Source of the DNA: Desulfobacca acetoxidans DSM 11109
Lineage (GTDB): Bacteria; Desulfobacterota; Desulfobaccia; Desulfobaccales; Desulfobaccaceae
Assembly (NCBI RefSeq): GCF_000195295.1
Contig: NC_015388.1
Coordinates: 186,001-250,000 of the forward strand
Direction of reading: 5' to 3'
DNA length: 64,000 bases
A model generated the notes under the pieces. It had not been told where the DNA came from and did not search any database. It saw nothing but the letters and a program-made list of their open reading frames with translations. The stretch's first letter is position 1; each line of letters opens with the position of its first letter. Shown one piece after another: positions 1-64,000 of the stretch. The translations under genes and the position numbers were made by a program.

Positions 1-148
1 GGCATTGCCCACCCTACAAATACATTCTGTTTTTATATAAGTCCACATGTTCTCAAGAACACAACGAAGCATAAAAACAGAATCGTGGCGGCTGCTCACA
101 ATAATTTTTTTGCTGCTCACGGCTCACGGCTCACTGTTTTTATACAAG
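1..148 (+). repeat. R/spacer array A (right-hand part)
   Basis: A 54-nt unit, called R here, lies at 27-80. It starts CTGTTTTTAT, ends ATAAAAACAG and holds an inner hairpin TGTTC-TCAA-GAACA. A 53-nt spacer follows (81-133), starting AATCGTGGCGGCTGC and ending in tandem CACGGCT heptamers; the first 15 nt of another R come next. Bases 1-26 are identical to the last 26 nt of the spacer at 23834-23893, so the array continues to the left of the window. Matching units sit near 3.3 kb (inverted) and 23.9 kb. Confidence 0.85.
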
Positions 149-506
149 GTGGTTTGTTTCCGATTACAGGAACATGGCAAAATCCAAAGATAGTTTTTTC
201 ATGCTTTCGGGTGATTGTAAGTCATGAAAACTTGAATGAAATAAAGAGATCAGGAGTCAGGCAACCTCGTTGGCATACCTCCTCTTCATACCTGCCTCAA
301 ACATTCAGACCATCATCGGTTTCGGGCAGGGTGATCCTATTTGTCATCGGGAGGCTGCGCTTATGGACTTATGAGTCATTACCATAGCGTAAATCTGGCT
401 GTCAAGAGGAAATCCTTAATACGCTTGACAGACACGGTAAGATAATCGAAATTTACCGGTTGATGAAACGTTTCAGGGATCTCGTTGCCCGAAACGAACA
501 CTGAAT
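149..506. other. Intergenic region before the glycosyltransferase operon
   Basis: No convincing gene. Visible items are a TTGACA hexamer at about 425 without a good -10 partner, a perfect 12-bp palindrome TGAAACGTTTCA at 464-475 that could be an operator, and a short open frame ending at 504 that reads like the C-terminus of a lost protein (ending [11 protein letters not shown]). The last is a weak observation. Confidence 0.4.
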
Positions 507-1217
507 ATGAAAGGTTTTGATTTAACAATGAAATTAAGCATCGTTATTCCGGTCTATAATGAAAAAGCAACATTGGCAGAGATCGTCCGCCGGGTTCAGG
601 CTACCCCCTATGAGAAGGAACTGATTATCGTGGACGATGCCTCCACCGACGGGTCGCGCGACATCTTACAGCAACTGGCTGTGGAGGCCGATAACATCCG
701 GGCCTTTTACCATGACCGCAACCAGGGCAAGGGGGCGGCTCTGCGCACCGGTTTCAGTAAGGTTTCGGGAGATATTGTCATCATTCAGGATGCAGATCTA
801 GAATATAACCCGATCGATTACCCGGAACTTCTGGCACCGATAGAAAAGGGACTGGCGGATGTGGTCTTCGGCAGTCGCCTGATCGGCGCTGCCCCCCACC
901 GGGTCCTGTTCTTCTGGCATTATGTGGGCAACAAGGTAGTAACGACTATATCCAACATGATGACCAACCTCAATCTAACCGATATGGAAACCTGCTACAA
1001 GGTCTTTAAAGCTGAAATTATCAATGATATCAAGATAAGATCGGAAAGATTCGGGGTGGAGCCCGAGTTGACGGCCAAGATTGCCCGCAAACGCTGCCGG
1101 GTCTACGAAGTGCCCATCTCCTACGACGGCCGGGATTACAGCGAAGGTAAAAAGATCACCTGGCGAGATGGGATTGCGGCCCTATATTATATCATCCGTT
1201 TCCGATTCTGGGATTGA
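507..1217 (+). CDS. Family 2 glycosyltransferase (dolichol-phosphate mannosyltransferase-like)
   Basis: A GT-A fold enzyme of about 230 residues that probably moves a sugar from a nucleotide donor to polyprenyl phosphate at the inner membrane. The N-terminus has the family signature SIVIPVYNE, followed by IIVDDAST for the nucleotide, and [11 protein letters not shown] supplies the metal-binding DxD. The domain ends without the C-terminal membrane segments found in some relatives. The family signature begins at a second ATG (528), which may be the true start; neither ATG has a strong ribosome binding site. It is the first gene of a tight operon with a small membrane protein (1 nt away) and a multispanning protein. 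The sugar is unknown. Confidence 0.85.
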
Positions 1218-1218
1218 G

Positions 1219-1725
1219 GTGGCCGGCGCTGTGGCCTGGAAAAGGATATCGCTGTTTACCATCATCGTCTGGCTCTGGATCGGCCAATTGGGGTGGCTGG
1301 CCTGGCATTTCGCCCCGGAAGTAGCTGATCTAGCGGGTCGGTTGGCTACAGGTCGGGTAGGTGAGGCCATTCGGCAGGAGGACAATTCTTACCGGTGGTT
1401 CCAGGAACTGAAAAAAATCATACCACCTGAGGGGGCATATGGTTTTGTTGACTGCTATGAGGCCGGGATAGATATTCAGGCCCGTTATCATCTCTATCCT
1501 CGGCGGCTCGTACGCCTCAAACCCACCGTTACACCTTCCTTCCTGTATGAGCGGCTGCACTGGGCACAGGCCAATTTCCTCATCCTGCGGGAATGCAATC
1601 CGTCTCCATACTGGCGGTTCTTATCCAACCCCAAAGAGCCGGTTTTCCAACCTCTGCCGCAGTCCGGTGCCACGGCGGCGTTTACCGTAGACGCCCGGAG
1701 ATTAATCGGCGGTTTTTATGACTGA
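1219..1725 (+). CDS. Small single-pass membrane protein of the glycosylation operon
   Basis: An unrecognised protein of 168 residues if it starts at the GTG at 1219, one base after the upstream stop; a second GTG at 1231 is possible. One membrane segment near the N-terminus (about residues 8-28, rich in Ile, Trp and Leu) is followed by a soluble domain with several Trp, Tyr and Arg residues that should be periplasmic. It overlaps the next gene by 8 nt. Its place between a DPM1-like glycosyltransferase and a GT-C-like protein suggests an accessory role in lipid-linked sugar transfer, but the sequence itself does not show a function. Confidence 0.6.
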   Translation: MAGAVAWKRISLFTIIVWLWIGQLGWLAWHFAPEVADLAGRLATGRVGEAIRQEDNSYRWFQELKKIIPPEGAYGFVDCYEAGIDIQARYHLYPRRLVRLKPTVTPSFLYERLHWAQANFLILRECNPSPYWRFLSNPKEPVFQPLPQSGATAAFTVDARRLIGGFYD

Positions 1726-3127
1726 AACTATGAGGCTAGTTTTAGGTACGGTGATCGGACTCAGCTCTCTGGAGATCGCCGGCTACACCCTGTTGGTATG
1801 GCTCCTGCCGCCCCGTTCTCTTTTTAATTCCCTGGAACGCCTCAGCCTGGCCTTTGGCTTGGGATGTTTGGGTCTCACCTGGTGGATGCTGTTGCTCTCC
1901 CTCATTCAGGTGCCTTTTTCCGTCGGTAAGATTGCCGGACCCTGGCTGGTACTGGCGGTACCGGCAGTCTATTGCGCCTGGCGCCGGGGCTGGGTCCAAG
2001 ATGATTGTCGGGGTCTATATGTTTTAGGAAAGAACATCCTGACGTTGGGGCGGGGGGCGAATTTCTCGCGGTTTGAACAGGTTGGGTTGCTTCTCCTCAT
2101 CGGCGTTCTGGCCTTCGGTTTCCTGCGGGCTACCCTCTATCCGCTGTGGGAGTGGGATGCCCTGTCGACCTGGGGACTGAAGGCCAAGGCCTTTTATCTG
2201 GGCCAAAAGATAGAGCTGACCAGGTTCGAAGCGCATAACTACTATCCTAATCTCGTTCCACTCCTGATGGCCTATCTCTATTACTGGTTCGGCGGCGTCT
2301 CGGATTATGTGGTCAGGGCGGTTTTCCCGTGTTGGGGAGGCGCTATTTTTCTGTTGTTTTATAGTTTACTGCGGCGCTTGGAGGTCCGACGGTCGATGGC
2401 TTTAGGAGCCACGGCTTTCTTGGCGCTTAATGGGGCAACCCTGGTAACGCACCTCTTTCTTGCCTACGCCGATCTGGCACTGACCTATTACCATCTGGCG
2501 GTGGCAGGACTGCTCTATCTCTGGCTCCAGGATCAATTGCCAGCCGGCGGTCTCGGGCTGATTATCTGTATGAGCGGTGGCCTGTCCTGGTGCAAATACG
2601 AGGGCTGGCCCCTAATGTTGATCATTCTCCTGGCCGCTGGCCTCACCCTCCTCTGGCTGCGGCCGCCACAATGGCCCAGGAAAATGTTCAGCCTGGCTCT
2701 CATGGGACTGGGAGGCTGGCTTTTTACTCTCCCCTGGAACTGGTTTATCGCTCGGCACGGTATGACGGCAGGGGTGGATCATCTGGGCGGCTTCTACCCG
2801 CAGCAGCTATTTCAGGGCACCTGGCAATTGATCAAGGCCCTCATCTGGATTCCTTATTTCGGCCTCCTCTGGCCGACTATCTGTGCAAGTTTCGTCTTAT
2901 CGGGTTGGGGGATAGGGCGCACACCCACACTGTTTTTGGCGCTCCTGAGCGCTGGCAATCTGGCCGCCGTCGCTCTGGGCTATGCCCTGGCCCCCACCTC
3001 GCCGGCGGAATTTCCCCTTTATGTGCGGGCAACGATTGATCGCCTGCTTTTGCACTTCACCCCGGCCTGTGGCCTGATCTTTGCGGCCGCCCTAAAAAAC
3101 AAAGACGGCACCAGTAGTCCTCAGTGA
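1718..3127 (+). CDS. Multispanning membrane protein, GT-C/family 39-like glycosyltransferase
   Basis: A 469-residue protein with about ten or more hydrophobic segments across its whole length. After the second or third segment comes a loop with WEWDALSTWGLKAKAF; an acidic residue in an early extracytoplasmic loop is typical of GT-C enzymes that use polyprenyl-phosphate sugars. This fits the DPM1-like gene two positions upstream, which would make such a donor. The start overlaps the upstream stop, indicating translational coupling. No terminator is visible downstream, where repeat array B begins within 100 nt. The exact family and acceptor cannot be settled by eye; an O-antigen or exopolysaccharide membrane protein is an alternative. 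Confidence 0.65.
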   Translation: MTETMRLVLGTVIGLSSLEIAGYTLLVWLLPPRSLFNSLERLSLAFGLGCLGLTWWMLLLSLIQVPFSVGKIAGPWLVLAVPAVYCAWRRGWVQDDCRGLYVLGKNILTLGRGANFSRFEQVGLLLLIGVLAFGFLRATLYPLWEWDALSTWGLKAKAFYLGQKIELTRFEAHNYYPNLVPLLMAYLYYWFGGVSDYVVRAVFPCWGGAIFLLFYSLLRRLEVRRSMALGATAFLALNGATLVTHLFLAYADLALTYYHLAVAGLLYLWLQDQLPAGGLGLIICMSGGLSWCKYEGWPLMLIILLAAGLTLLWLRPPQWPRKMFSLALMGLGGWLFTLPWNWFIARHGMTAGVDHLGGFYPQQLFQGTWQLIKALIWIPYFGLLWPTICASFVLSGWGIGRTPTLFLALLSAGNLAAVALGYALAPTSPAEFPLYVRATIDRLLLHFTPACGLIFAAALKNKDGTSSPQ

Positions 3128-3204
3128 AAAAATCACCTTAGAGCATGAAGGAAGCATCCGGGCAGGGACGCAGGTTTCCCCTACCTCTCTCGGACGCCGG
3201 GTTT

Positions 3205-3550
3205 GATTTAATCTTGTATAAAAACAGTGAGCCGTGAGCCGTGAGCCGTAAGCCGTGAGCAGCAAAAACATTATTGTGAGCAGCCGCCACGATTCTGTTT
3301 TCATGCTTCGTTGTGTTCGGCAGAACATGTGAACTTATATAAAAACAGTGAGCCGTGAGCCGTGAGCCGTGAGCAGCAAAAACATTATTGTGAGCAGCCG
3401 CCACGATTCTGTTTTTATGCTTCGTTGTGTTCGGCAGAACATGTGAACTTATATAAAAACAGGTAAGAGGTAAGGGGTAAAAGGTAAAGGCAATCCGCTG
3501 AAAATCGACTGTTTTTATGCTTCGTTGTGATTTTTCGACATGAAAACTTG
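3205..3550 (-). repeat. R/spacer array B (inverted orientation)
   Basis: The array reads in the opposite direction to array A. The end of one R is at 3214-3227, then a 67-nt spacer (3228-3294), a full 54-nt R (3295-3348), a 60-nt spacer (3349-3408), a second full R (3409-3462), a different 46-nt spacer (3463-3508) built from GGTAA-type short repeats, and a variant R at 3509-3547 that diverges after CTTCGTTGTGATTTTTC. The 60- and 67-nt spacers are the same sequence apart from one extra GTGAGCC-type heptamer. Both full R copies have the hairpin TGTTC-GGCA-GAACA. Confidence 0.9.
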
Positions 3551-3998
3551 TAAAAATTGGTATAATAGAAAAAGAAAAACATATGAAGGGAATTATATCG
3601 TCTTAATTCATAACCTTGGAGGCTCTGGCAAAACTCTTGTGATGGCGTTATGGTCATTCTGAGCGTAGGGAAGAACTTAATGTTTTATAGGCTTAGGATT
3701 TTTCACGCCGTTCAGGATGACAAAGTAAGCTGTTTTATTAAAAGATCAATGGGAAGTCGATTATGAAAACAGTAAGCGTCATTCCTGAAGGTCGTCGGGT
3801 TGCTCGATCGGTGTTTGCCGCTATGCAGGAAACGGCAGGGATGGCATCATTTGTTCCAGCTTCGTTTCGACTCTGACGGGCACTGACCTGAGGAGTAGGA
3901 AAAGCCAAAGCGTTATGCCTAAAACAGTGCTACCAGATCTGGCGACCTGGCTTCCCCATACCGAGGCCTGCCCTCCCCCATCCCACTAGGCAAATGCC
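3551..3998. other. Intergenic region with a small palindromic element
   Basis: The region contains an imperfect inverted repeat at about 3650-3722, with GTCATTCTGAGCG at one end and the near-complement CGCCGTTCAGGATGAC at the other, similar to short palindromic elements dispersed in many genomes. A related end, CTCAGAATGACA, is seen near 30084. A 37-codon open frame at 3763-3876 has no clear ribosome binding site and is not called as a gene. No riboswitch was recognised before the metal exporter. Confidence 0.5.
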
Positions 3999-5009
3999 AT
4001 GTCACGGTTTGCTCAATCCCCCCAGAGAGTTCGCCTCATAGCCATCAGCGCTTCCTTTCTGATTGGGTCGCTGCTGATGCTCACCAAGTTTTTTGCCTAT
4101 TGGCTGACGCAATCGGCGGCAATTCTCTCTGACGCCCTCGAGTCTATCATCAACGTTGCGGCCAGCGCCTTTGCCCTGGTGGCTGTAGTCCTGGCAGCCA
4201 AACCGCCTGATCCGACTCACCCTTACGGACATGGCAAGATTGAATATCTCTCGGTAGGATTCGAAGGGGCGCTGATTTTCCTGGCGGCCATCGGCATCTT
4301 CTTTAAAGCCGCCGATCAGCTTTTGACTCCGGATGTCCTGCCAAACCTCGGGTCCGGCTTGTGGCTGACGGTAGCGGCCACCCTGATTAACCTGAGTTTG
4401 GGAGTGGTTTTAGTTTATGTCGGTAAACGGACTCAATCCATAACCCTGATGGCCGATGGCAAGCATGTCCTGACCGATGTTTATACCTCCGGAGGAGTAA
4501 TCCTGGGGCTTTTTTTGGTTTGGTTTACCGGTCGTCTCTGGATCGACGGCGCTACCGCCGGCTTGGTCGGTATCAACGTCATCTTCACCGGCTGGAAATT
4601 GGTACGCCATGCCTTCGCTGGGCTCATGGATGCGTCCGACGCCGAACTCCTGGATGAAATCACTAAGCTGCTGAGACAACACCGCAAGAGCGTCTGGATC
4701 GATATCCATCAACTGCGGGCCCGGCGTGCCGGGACGCGGATTTACGCCGATCTTCATCTTATTTTACCGAGGGATTTTAGTTTACAGGAGAGCTACCAGG
4801 AAGTAAAAGAGATGGAGAAGATCTTTGCCGCACATTATCAGGGCCAGGCAGAAATCCATGTTCACGTCGATCCGTGCGATGACAGCGAGTGTCCAGTTTG
4901 CGGCTACGATCCTTGTACCATGAGGCAGGCCCGTACAGTCCAGCAACGGCTCTGGCGCCGCGACGTGGTAACTGATCGGAGAGAAGAAAATTCACCGGAG
5001 ACACCATAA
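3999..5009 (+). CDS. Cation diffusion facilitator (CDF) family metal exporter
   Basis: A 336-residue antiporter likely to export divalent metal ions (Zn, Fe, Mn or similar) across the inner membrane in exchange for protons. About six transmembrane helices fill residues 15-210. The first helices carry SDALESIINVAAS, where Asp and nearby polar residues form half of the site, and HPYGHGKIEYLSVG follows in the first cytoplasmic loop; the second site is in MADGKHVLTDVYTS. A cytoplasmic ferredoxin-like domain contains IHVHVDP near residue 290. The C-terminus adds a Cys-rich tail with CDDSECPVCGYDPC, an extra metal-binding candidate. Metal specificity cannot be read reliably. Confidence 0.9.
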   Translation: MSRFAQSPQRVRLIAISASFLIGSLLMLTKFFAYWLTQSAAILSDALESIINVAASAFALVAVVLAAKPPDPTHPYGHGKIEYLSVGFEGALIFLAAIGIFFKAADQLLTPDVLPNLGSGLWLTVAATLINLSLGVVLVYVGKRTQSITLMADGKHVLTDVYTSGGVILGLFLVWFTGRLWIDGATAGLVGINVIFTGWKLVRHAFAGLMDASDAELLDEITKLLRQHRKSVWIDIHQLRARRAGTRIYADLHLILPRDFSLQESYQEVKEMEKIFAAHYQGQAEIHVHVDPCDDSECPVCGYDPCTMRQARTVQQRLWRRDVVTDRREENSPETP

Positions 5010-5039
5010 AAAATAATACTCGAAATGGAGACAGCTTAG

Positions 5040-5339
5040 ATGACAGAATGCCTGCCACTGAACCGGGAGATGCTACCCGAACCGGTTGACGTCATCATTT
5101 TAGGCTCAGATCTGGATCGGGATCAGGCGATCGCAGTTGCCGAGGCCAAGGCCCGGGAACTGGCCTCGGAGGTAATGCTGCTGGCCTGGTTCGATAGAAA
5201 AACCGGAAATTTCTCCCCCCGGCTGACGTGTTGTTTCGACGACAAACCTTCCTGGTTGGCATATGCCCTGTCGCGAGGGGCAGACCTGTTCATTGATATT
5301 AACCAAGAGGAATACGTCTTCGCCTATAAGAAATTGTAA
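5040..5339 (+). CDS. Small conserved-looking protein of unknown function
   Basis: A 99-residue soluble protein 30 nt downstream of the CDF exporter, likely in the same transcript. It has a predicted alpha/beta pattern: VDVIILGSDLDRD, a helix rich in Ala and Glu, VMLLAWFDRKTGNFSP and a C-terminal LFIDINQEEYVF. I recall similar short proteins of sulfate reducers and archaea annotated as AF1514-like, but cannot verify that here. No catalytic motif or signal peptide is seen. Its position hints at a link to metal handling, nothing more. Confidence 0.65.
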   Translation: MTECLPLNREMLPEPVDVIILGSDLDRDQAIAVAEAKARELASEVMLLAWFDRKTGNFSPRLTCCFDDKPSWLAYALSRGADLFIDINQEEYVFAYKKL

Positions 5340-6094
5340 GGTCCTCCACCTGACTGTCAGCCCCCGATAACCCTGCCGCCGCCAAGGAACAGAGGTTAAG
5401 CGGTTCTAACCATCTCAAACTGATTTTCATGACCGGTAAATCACCCGCAAACCGTGGAAATCACCTGCCAGCAGCACAGGTTTTCTAACCGGGGCCGAAG
5501 CTCCTCTTGACACAGACCTGGAGGTCTGCGCTACCAATTTTGAGGTGCTCCTCTTGGGTTTGACCCTTCGGGGCTACGACGTCTTCGGCTGGATACCACT
5601 AACCCTTCCAGAATGTCTGCGACCACCCTTCCCTCTTATACTACTTCATTGCCCGCGTAAAAAATATTATCTATTTGTCCAATTATCTAAACAGATTAAA
5701 CATATTGATATTATTAACATATATTATCATATTCCATATATTGTTCATCAATTGAAACAGAGTACCCGCGGTCGAGCGAAGGTATTAATATTATTATCAA
5801 TAAGTTGTATGAACGGCATAATGTTTGCATTTCTTTCATAGGGAAAAAGTTAAAAATATTTTTAATGGTATGTGTGCCGAAATATGAACAAGAAAAGAGG
5901 GGGCCAGATGCCCTTCTCAGGTCACCCCATAGGCATAAAAGAGTTGAGATTCCGGTTGATAGAAACCGTCAAGTCTGTGGTCTGAACCTACCAAGCACAA
6001 TATTGCCGAGGGGAGGTGAATGGTAAAGTCTGCCAACCCTGATAGCAGATTTTTTTGAAAGAAATAACATCCGAAAAGCAAAGGAGGGAAAAAG
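5340..6094. other. Long intergenic region before the PEP-CTERM gene
   Basis: From about 5640 to 5880 the DNA is markedly AT-rich compared with the flanks and has frames without ribosome binding sites, so I call no gene. From about 5890 to 6060 the DNA is GC-richer again and could be the 5' leader of the next gene: a small hairpin CGGTT-GATAGA-AACCG is visible at about 5953-5968. It does not match a riboswitch class I can recognise. A strong ribosome binding site, AAAGGAGGG, lies about 6080-6090. Confidence 0.45.
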
Positions 6095-6934
6095 ATGCGC
6101 TTAAAATGTACCATAGCAACACTGGTGGGATTTTTCTTAATAATTTTCGGCTTCGTCGGCGGCGCCCAGGCCTTGGTGGTCAATCCAACCGGTGACGCCG
6201 AGACATTGGCGTCCAATCTCATCGGGGCGGGCATAACCCTGGTGCCGGGCAGCGCCACGTATACCGGCGCCGCCAATGCTTCCGGACTCTTCAGCGGTGG
6301 AGCGGCCTCGGGGCTGGACTTCGATAAGGGGGTGCTCTTGACCAGCGGCGATGCCGTAGGCGCCGTCGGGCCTAACAATGCTACCAACTATTCAGGGGAC
6401 AATGGTCTGCCCGGATATGGTCCGCTGTCAGATCTGTCCGGTTACACTACCTATGACGCTACTATCCTGTCTTTTAAATTTGAAACCGTCTCTGGCGACC
6501 TGTATTTCAGGTATGTCTTTGCCTCGGAAGAATACAACGAGTGGGTAGGCTCTCAATATAATGATGTCTTCGCTTTTTTTGTGGACGGGGTGAACGTTGC
6601 CCTGGTCCCGGGGACGAACGATCCGGTAACCATCAATACCATCAACAACGGTGCCAACTCCGGCTATTACATCGATAATGAATCGGGAACCTATAATATC
6701 CAGTACGATGGCTTTACCACGAACCTGGTAGCCAAGGCCCTGGGCCTTGGCACCGGGCAGCACGAAATCGTCTTGGCCATAGCCGATGCCAGCGACTCTG
6801 ATTTAGATAGTGGCGTGTTCATTCAGGGCTCCGGTTTCTCACCTGAGCCGCCGCAGCCGATCCCGGCTCCGGCGACGCTGCTGCTCTTGGGTACCGGCCT
6901 GTGCCTCATGGGCCTCAGGAGAAGGTTACATTAG
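6095..6934 (+). CDS. PEP-CTERM surface protein with choice-of-anchor L domain
   Basis: A 279-residue exported protein. An N-terminal signal peptide (about residues 1-26, ending GGAQA) is followed by a beta-rich domain with LFSGGAASGLDFDKGVLLTSG and FRYVFASEEYNEWVG, hallmarks of the choice-of-anchor L domain. The C-terminus has the tripartite sorting signal: PIPAPATLLLLGTGLCLMG then RRRLH, a PEP-CTERM variant with PAP. Family knowledge says such proteins are processed by an exosortase and sent to the cell surface or biofilm matrix. The exosortase is not in this window. The gene stands alone between a long leader region and a hairpin terminator. Confidence 0.9.
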   Translation: MRLKCTIATLVGFFLIIFGFVGGAQALVVNPTGDAETLASNLIGAGITLVPGSATYTGAANASGLFSGGAASGLDFDKGVLLTSGDAVGAVGPNNATNYSGDNGLPGYGPLSDLSGYTTYDATILSFKFETVSGDLYFRYVFASEEYNEWVGSQYNDVFAFFVDGVNVALVPGTNDPVTINTINNGANSGYYIDNESGTYNIQYDGFTTNLVAKALGLGTGQHEIVLAIADASDSDLDSGVFIQGSGFSPEPPQPIPAPATLLLLGTGLCLMGLRRRLH

Positions 6935-6969
6935 GTTGATAGTTATTATTAACATGTCTGTTCGCCAAA

Positions 6970-6988
6970 GGGCCGGGTTTCCCGGCCC
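6970..6988 (+). terminator. GC-rich hairpin after the PEP-CTERM gene
   Basis: Perfect 8-bp stem GGGCCGGG / CCCGGCCC with a TTT loop, 36 nt after the stop codon. There is no clear T-run after it, so it may act as a weak or Rho-assisted terminator. Confidence 0.65.
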
Positions 6989-7134
6989 TAAGCATTTGGG
7001 GTACTAGCGTACCTTATCATTTCCTTTCTTCCCAGGCGTGCGGGGATAGACCGGGGGGCTGGAAGTCCTAACCGAGGTATCAACCAGCAGCATTTCCGGA
7101 CTCAGTCTTACGGCAAAGAAAAATCGGCTCCCCG

Positions 7135-7161
7135 GAAATTCCAGGGAGCCGCAGGTGATGT
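7135..7161 (-). terminator. Terminator of fhs
   Basis: Stem CGGCTCCC / GGGAGCCG extended by GG/CC across one mismatch. Read on the minus strand it is followed by ATTTTTCTTTG, a T-rich tail, about 50 nt after the fhs stop. Confidence 0.8.
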
Positions 7162-7213
7162 TTAACACCTTCTCTCAGACTTTTAGCAGGGCCTGGAGAA
7201 GAAGCTGCTGAAT

Positions 7214-8998
7214 TTAGAACAGGCCGGTAACCTTACCGGTTTTGACGTCGACGTCGACGCGGCGGTAGGCCGGGTCGGAACCGGTGCCGGGCATCAGAGA
7301 AATTGCACCGCAGACCGGGCAGATGAACTTGGCGCCGCCGTAAATGAGGAAGTCACGGACGGGCAGCCGCCAACCCTTGGGGGTGCCTTTGACGGTAGGA
7401 TCATGCGTGAGAGACAGGTGGGTCTTCACCATCATGGTGGCGTAATCGTTATACTTGGGATCGGCCTCAAAGCGTTTGGCCTTGGCTACGGCTTCGGGGG
7501 CGAAATCCACGCCATCAGCGCCGTACACTTCCTTGGCGATCAGTTCAACGCGCTGCCGCAGCGGCAGTTCATTGGGATACAAGAACTTGAATTTCGGGGT
7601 GTCTTTGCAGGCATCGATGACTGCATCGGCAAATTCGAGAGCGCCTTCGCCGCCATACTGCCAATGCCGGGACACGGCCACCCGAGCGCCTTCGGCCTCG
7701 CAGGCCCGACGAATTACGGCGTGTTCCTCGTCGGAGTCGAAATGGAAGGAGTTGATGCACACCACCGGGTTAATACCGGCTTTTTTGATGGTGCGGACGT
7801 GGTGCACGGCATTTTCCACACCCTCTTCCAACCACTTCAAGGTCTCTTTCGAGGCTTCGAAGTACTCTTTGGGAACGGGTTTACCCGGCGGGCACGGCAG
7901 GGCGCCAGCTTTGACACCGTGGTGCTTCAGACCCCGGACGGTGGCGGTAAGAACCGAGACGTTGGGGATAAGACCGCTGAACCGGCACTTGACGTTCCAG
8001 AACTTCTCAAAGCCGATGTCAGCACCGAAACCGGACTCGGTGATATGGTAATCAAACAGCTTCAGACCGATCTGGTCGGCGACGATAGAGGACTGGCCGA
8101 CGGCGATGTTGGCGAAGGGACCGGCGTGTACGAAGCAGGGCTGTTTTTCTACGGTCTGCATCAGGGTCGGGTTGATGGAAGGCAGCATCCAGGCGGTCAT
8201 GGCATTGCCCACTTCCAGGTCCCGGGTGGTGATGGGGTTGCCAGCCCGGTCATAGCAGACCACGACGTTGTTCAGCCGTTCTTTGAGGTCCGCCAGAGAG
8301 GTGAACACCGACAGAATGGCCATGACTTCCGAGGAAACGGCGATACCGAACTTGGAATCCATCAGGAAGCCATCCATCTTGCCGCCCCGGCCGATGGTGA
8401 TATTGCGCAGAGCCTGGGCGCAATAGTCCATAATCCAGCCCATTTCGAAGTTTTTCGGATTGATGTCCAGACGCTTCAGGTTCCGCTTGGCCAACTGTTC
8501 ATTGCTATAGTTAAATTCGTGCTGCAACCGGGAGGTGGCGGCAACCATGGCCAGGTTGTGGGCGTTCATGATGTTGTTGATGTCGCCGGTGAGGCCCAGA
8601 GAGAACTCGGTCATGGGAATCAGGAGCGAGATGCCGCCGCCGGCCGCAGTGCCCTTGACGTTCATAGTGGGGCCGCCGGAAGGTTGACGAATGCAGCCGC
8701 CGACATTGACGCCACGTTTGCCCAGACCTTCGATGAGACCCATGGAGGTGGTGGATTTGCCTTCCCCCAGAGGAGTGGGGGTAATGGCGGTAACTTCGAT
8801 GTATTTGCCATCAGGTTTGCTTTTCAAACGCTCCAGGCACTTCATGTAGTCGACGCGGCCGATCTTCTGACCATAGGGAATGCGCTCTTCTTTGGGAATT
8901 TCCAGCTTATCGCACATCTCGTCAAAGGGAATCATCTCCGCTTCGGCGATCTCGGCAATCTGCCAGTCCTTCTGTTTTACCGGATCGTACTTCGCCAT
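7214..8998 (-). CDS. fhs: Formate--tetrahydrofolate ligase
   Basis: Catalyses formate + ATP + tetrahydrofolate to 10-formyl-THF, a methyl-branch step of the Wood-Ljungdahl pathway, which can run in reverse for acetate oxidation. The 594 residues are slightly longer than the usual 555-560. The ATP site [11 protein letters not shown] is at about residues 73-83, followed by [19 protein letters not shown] and a [11 protein letters not shown] segment, all typical. The C-terminus has two Cys in FICPVCGAI. The start at 8998 is preceded by GAGGAGGA at good spacing. It stands alone with its own terminator and is divergent from the CO dehydrogenase operon, which belongs to the same pathway. Confidence 0.97.
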
Positions 8999-9902
8999 AA
9001 TCTTCCTCCTCAGTGTATGTTGTTATTCTTTATTTTGTAGCTATCGACTCCTCTTAAAAGGGCTTTTTTCCTGGTCCGAGCCTTCACTATTTTTTTCACA
9101 TTGCCTCCCTCTTATAAAGGGAAAAATGCGTTTTGTCAACTGTTTTTTTCTCCATATTCCATTTGCCATGCTTATTATAAGGGTCGGATGGACTCCTAAC
9201 TAATTATGAACATATGCTATGCTATGTGAAGAACTTAGCAAATAATCCCGCCAGAAAATAATTCTCCTGACAGGGGGCGGTTTTCTATTTGACCGTCCGG
9301 CGACCAAGGACTCCAATTATTTGCAGGAGCTGGTAAGAGCGTTCCCCGGCTGGGGTTTGGGAACGAAAGGGGTGTTTCTGTGAAAATAATCCGGCACCAA
9401 TTGAAATGTTACGATTAAAAAAATTGTTTAAACTCATCTGCAACTTATATATGTGACATTTTTAGCAATAGTAATCTTATCGGCTAGGGTTGCCCCGTCA
9501 CCCGGAAAATTTCTATTTGACAGCCCGACTTAGATGGTTAAAGATATGATGGTAGTACGAATGGTAGCCTCAGGCTATTGAGGTCGAGAATTGACCTAAT
9601 CCTGCGCCTCATCCTTAACCTAAAAAACCTGGATCTAGGGGGAAGCAAATATCATGGAGAAGCATGATCAGTCCTGTGACCAGAGATCAACTCAAACTCC
9701 ACTAAGGTTCTTATCTTAATCTCCGAATAAATTTAAAGGAATCTTTGAAATTCTCAATCGCCCTTCCCTTTAAGGCTGGGGGGAATTGGAGTTTCCCGAG
9801 AGATACCGGCAGCCATCCCCCTGTGACGGGTAAGACCTGGCAGTCAAGGGCACCTCGACCAGAAGCGCCATTTTCCGGCTGCCAGGCAAGGAGGATTCTA
9901 TC
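8999..9902. other. Divergent intergenic region, fhs / cooF
   Basis: About 900 nt without a convincing gene. The half near fhs is AT-rich. TTCTATTTGAC occurs twice (about 9283 and 9511); the second contains TTGACA (9517-9522) with a poor AAAGAT -10 at 17 nt, a possible promoter. A 21-codon frame at 9654-9719 could encode a leader peptide but has weak support. The last 130 nt before cooF look structured and are listed separately. Confidence 0.5.
9760..9902 (+). promoter_or_regulatory. Structured leader with two competing hairpins before cooF
   Basis: GGCAGCC at 9808-9814 is complementary to GGCTGCC at 9877-9883. CCTGGCAG at 9836-9843 is also perfectly complementary to CTGCCAGG at 9879-9886. 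The two stems share 9879-9883, so they are mutually exclusive, and the second ends one base before the ribosome binding site AAGGAGG (9888-9894). Such a layout fits a translational switch. The stretch around CCCCCTGTGACGGG vaguely resembles part of a cobalamin riboswitch, but I do not find a B12 box, so the class is unknown. Confidence 0.5.
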
Positions 9903-10448
9903 ATGGAGCAATTTGAAGGTCCGTTTCTGTTGGTCGATCCCCAGCGCTGTATGGGTTGCCATACCTGCGAGCTGGCCTGTGCCGCAGCGCATACCCGGGC
10001 CGGTAGCATTATCGGGGCAGTCCTGGCTCGGGAACGGCTTCACCGCCGCAATCGGGTGGTTCAGGTCGATGGGGTGAAGCTGCCGGTGCAATGCCGCCAA
10101 TGTCAGGATGCTCCCTGTGTGCGGGTCTGTCCCACCGGCGCCACCTATCGGACCGAAACATATACTGCGGTCGACCAGGCCCGCTGTATTGGTTGTCGCC
10201 TATGCATGATGGTCTGTCCCTTCGGGGCTATCCATGTTGCCACCACTACAGTCGCCGGGCAGGAGAGAAGGGCTGCCTTCAAGTGCGATCTCTGCGTCAA
10301 TCGTCTGGGTGGCCCGGCCTGTGTGGCGGCCTGTCCCACCCAAGCCCTTAGCCTGCGCTATCCCCAACAGGAAGCTGATCGGGCCAGCCAGGCCGCAGCC
10401 AGGCAATTTCTAAGGTCTCTCGCGAGTCAGCCGCAACTGGGCAGCTAA
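9903..10448 (+). CDS. cooF: CO dehydrogenase electron-transfer ferredoxin
   Basis: A 181-residue polyferredoxin that takes electrons from the CO dehydrogenase catalytic subunit. Four cysteine groups are visible: CMGCHTCELAC at 16-26, CRQCQDAPCVRVCP, CIGCRLCMMVCP, and CDLCVNRLGGPACVAACP, enough for four [4Fe-4S] clusters. This is the DMSO-reductase-subunit-B/CooF type. The ribosome binding site AAGGAGG lies 8 nt before the ATG. It is 19 nt upstream of cooS and clearly co-transcribed. A general 4Fe-4S subunit of another oxidoreductase would look alike, but the neighbour makes CooF the best call. Confidence 0.93.
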   Translation: MEQFEGPFLLVDPQRCMGCHTCELACAAAHTRAGSIIGAVLARERLHRRNRVVQVDGVKLPVQCRQCQDAPCVRVCPTGATYRTETYTAVDQARCIGCRLCMMVCPFGAIHVATTTVAGQERRAAFKCDLCVNRLGGPACVAACPTQALSLRYPQQEADRASQAAARQFLRSLASQPQLGS

Positions 10449-10467
10449 ACCGAGGAGGAAGATTAAC

Positions 10468-12348
10468 ATGGCATATAGCGACAAAATCTTGAAAAAAAGT
10501 ATCGACCCTACTGTGCACCAGATGCTGGCACGGGCGCAAGAACTGGGTTTGGAGACCGCCTGGGACCGTTATGAGGCTATGTTGCCGGAATGCGGTTTTG
10601 GGGAGCTCGGAGTTTGTTGCCGCAATTGCAACATGGGACCGTGCCGCATCAGCCCTTTCGAGGATGCCGGACCCAAGCGAGGGGTTTGCGGTGCGACCGC
10701 CGACATCATAGTGGCCCGTAATCTGATCCGCATGATCGCCGCGGGCGCCGCCGCCCATTCCGATCATGGCCGCGATCTGGCCCATACCCTGCTCATGACC
10801 GCAGAGGGCAAAGGCGGCGGCTATGAGATCAGAGACGAGCAAAAACTTCAGACCCTGGCCGCGGAATATAATATTTCCACTGAGGGTCGGAGCAAAGAGG
10901 AGATTGCCCTGGATTTAGCCGGGGCGGTTTATGCCGAATTCGGCAAACAGGAAGGTCCGATTCGATTCAGCCGCCGGGCCCCCCGGAAACGGGTCGACTT
11001 ATGGCAAAAATTGGGGATTGATCCGCGCGGCGTAGACCGCGAAATCGTTGAAATCATGCACCGTACCCATATCGGGGTGGACAATGATCCGGTTAATCTG
11101 ATCCTGCAAGGTCTGCGGGCCTCCATCGCCGATGGCTGGGGTGGTTCGATGATAGCCACCGAGATCTCGGATGTGCTGTTTGGCACTCCCAAACCCACCC
11201 GCTCTCTGGCCAACCTGGGGGTTCTCAAAGCTGACGAAGTGAATATCATTGTTCATGGCCACGAACCGACCCTGTCGGAGATGATTGTCGCCGCCTCCCG
11301 GGATGCGGAATTGCTGGCCCTGGCCGCCAAACTCGGAGCTAAAGGAATCAACGTGGTCGGACTGTGCTGTACCGGCAACGAGGTGCTGATGCGGCACGGG
11401 ATCCCCATCGCCGGTAATTTTCTGCAACAGGAATTGGCGGTGATCACCGGAGCCGTGGAGGCCATTATCGTCGATGTACAATGTATTATGCCAGCCCTGG
11501 GAAACCTGACCGGCTGTTTCCATACCAAGTTTATTTCCACCTCTCCCAAAGCCAAGTTTCCTGGAGCCATTCACATCGAATTTCATGAAGATCAGGCTTA
11601 TGACATCGCTAAAGAGATCGTCCGCGGCGCGGTGGAAAATTATCGCTGGCGCAAACCTGGCCAGGTAGTGATTCCGGACGAAAAGGTAGAATGTCTGGTC
11701 GGCTTCAGCACCGAGGCCATCTTGGCGGCCTTGGGTGGCAGCCTGGAGCCGCTCTTAGAGCAGATCAAGTCGGGAGCCATCAAAGGCCTTGCCGGAGTTG
11801 TGGGCTGCAACAATCCCAAAGTCCAACACGATTTCGGCCATGTCAACCTGGTTAAAGAACTCATCAGAAACAATGTTCTGGTAGTGACTACCGGCTGCAA
11901 TGCTATCGCCTGCGCCAAAGTCGGCCTGATGCTGCCGGAGGCTGCGGCCCAGGCCGGGGACGGACTTAAGGTCGTATGCCAGAGTTTGGGAATTCCTCCC
12001 GTTTTGCATATGGGTTCCTGTGTGGACATCAGCCGCATCCTGACTGTGTGCGCCGCGGTGGCCAGTGCCTTGGGGGTGGATATCAGTGATCTGCCGGTCG
12101 CCGGCGCGGCCCCGGAATGGATGAGTGAAAAGGCCGTGAGCATCGGTTCCTATGTGGTGTCATCGGGGATTTTTACGGTCTTGGGCACCGTACCGCCGGT
12201 CCTGGGCAGCACCGCGGTGACCGAATTGCTGACTACCGGCGCTAAAGAGGCGATTGGCGCCACCTTTGCGGTGGAACCGGATCCTTTCCAGGCTGCCCAA
12301 TTGATGATCAGCCATATCGAGGATAAACGAGCGGCTTTGGGCCTTTAA
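10468..12348 (+). CDS. cooS: Anaerobic carbon-monoxide dehydrogenase catalytic subunit
   Basis: A nickel-iron-sulfur enzyme that interconverts CO + H2O and CO2 + 2 electrons; 626 residues, normal for the monofunctional type. N-terminal cysteines for the D and B clusters are in CGFGELGVCCRNCNMGPC (42-59) plus C74. The C-cluster ligands are all present: His in VHGHEP (263-265), C300/301 in LCCTGNE, C339 in VQCIMP, C447 in GCNNP, C477 in TGCNA and C518 in GSCVD, so it should be active. It sits between cooF and a NuoG-like Fe-S protein. No acetyl-CoA synthase gene is in the window, so this copy may serve CO oxidation or electron supply rather than the CODH/ACS complex. Confidence 0.97.
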   Translation: MAYSDKILKKSIDPTVHQMLARAQELGLETAWDRYEAMLPECGFGELGVCCRNCNMGPCRISPFEDAGPKRGVCGATADIIVARNLIRMIAAGAAAHSDHGRDLAHTLLMTAEGKGGGYEIRDEQKLQTLAAEYNISTEGRSKEEIALDLAGAVYAEFGKQEGPIRFSRRAPRKRVDLWQKLGIDPRGVDREIVEIMHRTHIGVDNDPVNLILQGLRASIADGWGGSMIATEISDVLFGTPKPTRSLANLGVLKADEVNIIVHGHEPTLSEMIVAASRDAELLALAAKLGAKGINVVGLCCTGNEVLMRHGIPIAGNFLQQELAVITGAVEAIIVDVQCIMPALGNLTGCFHTKFISTSPKAKFPGAIHIEFHEDQAYDIAKEIVRGAVENYRWRKPGQVVIPDEKVECLVGFSTEAILAALGGSLEPLLEQIKSGAIKGLAGVVGCNNPKVQHDFGHVNLVKELIRNNVLVVTTGCNAIACAKVGLMLPEAAAQAGDGLKVVCQSLGIPPVLHMGSCVDISRILTVCAAVASALGVDISDLPVAGAAPEWMSEKAVSIGSYVVSSGIFTVLGTVPPVLGSTAVTELLTTGAKEAIGATFAVEPDPFQAAQLMISHIEDKRAALGL

Positions 12349-12376
12349 GAAGCTGAGTGATTAACATCTAAGGGCG

Positions 12377-13165
12377 ATGATCAATCTGACTGTGAATGGA
12401 CGGCCGGTAACCGTCCCGGAGGGCACTCGAGTATTGCAGGCCGTGCGCGCCGCGGGCGTAGCCCTGCCTACCCTCTGTTATCATGAGGGGCTGGCGCCCT
12501 ACGGAGCCTGTCGGCTTTGCATGGTGACCCTAACCAGCCCGCCGCCTTCGAAATTGATTGCCGCCTGTGTCTATCCCGCGGCGGCAGGGATGATAGTGAA
12601 CACTGAAACCCCAGAGGCGGTAGGGTCCCGGCGGCTGGTGCTGGAACTTCTCCTCGGCCGCTGTCCGCAATCGGGAGTGATTAAGAATCTGGCTGCTGCT
12701 ATGGGAGTGAAAGAGTCCCGTTTTCAGGTCTCTCGAACTGAGGGGGATATGGATCTCTGTGTGCTGTGTGGCCTCTGCGTGCGGGTCTGCCAGGAGGCCA
12801 TTGGCGCCAGTGCCATCAGTTTTGTCGGACGGGGTGGTAATCGTCGGGTTAGCACCCCTTTTGAGATGCACAGCGAGGCTTGCATCGGCTGTGGGGCTTG
12901 CGCCGAGATTTGCCCGACCGGGGCCATCCGGATGGAGGATAAGGGGCCCTGGCGGATTCTCTACACCTGGCATACCCGGGTGGAACTGCAGCCTTGCCCG
13001 CAATGCGGTCGGTTCTTTGTTCCCCAAGAAATGGCCTTTCTTCCCGAGCAGTGTCCGGAAATTGAATCATTGTGGCGCCTCTGTCCGGCGTGTCGGCAGC
13101 AACGGGCCGCCCGCCAGTGGATGCAACTGCTACCACTTGACCGGCCTGGGACACGGGGTGATTAA
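12377..13165 (+). CDS. NuoG/HoxU-like iron-sulfur subunit linked to CO dehydrogenase
   Basis: A 262-residue electron-transfer protein. The N-terminus is a plant-type [2Fe-2S] domain (C34, C45, C48, C64). Two [4Fe-4S] motifs follow: CVLCGLCVRVCQ (128-138) and CIGCGACAEICP (169-179). The C-terminal part has CPQCG and CPAC pairs, a possible zinc or extra cluster site. This order matches the diaphorase subunits of hydrogenases and complex I (HoxU/NuoG N-terminus) and of formate dehydrogenase partners. It begins 28 nt after cooS and probably passes electrons between CooF and an NAD(P)- or quinone-linked module, which is not encoded here. Confidence 0.85.
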   Translation: MINLTVNGRPVTVPEGTRVLQAVRAAGVALPTLCYHEGLAPYGACRLCMVTLTSPPPSKLIAACVYPAAAGMIVNTETPEAVGSRRLVLELLLGRCPQSGVIKNLAAAMGVKESRFQVSRTEGDMDLCVLCGLCVRVCQEAIGASAISFVGRGGNRRVSTPFEMHSEACIGCGACAEICPTGAIRMEDKGPWRILYTWHTRVELQPCPQCGRFFVPQEMAFLPEQCPEIESLWRLCPACRQQRAARQWMQLLPLDRPGTRGD

Positions 13166-13231
13166 TCATTACTCTGTTATTCCTTGATCTATTCTCTCGG
13201 GTAGCTGAAATATTACATCGGGAAAAAGCCA

Positions 13232-13266
13232 TTGACAAACCAGCTATTTCAAGGTTAGATAATAAA
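13232..13266 (+). promoter_or_regulatory. Possible sigma-70 promoter of trxA
   Basis: TTGACA at 13232-13237 matches the -35 consensus exactly. Downstream AT-rich hexamers are TTAGAT (17-nt spacing) or GATAAT (20-nt spacing), neither ideal. It lies about 70 nt before the trxA ribosome binding site. Confidence 0.45.
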
Positions 13267-13337
13267 ATCTTTCTTGATCGGTCGGGAAAGGTATCTTTAA
13301 TTCCCAAGAGCAATCCGGTTTCTAAGGAGGGGGGGCA

Positions 13338-13661
13338 ATGGCAGATTTGTTGCAAGTCACTGATACAAATTTCGAAGAGGAGATTCTCAAGTCCGAAATG
13401 CCAGCGTTGGTGGATTTTTGGGCGGCCTGGTGCGGTCCTTGCCGCGCCATCGCCCCCATCGTGGAGGAACTGGCGAAAGATTATGATGGCCGGGTCAAAG
13501 TCGCGAAAATGAACGTGGATGAGAATTCGAAGACCCCGGTAAAATATGGTATTCGAGCCATCCCCACTCTGATCCTGTTTAAGAGCGGGGCTGTGGTGGA
13601 TCAGATCACCGGCGCCGTTTCCAAAACCCAGATCGACAACGCTATCAAAAAAATGCTCTAA
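13338..13661 (+). CDS. trxA: Thioredoxin
   Basis: A 107-residue cytoplasmic disulfide reductant of normal length. The active site WCGPC is at residues 31-35, with PTLILFKSG carrying the cis-proline loop near residue 75. A strong ribosome binding site (AAGGAGGGGG) precedes the ATG. The gene for its reductase starts 24 nt downstream, so the pair forms a thioredoxin system, useful to an anaerobe exposed to oxidants and for redox control of enzymes. Confidence 0.97.
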   Translation: MADLLQVTDTNFEEEILKSEMPALVDFWAAWCGPCRAIAPIVEELAKDYDGRVKVAKMNVDENSKTPVKYGIRAIPTLILFKSGAVVDQITGAVSKTQIDNAIKKML

Positions 13662-13685
13662 GCTATTCTGACAATAATACACCTT

Positions 13686-14618
13686 ATGTCTGCATACGAT
13701 TACGACGTCATTATTATCGGCGGCGGGCCGGCGGGTCTTACGGCCGGCCTTTATGCCGGTCGGGGACGCTTTAAGACCCTGCTCGTGGAAAAACTAATCA
13801 CCGGCGGTCAGGTCATGACTACGGAATTCGTGGAGAATTATCCGGGTTTTCCCAACGGCGTCGCCGGCTATGAACTATCGCAGCAGATGCGGGAACAGGC
13901 CGAGCGCTTTGGGGCTGAGATCCGGAACGGCGAGGTCACCGGACTCAAACCCGGCAATCCCCACCATACTGTAATGCTGGAAAACGGGGAGGAGGTAGTC
14001 GGTCGCGCCATCATTATCGCCAGCGGCGCCCAACCTCGGCGTCTGGGGGCGCCCGGAGAAGCCGAATACATGGGCAAAGGCGTCGGCTACTGCGCCACCT
14101 GCGACGGCGCCCTCTACCGGGACGAAACCATTGCAGTGATCGGCGGCGGCGACACCGCCCTGCAGGACGCGGTCTTTCTCACCCGCTTCGCCGCCAAAGT
14201 ACACCTCTTTCACCGGCGGGACCAGTTCCGGGGGGCAAAACTCTACCAGGAAAAGGTTTTCGCCAACGACAAGATCGAAGTCCACTGGAATACCGTAGTA
14301 CAAGAAATTTTTGGCGATAAAAACGTCACCGGCATCAAGGTGCAGGATGTGAAGACCGGGACTGTATCTACCCTACCGGTTACCGGCGTCTTTGTCTTTG
14401 TGGGCATTCAACCCTTTACCGGCTGGCTGGGGCGTGGTCTCCTGGATATGGATGCCTTTGGCTTTATCCGCACCGATGAGGATATGGCGACATCCATTCC
14501 TGGCATCTTCGCCGCCGGGGACGTTCGGGTCAAGCTGTTGCGGCAGATCAGTACTGCCGTGGGCGATGGTGCCGTAGCCGCCTTTGCCGCCGAAAAATAT
14601 CTGGAGGAACATCCGTAG
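13686..14618 (+). CDS. trxB: Thioredoxin-disulfide reductase
   Basis: A 310-residue flavoprotein that reduces thioredoxin with NADPH. The FAD site GGGPAGLTAGLYAGR is at the N-terminus, the redox-active pair CATC is at C136/C139 within CATCDGA, the NAD(P) site GGGDTALQDA follows, and the C-terminal FAD motif is GIFAAGDVR. The NADPH phosphate-binding region reads HRRDQFRGA, compatible with the usual enzyme. It is directly downstream of trxA and its end lies 4 nt before bamD. Confidence 0.97.
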   Translation: MSAYDYDVIIIGGGPAGLTAGLYAGRGRFKTLLVEKLITGGQVMTTEFVENYPGFPNGVAGYELSQQMREQAERFGAEIRNGEVTGLKPGNPHHTVMLENGEEVVGRAIIIASGAQPRRLGAPGEAEYMGKGVGYCATCDGALYRDETIAVIGGGDTALQDAVFLTRFAAKVHLFHRRDQFRGAKLYQEKVFANDKIEVHWNTVVQEIFGDKNVTGIKVQDVKTGTVSTLPVTGVFVFVGIQPFTGWLGRGLLDMDAFGFIRTDEDMATSIPGIFAAGDVRVKLLRQISTAVGDGAVAAFAAEKYLEEHP

Positions 14619-14622
14619 ACTT

Positions 14623-15348
14623 ATGCAGCGTTATGCTTTTCTTAGCACCTGCGTTATCACCGCTATGCTCTTCAGTCTAACAGCCGGATGCGGTTGGTTT
14701 AGCAAAAAGAAACCGGAGCAACCGCCGGAAACGTTAGTTCAGGAAGGGATGAAGAAGCTCAGAAAAGGTAAGTATGAGGATGCGGTGGATGCCTTTGAAA
14801 AACTAAAAGACCGCTACCCCTACAGCGACGAGGCCCTTCTCGCCTCCCTGAAGGTGGCGGATGCCAAATACTACAACAAAAAATATGACGAGGCCCTGCT
14901 GGACTACAAAGAATTCGAAAAACTGCACCCCACCAACCAGATCATCCCCTATGTCATCTATCAGCAGGGTATGTGCTACTACCGGCAGCGTTCCACCATT
15001 GACCGCGACCCGACATATACGGTCAAGGCCGTCCAGGAATACCGGCGCCTCAAAGAGCGCTATCCGCAGTACGAAAAGATCTCCAAGGCCGAAGACTACA
15101 TGGACAAGTGTCTGAACGAGTTGGCTGATCATGAGTACTATGTCGGGGAATTTTATTTTAAGAACAAACACTATCAGGCCGCCCTGGAGCGCTTCGCCAT
15201 TATTGAACAAGAATACCCCGACTACCTCAAGATGCCCCGGGTCAAACAGTACATGGCTCGCTGTGAAGATATCCTGGCCAATCCGGTAAAAGCCGAGCCG
15301 CCCATGCTGCTCAAACCATTCAGCTACCTCTTTGACGCCAATTGGTAA
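14623..15348 (+). CDS. bamD: Outer membrane protein assembly factor BamD (lipoprotein)
   Basis: A 241-residue TPR lipoprotein of the BAM complex, which inserts beta-barrel proteins in the outer membrane. Start at 14623 gives a signal peptide of about 21 residues ending in the lipobox LTAGC. TPR-type helices follow: EGMKKLRKGKYEDAVDAFEK and similar units, with YRRLKERYPQY. Its length is typical. A start 39 nt upstream is possible but would overlap trxB and spoil the signal peptide. The presence of BamD supports a diderm host. A broader YfiO/YbgF-type TPR lipoprotein is the only alternative. Confidence 0.88.
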   Translation: MQRYAFLSTCVITAMLFSLTAGCGWFSKKKPEQPPETLVQEGMKKLRKGKYEDAVDAFEKLKDRYPYSDEALLASLKVADAKYYNKKYDEALLDYKEFEKLHPTNQIIPYVIYQQGMCYYRQRSTIDRDPTYTVKAVQEYRRLKERYPQYEKISKAEDYMDKCLNELADHEYYVGEFYFKNKHYQAALERFAIIEQEYPDYLKMPRVKQYMARCEDILANPVKAEPPMLLKPFSYLFDANW

Positions 15349-15416
15349 GAAGTTAGGGGGGCAGGGAGAGGGGGTAGGCTGAGAGGGTCTTAGGTAAGGC
15401 GTGCTCTGCCCCAATG

Positions 15417-16184
15417 TTACATCAGCTCCTCCAGCCATTTGTTGCCGTTCAATTCCTTCAGGGTGTCGTAATCTGTCAAATCATGGTGTATCGGCGTCAG
15501 CGAAATGTAACCCTCATGCACCGCCCAATAATCCGTTCCCGGTTCTAATTCCCGGTGGTTGTTGAGTCCAGCCAGCCAGAAATAAATATTTTCCCGAGGG
15601 TCGATCCGCCTTTCATACTTTTCCATCAGCACCCCTTTTTCCTGTCGGGTGAGGAGTACCCCCTTGATCTGATTTTCCGGTAAATCCGGGATATTAACGT
15701 TCAGGCAGACCCCTGTCGGCAGGTTGAGATGCGGCAGTTGCGGCGCCAGCCGGGCGGCAAAACTGGCTGCGGCGGTAAAATCAGGTTCTCTATAGGTGCA
15801 TAACGATACCGCCATAGACCTGAGTCCCATAATTGCCGCCTCGGTGGCGGCAGAGACGGTACCGGAATAAAGGACATTGATGCCCACGTTCGCCCCGAGG
15901 TTGATGCCGGAGACTACTATATCCGGTTTCTCCGGCAGCACCTCGGCCACGGCAATTTTGACGCAGTCGGCCGGGGTGCCTAAAACCGACCAGCCGAAAA
16001 ATGAACCGTTTTTATTGACTTTCTTGACCCGCAAAGGGTTGAGCAGACTGATGGCGTGTCCCACGGCGCTCTGCTCGCTCTCCGGAGCCACCACTTCTAC
16101 CCGATGCTCCCGCCGTAGGGACTGATACAAGGCCCACAATCCCGGGGCGTGGATGCCATCGTCGTTGGTCAACAGGATATACAA
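15417..16184 (-). CDS. surE: 5'-nucleotidase SurE
   Basis: A 255-residue metal-dependent phosphatase acting on nucleoside monophosphates. The N-terminus MYILLTNDDGIHAPG carries the metal-binding D8-D9 pair; SAVGHAISL and SGINLGANVG are the other conserved blocks, with the Asn ligand in the second. The length is normal. Convergent with bamD, 68 nt apart. The ribosome binding site AAGGAGG is just upstream on the minus strand. Confidence 0.95.
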   Translation of the reverse strand: MYILLTNDDGIHAPGLWALYQSLRREHRVEVVAPESEQSAVGHAISLLNPLRVKKVNKNGSFFGWSVLGTPADCVKIAVAEVLPEKPDIVVSGINLGANVGINVLYSGTVSAATEAAIMGLRSMAVSLCTYREPDFTAAASFAARLAPQLPHLNLPTGVCLNVNIPDLPENQIKGVLLTRQEKGVLMEKYERRIDPRENIYFWLAGLNNHRELEPGTDYWAVHEGYISLTPIHHDLTDYDTLKELNGNKWLEELM

Positions 16185-16763
16185 ATAAAATCCTCCTTAA
16201 TATACCATGAGGTAACGAGTCAATTCTAGATTAACTCCAGCCATGGCCTCAAGTCTATTCAAAATCTCTCGTTCCGGCAAAGGATTTTTCCCGTTGGAGA
16301 AATTCTCACATTCATAAAATCAGGGTCTTATTGTTTGCATTTCTAACGTCTGATTAATTATTATAATAAGTTTATTTGGTTAAAAATCACAACGAAGCAT
16401 AAAAACAGAACCGTGGCGGCTGCTTACAATAATGCTTTTTCCGCCCACTGTTTTTATATAAATTTTTTCTCAGCGACCATGTTAAACAAAGCGGCGGCCA
16501 TGGGCCGCCCTATCCCATTATCGATAATTTATGGGCAATTTACTCATAGGGCGGGCCGCGCCCGCCGTTTTTAAGAGCACTGTTTCCATATAAATTTTGC
16601 ACCACCCCCTGGTGATGAACGGAAACCATAAACCCGACCCCCCTGGACATTGCCTGTCCCGTCCTTTGCCCGTTGCACAGAGGGTTATAAAAAGCATATT
16701 ATTGAAGCACAGCAGGTGATTTTAGCAATGCAAAGGTTCTGATCCTTCCAGCAATCGGCCAGT
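16185..16763. other. Intergenic region with an R relic and a large inverted repeat
   Basis: A degraded R unit is at 16385-16408 (AATCACAACGAAGCAT then AAAAACAG), followed by a 39-nt spacer of the common family (16409-16447) and the first 15 nt of another R. A second element at about 16490-16565 is an imperfect palindrome: GGGCCGCCCTAT pairs with ATAGGGCGGGCC, around a central ATTATCGATAAT. No gene is seen. Confidence 0.7.
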
Positions 16764-19196
16764 GTGATGCTCATGAGAATATATCGAAAAATCTTTCCAT
16801 ATATCAGCTCCATTATCTTCTTTGCCCTCCTGGTCTGCTGTTCCGGGTGTAAAAGCGCCCCTCCCGTTCCGCCCGGCGTCCGGCCGACGCCGCCGGTGGA
16901 GGCGCCGTCCCCCGAGATTGCCGTCGAGCCCTTACCAGGGCTTCTGGTACGAGAGGATCGGTGCCTGGACAATCTGGACGCCGTCGGCCGCCAGGCGATT
17001 GCCACCGGTGCGACTCCGGGGGCCGTCATCCTGGTGGGCTACCGGGGGGTGGTAGCGTATCGCCGGGCCTTCGGACATCGCACTCTCGTTCCCCACATGA
17101 CGCCTATGACCCCGGGGGTCATCTTTGATCTGGCCTCTCTGACCAAGGTGGTGGCTACCACTACGGCCATCATGCAATTGGCGGATCAGGGCCGCCTCTA
17201 CCTGAATGCCCCGGCGGCGCGTTATTGGCCGCAGTTTGCAGCTCAGGGCAAGGGACCGATTACTATCCGGCAACTATTGACCCATACTTCCGGACTGCGG
17301 GCCGACGTCAATCCACGCCTCTCCTGGTCGGGCTATGACGGGGCACTGGCCGCCATTGCTGCTGATACGCCGGTCAACCATCCCGGGACGGCTTATCACT
17401 ATAGCGATGCCAACTTCATTGTTTTAGGAGAAATTGTCCGCCGGGTTTCGGGTCTATCCCTGGACGGGTATTGTACCCAAAAGATCTTTCGCCCCCTGGG
17501 TCTGCACCATACCTTTTTCCGCCCCCGCCGCGATCAGGCGGCCCTTATCGCTCCTACCGACCTGCGCTGGGGTGAGGTGCATGATCCGACGGCCTATCGC
17601 ATGGGCGGGGTCGCCGGTCATGCCGGACTCTTCTCTACTGCCGATGATCTGGCGGTCTTCGCTCAAATGCTCCTGAGCGGCGGCGAGTATAAGGGCCGGC
17701 GCCTGCTGAGCCGGACGGCAGTGGCCGCCATGATCACCCCCCAGGTTGTGCCAGGCAACGCTTCCCGCCGGGGTCTGGGTTGGGACATGCGCTCACCCTT
17801 CAGCAGAGCTTTTACGGCCTCATTTCCTTCCGGCTCCTTTGGACACACCGGATTTACCGGAACCTCCATCTGGATCGATCCTGACTCAAAGACCTTCTTG
17901 ATCATTCTTACCAACCGTCTGCACCCGAACGGCCGCGGTCAGGTGAAAACCTTGCGGACCAATGCAGCTGCGGCGGTGGCGGCGGCACTGCGGCTGGGCC
18001 GGCCAGCCGCCAGCTATGGGAGCAAAGGCGCTAGTACCATGACCGGTCGGGGACAGAGCGACTTTCCAGACCGGGTTCGGACCGGCATTGAGGTTCTGGC
18101 CTCGCAAGGATTTGCTCCCCTGGTCGGCAAAACCATCGGACTGATAACCAACCACACCGGCGTGGACGGTACCGGACGTCCGACGCGCCTGCTGTTGCAT
18201 CAGGCCCCCGGCGTCAGGCTCCGGGTCATCTTCAGCCCGGAGCATGGCCTGGGCGGCGACCTGGATGCCAAGGTCTCTTCCGGCCAGGACCCGGCCACCG
18301 GTCTTCCGGTCCGTAGCCTCTACGGTGAGGTCAAACGGCCCACGCCCGGAATGCTCCAAGGATTGGACGCCCTGGTCTACGACGTCCAGGATGTGGGCGT
18401 CCGTTTCTATACCTATATTACCACACTGGCCTACTGCATGGAGGCGGCGGCGGCCCTGGATCTCGACTTTTATATCCTGGACCGGCCTAACCCGATCACG
18501 GCGGCTGTTGTTCAAGGGCCGGTGCTGGCACCCGGTTTGAGGTCGTTTGTCGGCTATCATCCCTTGCCGATACGTTATGGCCTGACGGTGGGAGAGCTGG
18601 CCCGGCTCTTCAACCGGGAAAATAAGCTCGGGGTCAAGCTGCACGTGGTGCCGATGGCCAATTATGGGCGGCAGATGTGGTATGACCAGACAGGTCTTCC
18701 CTGGGTCAACCCCTCTCCTAACCTTAGGTCCTTAACCCAGGCCATTCTCTACCCCGGGGTGGCATTGGTAGAGTCGGCCAATGTCAGCGTAGGGCGGGGA
18801 ACTGACACCCCCTTTGAGATTATCGGTGCTCCATGGATTAATGGAGCTAGGCTAACCCGGTATCTCGGTGGCCGCCAGATTGCCGGAGTTGCCTTTGAGC
18901 CGACGGAATTTATTCCCCGAACCAACCGCTGTCGGGGGCAGCGGTGTGAAGGTATCCGCCTACGCCTGACGGACCGGGATACCTTGGACAGCCCACTTTT
19001 AGGGATAGAATTAGCTGCGGCCTTACACCGGCTGTATCCAGCTCGGTTTCAGCTTGACCGCAACCTGGGCATGATCGGTTCCCAGAATGTATTGGCGGCC
19101 ATAAAAAACGGCGTCGATCCGGTCGAGATTCGTCGGGGGTGGCAACATGATCTGGATAACTTTATCTGTCAGCGGAAAAGGTATCTGTTATACTAA
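16764..19196 (+). CDS. Fusion lipoprotein: beta-lactamase-fold hydrolase + NamZ-type (DUF1343) exo-muramidase
   Basis: An 810-residue secreted lipoprotein; the signal peptide ends in a lipobox CCSGC. Residues about 50-405 form a serine beta-lactamase/AmiE fold with SLTK (S125, K128), YSDAN near 213 and GHTGFTG as the third motif. Residues about 430-810 match DUF1343/NamZ, with GLITNHTGVD, FSPEHGLGG, YGEVKRP, DVQDVGVRFYTY and ESANVSVGRGTDTPF. In Bacillus subtilis, separate neighbouring genes encode NamZ, NagZ and the beta-lactamase-fold amidase AmiE; here two of these activities appear joined, suggesting combined trimming of peptidoglycan glycan and stem peptide. GTG at 16764 is the longest start; an ATG at 16773 also works. 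Confidence 0.88.
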   Translation: MMLMRIYRKIFPYISSIIFFALLVCCSGCKSAPPVPPGVRPTPPVEAPSPEIAVEPLPGLLVREDRCLDNLDAVGRQAIATGATPGAVILVGYRGVVAYRRAFGHRTLVPHMTPMTPGVIFDLASLTKVVATTTAIMQLADQGRLYLNAPAARYWPQFAAQGKGPITIRQLLTHTSGLRADVNPRLSWSGYDGALAAIAADTPVNHPGTAYHYSDANFIVLGEIVRRVSGLSLDGYCTQKIFRPLGLHHTFFRPRRDQAALIAPTDLRWGEVHDPTAYRMGGVAGHAGLFSTADDLAVFAQMLLSGGEYKGRRLLSRTAVAAMITPQVVPGNASRRGLGWDMRSPFSRAFTASFPSGSFGHTGFTGTSIWIDPDSKTFLIILTNRLHPNGRGQVKTLRTNAAAAVAAALRLGRPAASYGSKGASTMTGRGQSDFPDRVRTGIEVLASQGFAPLVGKTIGLITNHTGVDGTGRPTRLLLHQAPGVRLRVIFSPEHGLGGDLDAKVSSGQDPATGLPVRSLYGEVKRPTPGMLQGLDALVYDVQDVGVRFYTYITTLAYCMEAAAALDLDFYILDRPNPITAAVVQGPVLAPGLRSFVGYHPLPIRYGLTVGELARLFNRENKLGVKLHVVPMANYGRQMWYDQTGLPWVNPSPNLRSLTQAILYPGVALVESANVSVGRGTDTPFEIIGAPWINGARLTRYLGGRQIAGVAFEPTEFIPRTNRCRGQRCEGIRLRLTDRDTLDSPLLGIELAAALHRLYPARFQLDRNLGMIGSQNVLAAIKNGVDPVEIRRGWQHDLDNFICQRKRYLLY

Positions 19197-19199
19197 AAT

Positions 19200-19330
19200 C
19201 GCCGCTAGTAGATACGGCGGCACATCGCAGCCCACGGGCTGCAGCCGAAACAGTGGGCGGCGAGCAGAAAATGCATTATTATGAGCAGCTGCCACGGTGC
19301 GGTTTTCATACTTCGTGGTGATTTTTAAAC
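19200..19330 (-). repeat. R/spacer relic upstream of polA
   Basis: Inverted relic: the end of an R unit (AAACAG at 19248-19253), a 46-nt spacer of the common family (19254-19299) and a mutated R start (GGTTTTCATACTTCG) running to about 19328. Immediately left is a GC-rich stretch with CAGCCCACGGGCTGCAG, another short palindrome-like element. Both sit within 80 nt of the polA start. Confidence 0.7.
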
Positions 19331-19372
19331 ATGGTGACTTGCATTGAACAATGTGAGGGTCAGGGTGAGAAG

Positions 19373-22021
19373 GTGCATAAGACAATTCTTCTGATTGACA
19401 TCAGTTCTTATCTCTACCGGGCCTTCCATGCCATCCGGAGTCTGGCAACGTCGCAAGGTTTTCCTACCAATGCTATTTACGGCGTCACCAACATGCTTCT
19501 CAAGGTTCTGCGGGAGCGTCAGCCCAGCTATCTGGCGCTGGTCTTCGACGCCAAAGGCCCTACGTTTCGACACCGACGCTATCCTGCCTATAAAGCGCAC
19601 CGGCCAGGTATGCCGGAGGACCTGGTTAAGCAGCTCGGCTATATCCGTCAGATTATTACCGCCTTGAACCTGCCGGCTTTAGAGATGGAGGGGTATGAGG
19701 CCGACGACCTTATTGCCGCTCTGGCAAGGCAAGCTCGGGCCGCCGGTCTGCGGGTGGAGATCATCTCCGGAGATAAAGACCTCCTGCCGCTGGCGCAGGA
19801 AGGCGTTACGATCTGGGACCCGATGAAAGACGTGTATTTCACGCCTCAGGTTATACAAGAGAAGTTCGGTCTACCGCCTGCCGCCCTAGTGGACCTGCGC
19901 GCCTTGACCGGCGATCCCAGCGACAATATTCCGGGGGCGCCAGGGATCGGCCCGAAGACGGCTTTGAAACTCATCGGCCACTTTCACAGTTTGGACAACC
20001 TGTTTGCCCACCTGGATGAGGTCAAAGAAAAGAAGCTCCAGAACCGTCTGCGGGATTATCAGGAGCAAGTCCGCCTGAGCCGAGACTTGCTGCGCCTGGA
20101 GGACCAAGCTCCGGTAGCGTTTGACCCCGACCGCTTACAGCCAGGTCCTCCGGACCGAGCCGCCCTGCGGCGGTTGTTCGCCGAACTGGAGTTCAGTAAA
20201 CTGGCCAAAGAGATCAGCCTTGATAACCATACTGAAGATTTTGTCCTTTTAGATACCCGGGAAGCGCTGTTAGAGGCCGTGGCGTCGATTCGAGCCGTTG
20301 GCCGGCTGGCGCTTTTTTGTCACAGCACCTCCCAACACCCTATGCTCGCTCAACTGAAGGGACTGGGCCTGTCCTGGGAGGAGAACCAAGGCGCTTACCT
20401 GCCTTTTCAGCATCGATTAACTGAAAAAGATATCTGGGAAATCCTGGAGCCCTTATGGTCTGATCCTGGCATCGCCAAAATCAGCCCCGACCTGAAGACT
20501 GCCATGATCTGGGGGGAGCGCTATGGCCATCCCCTCGTTGGCAGCGTTAGTGATATCTTATTGGCTTCATATCTCTTGAATCCGGTGCGTTTTGACCAGA
20601 CCATCGAAAATGTCGCTCTGCTGGACTTAGGTCTAAATCTCTTAAGCCCGCGTGAGCTGGCCGGAAGACCACTGGCAGCATCCGATCTGCCCCTGGAGCT
20701 GGCCATCGGTTACGCCGCCGGGCGGGGCCAGGCGGCCTTCCGTCTTTGGCCCCGATTGCACCAACAACTACAGCAGGAAAAACTCCTCAGGTTATATGAA
20801 GATCTGGAATTACCGGTCTTGCGAGTGCTGGCCGCTATGGAAACCCGCGGCATCCGGGTTGACCTGGACTTTCTGCAGAGATTCGGCCGTGAGGTGGAAA
20901 AAGAGCTTGCCTCCCTGGAAGAAGAAATCCACGAGATGGCTGGCGAACCGTTTCTGATTCAATCGCCCCCGCAACTGGCGGCCATCCTTTTTGACCGCTT
21001 ACAACTACCTACCCAAAAAAAGACCAAAGGGCGCACGGCTTATTCCACCGACAACGAGGTGCTGACCGCCCTGGCCGACTACCATCCGATAGCGGCCAAG
21101 GTAATCGCCTACCGCACCCTGGGTAAACTTAAGGCTACTTATGTAGACGGGCTGTGCAAACAGGTACATCCGGCTAGCGGTCGGATACATACCACCTTCG
21201 TGCAGTCGGTTGCAGCCACCGGGCGGCTTTCCAGCCGCGATCCCAATCTACAGAATATCCCGGTCCGGGGTGAGCTCGGGGCCCAACTGAGACAGGCCTT
21301 TCTACCGTCTTCGGGATACATTTTTATCAGTGGGGATTACTCCCAGATAGAACTCAGGCTACTGGCGCATTTTTCTGCAGACCCGGTCTTGCTGCAGGCC
21401 TTTCAGGAAGGGGAGGATGTCCATCGTCAGACTGCGGCCGAAGTCTTCGGGTTGCACCCCGAACTGGTGAGCCGGGAGATGCGGCGGCAGGCCAAGGTTA
21501 TCAACTTCGGCATTATCTATGGCATGAGCGCCTTCGGACTGGCCAAACAGTTAAACGTCAGCCAACGCCTGGCCCAAGATTTTATCAACCGCTATTTTGC
21601 CAGACATACCGGGGTGAAGCGATATTTTGATCAGGCCCTGGATACCGCCCGGCAGAAAGGTTGGGTGACCACCCTGCTGGGACGCCGCCGACCTATTCCT
21701 CATCTGCACAGCAGCAATCGCAATCTCCGGCAAGAGGCGGAGCGCAGCGCCCTCAACACCCCTCTGCAGGGTTCGGCGGCCGATCTGATCAAGAAGGCAA
21801 TGCTGGCCGTCGAGGCGGCTCTGGTGCATGAAGGATTGTCAGGCCGACTGTTATTACAGATTCACGATGAACTTTTATTAGAGGCGCCATACCAGGAACA
21901 GGCCGCCACCGTTGATTGCCTGCGGCGTGCCATGGAAGGGGTGGCGCAACTGCGAACGCCCTTAGTAGTTGATATTCAGACCGGAGAAAACTGGGGCGAA
22001 ATGAAATATTGGTCAAACTAA
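19373..22021 (+). CDS. polA: DNA polymerase I
   Basis: Repair and Okazaki-fragment polymerase, 882 residues from the GTG at 19373, which gives a normal start (KTILLIDISSYLYRAFHA); an ATG at 19331 would add 14 residues read from the repeat edge. The 5'-nuclease domain has the Asp cluster (YEADDLIA, ISGDKDLL). The polymerase domain has DYSQIELRLLAH, RRQAKVINFGIIYGMS and the palm motif QIHDELLLEAP. The middle 3'-5' exonuclease domain lacks the DxE pair: the expected strand reads RLALFCHSTSQ, so proofreading is probably absent, as in several Pol I proteins. Confidence 0.96.
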   Translation: MHKTILLIDISSYLYRAFHAIRSLATSQGFPTNAIYGVTNMLLKVLRERQPSYLALVFDAKGPTFRHRRYPAYKAHRPGMPEDLVKQLGYIRQIITALNLPALEMEGYEADDLIAALARQARAAGLRVEIISGDKDLLPLAQEGVTIWDPMKDVYFTPQVIQEKFGLPPAALVDLRALTGDPSDNIPGAPGIGPKTALKLIGHFHSLDNLFAHLDEVKEKKLQNRLRDYQEQVRLSRDLLRLEDQAPVAFDPDRLQPGPPDRAALRRLFAELEFSKLAKEISLDNHTEDFVLLDTREALLEAVASIRAVGRLALFCHSTSQHPMLAQLKGLGLSWEENQGAYLPFQHRLTEKDIWEILEPLWSDPGIAKISPDLKTAMIWGERYGHPLVGSVSDILLASYLLNPVRFDQTIENVALLDLGLNLLSPRELAGRPLAASDLPLELAIGYAAGRGQAAFRLWPRLHQQLQQEKLLRLYEDLELPVLRVLAAMETRGIRVDLDFLQRFGREVEKELASLEEEIHEMAGEPFLIQSPPQLAAILFDRLQLPTQKKTKGRTAYSTDNEVLTALADYHPIAAKVIAYRTLGKLKATYVDGLCKQVHPASGRIHTTFVQSVAATGRLSSRDPNLQNIPVRGELGAQLRQAFLPSSGYIFISGDYSQIELRLLAHFSADPVLLQAFQEGEDVHRQTAAEVFGLHPELVSREMRRQAKVINFGIIYGMSAFGLAKQLNVSQRLAQDFINRYFARHTGVKRYFDQALDTARQKGWVTTLLGRRRPIPHLHSSNRNLRQEAERSALNTPLQGSAADLIKKAMLAVEAALVHEGLSGRLLLQIHDELLLEAPYQEQAATVDCLRRAMEGVAQLRTPLVVDIQTGENWGEMKYWSN

Positions 22022-22096
22022 AAACTAACAGAAAGGTTTTTTTGACCTGAGGAGTCGATTTTTTCGAAAAAAAAACACTGAAGCAATAAATTTTTC

Positions 22097-22125
22097 TTGA
22101 TATTTTATTTGGCTTGTTGTTTAAT
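22097..22125 (+). promoter_or_regulatory. Sigma-70-type promoter of the Ala-rich lipoprotein pair
   Basis: TTGATA (22097-22102), 17-nt spacer, TTTAAT (22120-22125); each hexamer has five of six consensus bases. It is about 50 nt upstream of the first lipoprotein gene, in the only long space after polA. Confidence 0.65.
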
Positions 22126-22176
22126 ACGTATAAATGTGTTCCCAAAACACAATTACTCTGAAAAGGGGGGATAGAG

Positions 22177-22467
22177 ATGAGGAAAGCTTTGGTACGGAAA
22201 GGTTTAGCCTTTGCCATTCTCATGGCGTTCGTCCTCGTCATGGGAGCGGGGTGTTGCGACACCTGCAAGAAGTATGTGGACGAAGGAAAGATGTACGCCG
22301 ACCAGGCTAAAGCTTCGGCTTCTAAAGCTGAAATGGCAGCCCGCAATGCCGAGGCCGCCGCTGCTGACTCAAAGGCAGCTGCAGATAAAGCTGAAGCCGC
22401 CGCCGATCGCGCTGAAGCCGCTGCTGCAAAAGCAGAAGCTTGCTTGATGAAGAAAATGCGGAAGTAA
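22177..22467 (+). CDS. Alanine-rich lipoprotein, Lpp-like (copy 1)
   Basis: A 96-residue exported protein. The signal peptide ends in a lipobox GAGCC, so it should be lipid-anchored. The mature part is almost wholly Ala, Lys, Glu and Asp in heptad-like spacing (units such as AADKAEAAADRAEAAAAKAE), predicting one long coiled coil, as in murein lipoprotein or OprI. It ends MKKMRK, a basic C-terminus like that of Lpp, whose last Lys links to peptidoglycan. A paralogue follows 90 nt downstream under the same promoter. Function as an abundant envelope spacer is inferred from composition only. Confidence 0.85.
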   Translation: MRKALVRKGLAFAILMAFVLVMGAGCCDTCKKYVDEGKMYADQAKASASKAEMAARNAEAAAADSKAAADKAEAAADRAEAAAAKAEACLMKKMRK

Positions 22468-22556
22468 GGTCCTGTGCACGATTTTCGAAAAGTTTACAGG
22501 GGGGGGAATTCCAAGCCGACAGCGGCAAATCTTCCTCTCCAAGAAGGGGGTAATCG

Positions 22557-22898
22557 ATGAGGAAGGCGTTATTGACAAAAGGCTATGCCTTGGCTCTCCT
22601 CGCGGTCTTTGCCCTGGTGGTAGGAGCTTCTGGATGCTGCCAACAGTACTATGATCAGTGCAAAATGTACATGGAGCAGTCCAAGGCTTCTGCAGATCGG
22701 GCCGCAGCGGCGGTCGTGAACGCTGAAGCGGCTGCACAGGATGCCAAAGCTCCGATAGCCAAAGCTCAAGCTGCGGCTAATCGTGCCGAAGCCGCTGCTG
22801 TTCGTGCTGAAGCGGCAGCCGAAAAAGTCTGTGCCAGGGTAAAGTACGGGAAGCCAGTAAAGGCTAAAAAAGCCAAAAAAGCTAAGAAGAAAATGTAA
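22557..22898 (+). CDS. Alanine-rich lipoprotein, Lpp-like (copy 2)
   Basis: A 113-residue paralogue of the preceding gene: same MRKAL start, signal peptide ending GASGCC, and a mature coiled coil of Ala-rich heptads (AQAAANRAEAAAVRAEAAA). It differs by a C-terminal tail of repeated KAKKA units, ending KKKM, giving a strong positive charge that could bind peptidoglycan or LPS. The two copies probably arose by tandem duplication and diverged at the tail. A strong terminator follows. Confidence 0.85.
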   Translation: MRKALLTKGYALALLAVFALVVGASGCCQQYYDQCKMYMEQSKASADRAAAAVVNAEAAAQDAKAPIAKAQAAANRAEAAAVRAEAAAEKVCARVKYGKPVKAKKAKKAKKKM

Positions 22899-22950
22899 TT
22901 AATGTTAAATCAGCTTCCTAACTAAACGTAATAATCTATCCATACATAAT

Positions 22951-22998
22951 AAAGAGGGTGTGGTTCAGGCTTACGGGCCGCTACATCCTCTTTGTTTT
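22951..22998 (+). terminator. Rho-independent terminator after the lipoprotein pair
   Basis: AAAGAGGGTGT pairs with ACATCCTCTTT (11 bp with one G-T pair), followed by a G and then TTTTTT. A textbook terminator 50 nt after the second lipoprotein. Confidence 0.88.
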
Positions 22999-23026
22999 TT
23001 GGTATTGAGGCCGGTTCAGGAGAAAC

Positions 23027-23641
23027 ATGATGCAACCCTTGTTTGGACGTAACAACATAGTATTGCTGACTATACTGGTACTGGTTTCTGTCTCTGGGTG
23101 GTTGTCAGGTTGCAGCAGCTTATGCACTAAACGGCTCTACCTTTACCGGGAAACTCCGGAAAAAATTCAACCTCCCGACGTCGCGGTTCTGCTGATCGCT
23201 GATCCGGAGCTAATCAATGCGGTTCTGCCGGAGGCAGCCGCAACTTTGCCGCAGGGTCCTACCTGGGCACCGATCTATATGTTCCAGGAATCCGATGCCT
23301 ACAATCTTTCTATCCAGGCGGTGGATGGCCGCCTCCTATATCAGGGACAATGTCTTGATACCACCCCCAGTTTTGTCGCTGAAGTAAAACCGGGAACCCG
23401 CCATCTCGAGGCCTCCATGGAACTGATGGGTGCTTGGGGACGGATGAAATTAATTGATAATCCCGAACTTGCTCTGGTTTCGGGTAAGGTCTATTTTCTC
23501 AGACCCGAGTGGTCGGCGTTGGCCAATAAACAGTTTCGCCTCACCGTTGAACAACTGCCTGCTTCCTACAACGCCGAATTGCGGGCCAAAATCATCAATT
23601 GGCTGCGCCAGAACACTACCGGTCGCAGCATTGCCGACTAA
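23027..23641 (+). CDS. Predicted lipoprotein of unknown function
   Basis: A 204-residue protein with a signal peptide and lipobox LSGCSS (Cys at about residue 29). The mature domain looks like a single beta-rich domain with YLYRETPEKIQPPDVAVLLIADPE, LYQGQCLDTTPSFVAEVKPGTRHLEA and VYFLRPEW, the general look of a small periplasmic immunoglobulin- or TssJ-like fold, though I cannot assign a family. It starts 29 nt after the terminator of the Ala-rich pair and ends just before repeat array C. No partner gene is evident. Confidence 0.7.
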   Translation: MMQPLFGRNNIVLLTILVLVSVSGWLSGCSSLCTKRLYLYRETPEKIQPPDVAVLLIADPELINAVLPEAAATLPQGPTWAPIYMFQESDAYNLSIQAVDGRLLYQGQCLDTTPSFVAEVKPGTRHLEASMELMGAWGRMKLIDNPELALVSGKVYFLRPEWSALANKQFRLTVEQLPASYNAELRAKIINWLRQNTTGRSIAD

Positions 23642-23682
23642 CCGCCGGGGTGAAATTGTTGGCGGCAATTCAAACTAGTCCT

Positions 23683-24029
23683 CATGTTCTGGGTAACACA
23701 ACGAAATATGAGAGAATGATTGGTGGCATAGGCCTCCTGGCCTGTGCATCAGCGTGCCGGCTGGAAAGACTGTACCACCATCTTTTCATATAAGTTCACA
23801 TGTTCTGCCGAACACAACGAAGCATGAAAACAGAGGCGTAGAGGCGTAAAGGCGTAGTGGCGTAGTGGGCATTGCCCACCCTACAAATACATTCTGTTTT
23901 TATACAAGTGCACATGTTCTGCCGAACACAACGAAGCATGAAAACAGAATCGTGGCGGCTGCTCACAATAATGTTTTTGCTGCTCACGGCTCACGGCTCA
24001 CGGCTCACGGCTCACTGTTTTTATACAAG
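23683..24029 (+). repeat. R/spacer array C
   Basis: A relic R at about 23683-23714, then a GC-rich element with GCCGGCTGGAAA, a first R at about 23780-23833 with a degenerate left edge, a 60-nt spacer (23834-23893) made of GGCGTAG-type octamer repeats followed by GTGGGCATTGCCCAC, a full 54-nt R (23894-23947), a 67-nt spacer of the common family (23948-24014), and the first 15 nt of another R. Orientation matches array A; the last 26 nt of the 60-nt spacer equal bases 1-26 of the window. Confidence 0.88.
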
Positions 24030-24076
24030 AGGATTTCCTCTGCGGCTAAGCCAGGCATTGTGGGTTAAGGAAAACG

Positions 24077-25186
24077 CTAAAATTTTCCCCCCAATGATCC
24101 GGCGTAGCCTGTTAGTTCGACGTATCCCCATCCTGCTAATGGCTCGCCCTGCTTATTGCCGCGGACTTGCACGCTGCCTTCCCAATACGTTACGCGGGTG
24201 CTCTGAGAAGTAAGTAATTCTTGATCGGAAATGGTGGGTTGCACTTCGAGTTCATAGCCGTATCCCGGCACAACAATCCGCCATCGGGAGGGATAGCGGC
24301 AGCGGGAACGGGGAGAATGCCAAAATTCCAAAGGTTGAATCTGGAAGTCCGCCAGCTTTAATAAGCGGCTATTCCCCCGTGGATCGATCAGGGTTCCGGA
24401 GGAATGCGGATCAAGGGAGCCGTCCTGCCGCCGCAAAACATAGAGCATCAGATCATTACCGTCCTTTAGCTGGAGAGAAAACCAGTCCCAACCTACCTGA
24501 TCAGGTGCTAACTGGCTGGAGGAAAATTCGTGATCCATCCAACTTTGACCGCTTACTGCGAAGGTATGACCCTGATACGTTAATCGACCGTTGGTGGCTA
24601 GACGGGTGAGTGAGTAATAGTGGCTGGCATACCCTTCACCCGCGGCTTTTCGGCTGAGACCATTTTCTCCATGTATCACCGGCGGTTTTTCGGGAGTTAA
24701 CCTCAGGTTCAGGGTCAGATCTTTGGCTGACGCCTGCAAATGGTGTTCTTCACCTTGAAGCTCTGCCTGCCAGGTCTCGATCCACACCCGGTAGTGCGGC
24801 ACGGCGGCACCGGATAATCCCAAAGCCCCCCGATCAACCTTCTCATGATAAACAAACCTACGGCCGTGAATATCCGTCAGGGCCAGATGGGCGAAATAGA
24901 GGGTGTGCAACGCCCAGGCGGAGCGGGCCTGGAGATCGGGTGGGCGCAGCCCCACTCGAAAAAAGGTCAGTTGATAGCTGAAAGGCTCGCCCTGCTCCGA
25001 AGTTAAATGGCCGGTATAGTACCACCACTCGGTCTTAAACTCCGGATGGGCGGCGTGATCTCGTGGGAATACAAAAATCCACCCCGGTAGAGCCGGACGG
25101 AATTCCTGAGAACCGCCGATCCGGCTAATCAGGACAACGCCGATAACCACCACCGTAACCATGAGGATTATTCTGTTAGGTTTCAC
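24077..25186 (-). CDS. CrtC/AttH lipocalin-like exported protein
   Basis: A 369-residue protein with an N-terminal membrane segment (residues 5-21), either an anchor or an uncleaved signal. The domain starts with FPRDHAAHPEFKTEWWYYTGHL, the hallmark of the carotenoid 1,2-hydratase/AttH lipocalin-like family, and continues with QLTFFRVGLRP, YYSLTRLATNGRLTYQGH and SGQSWMDHEFSSSQL, where conserved His, Asp and Glu residues are located. Some members hydrate carotenoids; most are uncharacterised periplasmic proteins. No carotenoid gene is nearby, so substrate is open. Its 3' end lies 48 nt from repeat array C. Confidence 0.85.
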   Translation of the reverse strand: MKPNRIILMVTVVVIGVVLISRIGGSQEFRPALPGWIFVFPRDHAAHPEFKTEWWYYTGHLTSEQGEPFSYQLTFFRVGLRPPDLQARSAWALHTLYFAHLALTDIHGRRFVYHEKVDRGALGLSGAAVPHYRVWIETWQAELQGEEHHLQASAKDLTLNLRLTPEKPPVIHGENGLSRKAAGEGYASHYYSLTRLATNGRLTYQGHTFAVSGQSWMDHEFSSSQLAPDQVGWDWFSLQLKDGNDLMLYVLRRQDGSLDPHSSGTLIDPRGNSRLLKLADFQIQPLEFWHSPRSRCRYPSRWRIVVPGYGYELEVQPTISDQELLTSQSTRVTYWEGSVQVRGNKQGEPLAGWGYVELTGYAGSLGGKF

Positions 25187-25799
25187 CTGATGCCGTCACC
25201 TCAAAAGCAGGAAGTCAAACGTTTGACCAAGTTTACCAGAGATATCGGGAGATGGGACCTTTTGGTTTTGAAATAAATTTCTATTCCGTTAAATTTGAAA
25301 GAATAAATGCAAATTTTCTTTAGGTTTTTGTAATTTAATGTTGGCACGGCTATTGTATTTTAGGATTAAAGGTATACAATAAATTCTAACTATCTTACAG
25401 GGCGCCATGGAAGGTGATTCTTGGGAGAATATCAACTTCCAATTAAGAGTCGTGACGCCGCGCTCTCCTGCTCAGCATTTCTCGCACCTCGTGGTTGTCT
25501 CAAGCTGTTGTAGGTTCTTTTTCCTCGTTCGGAGATTTGTTTAAGTTTTTCCTATCCCACTAAGCTTTCAAATTAGTCTTTGGTTGCAGGATTTCGCCAC
25601 CTTTACTCTTAACCTTATCGCTGTGGAGATCGAGAACGACCGAAACGGTTTTTAAGGTTTTTCGAGAGATTTTTCTTAGGAAAGGAGCGGAGTGTAGGGA
25701 GTGGATTCATTGTTAATCGCTGAAGCATGTTTCCCGCCACCCGCTCAATGAGGTTTTTCGTATCATGGGGGGGGTGGCGGCAACAGGGAGGAAGAGATC
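25187..25799. other. Long leader region before the 52-residue peptide and FecR-TPR gene
   Basis: Between a sigma-54-type promoter (25342) and the peptide gene (25800) lie about 440 nt of untranslated leader. It holds a 45-codon frame starting about 25406 without a good ribosome binding site, and T-rich stretches. A 440-nt leader is long enough for regulation, but no known RNA class was recognised. Confidence 0.4.
25342..25357 (+). promoter_or_regulatory. Sigma-54 (-24/-12) promoter
   Basis: TGGCACG, four bases, TTGTA: identical to the consensus TGGCACG-N4-TTGCA except one T for C at -12. The GG to GT spacing of 10 nt is correct. AT-rich DNA upstream could bind an enhancer protein. It points toward the FecR-TPR gene. 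PEP-CTERM/exosortase systems are often sigma-54 controlled, which would suit an envelope protein here. Confidence 0.75.
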
Positions 25800-25958
25800 A
25801 TGACGAACGGCATAGGTAAGATTATTATTCCCAAACCACCGGTAAGGCCCCAAAAAACCACCGAAACTGGAAAGGAAGAGAGTACGGGTACAACTGTAAT
25901 CACTACCAAGACCCAGACTGATTCCGGTAGCTCGGGGAGTTCGGAAAAGACCAAATAA
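25800..25958 (+). CDS. 52-residue Thr/Ser/Lys-rich peptide
   Basis: A small open frame with a good ribosome binding site (GGGAGGAAG, 6 nt before ATG). The peptide begins MTNGIGKIIIPKPPVRPQ and continues as a Thr-, Ser- and Gly-rich hydrophilic chain ending SSEKTK; it has no Cys and no signal peptide. It lies alone in 900 nt of DNA between a sigma-54 promoter and the FecR-TPR gene. I do not recognise it. The Ile-Ile-Ile-Pro-Lys-Pro-Pro start may be a docking motif, but that is speculation. Confidence 0.5.
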   Translation: MTNGIGKIIIPKPPVRPQKTTETGKEESTGTTVITTKTQTDSGSSGSSEKTK

Positions 25959-26095
25959 GAAGCAGCTAGTATAGGCCTGTTGCAGTGATGCTGCGTTTAT
26001 CGGAATTCCAGGTGTTCAGCAAAAACGATCAAAATAACTTGAGAAGGAAAAATTTTTGCATGCGCCTCTTATAAATTAAGGTTTAAACCCGGGAT

Positions 26096-29000
26096 ATGGT
26101 GCGCCTGACATCCTGGGCGTCTGCGGTCTGCGAATTGTTTCATGCTGCGGGGGTTGGTGTGGTCGGGACCAACTTTGGCGCCAGGCTCATCGTGGGTGTG
26201 ATCCTGGCAATTATCGGAGGAGCTGCAGGCCAATCTTGGGCGGCGCCGCCATTGGCAGGGAAGCTGGTGTACCTTCAAGGACAGGTTGCCATCCGACGTG
26301 GTGGTGCCGGGGAGTGGGTCGCCGCCCAACCTGGGGAGCCCCTTTTTTCGGGGGACGCAGTCATGACCGGACCGGCGTCCCGGGCCTCACTCTTGTGCGT
26401 AGATGAGAGCCAGATTAAGCTCAATGAAAATACTATCCTCGTTCTCAAAAGAGTCGCTTCCTCCCCCCGGCTCCGCTTAATCGATGCCATTCCCAGTGCT
26501 CTGGAGAGCGTCCCCCGCAGCATTTACCAGGTTTTGCAGGGTGAGATGTGGCTGCGGAACAACAAGGAAAATTTCCGTTTTGAATTAGAAACCCCGGCAG
26601 TCACCGCCACTATTCGCGGCACCGAATTCAATCTGCGGGTCCAGCCTAATGGCGCTACCTCCGTTATCCTGCTCCAGGGAAACCTCTGTCTTACCAATTC
26701 CCAGGGAGAGGTCTGCCTGCTTCCCGGTGAAGAAGGCATCACCTTTCCCGGCCAGGCGCCGGTCAAGCGTCTTTTGGTGCAGCCCAGCGATGCAGTTCAA
26801 TGGTGTCTCTACTACCCGGGTCTGATCAGCTATCGGGATTTACCTCTATCAGATCTCCAAGACAATCTGACTTCGGGGGCAAAGCTCATGACCAGTGCCT
26901 GGGCGGCCTACGATCAGGGCCGGCTCTCCGAAGCGCAGCAGTTGGCCGAGCATGTCCTGCAGCAGGTTCCGGAGCAACCGCTGGCCTTGACTCTGCTGGG
27001 TTGGATCAATCTACAGAACCACCGGCCTCAGGAGGCTGCGGCATTATTCGAGAAGGTGAGCTCCCCGGACTGGAGGTGTCTCATCGGCCAAAGTCTAGCC
27101 CGATATCGCCGGGGAGACCCTGTCGGCGCCTATAAACTGTTTGATCAAGGCCGACGGGGGCTGCCGCCGTCGCCGTTTCTGGCGGTTATGTCGGGATATT
27201 TCACCCTGATGGTAGGTAAAGCGTCGGAAGCGCAGAGGGAGTTAGCGGCTGTAGCCAACCTACCGCCTTCCCCGGCTGTCGTATTGGCAAGATCGCTCCT
27301 TGCCCAGATCCATATCGTCCAAAATCGTAAAGATGCCGCTCTTGCCGAAGCCTGCCAGGCTCTGGCCCAGGCGCCCGGTTCCCCTTTAGCTCACCTGACC
27401 ATGGGGTTGGTAAAGATCTCGTTCTTCGACCAGACTGCCGCCAGGTTGCATTTTGAGAAGGCGTTGGCTTTAGATCCAGGTCTGGTAGACGGTTATCTTT
27501 ATCTGGCCCGGCTTTGGTTGGGTGCTGACCACCTGGCCCGGGCCTGGCAGACAGTATCCCAAGCCCTGCGCTTGGCCCCACGGGAGGGAGAGGTCCTGTC
27601 CCTGGCCGGCTTCATCCGTCTGGCCTACCGGGATTATGCCGGGGCCTGTCAATTCTTCCACCAGGCCATCGCCGCCAACCCCCGATTCGGTGAGCCCCAC
27701 CTCGGTCTGGGCATCTATTATTTCCGCCATCGGAAAAACCCGCAGGCCCTCACCGAGATGCTCACCGCTACGCTTCTCGACCCGCGGGTCTCTTCCTATC
27801 AGAGTGAGTTAGGCAAGGCCTTCTATCAAGTCCGGGCCTTTGATAAGGCCTTGGAGGTCTATGATTACGCCGCCGCTTTAGACCCCCGCGATCCCACCCC
27901 GCATCTCTACAAAGGCATTGCCCTGAGCGACCTCTACCGTCCAGGAGAGGCCATCCAGGAAATCAATCGATCCATCGCCCTCAACGATAATGCCGCTATC
28001 TTCCGCACCCGCCTGGCCTTGGACCGCGACCTGGCGGTGCGGAACTATAACCTGGCTCGGGCCTATAACCAATTGGGGCTTAATCACTGGGGCTACAGCA
28101 AGGCCGTCACCGCAGTCAAGAAAGATCCTTTAAACAGCTCCGCCCATCAGTTTTTAGGTACCTCGTACGAGGCTGAAAACCAAATCTATCCCGCTGAGGT
28201 CGAACGGCTGCTCTTCAGACTGCTGGCCCCGGCCAACCAGAATGCTTTTATCCAACTCAATTACAATGATTATACCAGCATGTTTGAAATGCCCTATATA
28301 CGAACCACCCTCCAAGCCGGGGGCGGCTGCTGGAATAATAAAAACAGTCTGCAAGAATATCTTTTCCAGGTATACGGTGGTCGCCCGGGTCTGGCCTTTT
28401 TTGGCAACGCCTTTTACAGCGAAGACGAGGGCTATCGAATTCGCAATAACGATTCCAAAGGCTACAACCTTGAGGGTGCAGTCAAATGGGAACCCACCAT
28501 CAACGCAACGCTCTTGGGGTTTGTGCAACACCGGGAGACTCTCCTGGGAGACCTATTTGATCTCAATGACTTCGGCTATCAGCCTTCCAAATATTTCCGC
28601 TACCATTGGCGCTGGCCACTGTGCGAAGCAGGTTACGTGCATCGCTTCGGCCCTCGTGCCACCCTGCTGACCTACTTCAGTCACCAGAAGTTAAATCTGC
28701 GCACCGAGGATTTCTACCCTTCCCCTCCTGACAACTATAATGTGGTGGCCGATTGGAACTGCTCCAACGCCCAGGTCCAGCAGCAGATTGCTCTGGGCAA
28801 TCATACCTTCATAGCCGGCTTTGATTATTTTTCCGGTAACCTCCACAACCGTGCCTATTATTCCTGGTTCGGAGAGATCTTGAATCAGAGTCCGCCTGAA
28901 CGGACCTGGAGTCTTTATCTGCTCGATTACTGGCGGCTGCTGCCTAACCTGATCATGGAACTGGGGGTATCGAAGGATTTTGCCAAAAATTCCCGCTATT

Positions 29001-29719
29001 GGTATAGTGAGCCTCTCTCCAATTCGCTGTGGAGTGGGCGCCTGGGACTGAATTACGAAGTTACCTCCAATCACACCCTGCGCCTGGCCCTGGAGCGCCA
29101 CCTGGATACCCATACGTTTTTCCAACCTCTATTGGCGCCGGCAGATGTAGCCAGTTTCCCGGTGTATGTTGATGCCGAGGGCGGTGACTTAATTCGACAG
29201 GCCGGTTTTGCCTGGGAGGCGCAATGGGATGCCAAGACCTTTAGTACCCTACGCCTGCAGGCCTTGCGCCAGGATAATCCCAATTATGACGAATCGGGGT
29301 ATCGCACCTGGTTTACCTGGCGTAAGTACCAGGCAACGATGCTGGTAAATCGCATCCTGAGCCCTTATTGGGGTCTGGCGCTGGGTGGGGTGTATAAGAA
29401 GAACAACTTCAATTATCCGGGGTATGATGACTTTGCCGAGGTCTATGGCTTGGCCCGTATCTCCTTCCTGCACCGCACCGGTTGGTATGGGGCCGTTGAG
29501 GTTAGGCCACTCTATCAGGATGTGATGCAACGGAGCGATAGCTTCTTTACCCTGGTGGACTTGCGTTTGGGAAAATGGTTGGCCAACAAACGCGGCCGCT
29601 GGTCTCTCGAAGTCAACAACCTCTTCGACCGCCGATTCTATTATGCCCTGGATCCCCTCCGCAATACCGATTTCTTCCCCTCGCGGCGTCTTCTCTGCAA
29701 ATTCGCCCTCTATTTTTAG
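26096..29719 (+). CDS. FecR-TPR-outer membrane beta-barrel protein
   Basis: A 1207-residue envelope protein. A long N-terminus with a hydrophobic segment ending QSWAAPP (about residue 52) is probably the signal peptide. Residues about 55-230 are a FecR-type domain: LVYLQGQVAIRR, GDAVMTGPASRASLL and TPAVTATIRGTEFNLRV. Residues about 250-690 are ten or so TPR units. The last 450 residues are beta-barrel-like with alternating aromatic strands, and the protein ends KFALYF with the terminal Phe used by the BAM machinery. The combination suggests a surface or export channel with a ligand-sensing periplasmic arm. The first convincing start is ATG 26096. Confidence 0.82.
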   Translation: MVRLTSWASAVCELFHAAGVGVVGTNFGARLIVGVILAIIGGAAGQSWAAPPLAGKLVYLQGQVAIRRGGAGEWVAAQPGEPLFSGDAVMTGPASRASLLCVDESQIKLNENTILVLKRVASSPRLRLIDAIPSALESVPRSIYQVLQGEMWLRNNKENFRFELETPAVTATIRGTEFNLRVQPNGATSVILLQGNLCLTNSQGEVCLLPGEEGITFPGQAPVKRLLVQPSDAVQWCLYYPGLISYRDLPLSDLQDNLTSGAKLMTSAWAAYDQGRLSEAQQLAEHVLQQVPEQPLALTLLGWINLQNHRPQEAAALFEKVSSPDWRCLIGQSLARYRRGDPVGAYKLFDQGRRGLPPSPFLAVMSGYFTLMVGKASEAQRELAAVANLPPSPAVVLARSLLAQIHIVQNRKDAALAEACQALAQAPGSPLAHLTMGLVKISFFDQTAARLHFEKALALDPGLVDGYLYLARLWLGADHLARAWQTVSQALRLAPREGEVLSLAGFIRLAYRDYAGACQFFHQAIAANPRFGEPHLGLGIYYFRHRKNPQALTEMLTATLLDPRVSSYQSELGKAFYQVRAFDKALEVYDYAAALDPRDPTPHLYKGIALSDLYRPGEAIQEINRSIALNDNAAIFRTRLALDRDLAVRNYNLARAYNQLGLNHWGYSKAVTAVKKDPLNSSAHQFLGTSYEAENQIYPAEVERLLFRLLAPANQNAFIQLNYNDYTSMFEMPYIRTTLQAGGGCWNNKNSLQEYLFQVYGGRPGLAFFGNAFYSEDEGYRIRNNDSKGYNLEGAVKWEPTINATLLGFVQHRETLLGDLFDLNDFGYQPSKYFRYHWRWPLCEAGYVHRFGPRATLLTYFSHQKLNLRTEDFYPSPPDNYNVVADWNCSNAQVQQQIALGNHTFIAGFDYFSGNLHNRAYYSWFGEILNQSPPERTWSLYLLDYWRLLPNLIMELGVSKDFAKNSRYWYSEPLSNSLWSGRLGLNYEVTSNHTLRLALERHLDTHTFFQPLLAPADVASFPVYVDAEGGDLIRQAGFAWEAQWDAKTFSTLRLQALRQDNPNYDESGYRTWFTWRKYQATMLVNRILSPYWGLALGGVYKKNNFNYPGYDDFAEVYGLARISFLHRTGWYGAVEVRPLYQDVMQRSDSFFTLVDLRLGKWLANKRGRWSLEVNNLFDRRFYYALDPLRNTDFFPSRRLLCKFALYF

Positions 29720-31597
<1,878 letters not shown>

Positions 31598-31633
31598 ACC
31601 TGGCCCGGAAAAGGTGGCCTCATATAAGTCATT

Positions 31634-32977
31634 GTGATGAAAACAATATTAATTATTGCCGGCTCCGACCCGAGCGCCGGGGCGGGCATCCAACAGGACC
31701 TGAAGGTTGCCACGCTGCTGGGGGCCTACGGTTTGACGGTGGTTACCGCCCTTACAGTTCAGAACACCATGGGCGTTCAGGCAGTGCAGCCCGTGGCTCC
31801 GGAGGTAGTGGCGGCGCAACTGGATTCCCTTCTGGCCGATATCAAGATTGATGCGGTCAAGGTAGGTATGCTGGCTAATCCCCGGGTCGTCAGGGCCGTC
31901 GCCGAACGACTGGGCCAGGCTAAGATCCCGCTCGTGGTTGTTGATCCGGTGCTGGCCGCCAGCGACGGGTCGCCGTTATTGGACAAAGCCGGGATCGCGG
32001 TCCTGAAAGAAGAGCTGTTGCCCCTCACCACCCTGTTGACTCCCAACCTGATCGAGGCCGGGTCTCTTGTCGGCCGGCCGCTTGCTTCTCCGGAGGACAT
32101 GGAGAGCGCCGTCCGGGAGCTTAGCTGCCTGGGGCCGGGCGCCGTGCTGGTGAAGGGCGGCCACCTGCCGGGAACGCCGGTGGATGTGCTCTGGGACGGC
32201 AGAAATTGCTATTACCTGCCGGGGGAGAGACTGCAGCAGCCCCATACCCACGGTACCGGCTGCGCCCTGGCTGCCGCCCTGGCCACGTTGTTGGCCCAGG
32301 GCCAGGCGTTGCCGGAGGCAGTGAATCAGGCCAGGGAGTTAATCGCCGAAGCTATTCGCTATGGTCTGCCGTTGGGGCAGGGAAAGGGACCTATTAATAC
32401 CTTAGCCCCTTTTGCCCGTGAGCGGGATCGCTATCGGGTGCTGCAGACCCTGGCAGGGGCGGCCGATCGCCTGCGGATGGCTGAGGTCGATCGCCTGATC
32501 CCCGAAGTGCAGAGTAATCTGGGTTACTCCACCATCTTCCCGAGAGGTCCCCAGGACGTCGCCGCCTTTCCGGGGCGTATTCTCAAGACCTCTAAAGGGG
32601 TATTTATCCCGCTGCCCTCGGCCTTTGGAGCCTCCAGACATATAGCTGCAGTTATTCTAACCGCCCAGCAGGTTTTTCCAGCCGTTCGGGCGGCCATGAA
32701 CATCCGTTTTTTTGAAGACGTGGAGAGGCTTGCCCCCCTGCTGCATCTTACGGTCGCCAGTTTCGACCGCCGCCAGGAGCCACCGGAGATTAAGGCCAGG
32801 GAAGGGGGAACCCTAACCTGGGGGGTGGCACAAGTTTTGAGGCCGGATGAGCCGCCCCCGGATCTGATCTATGACCGCGGCGACTGGGGCAAGGAGCCGA
32901 TGATCCGGGTATTGGGCACCGATCCTTTGAATGTGGTGGAGAAGGTCTTAGCGATCAATCAGGCCTGGCAAGGCTAA
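31634..32977 (+). CDS. thiDN: Bifunctional HMP/HMP-P kinase fused to thiamine-phosphate synthase domain (ThiD-ThiN)
   Basis: A 447-residue thiamine biosynthesis enzyme. Residues 1-260 are ThiD, with IIAGSDPSAGAGIQQDLK at the start, TVVTALTVQNT for substrate, VVDPVLAASDGSPLL and the C-terminal HTHGTGCALAAALA anion hole; it phosphorylates hydroxymethylpyrimidine twice. Residues about 275-447 match ThiN, the archaeal-type thiamine-phosphate synthase: VQSNLGYSTIFPRGPQDVAAFPGRI, MNIRFFEDV and YDRGDWGKEPMIRVLG. Thus the fusion can make and couple the pyrimidine moiety without ThiE. No TPP riboswitch is visible. Confidence 0.92.
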   Translation: MMKTILIIAGSDPSAGAGIQQDLKVATLLGAYGLTVVTALTVQNTMGVQAVQPVAPEVVAAQLDSLLADIKIDAVKVGMLANPRVVRAVAERLGQAKIPLVVVDPVLAASDGSPLLDKAGIAVLKEELLPLTTLLTPNLIEAGSLVGRPLASPEDMESAVRELSCLGPGAVLVKGGHLPGTPVDVLWDGRNCYYLPGERLQQPHTHGTGCALAAALATLLAQGQALPEAVNQARELIAEAIRYGLPLGQGKGPINTLAPFARERDRYRVLQTLAGAADRLRMAEVDRLIPEVQSNLGYSTIFPRGPQDVAAFPGRILKTSKGVFIPLPSAFGASRHIAAVILTAQQVFPAVRAAMNIRFFEDVERLAPLLHLTVASFDRRQEPPEIKAREGGTLTWGVAQVLRPDEPPPDLIYDRGDWGKEPMIRVLGTDPLNVVEKVLAINQAWQG

Positions 32978-33012
32978 GAGAGGGAACAGGGAAGAGGGAA
33001 GAAGCAAATGAT

Positions 33013-34257
33013 TTATTGCAGAAACACCTCTGCCGCCTTGCCTTCCTTAAAAAGCAGGGCGATTTTTTTGAGTCGGGCCAGACGCTCCGGCGCGGCCGGA
33101 TGGGAGTCCAGGAAATAAGTGTTCTCGAAGACGTTGCGTTGCGCTGCCGCTGAGACCCGTTCCCAGATAAGAATCCCCTGTTCTACGTCATAGCCAGCCT
33201 GAAAGGCGTACCAGAGGCCGTAGGCATCGGCTTCCCGTTCGTCCTGGCGGTTGTAAACGCTGAATGCGGCTCCCTGAACGACTCGCCGGATATCCTCATC
33301 CACCGGTCGATACGGGGTTTTGACCGGCCAGGGGACAAGCCGCAGGAAAAATCCCAGGACATCGCCGACAAACCCCACCGCAGCATACTGCCCCTGTTGC
33401 CGGGCCAGGTGGCCGAGGGCGTGGTGAGCCAGCTCATGCCCCAAAACAATGGCCAGCTCGTCGTCCGTGCGGCAGAGATTAAGGAATCTGCGGGTGATCA
33501 TGATACGACCCGGAGCGGCAAAGGCATTGACCTCACTGCCACTGCGGCCGGCGACGATCAGGAAGCCGTATTCCGCCGGCAGGTGCACCGGGTAAAGGGT
33601 AACCTGTTTGCGGACTCCCTGACGGTCGAGGAGGAGGGTTACCGGACCGCCCCGGTAGATGCCTTCAGCCTCTTGTCGGCCATAGCGGGCCATCAGGACC
33701 AGGTCAACGAGGACCTCCCCAGAAAGGGTATAACGGAACTGGTCTCGAAGAAAGCGGCAGAGCCGATCCCACTGTTTTACCCAGGTGGGGATGGGCATAC
33801 CATTAACGGCCAGGATGATATCGCCTTGCTTTAAAGCGGCTCCGGCATCCGGCGGCGGCGGTCGGCTGTCGTGGGGGTCGTCAAGGGTGGCGACGTCTCG
33901 GCGCAAAGGCCGGTCATGGGCCGGAGAAGGGTACCAGACATTGTCCACCACGGGATGATCGGCCTCGGTAAGCCACCAGTTGAATCCGAGGAAGGGGTAG
34001 GTGCGTCCATGAATCTGAGGCAACGTGGGCAACAACCTGAGGAAGACCCGCATGGCCCGTTCTTCGCTGTAAGTGGAATTGGGGTGGCGGGTGAGCGCCA
34101 CCAGTTGCACGGCCTCGACCTCGGGGGCCGTGGGAATGGGTCGGGTGACCTCGGCGCAGCCCATCAGGCAGAGACAGGTGGTCATACAGCTGAAAACGAT
34201 ACAAGTTAAGGTATTCACTAAAATAATCTTGCGCCTAAAATCTCCACCTGAGGCCAA
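33013..34257 (-). CDS. M48-family zinc metalloprotease, lipoprotein
   Basis: A 414-residue periplasmic protease. A signal peptide with a lipobox-like LMGC (about residues 31-34) is followed by a PDZ-like stretch (KQGDIILAVNGMPIPTW) and the M48 catalytic domain with HELAHHALGH, plus a downstream EREADAYGLWYAFQAGYD supplying the third ligand. Relatives (BepA/LoiP type) degrade misfolded outer-membrane proteins. It is the last gene of the glycosyltransferase/TPR operon and overlaps the upstream stop by 23 nt if the TTG at 34257 is used; a GTG at 34218 is an alternative. Likely role: quality control of the big outer-membrane partner. Confidence 0.85.
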   Translation of the reverse strand: MASGGDFRRKIILVNTLTCIVFSCMTTCLCLMGCAEVTRPIPTAPEVEAVQLVALTRHPNSTYSEERAMRVFLRLLPTLPQIHGRTYPFLGFNWWLTEADHPVVDNVWYPSPAHDRPLRRDVATLDDPHDSRPPPPDAGAALKQGDIILAVNGMPIPTWVKQWDRLCRFLRDQFRYTLSGEVLVDLVLMARYGRQEAEGIYRGGPVTLLLDRQGVRKQVTLYPVHLPAEYGFLIVAGRSGSEVNAFAAPGRIMITRRFLNLCRTDDELAIVLGHELAHHALGHLARQQGQYAAVGFVGDVLGFFLRLVPWPVKTPYRPVDEDIRRVVQGAAFSVYNRQDEREADAYGLWYAFQAGYDVEQGILIWERVSAAAQRNVFENTYFLDSHPAAPERLARLKKIALLFKEGKAAEVFLQ

Positions 34258-37200
34258 GAGTCAGATGGTGGAGCCAGTAGTTCGTCGCCCATTCCTTAAA
34301 ATAGAAGTAGTATAGCCCTACATACATGTTGTATAGCGGTTCCGCCTCCAGCCCCGCCAGGGTAGCCAGGGCCGGTCCCCAACGGCCGTCGTTGTCCACC
34401 ACCTGGCCGGTAGTCTGGAGGACTAAAGTGGGTAGCCGGAAAATCTGGCGATCAAAATCCAGGCTTACCCCAAGGGCATGGTAGACGTGCGGACTGAAGT
34501 ACGACTCGTGGGGCCGCCGATAAAGGGCCAGATAGTAGCTGGGGGTCAGGTCCAGGTGCATCTGCGATTCATTGACCGCCTGCCAGCGCAGTCCCTGATA
34601 CAATGAGAACCGCTGATTGTGGTCGGAGAAAAAGGCCTGCCCGGCGTTTGCCTGCCAACACAGGCCGGGATACAGTTGATGACTGAATGATAGATCAACC
34701 TGGTGCATGGTCACAAGAGGCAGGGTGTCCAGGCGGGTGACCTGTTGGTAGAGGCGGGGATAAATGGCCGGGTCCTGGTCAAAGATGTCCCGGCGGGAAT
34801 AACCGAGGCCAAGGTCGGTCTGCGGTCCTGGAGCGAGTCCCACGGACAGTCCGCCCAGGAGGCGATAGCGATCTTCTTTCGCTATGATATCCGTACTGCG
34901 CAGGACCGGCCAAAAGGGTATGGGGAGCCTGCCGAGTTGCGTCACGCTCTGCCGGAATTGTTTCCAGTAGCCCCGGCCGCTGAGTTCACCGCTCAGCTTT
35001 ACTTTGTCTCCCAAAATCAGGGGGCCAAGGGTCAGGGTGGCCTCGGCCCGCTGCCAGGAGGTGCGATTGGCGCTCTGCTGACTCAAGACCGGGTTCAGAC
35101 CCAGATTAAGATTGGCCGGTCCCGGTCCACTGGTTTTCTGTTCGCAGTAGCGGTAGCCCAGGGCCAGGTGCACCGGCAAAACCCGGCTGAGCCAGAAGCC
35201 GCTCCCCAGACGGACATCGACCCCGCGCAGCCGGTTTCGATCACCCGGCAGCCATGATACTTCCGGAATCAGGGCATACGGAAAATCCACCGGCAGGAGG
35301 GACTTGGGATAGCTCCGGCTGCCCCCTAAGACGCCGGGTTCGCGGTCATAACGGCCGAATTGCCAGGGGCGGTTGGCTTCCTCCGGACGCCTGAGACCGC
35401 GCCAGGCAACGGGTAGATGGCGTGATCCCAAGGTCGGCCGCATCTGCGCCCGGACCTGCTCCAGTTCGTTGAGCAATTCAATATCCTGGGGGTGTTCTTG
35501 CAGGGCTGCGGCAAAGTGTCGGTAGGCGCCAGCCCAGTCACCCCGAAAACGGGCCAGCCGGGCCTGGGCAGTCCGGCAGACCACAGTATCGGCCGCTTGG
35601 GCAATGGCCGCCTGGTAAGCGGTCTCGGCACCGCGGCGGTCATCCATTGCCTCCAGCACCTGACCCTTGGCCATGAGCACGGCTTCAGACATCTGCCCAT
35701 TGGCCTCCAGTTCGGTAATAGCCGCCAGGGCCTCCGGATAGGCCTTCAGCCCTCGGTAGGCTTGGAGGCGGAATAGCTGCGCCTGAGGCCAGATCGGATG
35801 ATTAGGCGCAATGCCGCTCAGAATAGCTAGGGTGCCTTCATACTGGCACCGTTGCAGATAGGTTTTGGCCATCTCCAGGGCCGTCGCCGGGTTCTGGGGC
35901 TGGTCTTCCAGGGCCTTCAGGACACGGCCGGCGTCATTCACCGCCATCAAGGCCTGCAGGCGCAGAGTGGCCAGACGCTGGTCCTGGGGCCGCAGCTTAA
36001 GGGCCGCTTCGAAATATTGCACCGCGGTGCGCCGGTCACCCAACTCGGAAGCCAGACTGCCAAGAAAGATCAGATCGCCGGGGGCGCAAGCGGGGTAGCG
36101 TTCCTGCCGATCTTTGAGGGCCTGCAGGGTATACTGGAGTTTGCCGCCCTGGCGTCCCAAGCTGCTGTTGAAATATCCTACGGCGGCGATATATTCCGGC
36201 GATTGGCTCCGGATGCCGGGCAGGCGGGCCGTCAAGGTCCGGAGGTCGTCAAGATGGCTGAGGCGGGGCAACAGGTATTCCAGCAGCAGGAGCGAGGCCT
36301 GATAGGTGCGCCGTTGGGATGGCAAGGTATGGCGGCGATTGTACAGGTTGTCTACACATAAATCTACGGCAACGCGGATGACCTCCTGCTCCTGCTCCAG
36401 ATTCTGATGATGGCAGAGGGCCCGAGCGATCAACACTCTGGTTTCCGGGGGAAGATTTTGCCCGCTGCCTTCTTCCCGCAGCCGCCGCCGGGCGGCCGTC
36501 CAGGTTCGGGGTGGCAGGGATAGGCTGCGGAGTTGGGTCAGATAGAGGCGCCAAGCCAGGCGCTGGGCTTCGGGCCAGTTCCGGTCGGCCAGGGCGGCCT
36601 CGAGGGATAGACTTAGAACGTCTACACCCGCCTCTGCCGCACCGGCTGTTTCGGAAGCTGCACTGGGACGGGTTGTCCGGAAAGGTGGTCTACCTTTCGG
36701 GTTCAGAGGCTCAATCCGGGAACCGCTTTTGACCTCGGAGACTTGTCCTGCCCAGTGCTCCGCTTGGCGTTCCTGATCGGAAGAATTTTCTTCCGGTGCT
36801 CTCTCCCCATCCTTTGAAGGGAGCAAGTCTGGGGAAGAGGTGAACTTGGAGGAGGTGGTTTTCCATGGATCGGAGCTCGCCATACCTGAGTCGCGGACCT
36901 TCTTTTCCGGGGGCAGGCGGCGCAGAATTCCGGCGGCTTCGCTCCCTCGCTGCAGATAGATGAGCGTGCGGGCTTTTTCCAATTGCGCCACCCGGTCATG
37001 TGGTGCCTGGAGCAGATATCTCTCCAGGCAGTCCAGGGCCGGCTCCAAGGCCCCCAGCCAGAGAAAGAGGCGGCCCTGTTCCCGCAGGAGTTCTGAACTT
37101 AGACCATCGGCCGAAACCTGCTGCAGTGCAGCTTCAGCCGCGGCCCAGTGGGCCGCCGCCCGCCGCCGCTGGGCCGGGTCCGCGGAGTAGCTCGAGTCTT

Positions 37201-38653
37201 GGGCCAACTGCAGGAGGACGGCGGCTTTTTGGAGCCGCAGGCGGGGATTAGAAGTTAATTGGCTGGCATTTTCATACTGCTCCGCCGCCTCGGCCAGGTG
37301 TTCCGGGGCAAACGACAGTACCTGGGCTAACTGCTGGCGAACGGCGGCGTCCCGGGGGTGCCGTTCCAAATAAACCTGATAATAGTGGGCCGCCTGAGTC
37401 CAATGCTGTTGATAGAAATGCATCTGGCCCAAAAAGAGGAGCATCTTGTCATCCCGCCGATCAACCGGCTGTAACACCGCAATAGCATCCCCATACCTCC
37501 GGGCGTATGAATAAGTGAGGGCCGCCTCTCGCCTAAGTTCGGGGTCTAACAATTGGCGTCGTCCGGCCTCGTCCCAAAACCTGGCGGCGGGCTGGAAGTA
37601 TTGTTTGGCGGCAAGGAGCCGGGCCAGATTAACGATTGTCTCTTTATGCGTATCCCCGGCCTCCCAGACCTGGCGATAGACCTTGAGCGCCTCGGCATAG
37701 TCCTGTGAGAGGAGCAGTTCCAAGGCATAACGGCGTTGCTCTTCCAGGCCGGGCTGCTGGTCCATAAGGGGTGAAAGGACTGCGGCGGCTTCGGCGTGAT
37801 TGCCTTTCTGAGACCAGAGGCGGGCCAGCGTCAGGGCATATTCCTTCCGACCGCCGGACTGAGCGTAAAGCCGCAGGTAATAAGCCAGGGCCTGATCCAG
37901 GTCATGGGCCGCTTCGGCATTTTTGGCCGCTTCCAGCCGCAGTGCCTGATTATCCGCTTCCAATTCCAAGAGCTTCTGATAGAGAGGAAGAGCTGCATCG
38001 TAATCATGCCGCCAGGCGTGCAGGAGGGCAAGCTGGTGCAAGGCCTGTAAGTTGTCGGGAAAATCAGCCACGACTTTTTCCTGCAGAGGTATGGCTGCAT
38101 CAAAATGGCCTAAGGCGATAAGCAGATCTAGGAACCGTTGGCGGATGACCTCATCTCCGGGGGTGAGATGATAGAGACGCTTATAATATTCCAGGGCCTG
38201 TTCTTGGCCTTCGGTTTCGGCAGAGGTGAACTCCGCCGCCATCTGCAGGAAAGTCCTATCTTGAGGATGCTCTGAGAGATAGGCCGCCAGCAGACTTAAG
38301 GCTTCGGCCCGTTTTCCCAGCAGCTGCAGGGCCAGGGCCTCACCCTGCAGGGTAGTGGCGTCGGATGGCCTGGCGGCGCGGATCTGGCGAAATCTGGGCA
38401 GCGCCTCCTCGGGACGTTTGGCCTCCAGGTAGCGCCAGGCCAGGAAACCGATAAAATCCAAGTTCTGTGGTTCACGTTGGTGGGCCTTAAGGGCGTAGTT
38501 CAGGGCTTGAACATTGTCCCCCTGCTGTAAGGCTTTCTGGGCCTGTCGGAAAAAATCATGCGCGGAATAATAAAAATAAGGTTCTGTTGTCCATAACTGC
38601 CACAAAATTAGCCCTAAAAAAACGAAGACGCCGATCAACCAGACTTTGCGCAT
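34235..38653 (-). CDS. Giant TPR/outer-membrane exporter (BcsC/PgaA/NfrA-like)
   Basis: A 1472-residue protein. Residues 1-24 are a hydrophobic anchor or signal without a clear cleavage site. About 1000 residues of TPR units follow (ALPLYQKLLELEADNQAL, AAHYYQVYLERHPRDAAV and others). The last 350 or so residues are a predicted beta barrel, ending TLGLRWRF with a terminal Phe. This is the plan of BcsC, PgaA and NfrA, which pass polysaccharide through the periplasm and outer membrane. Around residues 600-690 a Ser/Pro-rich insert interrupts the TPRs and resembles translated intergenic repeat DNA. Upstream is a cellulose-synthase-like glycosyltransferase, downstream a protease. Confidence 0.8.
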   Translation of the reverse strand: MRKVWLIGVFVFLGLILWQLWTTEPYFYYSAHDFFRQAQKALQQGDNVQALNYALKAHQREPQNLDFIGFLAWRYLEAKRPEEALPRFRQIRAARPSDATTLQGEALALQLLGKRAEALSLLAAYLSEHPQDRTFLQMAAEFTSAETEGQEQALEYYKRLYHLTPGDEVIRQRFLDLLIALGHFDAAIPLQEKVVADFPDNLQALHQLALLHAWRHDYDAALPLYQKLLELEADNQALRLEAAKNAEAAHDLDQALAYYLRLYAQSGGRKEYALTLARLWSQKGNHAEAAAVLSPLMDQQPGLEEQRRYALELLLSQDYAEALKVYRQVWEAGDTHKETIVNLARLLAAKQYFQPAARFWDEAGRRQLLDPELRREAALTYSYARRYGDAIAVLQPVDRRDDKMLLFLGQMHFYQQHWTQAAHYYQVYLERHPRDAAVRQQLAQVLSFAPEHLAEAAEQYENASQLTSNPRLRLQKAAVLLQLAQDSSYSADPAQRRRAAAHWAAAEAALQQVSADGLSSELLREQGRLFLWLGALEPALDCLERYLLQAPHDRVAQLEKARTLIYLQRGSEAAGILRRLPPEKKVRDSGMASSDPWKTTSSKFTSSPDLLPSKDGERAPEENSSDQERQAEHWAGQVSEVKSGSRIEPLNPKGRPPFRTTRPSAASETAGAAEAGVDVLSLSLEAALADRNWPEAQRLAWRLYLTQLRSLSLPPRTWTAARRRLREEGSGQNLPPETRVLIARALCHHQNLEQEQEVIRVAVDLCVDNLYNRRHTLPSQRRTYQASLLLLEYLLPRLSHLDDLRTLTARLPGIRSQSPEYIAAVGYFNSSLGRQGGKLQYTLQALKDRQERYPACAPGDLIFLGSLASELGDRRTAVQYFEAALKLRPQDQRLATLRLQALMAVNDAGRVLKALEDQPQNPATALEMAKTYLQRCQYEGTLAILSGIAPNHPIWPQAQLFRLQAYRGLKAYPEALAAITELEANGQMSEAVLMAKGQVLEAMDDRRGAETAYQAAIAQAADTVVCRTAQARLARFRGDWAGAYRHFAAALQEHPQDIELLNELEQVRAQMRPTLGSRHLPVAWRGLRRPEEANRPWQFGRYDREPGVLGGSRSYPKSLLPVDFPYALIPEVSWLPGDRNRLRGVDVRLGSGFWLSRVLPVHLALGYRYCEQKTSGPGPANLNLGLNPVLSQQSANRTSWQRAEATLTLGPLILGDKVKLSGELSGRGYWKQFRQSVTQLGRLPIPFWPVLRSTDIIAKEDRYRLLGGLSVGLAPGPQTDLGLGYSRRDIFDQDPAIYPRLYQQVTRLDTLPLVTMHQVDLSFSHQLYPGLCWQANAGQAFFSDHNQRFSLYQGLRWQAVNESQMHLDLTPSYYLALYRRPHESYFSPHVYHALGVSLDFDRQIFRLPTLVLQTTGQVVDNDGRWGPALATLAGLEAEPLYNMYVGLYYFYFKEWATNYWLHHLTLGLRWRF

Positions 38654-38673
38654 TTAGGCCTCATAATCACAAG

Positions 38674-40143
38674 TCAGTCGGGAAGGTTTGGAGCGGTCCA
38701 TTTCGGCCTGCTGAGCGCCAGGATAATCATTTCTCCCAATACCCAGATCGTAAAAGCAGAAAAAAAAGCATTGGCAGCAATCAATCGGGGTGCTGCCCAA
38801 CCCAGCGCCAGGGAGAGGAAGGGCAGTGACAGGTGCAAGGTGATAATAGACAGATGGGGCAGGATATAGAAAAAGTTTTGAAGCGGCTTAAATCGAATAA
38901 GATGATTGACTTTATACCTTGGCTTATGACCCGGGGGATACCACATTGCCGAAAGCACACCCAGGGCATACACCGGGAAGAGGCCGCAGAGCATCTTGAA
39001 CTGCTTCAAGGAGTCATTCTTAAAGAATAGGTAGCGAAAAGCCAGAATGGTACAGAGGAGGTAGATTCCTCGCAGGGAGAGATAATTCCATTCCTGTTCC
39101 ACTAAAAAGGTCTTACCGGTAAAGTAGCAGTAGAGGGGAAGCAGAAAAAAGATGGGCAGGATCAGGCCGCTGATGATATAGGCCATCATAGTGAGGGAGA
39201 AGTGCAGCCTTTGCAAGAAAGATAAACCCGACTTACGGAAGGGGTTGTCCCAAAAAAAGAGTCGCATAGTGTCCAGACACCACTGATAACGCTGCTGGTA
39301 GACCCCTTGCAGGGTATCCGGAGCCAGACCGCGCGACAGGGCGTAAGGAAAATAAATACCCTGCCAACCCCGGCTGACGAGTTCGTAGGAGGTGGTAAAA
39401 TCTTCTACCAGATTCCAGGTCGTAAAACCACCGATCTCTTTCAGGGCCTGTCGCCGGTAGAGCACTCCCGAGCCACAGGAGATTACGGCATTGACCTGAT
39501 CGTTGCTTAATTGAATAGTCTCATAGAAGACATCATCACGGTTGTAAAAGGGGTCGCCGTCGGGCAGTAGGAATGCCTGTCGGCTCTGGACATAAGCCAC
39601 GCGAGGCAGACGAAAAAAGCCGATCAGGCGGGAGATAATATCCGGATGAGGGATCTGGTCGGCATCCTGTACCAGGATAATATCGCCATGGCTCTGACTC
39701 AGGCCGAAATTGAGGTTGCCGCTTTTGGCGTCAAGTTGAGGAATTCCCTGGCGGGGGCGGGATAAATAGTGAAATCCAAAAGAACGACATACGTCCAATA
39801 CGGCATCTTTGCCGGCATCATCCAGAACATAGACCGTATAGTGAGAATAATTCAGTTTTTGGATTGCGGCCAGTGTCGCCTGAATAATTTCTAGCGATTC
39901 ACCGCAACTGGTGACAAAGACATCCACCGAAAAGGGGGCGTCCGGTTCAATGCCTTCCGGACGATGGTAGCGCCGCTGCCAGACGTCCAGGGACATAGCA
40001 AACAACAGTGTATAGGCCGACAATTCGGTGAAAAGGAACAGGTAGGTGTGCAGGGCATGGACTTGATAGGCCTGCTGGGCCAGCCAGGCGAGATAAACCG
40101 CTCCACTGAGGAGCGTTAAGAGGCAGAAAAACTGGGCCCGCAA
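38674..40143 (-). CDS. Cellulose synthase-like family 2 glycosyltransferase (5' end interrupted)
   Basis: A processive GT2 of 489 residues. Two N-terminal membrane segments are followed by the catalytic domain: VFVTSCGESLEIIQATLAAI, VYVLDDAGKD, LVQDADQIPHPD (DxD), LVEDFTTSYEL (catalytic Asp) and YQQRYQWC, a Q-x-x-R-W-type motif. Four or five C-terminal helices form the export channel. It starts at a TTG with no ribosome binding site. In the same frame, 31 codons upstream, an ATG (40236) opens a 25-residue basic segment that stops at TAA (40159-40161); together they would make a natural N-terminus, so the gene may carry a nonsense mutation. It leads the operon. Confidence 0.8.
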   Translation of the reverse strand: MRAQFFCLLTLLSGAVYLAWLAQQAYQVHALHTYLFLFTELSAYTLLFAMSLDVWQRRYHRPEGIEPDAPFSVDVFVTSCGESLEIIQATLAAIQKLNYSHYTVYVLDDAGKDAVLDVCRSFGFHYLSRPRQGIPQLDAKSGNLNFGLSQSHGDIILVQDADQIPHPDIISRLIGFFRLPRVAYVQSRQAFLLPDGDPFYNRDDVFYETIQLSNDQVNAVISCGSGVLYRRQALKEIGGFTTWNLVEDFTTSYELVSRGWQGIYFPYALSRGLAPDTLQGVYQQRYQWCLDTMRLFFWDNPFRKSGLSFLQRLHFSLTMMAYIISGLILPIFFLLPLYCYFTGKTFLVEQEWNYLSLRGIYLLCTILAFRYLFFKNDSLKQFKMLCGLFPVYALGVLSAMWYPPGHKPRYKVNHLIRFKPLQNFFYILPHLSIITLHLSLPFLSLALGWAAPRLIAANAFFSAFTIWVLGEMIILALSRPKWTAPNLPD

Positions 40144-40158
40144 ACGACGGGGCCGGTC

Positions 40159-40236
40159 TTACCGGTCATAATAGCGGCGATAAGGCAGACGTTGGCGCCA
40201 ATCGGCCCAGAGGAATTTGAGAGGATTGCTTGGCAT
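40159..40236 (-). pseudogene. In-frame 5' fragment of the glycosyltransferase, or separate 25-residue peptide
   Basis: The frame MPSNPLKFLWADWRQ ends RRYYDR and TAA. It is in phase with the glycosyltransferase, the intervening codons read DRPRR and then the annotated start, and the basic composition suits the cytoplasmic tail before a first membrane helix. Either the true gene starts here and the TAA is a recent mutation or error, or this is a tiny leader gene. No ribosome binding site is visible for either. Confidence 0.4.
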
Positions 40237-40327
40237 GCGCCGCCGATTGTCAATAGGATGATTTATTTACACACGGGCGATCAAGGCCGCGTGAGGTATC
40301 CATTATGGCATTTTTGCACCATTGGAG

Positions 40328-41005
40328 TCAAATGGAAAAATGATCTTTTTTGGGCCTGCCTCTCGGGTGGGTACGCAAGTGAAGCCCCGAGGTCTGTTCC
40401 AGGGTAGCGATAAATGAAGCGCTTCCCAAAGGTCGTCCTGTGCGGCTATGTCTTTTGATAGCCGCCAAAATCTCCGGATCATCAGGTTCTGATAGGATTT
40501 CCGACCAGCGGGAGCTCAGATCTTCCGGGGGCCAGGAGGCCCCGGCCAACAGCCTGTCTTGCACCCCCTGCACATGCGCCCTGGCGCTAGACCAGGGCCA
40601 ATCCACCGGTTTTGCCACCAATCCGGCCCGCACCGGGTTCATTTCGATGTAACGGGTTACCCGGATCAGGTAATCGTCATCGAGGGGACACGAGGAGAAC
40701 CGCCCCTGCCAGAGGTGACCGCCTCTTTTGATCCTTCGGTTGATCCACTGGGAATAGCGGGTGTGGGTTGCTGCCAGGGTTCGGCTCAGAGACTCTTGAC
40801 TATGAGGACAGACGATGAGATGAACGTGGTTGGCCATGAGACAGTAGGCCCAGACTTCTGAATCATATCTGTGAGCATACTCACTGAGCCAGGTGAGATA
40901 TTGCCTCCAATCAGCATCTTCAAAGAAGACATCCTGAAGGTAATTGCCCCGCTGAGTGATGTGGTGCGGGATCTGGGGAAAAACGATTCTGGCTTGCCGG
41001 CCCAT
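40328..41005 (-). mobile_element. REP-associated tyrosine transposase (RAYT, IS200-like Y1 family)
   Basis: A 225-residue single-strand transposase. PHHITQRGN near the start and ANHVHLIV give the HUH metal site, HTRYSQWINRR and GHLWQGRFSS follow, and RYIEMNPVRAGLV contains the expected catalytic Tyr region. The C-terminal extension ends GRPKKDHFSI. RAYT proteins are usually single-copy domesticated enzymes that move short palindromic REP elements. No terminal inverted repeats or R units flank the gene. It sits between the exopolysaccharide operon and a membrane protein. It appears intact. Confidence 0.9.
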
Positions 41006-41112
41006 AATGGCGCCAAACTATCAAGAGGTGCCACCTTTGTCAAGAAAAATGGACAGACACATTTTCCTCTGAAAGATATGTCTGCCTATGGTCTGATCAT
41101 TAAAGAATTTTA

Positions 41113-41877
41113 TTAATCGGCACTAGGGCACTCAAATACGAGGCCATTTTCCGTTTCCTTTGCATTAGGACACCATTTGTCAAGAATGACCAGATACGAT
41201 GAATCGCGCACTATCTCCCGGATTTTTGGCAGGGCCTTTTCGGCCTCTTCGCGGGAGGGATAACGTAACACGGTGCGGTACATACCCTGGCGTCGATAGA
41301 TGGCGACGTCACCGAATCCCTGGATTTTGGCCCGTTTGACCTCATGCCTGGCCTCATCCAGGGTCTTATCGGCGCCGATAACAATGCCAGCAGTCCCGGT
41401 TTTCAATGGCTCGGATTGCTGCACTTTTGCCAGAGCCAGCTCGGCGCGCTTTTGGATCTGCTCTTGGGGAGCGGCCTTTAGTTTATTGAGCATTTTAAGC
41501 GCCATCTCTTTGATCTCTTTGTCCCCTTCAATGGTAATGATCTGTTCCAGAGAAGATATGGAGGCCTCGGAGGCGTCGAGAGCGGCGATGCGAACGGCGA
41601 TGTCTTTATAGCCCAAGTTATACATGATATAGATAGCCACCTGTTGCTGGCGCTGGTCGGCATCCTGTTTGAGATACGGGAAAAATTTTTCCATGGCTAG
41701 CAGTTTATTCACTTCCCGCTCGCGCTCTTGAAATATGGTATTGAGAGAGATAGTCAAAACGGGGATGAAGATGATAGAGACGATGGAGGCAATTTTATTT
41801 ATCAGATTCCACCAATCTCGATGTGGACTATGCTTATCTTGCGCGGCATCATCAGGTCTATTGGTTGCGTCAGACAT
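41113..41877 (-). CDS. Membrane protein with C-terminal SPOR-like domain
   Basis: A 254-residue protein of unknown function. A single transmembrane helix (about residues 28-45) is preceded by a polar cytoplasmic tail and followed by helical, HEAT-like segments (QQQVAIYIMYNLGYKD, DKEIKEMALKMLNKLK). The C-terminal 75 residues, starting TLDEARHEVKRAKIQG and containing YRTVLRYPSREEAEKALPKI, resemble a SPOR domain, which binds denuded peptidoglycan. The start has GGAGGGATGAG just before the ATG. It lies next to the RAYT gene, 108 nt away, and is not clearly part of an operon. Confidence 0.65.
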   Translation of the reverse strand: MSDATNRPDDAAQDKHSPHRDWWNLINKIASIVSIIFIPVLTISLNTIFQEREREVNKLLAMEKFFPYLKQDADQRQQQVAIYIMYNLGYKDIAVRIAALDASEASISSLEQIITIEGDKEIKEMALKMLNKLKAAPQEQIQKRAELALAKVQQSEPLKTGTAGIVIGADKTLDEARHEVKRAKIQGFGDVAIYRRQGMYRTVLRYPSREEAEKALPKIREIVRDSSYLVILDKWCPNAKETENGLVFECPSAD

Positions 41878-42061
41878 CTCATCCCTCCTCTATTGTTTCG
41901 GCAAAGATTGATCTAAGTTTGCATCAGGAGAGTTATCAAGAAACTGGCGAATTGTATGAAACCAAAGGCAAAACGGCGGTCGGCGAATTGTAGTGATTTG
42001 TATGCGATAATGTGGTCTCATGACAAGATAAGCAGTGTTAGGGACTTGCGGAGGGCCACTA

Positions 42062-43642
42062 TTATATCTCCATCCGTAGCGACCGTTTCACCCGGATGGC
42101 GGCGTCGCCTCCCACCGGGCATTTGTTCTCACAGATGCCGCAGCCGATACATTGGTCGGGGTTGACCCGCGGCAATTTGACCGGCATCCTTTTGCCATTC
42201 AGGTCTTGGACCTCGCCCTCGTGAAAGGTAATGGCCTTGGGGGCGGTGGGGCAGTGTTCTTCACAGACCAGGCAGTCCCGGCCTTCGGTATAGGGAATAC
42301 ACCGGGCCGGGTTGATGAAGGCGGTACCCATCGGACTTGCCTGCTTGACTTCGAGGGGCATAAGAGGAATGGCGCCGGTGGGGCAGACCTGGGAGCATAG
42401 ATGGCAGGCATATTCGCAGTAGCCCAACCTGGGGACTAAACGAGAGGTATAAAGGCCTTCCAGTCCGGCTTCCCACCAGAGCGGTTGCAGACCGCCAGTG
42501 GGACAGACCTTAAAACACTGGCCGCAGCGGATGCAGCGGGAGAGGAACTCCATCTCGGAGGCGACGCCCGGAGGCCGGATGAGATACTCATCCGGTTGCG
42601 GCGCCGCAGATCTGAGCCGTAGCAGGGGCATGGCCACAACACCGGCGGCCACCGCAGTTACTACCTGCCGCCGTCCCAGATCCAAAGCCGGCCTGGCCAC
42701 TCCCCCCCCGAATTTAAAAGCAACCCGGCCTTTTTGACACTGCTCCAGACAGGACATACACAACTGACACTCGGCCGTCTGGTGTGCAGGAACCGCATCG
42801 CCGCTAATAGCGCCCATTTTGCAAATCATCTGGCAGTCGCCGCAGTCGGGGCAGAGTTTATACGGCCGCCGCCGTAGCCAGGAAAACCTGGCCGCCAATC
42901 CGTACAAGGCGCCTAAAGGACAGAGCGCCCGGCACCAGAAACGCCGGTCCAGCCGCTCCAGGGCCACTATAGCGGCAAAACAGGCGAAGGTGAAGAGGGG
43001 AAGCAGCATAACCTGGCTGCGGAAAGGCAGGATAGTATCTTTGAGAAATTGATAGACCGGTTCGCTTACCCACGTAAAGGGAGTACCCCAGTCATAGAGT
43101 TGACCAAAGAATCCTTCCAGGCCATAGGCCAGTGCCGGGTAGAAGAATAAGGCCAGAGTCCGGTAGAGGAGTGACAGGGGATCGAATAACCCCACCAGAT
43201 TAACAGACAAAAAGGCCCCGGCCAGGAGGAAGAACAGGAAATAATACTTAAACCGCCGCAGCCGCAGGGCATAGCCGGTGTCGGGACGGGAACTGTAGAG
43301 CAGTCGTCGGCAGCCGTCCAGGGTGGTTCCGAGGGGGCAGATCCAGCCGCAGAAAAACCGTCCCAATACGAAGGTCAAGCCCACCAGGAGGAGGGACCAG
43401 AGCAGACCCCGGATCAAAGGACTGCGGGTCAAAACGTGGGCTGCCAGAATCAGGGGGTCGAACCGAAAAAAGAGGTCCACCGGCCAGTGGAGAATTTCCT
43501 GCCCGGAGTAAGTTGCCTGGAGAAAGAGCCAACAGAAGAACAGCCAGAAGAAGATTTGGCTGAGACGGCGGGCCAGCACCCATCCCCGCCAGGGAGCGGG
43601 TTGGCTGGCCCCGGGAGCAAAGGATTGCGTATTATTTTCCAT
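42062..43642 (-). CDS. Membrane-bound polyferredoxin (NapH/NosR C-terminal-like)
   Basis: A 526-residue redox protein. About five N-terminal helices (residues 25-225) carry FCGWICPLGTTLDG and CRALCPLGALYG, the paired Cys-Pro loops of the NapH/YccM family. CPDCGDCQMICKMG and CQLCMSCLEQCQKG follow, then a helix with MPLLRL and four more cysteine clusters: CIRCGQCFKVCP, CEYACHLCSQVCP, CLVCEEHCP and CIGCGICENKCP. It should shuttle electrons across or along the inner membrane. The DUF362 gene upstream (102 nt gap) encodes an exported partner, a pairing common in sulfate reducers. Electron donor and acceptor are unknown. Confidence 0.88.
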   Translation of the reverse strand: MENNTQSFAPGASQPAPWRGWVLARRLSQIFFWLFFCWLFLQATYSGQEILHWPVDLFFRFDPLILAAHVLTRSPLIRGLLWSLLLVGLTFVLGRFFCGWICPLGTTLDGCRRLLYSSRPDTGYALRLRRFKYYFLFFLLAGAFLSVNLVGLFDPLSLLYRTLALFFYPALAYGLEGFFGQLYDWGTPFTWVSEPVYQFLKDTILPFRSQVMLLPLFTFACFAAIVALERLDRRFWCRALCPLGALYGLAARFSWLRRRPYKLCPDCGDCQMICKMGAISGDAVPAHQTAECQLCMSCLEQCQKGRVAFKFGGGVARPALDLGRRQVVTAVAAGVVAMPLLRLRSAAPQPDEYLIRPPGVASEMEFLSRCIRCGQCFKVCPTGGLQPLWWEAGLEGLYTSRLVPRLGYCEYACHLCSQVCPTGAIPLMPLEVKQASPMGTAFINPARCIPYTEGRDCLVCEEHCPTAPKAITFHEGEVQDLNGKRMPVKLPRVNPDQCIGCGICENKCPVGGDAAIRVKRSLRMEI

Positions 43643-43744
43643 GATCTTAGATCAGACAGAAACGGGCCGACGCCGCCAGGGAGCGAACCTGTCTTAAAAA
43701 GTAATCCACTTTGAGGCAGCCGGTTGAGATTGTTGGCTTTCCAT

Positions 43745-44665
43745 CTAAACGGTCGCCATCTTAATGGCATTGAGGTCCATTTCACCCAGACCCAGCTCAT
43801 AAGCTTTGGTGATATAGCCGATGTCTTTTGGCTCCATACCAAAGAGGGTAGTCCCATAGGCGTCGATAGCCACGGGGTCAACCCCGGCAAAGAGGAGGTT
43901 TTTCACCTGGACATATTCCGCCTTGCCGCCTGATGGTCCGCCCTGAGTCATAATGCGGGTGGCGTCCAAGATATGCAAATCAGGTCTCAGGATGAGATTC
44001 ATATCGGCGATATTCTGGTGCAGGCCGACGTGGATGCGACCGCGCCAGCCGCCGATGGCGCCCATCATGTTCTTCATGGCCATAGTGAGGCGGGCCTCGG
44101 AATGGTGTTTGGCGATAGGGATATTGATAAAACAGTCGGCCTGCAGAATATCTTTATAAAAAGACCAGCGCTTCAGGGATCGAGCCTTGGGGATATCCAT
44201 TTCGACAAATTTGCGTTGGTCTACAAATTCGACCACTGCGCGGCTATCTTTGATGTCCTCCACTGCGGCCTTGATGCCGCTGTTGACATAGCTCCGCCGG
44301 GCGTCGTGACAGGTGTTGTCTAAAACTTTTACCTGCTTGGCGCCGGATTCCAGGCAGAGTTCCACTACCTTGCGCACCACGATGGGGTTGGAGTTGGCGC
44401 CCATTTCCGGCGGCCGATCCCAGGCCATATTCGGTTTGACAACCACCATATCATTGGGATTGACAAATTTTTTCATCCCACCCAACGCTTGAATGGCGTC
44501 TCCTACCAGGTGGGCGTAGTTGGTTCCACTGGTTTTGACAATCAACGGCTCCGGTCGGCCTTCCGGGGCCATGGCCAGCAGTTCCCGGGGAAAGGTGAAA
44601 ACTTGGCCGACGCCTGCGGCCAATCCGAGGGCGGCGACTCTTTTTAAAAACTCCCGGCGATCCAT
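43745..44665 (-). CDS. Tat-exported DUF362 protein
   Basis: A 306-residue protein from the ATG at 44665, chosen because GAGGA lies 5 nt upstream; an ATG at 44677 adds four residues. DRREFLKRVAALGLAAG is a twin-arginine signal, so it is folded, probably with a cofactor, before export. The domain has VVVKPNMAWDRPPE, LDNTCHDARRSYVNSGI, NIPIAKHHSEARLTMAMKN and VDPVAIDAYG, typical of DUF362, whose activity is not established. It pairs with the membrane polyferredoxin gene. It has no Cys pairs for a cluster of its own within the visible motifs. Confidence 0.85.
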   Translation of the reverse strand: MDRREFLKRVAALGLAAGVGQVFTFPRELLAMAPEGRPEPLIVKTSGTNYAHLVGDAIQALGGMKKFVNPNDMVVVKPNMAWDRPPEMGANSNPIVVRKVVELCLESGAKQVKVLDNTCHDARRSYVNSGIKAAVEDIKDSRAVVEFVDQRKFVEMDIPKARSLKRWSFYKDILQADCFINIPIAKHHSEARLTMAMKNMMGAIGGWRGRIHVGLHQNIADMNLILRPDLHILDATRIMTQGGPSGGKAEYVQVKNLLFAGVDPVAIDAYGTTLFGMEPKDIGYITKAYELGLGEMDLNAIKMATV

Positions 44666-44700
44666 AGCAATCCTCATAAATTTGGGTTAGCCTTGGGGTT

Positions 44701-44746
44701 GGAACAGGCTGGCCGCCTGTTCGCAGGTACACCGGCTGGAAGCCGG
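44701..44746. repeat. Two adjacent palindromes (REP-like)
   Basis: GAACAGG-CTGGCCG-CCTGTTC followed by CCGGCT-GGA-AGCCGG. A diverged relative (GCCTCCTGGCCTGTGC then GCCGGCTGGAAA) lies at about 23730-23765 inside array C. Such GC-rich double hairpins are common dispersed elements. It sits between the divergently oriented ends of DUF362 and moaA, where it could also affect transcript ends. Confidence 0.6.
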
Positions 44747-44868
44747 CAGCACCGTTAATCCTGCCTTAGGTCCTTTTTTCATCTTTTCTATGTGGACCGA
44801 GGGCTCATCTGGAACTCTTGATATACTGTAATCTTGAGTCCAAGGGTTTTCAAGTTTTTTATGGGGGG

Positions 44869-45861
44869 TTAGCCGCCGATGCTGGTCATACTGCGGCGGC
44901 AGGGAGTAAGAAAGTCTCTATCCATATGGTGCTGGACCGGTTTTATCCGCACGGCTTGACGGATAAGTTCTTGGAGGGTGTCATCGTCGGCCCCGGCCCG
45001 CAATGGCGCCTTCAGGTCTATTTCCGCGTCACCAAGCAGGCAGGGGCGGAGACGGCCGTCGGCGGTGAGGCGCAGGCGATTGCATAGGTGGCAGAAATGA
45101 TGGCTCAGAGGGCTGATCAGGCCGATTTCGCCCGGAGCTCCGGGATATCGGAAGCGTTGCGCCGGGCCGGCGTTGGCCTCGGAGGGAATTTCTTCCAATT
45201 GACCCAGTTGCAGTAGTTGCAGGCGCATATCATCGGCTGAAACATAATAATCCTGGCGCCAGCGGGAGAGTTGCCCGATCGGCATGAATTCTATAAAGCG
45301 GATATGCCAGGGATATTCGAGAGAAAGGCGGGCAAAATCCAATATCTCATCATCATTGAGCCCTCGCAAGACCACGCAGTTTATTTTAATGGGTGAAAAT
45401 CCAAGAGCTTGGACAGTCTGGATGCCTTCCCAGACCCTGGACAGGAGATCGCTGCCGGTGATGCGGGCGAAACGTTGGCGCTGGAGACTGTCCAGGCTGA
45501 TGTTTAAACGGCGCAACCCACTCTGCCAGAGTCCGGCGGCTTTCTCGGCCAACAACACCCCATTGGTAGTAAGACAGATTTCTGGTGAATCAGGGAGTTG
45601 GATAAGCGAAGCTAAGAAGTTTTCCACCCCCAGGCGGATTAAAGGCTCTCCGCCGGTTACCCGGATTTTATTAAAACCCAGCCGCAGGCTCAGGCGGGAT
45701 AGGTGCAGCAGTTCTTCGTAACGCAGGATATCGGCGTGGGGCAGTTTGATCAGGTCCTGCACCGGGGAGCAATAGAAACAACGCAGGTTGCAGCGATCGG
45801 TGATAGAAAGGCGCAGGTAGGTGATCTGACGATGGCATTCGTCTCGCAAGGATAATTCCAT
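44869..45861 (-). CDS. moaA: GTP 3',8-cyclase (molybdenum cofactor biosynthesis)
   Basis: Radical SAM enzyme making the first intermediate of molybdopterin from GTP. The SAM cluster motif CNLRCFYC is near residue 24, TGGEPLIR is the SAM-binding loop, and the C-terminal second cluster is CHLCNRLRLTADGRLRPC. The chain ends SIGG, the conserved Gly-Gly tail required for activity. 330 residues is normal. It stands alone here; other moa genes are not in the window. Molybdenum or tungsten enzymes such as formate dehydrogenase would fit the Wood-Ljungdahl setting. Confidence 0.96.
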   Translation of the reverse strand: MELSLRDECHRQITYLRLSITDRCNLRCFYCSPVQDLIKLPHADILRYEELLHLSRLSLRLGFNKIRVTGGEPLIRLGVENFLASLIQLPDSPEICLTTNGVLLAEKAAGLWQSGLRRLNISLDSLQRQRFARITGSDLLSRVWEGIQTVQALGFSPIKINCVVLRGLNDDEILDFARLSLEYPWHIRFIEFMPIGQLSRWRQDYYVSADDMRLQLLQLGQLEEIPSEANAGPAQRFRYPGAPGEIGLISPLSHHFCHLCNRLRLTADGRLRPCLLGDAEIDLKAPLRAGADDDTLQELIRQAVRIKPVQHHMDRDFLTPCRRSMTSIGG

Positions 45862-45926
45862 GAAAAGGCATTTAATTATGTTTCTTATGATATAGGCAAT
45901 GAAGGTGGGTTGTCAAGAACAGTTAT

Positions 45927-46407
45927 ATGAAAACGGTGGGCGGTGAGCGGTGAGCAGAAAAAGCATTATTGGGAGCAGCCGCCACTTCAGGCCGATATTG
46001 GCTCCCATGTTGGAGCTGTGGTCGCGGCCCACTTCGGCGGTGTAGCCCACGTTGGCCACCAGGTTCCGGGTGACCTTGGCCGGGATATTCAGGCTAATCA
46101 GGGCAAAATCCTGGCCGATTTTAACGGTCTGGAAGTTGATGATGCTGCCGCCCGCCGCCAGGCTGGCACTGAGGCCCCGGGTGTTGTTGGAGAACTCGTG
46201 TTGCCAGGTCACCGAGAGCTGCGGCTTCACGGCGAGGTTTCCGAGCCTGGCCTTGTAGGAGACCCGCATCCCGAGGCCGGTTTGCACGGAATCCGCGCTC
46301 TGGCTGTCCACCTTGAGGCCCAGGGCGTTGGCGTTGCTTTCGGTGAAGCCCCCCACCGTCTGGGTGGCATATTGCAGGGAGACCACGGGGCCGACCACGG
46401 TGCGGCA
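45927..46407 (-). pseudogene. Autotransporter beta-barrel fragment joined to R-spacer DNA
   Basis: About 140 codons match the C-terminal barrel of type V autotransporters: VGPVVSLQYATQTVGGF, TGLGMRVSYKARLG, WQHEFSNNTRGLS and GQDFALISLNIPAKVT. The expected end would be GLKWRF and stop, but after GLKWR the frame continues into R-spacer DNA (45936-45985 and beyond). The junction shares GTGGCGG (45979-45985) between gene and spacer. The 5' side is cut at about 46407, where an IS3 fragment begins. No passenger domain or start is left, so the gene is dead. Confidence 0.75.
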
Positions 46408-46514
46408 GGGTGCACGCCCGCTTCGGTAGCAATCTCATTCACCGTCTTCAAGCTCTTCACCACCTCTAAGGCTATTTTGGCCTTAAAAGAAGCATCATAC
46501 CTTTTCCGCATCAT
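46407..46514 (-). pseudogene. IS3-family transposase orfA fragment
   Basis: The first 36 codons (MMRKRYDASFKAKIALE ... VNEIATEAGVHP) are the N-terminal helix-turn-helix of IS3-family OrfA. The frame then runs into autotransporter DNA. GGGGAAG precedes the ATG. Upstream, toward 46606, GGACAGCG and CCCCCCAGATTTC may be the left inverted repeat of the element. Confidence 0.7.
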
Positions 46515-46605
46515 AATTTTCTTCCCCTACCAAACTTCTCATATTCACGTCTTCACTTCGTCCTGGTTCTAAAAGCTTAACACGCTGTCCGAAATCTGGG
46601 GGGAA

Positions 46606-46716
46606 TTATATTTTTCCAGTGTTGTTCTCGCCAATAAGCACGCACATTTCGTCAATTTTGATTTCAAGGTCTTCTATTCCACGAAAATTCTTGATCCTGA
46701 TTTGTTTGATCAACAT
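46606..46716 (-). pseudogene. OLD-type ATPase/nuclease gene cut after the Walker A motif
   Basis: A 36-residue start: LIKQIRIKNFRGIEDLEIKI then CVLIGENNTGK and a stop. This is the N-terminus of an AAA/OLD-family ATP-dependent nuclease; a real protein would be 500 residues or more. The sequence breaks right after the Lys of GENNTGK, at what looks like the end of an inserted IS3 element. OLD nucleases act in phage defence, so an old defence gene may have been inactivated here. Confidence 0.65.
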
Positions 46717-46758
46717 GGGGTATCCGTCTCCTTGCTTGACCTACAAATTTCTAGCGCC

Positions 46759-47073
46759 TTACGGCCGCAGATCGTTATCTGATTTTGCTTTGGTTTTATG
46801 CACTGGGATTTTTTGCAGGGCGTCGCCTATTTCCTGCGCCGCCAGGCGAAGCTCATAATTCTTTTGCAGGTTCATCCAGATATCCGGCCCCGTGCCGAAC
46901 CACCGGCCCAGCCGCAAGGCCGTATCGCCCGAAATTCCCCGCTTGCCGCGGATGATTTCGGTAATCCGGTTTGTCGGCACGCCCAGCTCCTTCGCCATTT
47001 CGTTCGCGCTCATGCCGAGCGCCTTCAGCTCGTCCGCCAGATGTTCCCCTGGGTGTATGATCATTCGCGCCAT
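46759..47073 (-). CDS. higA: HigA-type antitoxin
   Basis: A 104-residue DNA-binding antitoxin. PGEHLADELKALGMSANEMA followed by GVPTNRITEIIRGKRGIS is the helix-turn-helix of the HigA/VapI family. It should neutralise the toxin encoded just upstream and repress the operon. The toxin gene comes first and the antitoxin starts 9 nt after it, the order typical of higBA. It appears intact even though its neighbours are gene fragments. Confidence 0.92.
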   Translation of the reverse strand: MARMIIHPGEHLADELKALGMSANEMAKELGVPTNRITEIIRGKRGISGDTALRLGRWFGTGPDIWMNLQKNYELRLAAQEIGDALQKIPVHKTKAKSDNDLRP

Positions 47074-47082
47074 ATCTGCCTC

Positions 47083-47364
47083 CTAATGGTAATCCACAAT
47101 TTCCACGATAAGCGGTCCCGGTGAGCCTTCCGGCCATTCAAAACACACCCGCCATTGATCGTTGATCCGGATGCTATACTGCCCCGTGCGACCCCCTTTG
47201 AGTCCCTCAAGCCGATTGCCGGGGGTGTTCAGCGCCATCAGCCGGTCAGCCGCATGAAGACGCTCCAGCCGCAGCATGGCTTGCCGCTCGATGCTGTGAA
47301 ACGCCTTGACCCGTTCCCCTTCGAAAAAGGCTCGCGTCCGCTTGTCTCGGAAACTCAGGATCAT
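47083..47364 (-). CDS. higB: HigB-type toxin (RelE superfamily)
   Basis: A 93-residue predicted ribosome-dependent mRNA endonuclease. FRDKRTRAFFEGERVKAF, RLERLHAADRLMALNTPGNRLEGLKG and YSIRINDQWRVCFEW are the signature blocks of the HigB/plasmid maintenance killer family, and the C-terminus IVEIVDYH carries the conserved His. It has the normal length. AAGGTGATG precedes the start. Repression should act at the heptamer repeat upstream. Confidence 0.92.
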   Translation of the reverse strand: MILSFRDKRTRAFFEGERVKAFHSIERQAMLRLERLHAADRLMALNTPGNRLEGLKGGRTGQYSIRINDQWRVCFEWPEGSPGPLIVEIVDYH

Positions 47365-47380
47365 TCATCACCTTGCAAAT

Positions 47381-47413
47381 TTATACGTTATACGTCCAGC
47401 GTAATAATGTCAA
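47381..47413 (-). promoter_or_regulatory. higBA promoter/operator
   Basis: On the minus strand TTGACA (47408-47413) is followed at 15-17 nt by TATAAC/TAACGT. Two direct copies of TTATACG (plus strand, 47381-47394) cover the -10 area, a suitable operator for HigA autoregulation. The start codon is 17 nt further on. Confidence 0.6.
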
Positions 47414-47414
47414 G

Positions 47415-47751
47415 CTAATTCGTTTTTGAAAGGCTTTGACGGCCTTCTTTTGCCGCCCTGCCCTCCCTTTCCTTGCGTTCCCTCGACTCCGGACTCCGGC
47501 TTAGCATGGCCGGGGCAGCCCGTTTTCAAGCCCCGTGGCTTGGCCCGCATTTCGGATGATTAGTCATAGTTAAGGGGTATTGAGATTATAAAACCCAGGA
47601 TTCATGCGAGTTTTATGTTTCTGGGGGGGGTTGATTTTGGCTAAAATGCATAGGCATGCGCATTCCAATCATTTCGGCTAGCGAATCCAATCCAAAGCGG
47701 CCACCTTGAGGGAAAACGTTGCTGGATATCTTATGATAAAAAAGTGGCTGA
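47415..47751. other. Intergenic region between higB and the istB fragment
   Basis: A GC-rich part (to about 47560) and an AT-richer part. No frame with a ribosome binding site and no clear repeat. It may be remnant mobile DNA, but nothing recognisable remains. Confidence 0.4.
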
Positions 47752-48102
47752 TTAGGTCAAGGATGAAGTAATTTTTCTCATAGAACCTCCTTCTAATTCT
47801 AAGCGATAAGAGTCATAGACCAGACGGTCCAGGATAGCATCGGCGATGGTGTCGTCCTTGAACTGTTCATGCCAGGCTGCTACGGGCAACTGGCTGGTCA
47901 GCAGGGTGGAGCGGCGACGGTAGCGATCCTCCAGCAGATCCAGGACCAGGCGGGATTGTTCCGGAGTTAGGGGGTCTCGCAGCCAGTCATCGACTACCAG
48001 GAGATGACGTTTGGCCAAGGTGGCCACCAAGGCCGGATAAGAGCCATCAGCTTTGGCCAGGCTGAGTTTGGTGATAATCTCCGGAAACATATTGATATCC
48101 AT
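47752..48102 (-). pseudogene. IstB (IS21 helper ATPase) fragment, 5' truncated
   Basis: 116 codons corresponding to the C-terminal half of IstB: LSLAKADGSY, the Walker B strand HLLVVDDW, YRRRSTLLTSQLPVAAWHE and ILDRLVYDSYRLELEGGSMRK. The N-terminal half with Walker A is missing; the DNA upstream is AT-rich and unrelated. No istA is found nearby, so this is a leftover of an IS21 element. Confidence 0.88.
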
Positions 48103-48777
48103 AGATTGTATTAATAAATATATTTTTTAGACGACAACAGGAAGTTGTCGCAGGGGAAGGATTGGGGCCAAAGGGGGATGGCAGGTTTGCGGTCTGATGC
48201 GGTCAGGAAGAAATGGCTTGTCAAGATATTACCAGTTCCAAGGTTGTTGTCCGAGATTAAGAAGGAACTGGCTTCGACGAGCGCTTTATACTCACGGAGA
48301 ATCTGCTGCGGGTGAGGACTTCTCTCATGTGGAAAAATGGTGCCACGTATATCTTGCCATCTCCAAAAGTTATCGTTTCTATATTAAAAATGCCAGGTAC
48401 GATAAGGTAATTGGAACTTTATGTTTTTTGCAAAAGTCCCGGATGATAGCGCTGGAGGATCGTTGGCCTGTCTTACTTGGGAACCTGAGAGGCGATGGAA
48501 GAATTCAAAGAAGTCATTATTCTAGAAGAGGGCCGGTTAAACACGACTGTGGCGAAGATTGCAAAGACACTGGCGCAGGAGGGAGAAGACCGACAGAAAA
48601 ACCGCCGTAAGATCCAGGGGCTGAAACAGAATTGTCAGCAGCCGCCACGGTTCTGTTTTCATATTTCGTTGTGATCACCAGAACGTGCCAATTTATTTGT
48701 TCGGCCGGCTCATGGCAGAATTACCTCAGGCCGAAAGTCGGTGAGTGAGGACGTTGGCCGGAGGCTTTACCCTCTGG
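48103..48777. other. Remnant DNA with an R relic
   Basis: No secure gene. A 59-codon frame at 48495-48674 (MEEFKEVIILEEGRL start, GAGAGG before the ATG) is possible but ends inside an R relic, so its C-terminus is recent. The relic is at about 48632-48680: end of the common spacer, then CTGTTTTCATATTTCG and a break. A longer 137-codon frame here has no family resemblance. Confidence 0.45.
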
Positions 48778-51213
48778 TCAAGCACACAATCTCTCGGCCT
48801 CCTCCCGGTAGAGCTGCCAGGTGGCATTGAAAGCGTGTTTAAAAGAGCGGTTTTCAATATAAACCCTGGCTTCCTTCCCCATCCGCTGCATCTTCTTAGG
48901 ATCAGCAATGAGCCTCAGGATTGCTTCGGCAAAGGCGGCCTCGTCATCCCCCCTGACTACTAATCCGGTCTTGCCGGGAACGATGTTCTCCTGGGGACCG
49001 CCGGCATCCGTAACGATGACCGGAAGACCCGAGGCCTGGGCCTCCAACACCACATTGCCGAAGGTATCGGTAGTGCTGGGAAAGAGGAAGAGATCGCAGG
49101 AGGCATATACTGACGCCAGCTCTTCGCCATCTAAGTAGCCGGTAAAAAGGCAAGGGGTGCCGCTCAGAGAAAGCTGCATCTCTTCGAAGTAAGGTCCGTC
49201 GCCTACCACGATAAGGTGTACCTCGGGTCGGACCTGAATAACTCTTTTAAAGGCCCGCACCAACACCTGTAGATTTTTTTCCTTTGAAATCCTCCCAACA
49301 TACAATAGCTTGAGACCTTTTTGCAGATGATAGCGGGTTTCCAGCAGGCCGTCCCGTTTACGCGGATGAAACCGCTGGAGATCAACCCCCCGAGGAAAGG
49401 TGCAGATTTTTTCGGCGCTGATCCCGCGTTCGGCCAATTCCGCCGCAGTGCTAACCGAAGGTGAATAGATGTTCTGCATCTGGTTATAAAACCAGAGAAT
49501 ATACCGCCACATGAGGTCTTCGACAGAGCTGTCCTCCGTGAGATAGTGGGCATATTGTGGCAGGGAGGTGTGGTAGGTGCCATCGATGGGCAGGTCTAAA
49601 ATCCGGGCAATGAGCAGAGCTGCCAATCCCATTGGGCCAGGGGTAGCCGCCAGCACTCTGGTAAATTTTTGATCATAGCAGTAATTTAAGATTTCCAGGA
49701 GGGGAGGATGAAACAGCTTCTGTTCCTGGTACTCCGGCAGATCCCAGACCGCCAGGGGAGTAAAGTTTTGGACACAGCGGCTGTTCTCATGTCCAGTGAC
49801 GTCGCAGGTGATGACCGTATACGGCTTGTGGCTGAGTTGAGCCTCGTTGGCCTGTTTTTGCAGGGTCAGGGCGACGCCGTTGATTTCGTAATAGGTATCG
49901 CTGAAATGGGCTATCTTGGTCTGTGGCTGATCTTTCCCGGAAATCCTCATGTCCATGAAACGTGCGAGAATCTCTTCGCTAAGATGCCGGTCCTGGGCAA
50001 AGGAGTTGAAGGCCGCAACATAGGGCAGCAGGAGCAGATAGATGATTCCGATGACTGTAAGCGATTGGAAAAGATCGATAAAATGAGCACCCCGCACACC
50101 CTCATCAAGACGCTGATTAAATTTTATCAAGATTTTATCGGAGAGTTCTTTGACAAAAGCAAACCATTGCTTCTCGTCAGAATGCGCGGCCGATTGTATC
50201 TGGCGGAAAATCTTTTTTAATACGGGTTCGTTTTGAATAAATTTCTGGATTTCATCCTTTACCAGCTCGAGGAAGGAAAAACTCGGATGCTTCCCATTCC
50301 CGTTAGCCCCTTTTTTCAAGAAAAAAGACAGACTAAAAAGGTTGAACCGGGAGCGCTTGGGAGCAGCGGCATTTCTCAGGGCCTTATCCAAAAAACCGAT
50401 AAAAGTATCATACCTGGAATGATCATGAAGGCCAAGTTTGTGGGCGTAAAATTGATAGGCGATGCTATAGATGTTGTGGGCCAGGGTCTGTGGACTGGAT
50501 GCCCTCCCGATAATCCTGGCCTGGCGATTTTGCAGGCCGGTGAAGAAATCCTTGAGATTAGCGGCATGTGGCACTTCGGTATGAATGCGGCAGATGGTCA
50601 GGGAGCTGTGATCATCCGAACCGCCGGTAAAATTTTTTCGCCACGGTTCTGAAAACCCGGGAATGATGCCATGCTTGTCAATAAGCTGCTCATAACATTT
50701 CGGCGTCAGATGAGAAAGGATGCGCCGCAAAGTGAGATTGAGCTGTTCATCCCTGCTGCCGTTGATTTCAAAGGTTTTAAATAATAATAAGAGCTTTTCA
50801 AAATGATCGAGACTGAGGCGGCCGTTTACCGACCAGAGCGGATGAGCCAGGCTGTGGGCAATTTTTTCCTGCTGGAGATAGGCGACCAGCGACGAAACGT
50901 TTTCCCGCAGTTTTTGGATTTCACCATGCCTTGATTGATCGATATCATAGACCAAGACATGAATCTTACAGCCGTCTTCCGGGAAATAACTAGTGACTTC
51001 CTCGCTGATAAACGTATCGGGCAGATGCGCAATCTCCAGACATCCGTTTATGTTATTGTGGTCCGTAATGGTAATCCAATCCATGCCCCTTTGCTTGGCA
51101 ATACGATAGAGTTGCTGCGGCTCGGTATAACACTCATGACAACCGAGTTTTTGCAGCACCCATTGGGAGGGGCGGGTGGAATATTTAGAGTGAACGTGGA
51201 GATCGATCTTCAT
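48778..51213 (-). CDS. PHP-domain/GT4 glycosyltransferase fusion
   Basis: An 811-residue protein from the ATG at 51213, chosen because AGGAG lies 7 nt upstream. Residues 1-270 are a PHP phosphoesterase domain: KIDLHVHSKYS, TITDHNNINGC, SLAHPLWS and GGSDDHSS, which hold the metal ligands. A linker of about 170 residues follows. Residues about 440-811 are a GT-B glycosyltransferase: HFSDTYYEINGVALTLQK, FPRGVDLQRFHP, LLYVGRISKEKNLQVL and PSTTDTFGNVVLEAQASGLPV with the catalytic Glu. Downstream of a phospholipid-type decarboxylase and a methyltransferase, it may build a glycolipid and hydrolyse a phosphorylated precursor. The substrate is unknown. Confidence 0.88.
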   Translation of the reverse strand: MKIDLHVHSKYSTRPSQWVLQKLGCHECYTEPQQLYRIAKQRGMDWITITDHNNINGCLEIAHLPDTFISEEVTSYFPEDGCKIHVLVYDIDQSRHGEIQKLRENVSSLVAYLQQEKIAHSLAHPLWSVNGRLSLDHFEKLLLLFKTFEINGSRDEQLNLTLRRILSHLTPKCYEQLIDKHGIIPGFSEPWRKNFTGGSDDHSSLTICRIHTEVPHAANLKDFFTGLQNRQARIIGRASSPQTLAHNIYSIAYQFYAHKLGLHDHSRYDTFIGFLDKALRNAAAPKRSRFNLFSLSFFLKKGANGNGKHPSFSFLELVKDEIQKFIQNEPVLKKIFRQIQSAAHSDEKQWFAFVKELSDKILIKFNQRLDEGVRGAHFIDLFQSLTVIGIIYLLLLPYVAAFNSFAQDRHLSEEILARFMDMRISGKDQPQTKIAHFSDTYYEINGVALTLQKQANEAQLSHKPYTVITCDVTGHENSRCVQNFTPLAVWDLPEYQEQKLFHPPLLEILNYCYDQKFTRVLAATPGPMGLAALLIARILDLPIDGTYHTSLPQYAHYLTEDSSVEDLMWRYILWFYNQMQNIYSPSVSTAAELAERGISAEKICTFPRGVDLQRFHPRKRDGLLETRYHLQKGLKLLYVGRISKEKNLQVLVRAFKRVIQVRPEVHLIVVGDGPYFEEMQLSLSGTPCLFTGYLDGEELASVYASCDLFLFPSTTDTFGNVVLEAQASGLPVIVTDAGGPQENIVPGKTGLVVRGDDEAAFAEAILRLIADPKKMQRMGKEARVYIENRSFKHAFNATWQLYREEAERLCA

Positions 51214-51341
51214 GAGCATACTCCTGAGGGATTGAGACTGTCTAATGCCAAGTTTCGTAGCATACAACCGGTTAAGTCTACAGCTAATGAGTATTTCAAC
51301 ATCATTTCAGCAAAAACAGAAACCGGATACTGTCGGGTGCC

Positions 51342-52040
51342 TCAAGCAATCAAGATTGACTCCCCGGCTCGCACCTTGTCTCCGGGTTTCACCTGCAGAC
51401 GCATTCCCGGTAGCCAGGTAAGAACTAAATCTACCTGGGAACCGATGCGGATCATGCCGAAGATGTCGCCTTTATTCAGTCTCTGCCCGGGGCTGACATA
51501 ACTATCAATGCCGTTCACGCTGCCGCCGGCGATTTGGACGATGTAGCCGGTAAGATCGGCATTTTTAAAAAAACTGCGGAACTTGGTCACCGTCCGTTCA
51601 TTGGTAAAAATATGGGTGCTGTTGGCATACAGCGGCTGGCGGCCGAGGAGTGTCCTTAGATGCATCCACCCCATATGCCGGTTGGCCCCCTGGGCCGGAT
51701 AATGACGGATAAATTCAATTTCCCCGGCGAGCGGCATCCGGTTGTAGTGTACGTTAAGCGGACTCATAAATACGCCAATCAATACCTTGGGAGTCCTGAG
51801 GTCATTTTTGGTAATGTCGTTGATGCTGAGTTCAACCCCTGCTTTGACGGCCACGATCTTTTCCTGAGGCAGTACCTGTTTAACGTAAACCACGGTCCCG
51901 TCGGCCGGGCTGACGATGACGTCCTTCGTTGGGATGTCCCTCTCCGGATTCCGGAAAAACCAGAAGTAGCGCCAGAATACATACCCCCCTACCGCCAGTG
52001 CGACAATTATTCCTAACAGGATCAAAAGACCTGCTTCCAT
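51342..52040 (-). CDS. psd: Phosphatidylserine decarboxylase family protein (short, self-processing type)
   Basis: A 232-residue enzyme of the kind that decarboxylates phosphatidylserine to phosphatidylethanolamine. A membrane helix (residues 4-28) is followed by FFRNPERDIP, VSPADGTVVYV, VFMSPLNVHYNRMP and the processing site GMIRIGSQVDL, where the proenzyme would cleave at Gly-Ser to create the pyruvoyl group. The C-terminus VKPGDKVRAGESIL is typical of the short bacterial/archaeal type. It overlaps the methyltransferase gene by 19 nt, so they are translated together. A related serine-lipid decarboxylation is possible. Confidence 0.9.
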   Translation of the reverse strand: MEAGLLILLGIIVALAVGGYVFWRYFWFFRNPERDIPTKDVIVSPADGTVVYVKQVLPQEKIVAVKAGVELSINDITKNDLRTPKVLIGVFMSPLNVHYNRMPLAGEIEFIRHYPAQGANRHMGWMHLRTLLGRQPLYANSTHIFTNERTVTKFRSFFKNADLTGYIVQIAGGSVNGIDSYVSPGQRLNKGDIFGMIRIGSQVDLVLTWLPGMRLQVKPGDKVRAGESILIA

Positions 52041-52750
52041 GCATTCGCCTTACGAACCCGCACCAGGGCCACACCGGAAGCAAAGGGGAAGTCGATGACC
52101 TCAAAGAATTCCTTGTAAGCCTTGATTGTGCTTAACCACTTCTTAACCCCGGAATGCTGGAGCATCTCTCTGATATAAATATTGGAATCGTGCAGCAGGA
52201 TGTAAGAATTTCTTTTCGATCGCTCCAATACTTTGATGAAATCATATTTTACGTCCTTATAGGAGTGATTGCCGTCGATAAAGGCCAGATCAATAGGCGG
52301 CAGCTCCATAACTTCGAATAGCGGAAAGAATTCATCGCTGCGCATCTTGTAATGTCTGACAATATGATCTACATCAAATCGGCGAAAGTGCGCCTTAACT
52401 TCCTGCGCGTTATCCCAAAATCCCCGGCCGCCAATTGTCTTAAAGGGACCATTTTTTAATAACGAATATGAAGGATCAATAAAACTCAGATTACCTTTGC
52501 CATTGTCCTTGATGCCAAGAGCAAAACATACCACGCTAAAACCATACCCGGAGCCGATGACCAAAGTGTGTTGCGGTCGTAGCGACCGCACCAGGCCATA
52601 ATAGAGAAATCCGAACCCGAGATTCAAACTCTTGGCGTCTTCATGATGGCCGTAGGGCTTGGCATAATAGAAGATCTCCCGCAATAAGTCCGGCTGCAGG
52701 CTGAAGCCTTCATTCTCGCCCACAATTTCCTTCTTAACAGTAAGCGCCAT
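52022..52750 (-). CDS. Class I SAM-dependent methyltransferase (family 24-like)
   Basis: A 242-residue Rossmann-fold protein. LVIGSGYGFSVVCFALG is the SAM-binding motif I, FIDPSYSLLKNG is near motif II, and PPIDLAFIDGNHSYKDVKYDFIKVLE is the acidic/metal motif of the TylF/Methyltransf_24 group. It is first in the operon with psd and the PHP-glycosyltransferase, which suggests methylation of a lipid headgroup, but that is context only. It is divergent from the OlsF-like acyltransferase across a 300-nt AT-rich promoter region. Confidence 0.82.
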   Translation of the reverse strand: MALTVKKEIVGENEGFSLQPDLLREIFYYAKPYGHHEDAKSLNLGFGFLYYGLVRSLRPQHTLVIGSGYGFSVVCFALGIKDNGKGNLSFIDPSYSLLKNGPFKTIGGRGFWDNAQEVKAHFRRFDVDHIVRHYKMRSDEFFPLFEVMELPPIDLAFIDGNHSYKDVKYDFIKVLERSKRNSYILLHDSNIYIREMLQHSGVKKWLSTIKAYKEFFEVIDFPFASGVALVRVRKANAWKQVF

Positions 52751-53053
52751 AATATGCCTTTCACCATTTCTAATTCAATATGAATTTAAATTAAAACTAC
52801 AATATAAAAATAGTATTTATAATTAATAATAGTTGTAATAAATTTTCAAGAGGATAATGTTTTATTTGTGTTAAGTTTATTAGTTCACTATTAACAATTA
52901 TTAATAACAATAAACAAATACTACCTGTTTGCGAAACTAACAGTAAATGAGTATCGATTGGTAAGTTACTGTACAGCTCTTTAAAGCGTATAGAATAGCA
53001 ATCAAATTTTTTCTGCTGGAGCCGAAAGTTGATAACTGAACGCCGACAAGATA
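52751..53053. other. AT-rich divergent promoter region
   Basis: Very AT-rich DNA, over 75 percent by eye, between divergent lipid genes. TTAACA, TTAATA and TAAACA occur at 10-bp steps (52891, 52901, 52911) and CTAACA at 52937, which could be weak regulator sites. No gene is seen. Confidence 0.45.
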
Positions 53054-54964
53054 ATGAACGGGGAAATAACAGTGGATGCTCACAGTGATTATATTCGATC
53101 ACCTGGCCTGATCCTTGATTTTAGCAGACATAAATATCTCAAATGGCTCAATGTGCTGCGCAACCCTTTGGAAAGAATCATCTGTCTCAGACAGGTCAAT
53201 CGCGTTTTGACGCAGGCAGCGGCGTCGACGGATGAATGGTCTTTCTTATCGCACCTTCTGAATTCATTGAACGTCCACTGTGAATTCTCAGAAACGGAGA
53301 TCCCACGGATTTCCAGCCGGGGGGCGCTGGTGGTTGTGGCAAATCATCCCTTTGGAGGGTTGGAGGGGGTCATCCTGGCAGATCTGTTGGGGAAAGTTCG
53401 TCGAGATGTCAAGATCATGGCCAATTATCTCTTGCAGCCTGTGACCGTGCTGCAGAATCTGTTTATTTATGTGGATCCCTTCGGCACTAAGCGATCTGTA
53501 CACGCCAATCTCTCCGGTCTCCGAGAGGTCCTGGCCTGGCTGAAACAGGGAGGGGTTGTGGGGGTCTTTCCGGCCGGGATGGTATCCCACTTGAGCTGGC
53601 CAAAACTCAAGGTTACCGATCCGGCCTGGAACCGGAATGTGGCTCGCCTGATCAAAAGAAGCCGGGCAGATGTCCTGCCGGTTTTTTTTGACGGCCACAA
53701 CAGTCCTCTGTTTCAATGTCTGGGGCTGGTGCACCCGCAGTTGCGGACGGCGCTGTTGCCGAGAGAGTTTCTAAACAAAAAAGATAAGGTCATCCGAGTT
53801 AAGATCGGCCAGGCGATAGCCCATGAGAGATTATCGACCCTGGGGGATGACGATAAGATCATGGCCTACCTGCGCCTGCGTACTTATATGTTACGGGAAA
53901 GCATATCGGCTGGGGATGGCAGAGCCGGTCGGTTTCATCTGACCAGGCCATTTAGGAAAACCTTGCCCGAAGCAATTATTCCCAGCCCGGAAGCGGCAAC
54001 GATAGTTCGGGAGGTTAAGGCACTGCCCTCCTCTCAGATCCTGGTCCACAGCCGTCCGTATCTGGTCGGCTATGGTTATGCGCCGCAGATTCCCAACCTG
54101 CTGCAAGAGATCGGCCGTCTGCGGGAAGTAACCTTTCGGCAGGTCCGGGAGGGAACCGGCAAGTCCATAGACCTGGACCGGTTTGACGCCCATTATCTTC
54201 ATCTGTTCCTCTGGGAACAGGAGAGACAGGAGGTGATCGGGGCCTACCGACTGGGGCCGACAGACCGGATAATCAGCGGCTTAGGTGGCCGCGGTTTGTA
54301 TACTGCCACTTTATTTGATTACCACCAGCGATTTTTGGCCGAGATCAATCCGGGGTTGGAGTTGGGCCGCTCGTTCGTACGGCTGGAGTATCAGAAGAAT
54401 TATCAAGCCTTGCTGCTCTTGTGGAAAGGGATTGCCCAGTTCGTCGTGCGCCATCCCCATTACCGCCTGTTGTTCGGCCCGGTATCAATCAGCAATGAGT
54501 ATCATGATTTCTCCCAGGGATTGTTGGCCACCTGGTTAAGTATGCACACTTTCCTTCCTGAACTGGCCCGCTTCGTCAAACCCAAGACACCTCTCATCTT
54601 TAAAAAATACCGGGAGCAGGACCTGCGGTTGGCCCTCGCCGGTACGCAGAAGGTGGAAGAACTCTCGGAATTGTTGGCCGATGTCGATCCAGGCCGCCAC
54701 GGAGTCCCCATCCTCTTGAAGCAGTATTTAAAATTGGGGGGGAAGCTGTTAGGCTTCAACCGCGACCCCAACTTCAGCCAGGTCCTGGACGGTTTGATAT
54801 TGGTTGACCTGACCCTAACACCTCCCCAAGTCTTGCAGCGCTACATGGGTAAGGCAGGTCTGGCGGAATTTTCGGCTTACCATAATTTAGGCGTCGACCA
54901 CCACCCTTCTAGCCCGACAAAATTCGCTGATCCGCCTTTCAGCATGTCAGCGGTTCATCCCTAA
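53054..54964 (+). CDS. olsF: Two-domain acyltransferase, OlsF-like (ornithine lipid synthesis)
   Basis: A 636-residue fusion. Residues about 60-290 are a PlsC/LPLAT-like O-acyltransferase: VVVANHPFGGLEG (N97-H98; the usual HxxxxD Asp is Glu here), PAGMVSHLSW and PVFFDGHNS. Residues about 330-610 are an OlsB-type N-acyltransferase (GNAT-related): VGYGYAPQIPNLLQEIGRLREVTFRQ, LELGRSFVRLEY, LFGPVSISNEYH. This order matches bifunctional OlsF enzymes, which make phosphorus-free ornithine lipids by N- then O-acylation. The accepted amino acid is not readable. Its 3' end overlaps the first repeat of a putative Pho box for the next operon. Confidence 0.82.
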   Translation: MNGEITVDAHSDYIRSPGLILDFSRHKYLKWLNVLRNPLERIICLRQVNRVLTQAAASTDEWSFLSHLLNSLNVHCEFSETEIPRISSRGALVVVANHPFGGLEGVILADLLGKVRRDVKIMANYLLQPVTVLQNLFIYVDPFGTKRSVHANLSGLREVLAWLKQGGVVGVFPAGMVSHLSWPKLKVTDPAWNRNVARLIKRSRADVLPVFFDGHNSPLFQCLGLVHPQLRTALLPREFLNKKDKVIRVKIGQAIAHERLSTLGDDDKIMAYLRLRTYMLRESISAGDGRAGRFHLTRPFRKTLPEAIIPSPEAATIVREVKALPSSQILVHSRPYLVGYGYAPQIPNLLQEIGRLREVTFRQVREGTGKSIDLDRFDAHYLHLFLWEQERQEVIGAYRLGPTDRIISGLGGRGLYTATLFDYHQRFLAEINPGLELGRSFVRLEYQKNYQALLLLWKGIAQFVVRHPHYRLLFGPVSISNEYHDFSQGLLATWLSMHTFLPELARFVKPKTPLIFKKYREQDLRLALAGTQKVEELSELLADVDPGRHGVPILLKQYLKLGGKLLGFNRDPNFSQVLDGLILVDLTLTPPQVLQRYMGKAGLAEFSAYHNLGVDHHPSSPTKFADPPFSMSAVHP

Positions 54965-55012
54965 CAAAAACCTAACAAGATACTAACCTTACAGAAATAT
55001 AATTCCTATAAT
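54961..55012 (+). promoter_or_regulatory. Putative Pho box and -10 element
   Basis: CTAACA at 54961, CTAACA at 54972 and CTAACC at 54983 are spaced exactly 11 bp, one DNA turn, as in PhoB/PhoP/SphR boxes. TATAAT follows at 55007-55012, at the place expected when the box replaces a -35. This promoter would serve the DUF5132/HMA2 genes. It is inferred from spacing; no expression data. Confidence 0.6.
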
Positions 55013-55106
55013 AAATATTAATTACAGTTACCTTAAACGGGGTCGATTAAAAAGAAGTCCCTCAGGTAGAAGTTAAACAGGAATAAAATTCATTGGATGG
55101 GTGGCT

Positions 55107-55370
55107 ATGGATATCTTCAAAAATGTTTTTAAAGGATCACTCAGCAGTATCCTGGTCGTCGCCGGTGTAGCCTTAGTGGCGCCCATTGCCCTGCCGGTGG
55201 TAGCTTCCATGGCTCGACCGATTTTCAAAGGGATTATTAAAGGCGGCATGGCCCTGATGGATACCATGCAGGAATTTGTCGCCGAGACGGGCGAGCAGAT
55301 TAGCGATCTGGTGGCAGAGGCCAAAGCGGAACGGGCTGCCGCCGCCAGTGCTGCCACCGATCGTAGCTGA
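55107..55370 (+). CDS. DUF5132-like small membrane protein
   Basis: An 87-residue protein from ATG 55107 (a GTG at 55101 is possible). One hydrophobic segment with many small residues (SSILVVAGVALVAPIALPVV, residues about 10-30), then a second Gly-rich amphipathic part (FKGIIKGGMALMD) and a charged helical tail ending AAAASAATDRS. It resembles DUF5132 proteins, which often neighbour HMA2-domain proteins and P-type ATPases. It is first under the Pho-box-like promoter and 21 nt upstream of an HMA2 protein. Function is unknown. Confidence 0.7.
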   Translation: MDIFKNVFKGSLSSILVVAGVALVAPIALPVVASMARPIFKGIIKGGMALMDTMQEFVAETGEQISDLVAEAKAERAAAASAATDRS

Positions 55371-55391
55371 TGGCAAAGTGAGAGGCTAGTG

Positions 55392-55982
55392 ATGAACATC
55401 AGGGTGGTTCACGCCCTTCCCGGTCGGGTACGTCTTAAGATCGCCCCAATGATACGCCATCCGGTCCTGGCTCGGGAGATTGAGGATCGGGTTAAAGGGG
55501 CGCCCGGTGTCACGGGCGTCGAGTGCAATCCGGTCACCGGCAGTCTGGTAATTCTCTATGAGCCGGCCACTAAGATGGCAAAGGATACCATACGCTCCCT
55601 GACGGAGGTCTTCAAAAGCATATCTCCGGAGTTGACCGGGAAACAGGTTGCAAACCTCTTGAAGCCAAGTCTGCCCCCCGAGTGTCCGGACGTCTCTCCT
55701 TATGCAGCCAGTATCACCCAGTTTTTTGGCGCTTTAAATGCAGGTGTGAGTAATATCCTGGGAGGTTTGGACCTAAAGGTCTTATTGCCGACCACACTCT
55801 TTGTTTTAGGCATAAACCGTATGATTGCCGAAAGAGCCACTCCACCGGCGTGGTATAATCTGCTATGGTTTTCTCTGGCAACCTTTATGCTGTTTCATCC
55901 CACCAAAACAAGTTCTTTAGAACAGGCAAGCGTCCTACATGAAACCATGGAAGGAATGGCGACACTGGAAATGGCCGAATGA
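55392..55982 (+). CDS. HMA2-domain membrane protein
   Basis: About 196 residues from ATG 55392 (AGAGG 6 nt upstream). The N-terminal 75 residues form a ferredoxin-like HMA2 domain: HALPGRVRLK, a helix, then VTGVECNPVTGSLVILYE. It lacks the CxxC of copper chaperones. After a linker come two or three hydrophobic segments (about 120-170; LPTTLFVLGINRMI, NLLWFSLATFMLF). Four proteins in this locus share the GR(V/I)R and N-x-x-TG signature, including the P-type ATPase N-terminus, so they may interact through this domain. Confidence 0.75.
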   Translation: MNIRVVHALPGRVRLKIAPMIRHPVLAREIEDRVKGAPGVTGVECNPVTGSLVILYEPATKMAKDTIRSLTEVFKSISPELTGKQVANLLKPSLPPECPDVSPYAASITQFFGALNAGVSNILGGLDLKVLLPTTLFVLGINRMIAERATPPAWYNLLWFSLATFMLFHPTKTSSLEQASVLHETMEGMATLEMAE

Positions 55983-56133
55983 TTATCCCCCGCGGCCGCG
56001 GCGTTCACGGGCTTTCCCTAACTATCCGCAGAGTGTAAGCGGGATCGGAAGAACTTTTCTTAACAACATCTCTATGAACCGACGAGCTTTCCTGGTTCAG
56101 GGGAGCCAGTTTTTATTTCAGGCGTTTATGTTT

Positions 56134-56499
56134 TTAGATGATAGCGGTTACTAATCGGGTCAGGGCCGCTTCCATCATCGTCTGGGCTACTGAGGCGACA
56201 ACTCTGTACGGCAGGGAACTAAAGCCATCTTGAGTGCTGGTAGCCTCCTGCCACCCGGGTGTTATCTGGCGGAGATAACCCGATTCCTGAAGAGCCCGCA
56301 GAATATGGTCTTGACCGGTTTCCTGAGGATTATAGTAGATCAGGACGCTGCCAGTTATGTGGTTGGCCTTAATTGATTCGATGCCCGGTTGCCATTGCAC
56401 CTTTTTTTCCAGCTCCTCGGCTCTGATCGAAGAACCTTTGATCTCTGGGACCTTAATGCGGATGCGACCTGCTAGTGAATGGATATAGTCCGGGTGCAT
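56134..56499 (-). CDS. HMA2-domain protein, opposite strand
   Basis: About 121 residues from the ATG at 56499, which is 9 nt after GGAGGA; longer starts to 56520 exist. The domain reads HSLAGRIRIKVPEIKG then GIESIKANHITGSVLIYYN, again without Cys. A C-terminal extension (residues about 80-121) includes a helix ending LTRLVTAII. It is the only minus-strand member of the set and faces the next HMA2 gene across a 460-nt gap. Confidence 0.7.
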   Translation of the reverse strand: MHPDYIHSLAGRIRIKVPEIKGSSIRAEELEKKVQWQPGIESIKANHITGSVLIYYNPQETGQDHILRALQESGYLRQITPGWQEATSTQDGFSSLPYRVVASVAQTMMEAALTRLVTAII

Positions 56500-56982
56500 G
56501 TCCACCATTCCTCCGTTCATGTTTTATCCGTTATTACTTCATTATTATTCGTGAACGTTAATCCTCAATCTAGATTCTGTTTATATTGTGCTAGAGCGAA
56601 TTTTTTTATGGAGGTTCGTTTTGCAGTCAAGTTAGAAATATTGTGTCATAGAGGTGGTCCTCCTTGAAGCTGTTTTTTTCAGGAAATGGTTTATGAAGTC
56701 TTGACAACATCGAATTATGAGAAATCTGTTTGTTTATGATGAGTATGCACCAAAGAGGTAAGGGAGGTGATATGTTAAGTGGTAGGCGACTACACGGGGG
56801 ATTTCGTTCGTTTGGGTGTAATAGAGCCTGTTTCATAACCCTAAGTACTGATGCAGTAATCAATCCTGACCGGAAGGCTGGTCGATCAGATAACGAGCAG
56901 TGATCTAAAGAGTGTTTTTCGGACGGCTGGAGACATTTAAAGCTCTCTAGACAGTCGATCATCCTGGTGAGGCAAAGATACC
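56500..56982. other. Divergent intergenic region with a possible 43-residue ORF
   Basis: Between two divergent HMA2 genes. A frame at 56772-56903 has a very strong ribosome binding site (AAGGGAGGTGAT, one base before the ATG in its full form) and encodes a basic 43-residue peptide starting MLSGRRLHGGFRS; the spacing is tight, so it is only a candidate. TTGACA occurs near 56700 with no good -10. The rest shows nothing. Confidence 0.4.
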
Positions 56983-57273
56983 ATGGACTTAAACGGCATT
57001 CAGATTTCACATTTTATCCCAGGGCGGGTCAGGTTGAAATCTCTTCTGATTAAGGGCAATCTGAGCCTGGCGCAGAAAATCATGGAATTATTTTCGGCTA
57101 TCCCAGGTATCAGAGAAGTGGAGGCAAATCATCTGACCGGCAGTCTGTTGGTGGTGTATGACGCCAAACAGTTGCGGACACCTGATTCTACCCACCAACT
57201 GGAGGAGGCTCTCAAGTTTTTGGCTCCGAACCTGGATCATGACAGGGTTGCCTGGCTATTGCAACGGCTTTGA
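56983..57273 (+). CDS. Stand-alone HMA2-domain protein
   Basis: A 96-residue single-domain protein: HFIPGRVRLKS at the start, REVEANHLTGSLLVVYD in the second half, and a C-terminal helix LDHDRVAWLLQRL. No Cys, no membrane segment. It resembles the N-terminal domain of the nearby P-type ATPase and could exchange with it, as copper chaperones do with their pumps, though the metal-binding Cys are missing. The next gene starts 122 nt downstream. Confidence 0.75.
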   Translation: MDLNGIQISHFIPGRVRLKSLLIKGNLSLAQKIMELFSAIPGIREVEANHLTGSLLVVYDAKQLRTPDSTHQLEEALKFLAPNLDHDRVAWLLQRL

Positions 57274-57395
57274 CAGTCTTCGAGTCGTGCTTATTCCCTT
57301 ATCCTTTAGGAAACAGCAATGAGGTGTTTTTCTTATACATGCCTAATTCGATTGATACAGCCTCTCGCCAGAGCAGAGCGGGAAAGGAGAAAGCG

Positions 57396-58121
57396 ATGAA
57401 TCAGGAGGAAAAAATCCAGGGCTCCGGTCTCGGAGAGATGGTGCAGAACACCGGCGCCTTTGTCAAGGATGGGGTCGTCAACAGCCTCAAAGGGCTGAAT
57501 GAAATCGAGAATCAAATCGTCACCGTGGCCAGGAATAGCGTTACTGATGCACTGCAAGCCGGCGGGGCGGTAGCCGGCAGCGTCATCGAGGTGAGCCGGG
57601 ATGTGGTCAAAGGAGCTCTGAAGGCCACCGAAGAGGTGGGCTATGGACTCCTTATGACTACCAAGAACGCGGCAAAGGGCATTGTTTTAGGGATCGGCGA
57701 CGTCGGTGGAGACGTCATTAACACCGCCGGTCAGGTAGCCCAAGGAGCCGTTAAAGGCGCCTCGGAAGTAGGCACTGATGTTGCTCTGGTAGCCCGTCGG
57801 ACGGTTGACGGCGTTATCGAAGCGGTACAAGAAGTTGGCGGCAATGTCGGCGGTGCCGCTACGGCTGCGGTTAATGGCGCCATTGAGGCGGCCGGTTCGC
57901 TCGGCTCTGCCGCTACCAGAAACGTCACGGTCTTCCTGGTTGGAGTAGTCGATGGTGTCAAAGACGTGGTCAGCGCAGTCCTCCCCAAATCCTGGAGCAC
58001 TTCCGAGGCTAACAGCGAAGAGCTGTCCGAGAGTCCTCAGTCAAAACCGAAAGTGGGAAGGGAGTCCGTCAAGTCGAAGGAGGTTTCGGCGCCGATGGGA
58101 AAGCCAACTGCGGTCTCTTAG
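57396..58121 (+). CDS. Protein with seven tandem 22-residue amphipathic repeats
   Basis: About 241 residues from ATG 57396 (GGAAAGGAG upstream). Residues 24-177 are seven consecutive 22-residue units, for example RNSVTDALQAGGAVAGSVIE, GQVAQGAVKGASEVGTDVAL and RRTVDGVIEAVQEVGGNVGG, sharing a G or A at fixed places, V at 4 and an EVG-type core. Twenty-two (2 x 11) residues is the helical repeat of apolipoproteins, synucleins and LEA proteins, which lie flat on lipid surfaces. A last hydrophobic stretch (VFLVGVVDGVKDVVSAVL) and a Ser/Lys-rich tail follow. Lipid binding is inferred from repeat length. Confidence 0.75.
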   Translation: MNQEEKIQGSGLGEMVQNTGAFVKDGVVNSLKGLNEIENQIVTVARNSVTDALQAGGAVAGSVIEVSRDVVKGALKATEEVGYGLLMTTKNAAKGIVLGIGDVGGDVINTAGQVAQGAVKGASEVGTDVALVARRTVDGVIEAVQEVGGNVGGAATAAVNGAIEAAGSLGSAATRNVTVFLVGVVDGVKDVVSAVLPKSWSTSEANSEELSESPQSKPKVGRESVKSKEVSAPMGKPTAVS

Positions 58122-58191
58122 CAGTTGGGGTTGCCTCAGGGTCATTGGCCAGCCCTCGTGCTGATTCGCCGTCAAACAGAGATTCTGCCTG

Positions 58192-58218
58192 TTGGGGCGA
58201 ATCTTGTATTCGCCCCAA
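58192..58218. repeat. Perfect hairpin before the P-type ATPase
   Basis: TTGGGGCGAA, 7-nt loop, TTCGCCCCAA: a 10-bp perfect inverted repeat 70 nt after the repeat protein and 28 nt before the ATPase ATG. No T-run, so it may be an attenuator or mRNA stabiliser rather than a terminator. Confidence 0.7.
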
Positions 58219-58245
58219 GCTGCTTATGTGTTTGTACAATACGTT

Positions 58246-61200
58246 ATGATCCAGGTTGTCCACGCAGAAGTCCAGGGGAGAGTTCGATTTCATATTCCCG
58301 AACTCTACCGTTGTGAGTCCCTGAAAAAATTTCTTCAGGAAAGGCTGTCCCGGTATCGCGGGAATGGTATCTCTTCGTTTTCTCCCAATATTCTTACCGG
58401 CAACGCCCTTGTCTGTTTCAACACCGACAATAGCCCGGAAACCATCGGCCTCTTGTTGGAGCAGTGCCTCCGGGAATATCACGCCTCAACCGGATCACCG
58501 CAACCTGATCCAAAAACCGGGAAGTCGGTCATTGACCGGCAGGTTCAAGATGACTCTTTCCCTTCGCCCCCCACCGTGGGCCAGGGCGAACCGGTGCCTA
58601 CGTTTGCCTCAGCCTGGAGAGAACAGGAAATAGCACCTTGGCATACGCTGGAGACCGAAGAGATCTTGGCCAGGTGGTCGGTTTCTCGGGAAACCGGCTT
58701 GGCTCAGGAAGTAGCGCAGGGAAACTACGAAAAATTCGGACCCAATGCTCTAAGCGAACCAGAGCCGCGTTCAGGTTGGGAGATCTTCATTAGCCAATTC
58801 AAATCACTCCCCGTGGCTTTGTTGAGTGCCGCCGCCGGCCTCGCCGTCATCTCCGGTGGGATTCTGGACGCCGTCCTGATCATGGGAGTGGTAGCGGTGA
58901 ATGCGGGGATCGCCTATAAAACCGAAAGTGAGGCCGAAACCACCATCCAATCTCTGAAAAACCTGATACGGCCCACTGCCCAGGTTATCAGAAATGGCGA
59001 TCTGCAGGAGATTGCCGTTGAGGGTGTGGTTCCGGGAGATTTATTGTCCCTTAAGCCCGGTACCTATATTGCGGCCGACAGCAGACTGGTGGAGGCCGAT
59101 CGACTCAGCATCGATGAATCCGCCCTTACGGGTGAGAGTCTACCAGCCTTGAAGACAACCCAAGTCCTAAAGGCGGAAAATATCCCCTTAGGCGACCGGA
59201 CCAATATGGTCTATCGAGGGGCTATGGTAACCGGCGGCCAAGGCCTGGCGCTAGTGGTGGCTACCGGCCGGTACACCGAAATTGGTAAGCTGCAGACCTT
59301 GGTGGAGGAGGCGGTTGCCCCGGAAACACCTTTGGAAAAACAGTTAGGGCGGGTAGGCGACGAACTGGTGCTGCTGTGTTGCGGCATCTGCGCTCTGGTC
59401 TGCGGCATCGGCCTGCTGCGGGGTTTTGCCCTGCTGCAAATGGCCAATACGGCCGTTTCGTTGGCTGCGGCCGCAGTGCCGGAAGGCCTGCCGACCGTCG
59501 CCACCACCACCCTGGCCCTGGGCGTCAAGAACATGGAAAAGCATCAGGTCCTCATCCGGCGGCTGGAGGCGGTGGAGACCCTAGGTTGCCTCCAGACCAT
59601 CTGCCTGGATAAAACCGGTACAATTACCAAAAATGAGATGACCGTAGTCAGAATCTATGCTGGCGGACGCGTGTTCCAGTTTAACGAAGAGGATCTCCCT
59701 GCCGCGGTTCACCAAATTGCCTCGAATGGCCACGAGTTCGCCCAATTAATCCGAATGGCGGCATTGTGTAACGAAACTGAAATAGACCGGGCCGAGAATC
59801 GGTATGTGCTTTCGGGATCGGCCACCGAAAAGGCCCTGGTACAGTTGGCTATCGATCTTGGCATCGACGTCCTCGACCTGAGACGCCGCTATCCGCTCCT
59901 CCGGGTCAATCATCGGTCCGAACAGCGGCCTTTTATGACTACGTATCATGAAACGGCCACTGGCGACAAATTGATGGTTCTAAAAGGCAGCCCCCTGGAT
60001 GTCCTGGCTATGTGTGATACCTACTTGAAAGAAGGCCAGCGACTGCCGCTGAACGTTCGGCAGCGACTGCAGATCGAAACTGAAAATGACCGCATGGCGG
60101 GCGACTCCCTGCGGGTGCTCGGGGTAGCGGTCTATCACGGAGAGATAAACGGCAATGGCCTGGATGCCGGAAACGATCGGATCGACCGAGGGTTCACCTG
60201 GCTGGGAGTCACCGGCATGGCTGATCCCATCCGGGAAGGGGTGCACCAACTGGTGTCAGATTTCCACCGGGCTGGCATCCGGACCGTGATGATCACCGGT
60301 GATCAGAGCCAGACTGCCTATGCCATCGGTAAAGAGCTTAATCTGAGTCAAGGTGAGCCTCTGGAGATTTTGGATTCCACCCACCTGGACGCCATGGCGC
60401 CCGAGACCATCAAGGCCCTGGCTCAGCGGGTGCACATCTTTGCCCGGGTCAGTCCAGCCCATAAGCTGCAGATCGTGCGCGCCTTGCAGAGTGCCGGGCA
60501 GGTAGTGGCCATGACCGGTGACGGCATCAACGATGGTCCTGCCCTCAAGGCCGCCGAAGTGGGTATTGCCATGGGACACTCCGGCACCGATATCGCCCGA
60601 GAAGTGGCTGACGTAGTTTTAAAAGAAGACAACCTGGAGGCCTTGGTCGTCGCCATCCAGGACGGCCGCACCTCCTACAACAACATCAAGAAATCGGTAC
60701 ATTTTTTTCTCTCTACCAATATCAGTGAGATCATGGTAACCTTTATGGCCTTGGCGGCAGGTTGGGGTACGCCCCTGAATACCATGCAGCTCCTCTGGAT
60801 TAATCTGGTCTCGGATATCTTACCTGGGCTGGCCCTCACCATGGAGGCTCCCGAACCGTCCGTCCTGGAACGTCCGCCCCGGCCCACGGGCGAGCCTATC
60901 TTTTCTGGTGATGAGTACTGGAGTATAATGCGGGAATCTGCTACGCTCAGTGCCGCGGCCCTAAGTGCCTATGGCTACGGGCTGATGCGTTACGGTATCG
61001 GAGCGAGGGCCGGCGCACTGGCTTTCAACAGCCTCACTATCGCCCAACTCCTGCATGCCTTTAGCTGCCGTTCGGACCGGCAGAGCGTCTTCCGCGGAAA
61101 CTTGCCGGCGAATCGATTCCTTACCCTGTCAGTCGGCGGCTCCATCCTCCTGCAGGTCTTGGCCATGTTCACCCCGGGATTGCGCAGCCTCCTTGGTATA

Positions 61201-61284
61201 GGTGCCATGAGTCTGACGGACGGCGTGGTTATCGCCGGTACATCTCTCATGCCTCTGATAATTAACGAATTAATCAAGAAATGA
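58246..61284 (+). CDS. P2-type cation-transporting ATPase with N-terminal HMA2 domain
   Basis: A 1012-residue pump. Residues 1-80 are an HMA2 domain (EVQGRVRFHIPE, NILTGNALVCFN) without Cys. The P-type core follows: LTGESLP, DKTGTITKN with the phosphorylated D455, MTGDGINDGPALK (D759) and ten membrane helices. Ion-site residues are PEGLP in helix 4, NISEIMVTF in helix 5 and LWINLVSD in helix 6, which match the Ca2+/Mn2+-type P2A pumps (Ser replaces Thr in the last). So a divalent cation exporter is likely, not a copper pump. No ribosome binding site is clear; the TTG at 58192 would read through the hairpin. Confidence 0.88.
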   Translation: MIQVVHAEVQGRVRFHIPELYRCESLKKFLQERLSRYRGNGISSFSPNILTGNALVCFNTDNSPETIGLLLEQCLREYHASTGSPQPDPKTGKSVIDRQVQDDSFPSPPTVGQGEPVPTFASAWREQEIAPWHTLETEEILARWSVSRETGLAQEVAQGNYEKFGPNALSEPEPRSGWEIFISQFKSLPVALLSAAAGLAVISGGILDAVLIMGVVAVNAGIAYKTESEAETTIQSLKNLIRPTAQVIRNGDLQEIAVEGVVPGDLLSLKPGTYIAADSRLVEADRLSIDESALTGESLPALKTTQVLKAENIPLGDRTNMVYRGAMVTGGQGLALVVATGRYTEIGKLQTLVEEAVAPETPLEKQLGRVGDELVLLCCGICALVCGIGLLRGFALLQMANTAVSLAAAAVPEGLPTVATTTLALGVKNMEKHQVLIRRLEAVETLGCLQTICLDKTGTITKNEMTVVRIYAGGRVFQFNEEDLPAAVHQIASNGHEFAQLIRMAALCNETEIDRAENRYVLSGSATEKALVQLAIDLGIDVLDLRRRYPLLRVNHRSEQRPFMTTYHETATGDKLMVLKGSPLDVLAMCDTYLKEGQRLPLNVRQRLQIETENDRMAGDSLRVLGVAVYHGEINGNGLDAGNDRIDRGFTWLGVTGMADPIREGVHQLVSDFHRAGIRTVMITGDQSQTAYAIGKELNLSQGEPLEILDSTHLDAMAPETIKALAQRVHIFARVSPAHKLQIVRALQSAGQVVAMTGDGINDGPALKAAEVGIAMGHSGTDIAREVADVVLKEDNLEALVVAIQDGRTSYNNIKKSVHFFLSTNISEIMVTFMALAAGWGTPLNTMQLLWINLVSDILPGLALTMEAPEPSVLERPPRPTGEPIFSGDEYWSIMRESATLSAAALSAYGYGLMRYGIGARAGALAFNSLTIAQLLHAFSCRSDRQSVFRGNLPANRFLTLSVGGSILLQVLAMFTPGLRSLLGIGAMSLTDGVVIAGTSLMPLIINELIKK

Positions 61285-61365
61285 GACGTTGCCGGCAATC
61301 TCGGATTAGCTTCGGATCCTCATCCCTCAGCTCCCTTTTGAACTATTCTCTTGCGGGAGATGCAT

Positions 61366-62559
61366 ATGAAAAAAGACTTCATGTTTACTTCCATGTCTGT
61401 GACCGAGGGGCATCCGGACAAACTCTGTGATCAGATCAGCGATGCCATTGTAGACGCCTACCTGGAACAGGATACCTACGCCCGCATCCGGGCCGAATGC
61501 GCCGTATCCACCTCGATCCTGTTTATTTCCGCCCGCTTCAGTTCCACCGCCAAAGTCGATATTCCGTACGTTGCCCGGAAGGTCATCAATCAGATCGGCT
61601 ATGTGGAGCATGACTTTGACGCTAAGTCATGCAGCGTGCTGACCAGCTTGCAGGAATTTCCGCCCGATGAACTTACTATCTTTAAAGAACAGAAGCTTTC
61701 AGAAGAGGAGTTGGAAAACCTCCCAGGCCGACATCAAGTAACCGTCTTTGGTTTTGCCTGTGATCATACCCCCGCCCTGATGCCGCTGCCTATCTGGTTG
61801 GCCCATAAACTGGCTAAAAGAATCATTAAGGCCAAACGCCATAAGGACATCCCCTATCTTTCTCCGGATGCCGCTACCCAAGTTGGTGTGGAGTTTCGCA
61901 ACCGTCGTCCTTTCCGGATTCATAGTATCACTATCATTGCCAGTCAGAATCGGCCAGTGACCATTCCGGCGGCAAGATTAGCGGCTGACATCAAAGAACG
62001 AGTTCTGCTCCCGGCCTTTGCGGATGAAGAGATCAAACCCGATGATCAGACGATAATATACATCAATCCGGTGGATCATATTATGGTCGGCGGTCCGGCG
62101 GTGCATTCCGGCCTTACCGGACGTAAGAATGCCATTGACACCTACGGGGAGTACTCCCGTCACAGCGGCGCTGCCCTGAGCGGCAAAGACCCCTTGCGCA
62201 TCGACCGGGTGGGGGCCTATGCGGCCCGCTATGCCGCCAAGAATGTCGTGGCCGCCGGACTGGCGGCGGAATGTGAGGTACAGCTCAGCTACTCCATCGG
62301 CCGCTCCCGGCCGGTAAGTATCCAGGTAGAGACCTTCGGTTCCGGCAAGATCGCCGATTCCAAGATTGCCGCGCTGTTAGAGCAGTATTGCGAATTCCGA
62401 TTGGCTGGTATCCTCAGAAACTTTAACCTGAGATTCCTGCCGGCCTTGACTAAAAACGGTTTTTACCGCAAACTGGCGGCCTACGGCCACGTAGGTCGGC
62501 TGGATCTTGAACTGCCCTGGGAAGCCACCGACAAAAAAGAATTGTTCAGTAATCCCTAA
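61366..62559 (+). CDS. metK: S-adenosylmethionine synthetase, divergent form
   Basis: Makes SAM from methionine and ATP. From ATG 61366 (GGGAG upstream) it has 397 residues. SVTEGHPDKLCDQISDAIVD (ATP site), HSGLTGRKNAIDTYGEYSRHSG, GKDPLRIDRVGAYAARY and VETFGSGKI are conserved. The flexible loop that normally reads GDQG is changed to GRHQV in front of FGFACDHTP, and the strand after the N-terminal motif is shortened, so this is not the common bacterial MetK. It is 206 nt before btaA, whose product uses SAM; I infer it supplies lipid synthesis. Confidence 0.9.
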   Translation: MKKDFMFTSMSVTEGHPDKLCDQISDAIVDAYLEQDTYARIRAECAVSTSILFISARFSSTAKVDIPYVARKVINQIGYVEHDFDAKSCSVLTSLQEFPPDELTIFKEQKLSEEELENLPGRHQVTVFGFACDHTPALMPLPIWLAHKLAKRIIKAKRHKDIPYLSPDAATQVGVEFRNRRPFRIHSITIIASQNRPVTIPAARLAADIKERVLLPAFADEEIKPDDQTIIYINPVDHIMVGGPAVHSGLTGRKNAIDTYGEYSRHSGAALSGKDPLRIDRVGAYAARYAAKNVVAAGLAAECEVQLSYSIGRSRPVSIQVETFGSGKIADSKIAALLEQYCEFRLAGILRNFNLRFLPALTKNGFYRKLAAYGHVGRLDLELPWEATDKKELFSNP

Positions 62560-62765
62560 AGCAATACCGTTTTCGGTTTCTGATTTCTTGTTGGTAATTG
62601 TCATTCTTTAAAAAGCAGCCGCAAATTATGGAAGTAAGCTAGCAGTGACTGTACGGTTCCAATCTGTTCGACTCGGAACTAGGAACTTATTTTCTGATTA
62701 ATATCAACATAGTATATAAATTATCGGCTTCAATTCAAAGGAAACCTGATTTAAGGAGTTGACGT

Positions 62766-63917
62766 GTGTTTAAAGGCACGGCGCAGCAATTTTTTGACCT
62801 GATTCACGGACATCGCTTGATCTATAATGCCTGCTGGGAAGATCCGAGGATAGACCGTCAGTTGCTCAGATTGGAGCCGCAGAGCGAGCTGGTGGTCATT
62901 ACCAGCGCCGGTTGCAATATTCTGGATTATCTCCTGGATTCGCCTAAAGAAATTCATGCCGTGGATGTCAACTATCGGCAGAACGCCCTGCTGGAGTTTA
63001 AACTGGCTCTCTTCGCCAGGGGTAATTTTGAAGACCTCTTTGCCCTGTTCGGGAATGGGGGGATTGAGAACTATCAAGAGATTTACCGGTCGGTGCAGGA
63101 AGATTTATCACCCGCCGCCAGGAAATTTTGGGATAGGAAAATCAAATACTTCAGCCTGGGGGGGGTAAGAAGGTCCTTTTATTGGCGGGGGGCGGCTGGC
63201 GATTTCGCTTGGCTGATGCGGCTCATCCTGTTTGGCAGGGCAAAAAATAGCCAGACGGCGCTTGAATCCTTCCTCAACAGCAAGACCCTGGAGACCCAAA
63301 GGCGTCGCTACGAGCCACTGGGGAAAAAGCTCCACCACAGAGCGGTTTCCTGGCTGATTCGCCAGCCCTGGTGCCTGGCACAGGTGGGGGTGCCGAAAGC
63401 GCAGATAAATCTTCTGAATCGGACCCACCCGCAGGGTATAAACGGATTCGTTCAGGAAAAAATACGGCGCGTCATGACCGAAACCCCTATCCGGGAGAAC
63501 TATTTCTGGCGGGTTTACCTTACCGGTTCCTACATCCCGGAATGTTGTCCGAACTATTTAAAGCGGGAAAATTTCCGGCAGATTCAGGCCCAGATCGCAA
63601 GGGTCAAACTCTATAACAGCACCTTAACAGAATTTTTGAAGAGGCATCCAGGAAGCTACAGCCATTTTGTCCTACTGGATCACCAAGATTGGCTGGCCCG
63701 GCATCAACCCCAGGCCCTGGAGGAGGAATGGCAGTATATCTTCCACAACAGCCGTCCCAGGGCAAAAATCCTGATGCGGTCAGCAGGCCTTGAGTTGGAT
63801 TTTTTGCCTCCCCGAATACGGTCCCGGCTGCGCTTCTTTCCAGAACGAACCTTCCCGTTGCACGCCCAAGATCGGGTAGGAACCTACGGCAGTCTCCACC
63901 TGGCCCAGGTACAATAA
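62766..63917 (+). CDS. btaA: SAM:diacylglycerol 3-amino-3-carboxypropyltransferase (betaine lipid synthesis)
   Basis: A 383-residue BtaA/DUF3419 protein. It moves the aminocarboxypropyl group of SAM to diacylglycerol, giving diacylglycerylhomoserine, the precursor of the phosphorus-free lipid DGTS. IYNACWEDPRIDRQLLRL, VVITSAGCNILDYLL and IHAVDVNYRQNALLEFK at the N-terminus are the family's SAM site; YIPECCPNYL and FVLLDHQDWL are later signatures. AAGGAG lies 6 nt before the GTG start. The stop overlaps the next gene's ATG (TAATG), showing tight coupling to the methyltransferase. Confidence 0.93.
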   Translation: MFKGTAQQFFDLIHGHRLIYNACWEDPRIDRQLLRLEPQSELVVITSAGCNILDYLLDSPKEIHAVDVNYRQNALLEFKLALFARGNFEDLFALFGNGGIENYQEIYRSVQEDLSPAARKFWDRKIKYFSLGGVRRSFYWRGAAGDFAWLMRLILFGRAKNSQTALESFLNSKTLETQRRRYEPLGKKLHHRAVSWLIRQPWCLAQVGVPKAQINLLNRTHPQGINGFVQEKIRRVMTETPIRENYFWRVYLTGSYIPECCPNYLKRENFRQIQAQIARVKLYNSTLTEFLKRHPGSYSHFVLLDHQDWLARHQPQALEEEWQYIFHNSRPRAKILMRSAGLELDFLPPRIRSRLRFFPERTFPLHAQDRVGTYGSLHLAQVQ

Positions 63918-64000
63918 TGCCCAGAACTTCAGAGTTTCCAAATAGCGACAATCTGGCCGCATTAGTGCGCTACTATCGCTTTCATTCCCGGATTTATGAT
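63917..64000 (+). CDS. btaB: N-terminus of BtaB-like methyltransferase (cut by window end)
   Basis: 28 codons visible, ending RYYRFHSRIYD, as expected at the N-terminus of BtaB, which methylates diacylglycerylhomoserine three times to give DGTS. It starts at the last base of the btaA stop. Call rests on this short match and on the position. Confidence 0.7.
   Translation, partial: MPRTSEFPNSDNLAALVRYYRFHSRIYD

Follow-up and report, generated by a model that had tools for sequence, protein, structure and literature searches.

The window analysed here is the whole stretch of 64,000 nucleotides of Desulfobacca acetoxidans DSM 11109 (NC_015388.1, positions 186,001 to 250,000), and it contains a locus in which the original prediction had placed four Cys-less HMA2 domains, a DUF5132-like protein, a repeat protein and a P2-type ATPase. 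All six genes listed between 55107 and 61284 were confirmed at their coordinates. This content stands, but the extent of the locus was underestimated by one gene, as the most constant partner, a paralog of S-adenosylmethionine (SAM) synthetase termed here MetK2, was missed together with the phosphate-uptake neighbours. The features are as follows:

55107..55370, forward strand: DUF5132 protein, 87 aa, with one transmembrane (TM) helix and, C-terminal to it, an acidic helix rich in Ala and Glu
55392..55982, forward strand: HMA2a, 196 aa, HMA_2 domain (PF19991, 9e-17, and alignment) with a C-terminal hydrophobic (membrane) part
56134..56520, reverse strand: HMA2b, 128 aa, on the strand opposite to the other genes (PF19991, 2e-10)
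56983..57273, forward strand: HMA2c, 96 aa, a single HMA_2 domain (PF19991, 6e-15)
57396..58121, forward strand: REP, 241 aa, with 22-residue amphipathic helix repeats
58246..61284, forward strand: P2A-type cation ATPase with an N-terminal HMA_2 domain, 1012 aa, starting at ATG 58246 and not at TTG 58192
61366..62559, forward strand: MetK2, 397 aa, SAM synthetase paralog without the methionine site

The unit of D. acetoxidans thus reads DUF5132, HMA_2 with TM part, two further HMA_2 proteins, REP, HMA_2/P2A ATPase and MetK2, and related units occur in Desulfobacterota, Nitrospirota, Planctomycetota, Methylomirabilota and Proteobacteria. We surveyed 80 REP loci, in which the ATPase is the next gene after REP in 64 of the 75 with room for it, and MetK2 directly follows the REP-adjacent ATPase in 49 of 50 cases, with a median gap of 0 bp. 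Intergenic gaps of 3 bp (DUF5132 to HMA2) and 19 bp (REP to ATPase) were found, the DUF5132 gene also comes first in relatives, and HMA2b is found there either in the equivalent position or a few kb away. The conserved operon comprises five genes, encoding DUF5132, HMA_2-TM, REP, the HMA_2-P2A ATPase and MetK2. The gene order is non-random across several phyla, and the objection that it might be random in relatives therefore fails. A search for plasmid-borne REP found none.

The pump contains the domains PF00689 and PF00690 and resembles PMR1/SPCA, its best TIGR model being TIGR01522 (613 bits, under the cut-off of 798 for this family). Among proteins of solved structure, human SPCA1 and Listeria LMCA1 are closest to it (E about 1e-147), and it shares with them the intact site II: the residues corresponding to E309, N768, E771, N796 and D800 of SERCA/SPCA, as predicted for a Ca2+/Mn2+-type site, are kept in 66/66 pumps, and so is the phosphorylation Asp. 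Unlike SPCA/PMR1 and LMCA1, the pumps of this group have an N-terminal HMA_2 domain, fixed operon partners, and an altered position Glu908 in M8, which is mostly Gly, Ser or Ala followed by an invariant Gln. Judging by these residues the pump would be of the Ca2+/Mn2+ type, the transported ion being inferred.

All four HMA_2 domains of the locus carry the motifs GR(V/I)R and N-x-x-T-G, as originally claimed, including the N-terminus of the ATPase, whose match to PF19991 (2e-6, 28.5 bits) lies slightly below the 30-bit cut-off. The motif CxxC is absent from the HMA_2 domains of all 66 pumps and from the three separate proteins of D. acetoxidans. The AlphaFold2 (AF2) model of HMA2c (pLDDT 93) exhibits the beta-beta-alpha-beta-beta-alpha order of the ferredoxin-like HMA fold, and a fold search against the PDB placed MerP and the HMA domains of Cu-ATPases among the best matches, with weak E-values of about 0.01. 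The fold is therefore common to these domains and the HMA metallochaperones, whereas the CxxC metal site of the latter is missing here. The motif GRxR is present in 66/66 pumps and in a P1B pump of an iron cluster elsewhere in the D. acetoxidans genome. Since no metal ligand pattern is discernible, and since GRxR-HMA_2 domains also occur on iron-cluster P1B pumps, the notion of a chaperone-pump set is conjectural, and a role of HMA_2 as a tag or assembly module is no less probable than the delivery of metal. On the other hand, the lack of a Cys motif, the Ca2+/Mn2+-type pump and the conserved order across phyla support the proposal that soft metals are not what the set is adapted to.

REP, which has no match in Pfam, was described at the outset as a repeat protein and as lipid-binding-like; the first label is correct, and the second is supported by the helix signature. 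All homologs exhibit periodicity at lags of 11, 22, 33 and 44 residues, and the hydropathy moment reaches its maximum at 98.0-98.5 degrees, which is the exact signature of an 11/3-helix of the apolipoprotein/synuclein type. The AF2 model, of moderate confidence (mean pLDDT 62), contains helices of 18-19 residues, one per 22 residues; the fold search returned mostly designed helical repeat proteins and hence provided no functional information. Apolipoprotein A-I, alpha-synuclein and perilipin contain amphipathic 11/22-residue repeats of a kindred pattern, and REP is like them in its periodicity and 98.2-degree helix. However, REP is bacterial, the likeness is one of pattern rather than claimed sequence homology, and lipid binding is putative.

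The DUF5132 protein (PF17195, 4e-10; hydropathy peak of 2.7 in a 19-residue window) has its acidic Ala/Glu-rich part C-terminal to the single TM helix, with E60, D67, E71 and E75 invariant, which is the layout of the PacL proteins. We nevertheless rejected its membership in the PacL families, because none of the 20 DUF5132 members scanned matched the DUF1490 or DUF6110 profiles up to an E-value of 1. A literature search for DUF5132 found no paper.

MetK2 is homologous over its full length to solved methionine adenosyltransferases (MATs; E 1e-92), in which methionine is bound by Glu55, Gln98 and Asp238 (PMC1282579). These contacts are all kept in 18/18 canonical MetKs, whereas in MetK2 Glu55 and Asp238 are retained in 0/68 sequences and Gln98 in 4/68; the substitutions include R/Q/V/H at 55, H at 238 and R at 269. 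The triphosphate and metal residues H14, D16, K17, E42, K245, K265 and D271, on the other hand, are shared with bacterial MetK and conserved in 68/68, K165 in 62/68, and an invariant Cys lies two residues past the K of GHPDK. In the final tree, from which four MetK2 duplicates were left out, MetK2 forms a single separate clade with 100/100 support on a stem of 1.23 substitutions. MetK2 carriers also possess a second, canonical MetK, and with the methionine site lost we set aside a role in canonical SAM supply. The D. acetoxidans protein passes the cut-off of TIGR01034, the curated metK model (357 bits), despite the absent methionine site, and MetK2-type genes are therefore probably mis-annotated as SAM synthetases. 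Viral contigs queried with MetK2 yielded only ordinary MetKs with an intact methionine site.

PstSCAB-PhoU and CorA are recurrent neighbours of the unit. PhoU and/or PstS with PstB lie within about 10 kb in 14/80 loci (1.13 Mb scanned in all), mostly in Nitrospirota, and the linkage is partly inherited; it involves two different Pst types in both orientations, and two Desulfobacterota loci in addition. No Pst-PhoU was found in the flanks of the D. acetoxidans unit. CorA is found immediately 3' of MetK2 in 8 loci.

We propose, tentatively and as the best single explanation, that the five-gene operon encodes a membrane device that moves cytosolic Ca2+ or Mn2+ out, most likely into a lipid-bounded compartment with phosphate. 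The P2A pump would load the cation into a ferrosome- or acidocalcisome-like compartment, where it would be kept with phosphate; DUF5132 and HMA_2-TM may bring the pump together with its partners at the membrane via HMA_2 docking or tag domains, with GRxR in place of the metal-binding CxxC; REP would form a 22-mer amphipathic coat on the membrane surface; and MetK2, continuous with the pump gene, may bind triphosphate rather than methionine and serve as an enzyme or sensor handling ATP or (poly)phosphate. This proposal draws on the conserved gene order, the intact cation site, the periodicity of REP, the PstSCAB-PhoU and CorA neighbours and the likeness to ferrosomes, and is weakened by the skew of the Pst linkage towards Nitrospirota, the missing PacL profile match of DUF5132 and the moderate confidence of the REP model. 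It is tantalizing, if rather speculative, to consider an undescribed organelle or membrane platform that would store Ca2+ (or Mn2+) and phosphate, with a patchy distribution over several phyla rich in anaerobes, and that employs a MAT-fold enzyme repurposed from SAM synthesis for ATP or polyphosphate. Acidocalcisomes and volutin granules are described as storing Ca2+ together with phosphate and as having both cation pumps and transport of phosphate (PMC4263762, PMC3198990). The resemblance to them is functional guesswork, and, unlike in those systems, neither a proton pyrophosphatase nor a polyphosphate kinase was identified among the annotated recurrent neighbours.

A possibility that we consider doubtful, yet worth weighing, is a plasma-membrane platform for export without any internal compartment, in which the DUF5132 TM scaffold would cluster the HMA_2-tagged Ca2+/Mn2+ pump in the manner of the PacL "effluxosome". 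The PacL proteins of mycobacteria, small TM proteins with an acidic AE-rich helix encoded together with P-type ATPases, cluster these pumps and need their AE motifs for pump stability (PMC13043812), and the DUF5132 layout fits this precedent, as does the adjacency of DUF5132 to an HMA_2-P1B pump in the loci L050/L096. However, DUF5132 lies outside DUF1490/DUF6110, the mycobacterial pumps are heavy-metal transporters, and REP and MetK2, absent from those systems, are left unexplained, as are the phosphate neighbours.

Two further explanations start from MetK2. It is unlikely that MetK2 adenosylates another, perhaps anionic nucleophile and that the operon both makes a novel adenosylated compound and uses it at the membrane, with the pump supporting the reaction or its product. 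In favour of it, the triphosphate and metal residues are kept, positions 55, 238 and 269 are changed, the Cys near GHPDK is invariant, and MetK2 is a single clade on its stem of 1.23 substitutions, but the same residue pattern would suit an enzyme that hydrolyses ATP or tripolyphosphate, or a sensor of nucleotides, just as well, and the operon offers no candidate substrate. That MetK2 is a plain second SAM synthetase for adjoining lipid genes, unrelated to the pump set, is very improbable. The TIGR01034 score and the position of DUF3419 (BtaA-like) 3' of MetK2 in Desulfobacca relatives favour it; however, DUF3419 lies near only about 4/80 loci, compared with the nearly invariant succession of pump and MetK2, and the loss of the methionine contacts and the canonical MetK elsewhere in the genome argue against it.

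The present findings tie a widespread unannotated gene set to the handling of cations and phosphate, bring to light an extensive family of proteins that resemble MetK, and lead to testable predictions on bacterial calcium or manganese storage. A literature search combining MAT, P-type ATPases and storage found no paper linking them, and, as far as the incomplete body of literature searched goes, the unit appears to be undescribed.

The fez clusters encode FezA, the P-type ATPase FezB and the cytochrome FezC, and FezB and other Fez proteins presumably carry the R-rich GRxR motif of the HMA_2 type. Ferrosomes are membrane-bound iron stores that require FezA and the transporter FezB (PMC12574912). 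The present unit is similar in combining a P-type ATPase and small membrane proteins, and the GRxR HMA_2 N-terminus of its pump would be a further likeness if the Fez proteins bear this motif. It differs in that its pump is a P2A ATPase with a Ca2+/Mn2+ site instead of a FezB-type P1B pump, in that FeoB, an iron regulator and a cytochrome like FezC are all missing from it, and in its additional REP and MetK2. A comparison with FezB through plasmid records retrieved generic P-type ATPases and was uninformative. The FezB-like iron cluster of D. acetoxidans comprises FeoB, a DtxR/FeoA fusion and FeoA adjoining two P1B pumps with HMA_2-like N-termini; one HMA_2 protein and one resembling MamC lie there too. 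Because this cluster also has HMA_2-P1B pumps, HMA_2 has the appearance of a tag common to systems of the ferrosome type, which suggests that the GRxR domain may generally mark such pump assemblies rather than act as a metal chaperone. In the loci L038, L041, L042/L064 and L050/L096, FezB-like HMA_2-P1B pumps are found alongside the P2A cluster.

Desulfobacca acetoxidans is a sulfate reducer that comes from anaerobic sludge. All the genes named for this locus in the original prediction are present in the window: a DUF5132 protein (Pfam match 4e-10), three separate HMA_2 proteins (9e-17, 2e-10 and 6e-15), a protein of 22-residue repeats (REP, likely start ATG 57396) with no family match in the Pfam search, and a P-type ATPase (likely start ATG 58246) whose HMA_2-like N-terminus falls slightly under the cut-off (2e-6). 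The end of the locus was placed one gene too early, as the unit also comprises the following gene:

61366-62559, MetK paralog (MetK2), next gene after the ATPase

The upstream flank in Desulfobacca carries a bifunctional OlsF/GlsBA-like acyltransferase (53054-54964; 410 bits to OlsF, below the cut-off), and the downstream flank a BtaA-type DUF3419 gene (62766-63917), followed in relatives by a likely methyltransferase; DUF3419 is linked to BtaA. These flanking lipid genes probably serve the formation of lipids without phosphate, possibly membrane lipids.

Of 297 genomes sampled from the phylum, 20 have DUF5132 and 23 have REP, with both present in 17. The gene set is syntenic in the DUF5132 loci examined with their flanks, with the MetK paralog immediately 3' of the pump in 17 of them (one locus cut by a contig end is counted besides). 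A REP profile search of named genomes yielded 127 loci, of which 80 were kept; they come from Desulfobacterota, Nitrospirota (including Nitrospira and Ca. Manganitrophus), Planctomycetota (Brocadia), Methylomirabilota and Thermodesulfatator, as well as from MAGs labelled Alpha- and Betaproteobacteria. The neighbourhood survey, proposed earlier as a check, finds the order conserved: the ATPase adjoins REP in 64 of the 75 REP loci with room for it, and MetK2 comes next after 49 of the 50 ATPases with room (median intergenic gap 0 bp), counts that take in some near-identical loci common to both surveys. The DUF5132-HMA_2 and REP-ATPase gaps are 3 bp and 19 bp. The gene set is an operon and not a chance arrangement. 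In L110, L117, L119, L130, L132, L133, L140 and L143 no pump directly follows REP, so REP and its partners may also act separately from the pump. Among the seven loci other than L132, some keep DUF5132 and HMA_2 genes.

The ATPase is PMR1/SPCA-like. In SERCA numbering, assigned by motif, all 66 homologs have E309, N768, E771, N796 and D800 as well as the phosphorylated Asp. Ser or Thr predominates at T799, and Gly, Ser or Ala at the E908 position, the latter followed by an invariant Gln. The site is of Ca2+/Mn2+ type, as noticed in the window, and is best termed site-II type. The HMA_2 domain of the pump has GRxR in 66/66 and CxxC in 0/66; of the four P2 pumps of the genome, only that of the operon carries this domain. 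The pump of the manganese oxidiser Ca. Manganitrophus (L080:10748-13653) is split across two frames (797 and 189 aa), by either sequencing error or decay.

All four HMA_2 domains of the window share GR(V/I)R and N-x-x-T-G, and none has CxxC, as originally described; the metal site is lost. The AlphaFold2 model is a confident ferredoxin-like domain (pLDDT 93), with fold neighbours, at weak E-values, that include MerP and the HMA domains of Cu-ATPases. The D. acetoxidans chromosome (3,282,536 bp; PMC3156406) contains a further locus of this kind:

L056:3409-14491 (G000:C1:1125000-1143000), second HMA_2 locus of D. acetoxidans

Two of its genes encode P1B pumps whose N-termini are HMA_2-like; the others are for FeoB, FeoA, a fusion of DtxR and FeoA, an HMA_2 protein, a 125-aa MamC-like protein (54 bits, below the cut-off) and small TM proteins, including a Gly/Pro-rich one. 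The locus resembles an iron cluster of the ferrosome type. In L038, L041, L042/L064 and L050/L096, HMA_2-P1B pumps adjoin the P2A cluster as well. We infer that HMA_2 is a docking tag common to pump assemblies; the Fez (ferrosome) proteins presumably carry an R-rich motif. One locus (L041:3-11929) brings DUF5132 together with three pumps, two of them HMA_2-P2A and one HMA_2-P1B, as if HMA_2 were a tag moved between pump types.

The hydropathy autocorrelation of REP has its maxima, in all homologs, at 22, 44, 11 and 33 residues, and REP self-identity at lag 22 is above the 95% shuffle level. For the REP of the window, the helical moment is greatest at 98.0-98.5 degrees, matching the 11/3-helix value of apolipoprotein/synuclein-type helices, and AlphaFold2 models, with moderate confidence, helices of 18-19 residues every 22 residues. 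Such amphipathic repeats have a membrane-surface or coat role, which by analogy may be that of REP, with putative lipid binding.

MetK2 is homologous to MATs over its full length and forms its own clade (support 100/100, stem 1.23 substitutions per site). In E. coli MAT, Gln98, Asp238 and Glu55 bind methionine (PMC1282579; PMC3853416). In this numbering, assigned by motif, Glu55 is kept in 0/68 members (Arg in 55, Gln in 7, Val in 5, His in 1), Gln98 in 4/68, and Asp238 is His in 68/68; all these contacts are kept in 18 canonical and 6 viral MetKs. K269 is Arg and a Cys lies two residues past the GHPDK Lys in all 68; no member departs from H14, D16, K17, E42, K245, K265 or D271, and 62 retain K165, the other 6, D. 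acetoxidans among them, having Ala/Ser. Every checked carrier genome except G236 (95% complete) has a separate canonical MetK. Given this and the lost methionine contacts, MetK2 very likely no longer takes part in SAM synthesis; it may hydrolyse ATP/polyphosphate, adenosylate a different acceptor or sense nucleotides.

The best-supported reading of the unit is that of a Ca2+/Mn2+ pump assembly, which would work with a coat at lipid surfaces and with a partner that handles ATP/phosphate. The operon, its residues, the repeats and the neighbours are observed, and the transported ion, the compartment, the docking and the chemistry of MetK2 are inferred. In our judgement, a ferrosome- or acidocalcisome-like compartment is more likely than a plain efflux pump. 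The main rival, a PacL-like effluxosome, draws on DUF5132 having the layout of PacL (PMC13043812), although DUF5132 lies outside the PacL family.

PstSCAB-PhoU, of two sequence types and in either orientation, lies within ~10 kb of 14/80 loci, against ~0.5 PhoU expected by chance in 1.13 Mb (assuming roughly one PhoU per 2-3 Mb), a count that overstates independence, as many of the loci are related. It is also found close to L039 and L047, two more loci of Desulfobacterota, and CorA is directly 3' of MetK2 in 8 loci. A ~99-aa zinc-ribbon protein like IS1 InsA, possibly a regulator, is encoded in 19/80 loci (L068:6616-6903 and 18 others), its gene usually adjoining an opposite-strand HMA_2 (123 aa) gene. 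Low-molecular-weight phosphatase/arsenate-reductase-like genes occur near the cluster at L101:16261-16686 and in 8 other loci.
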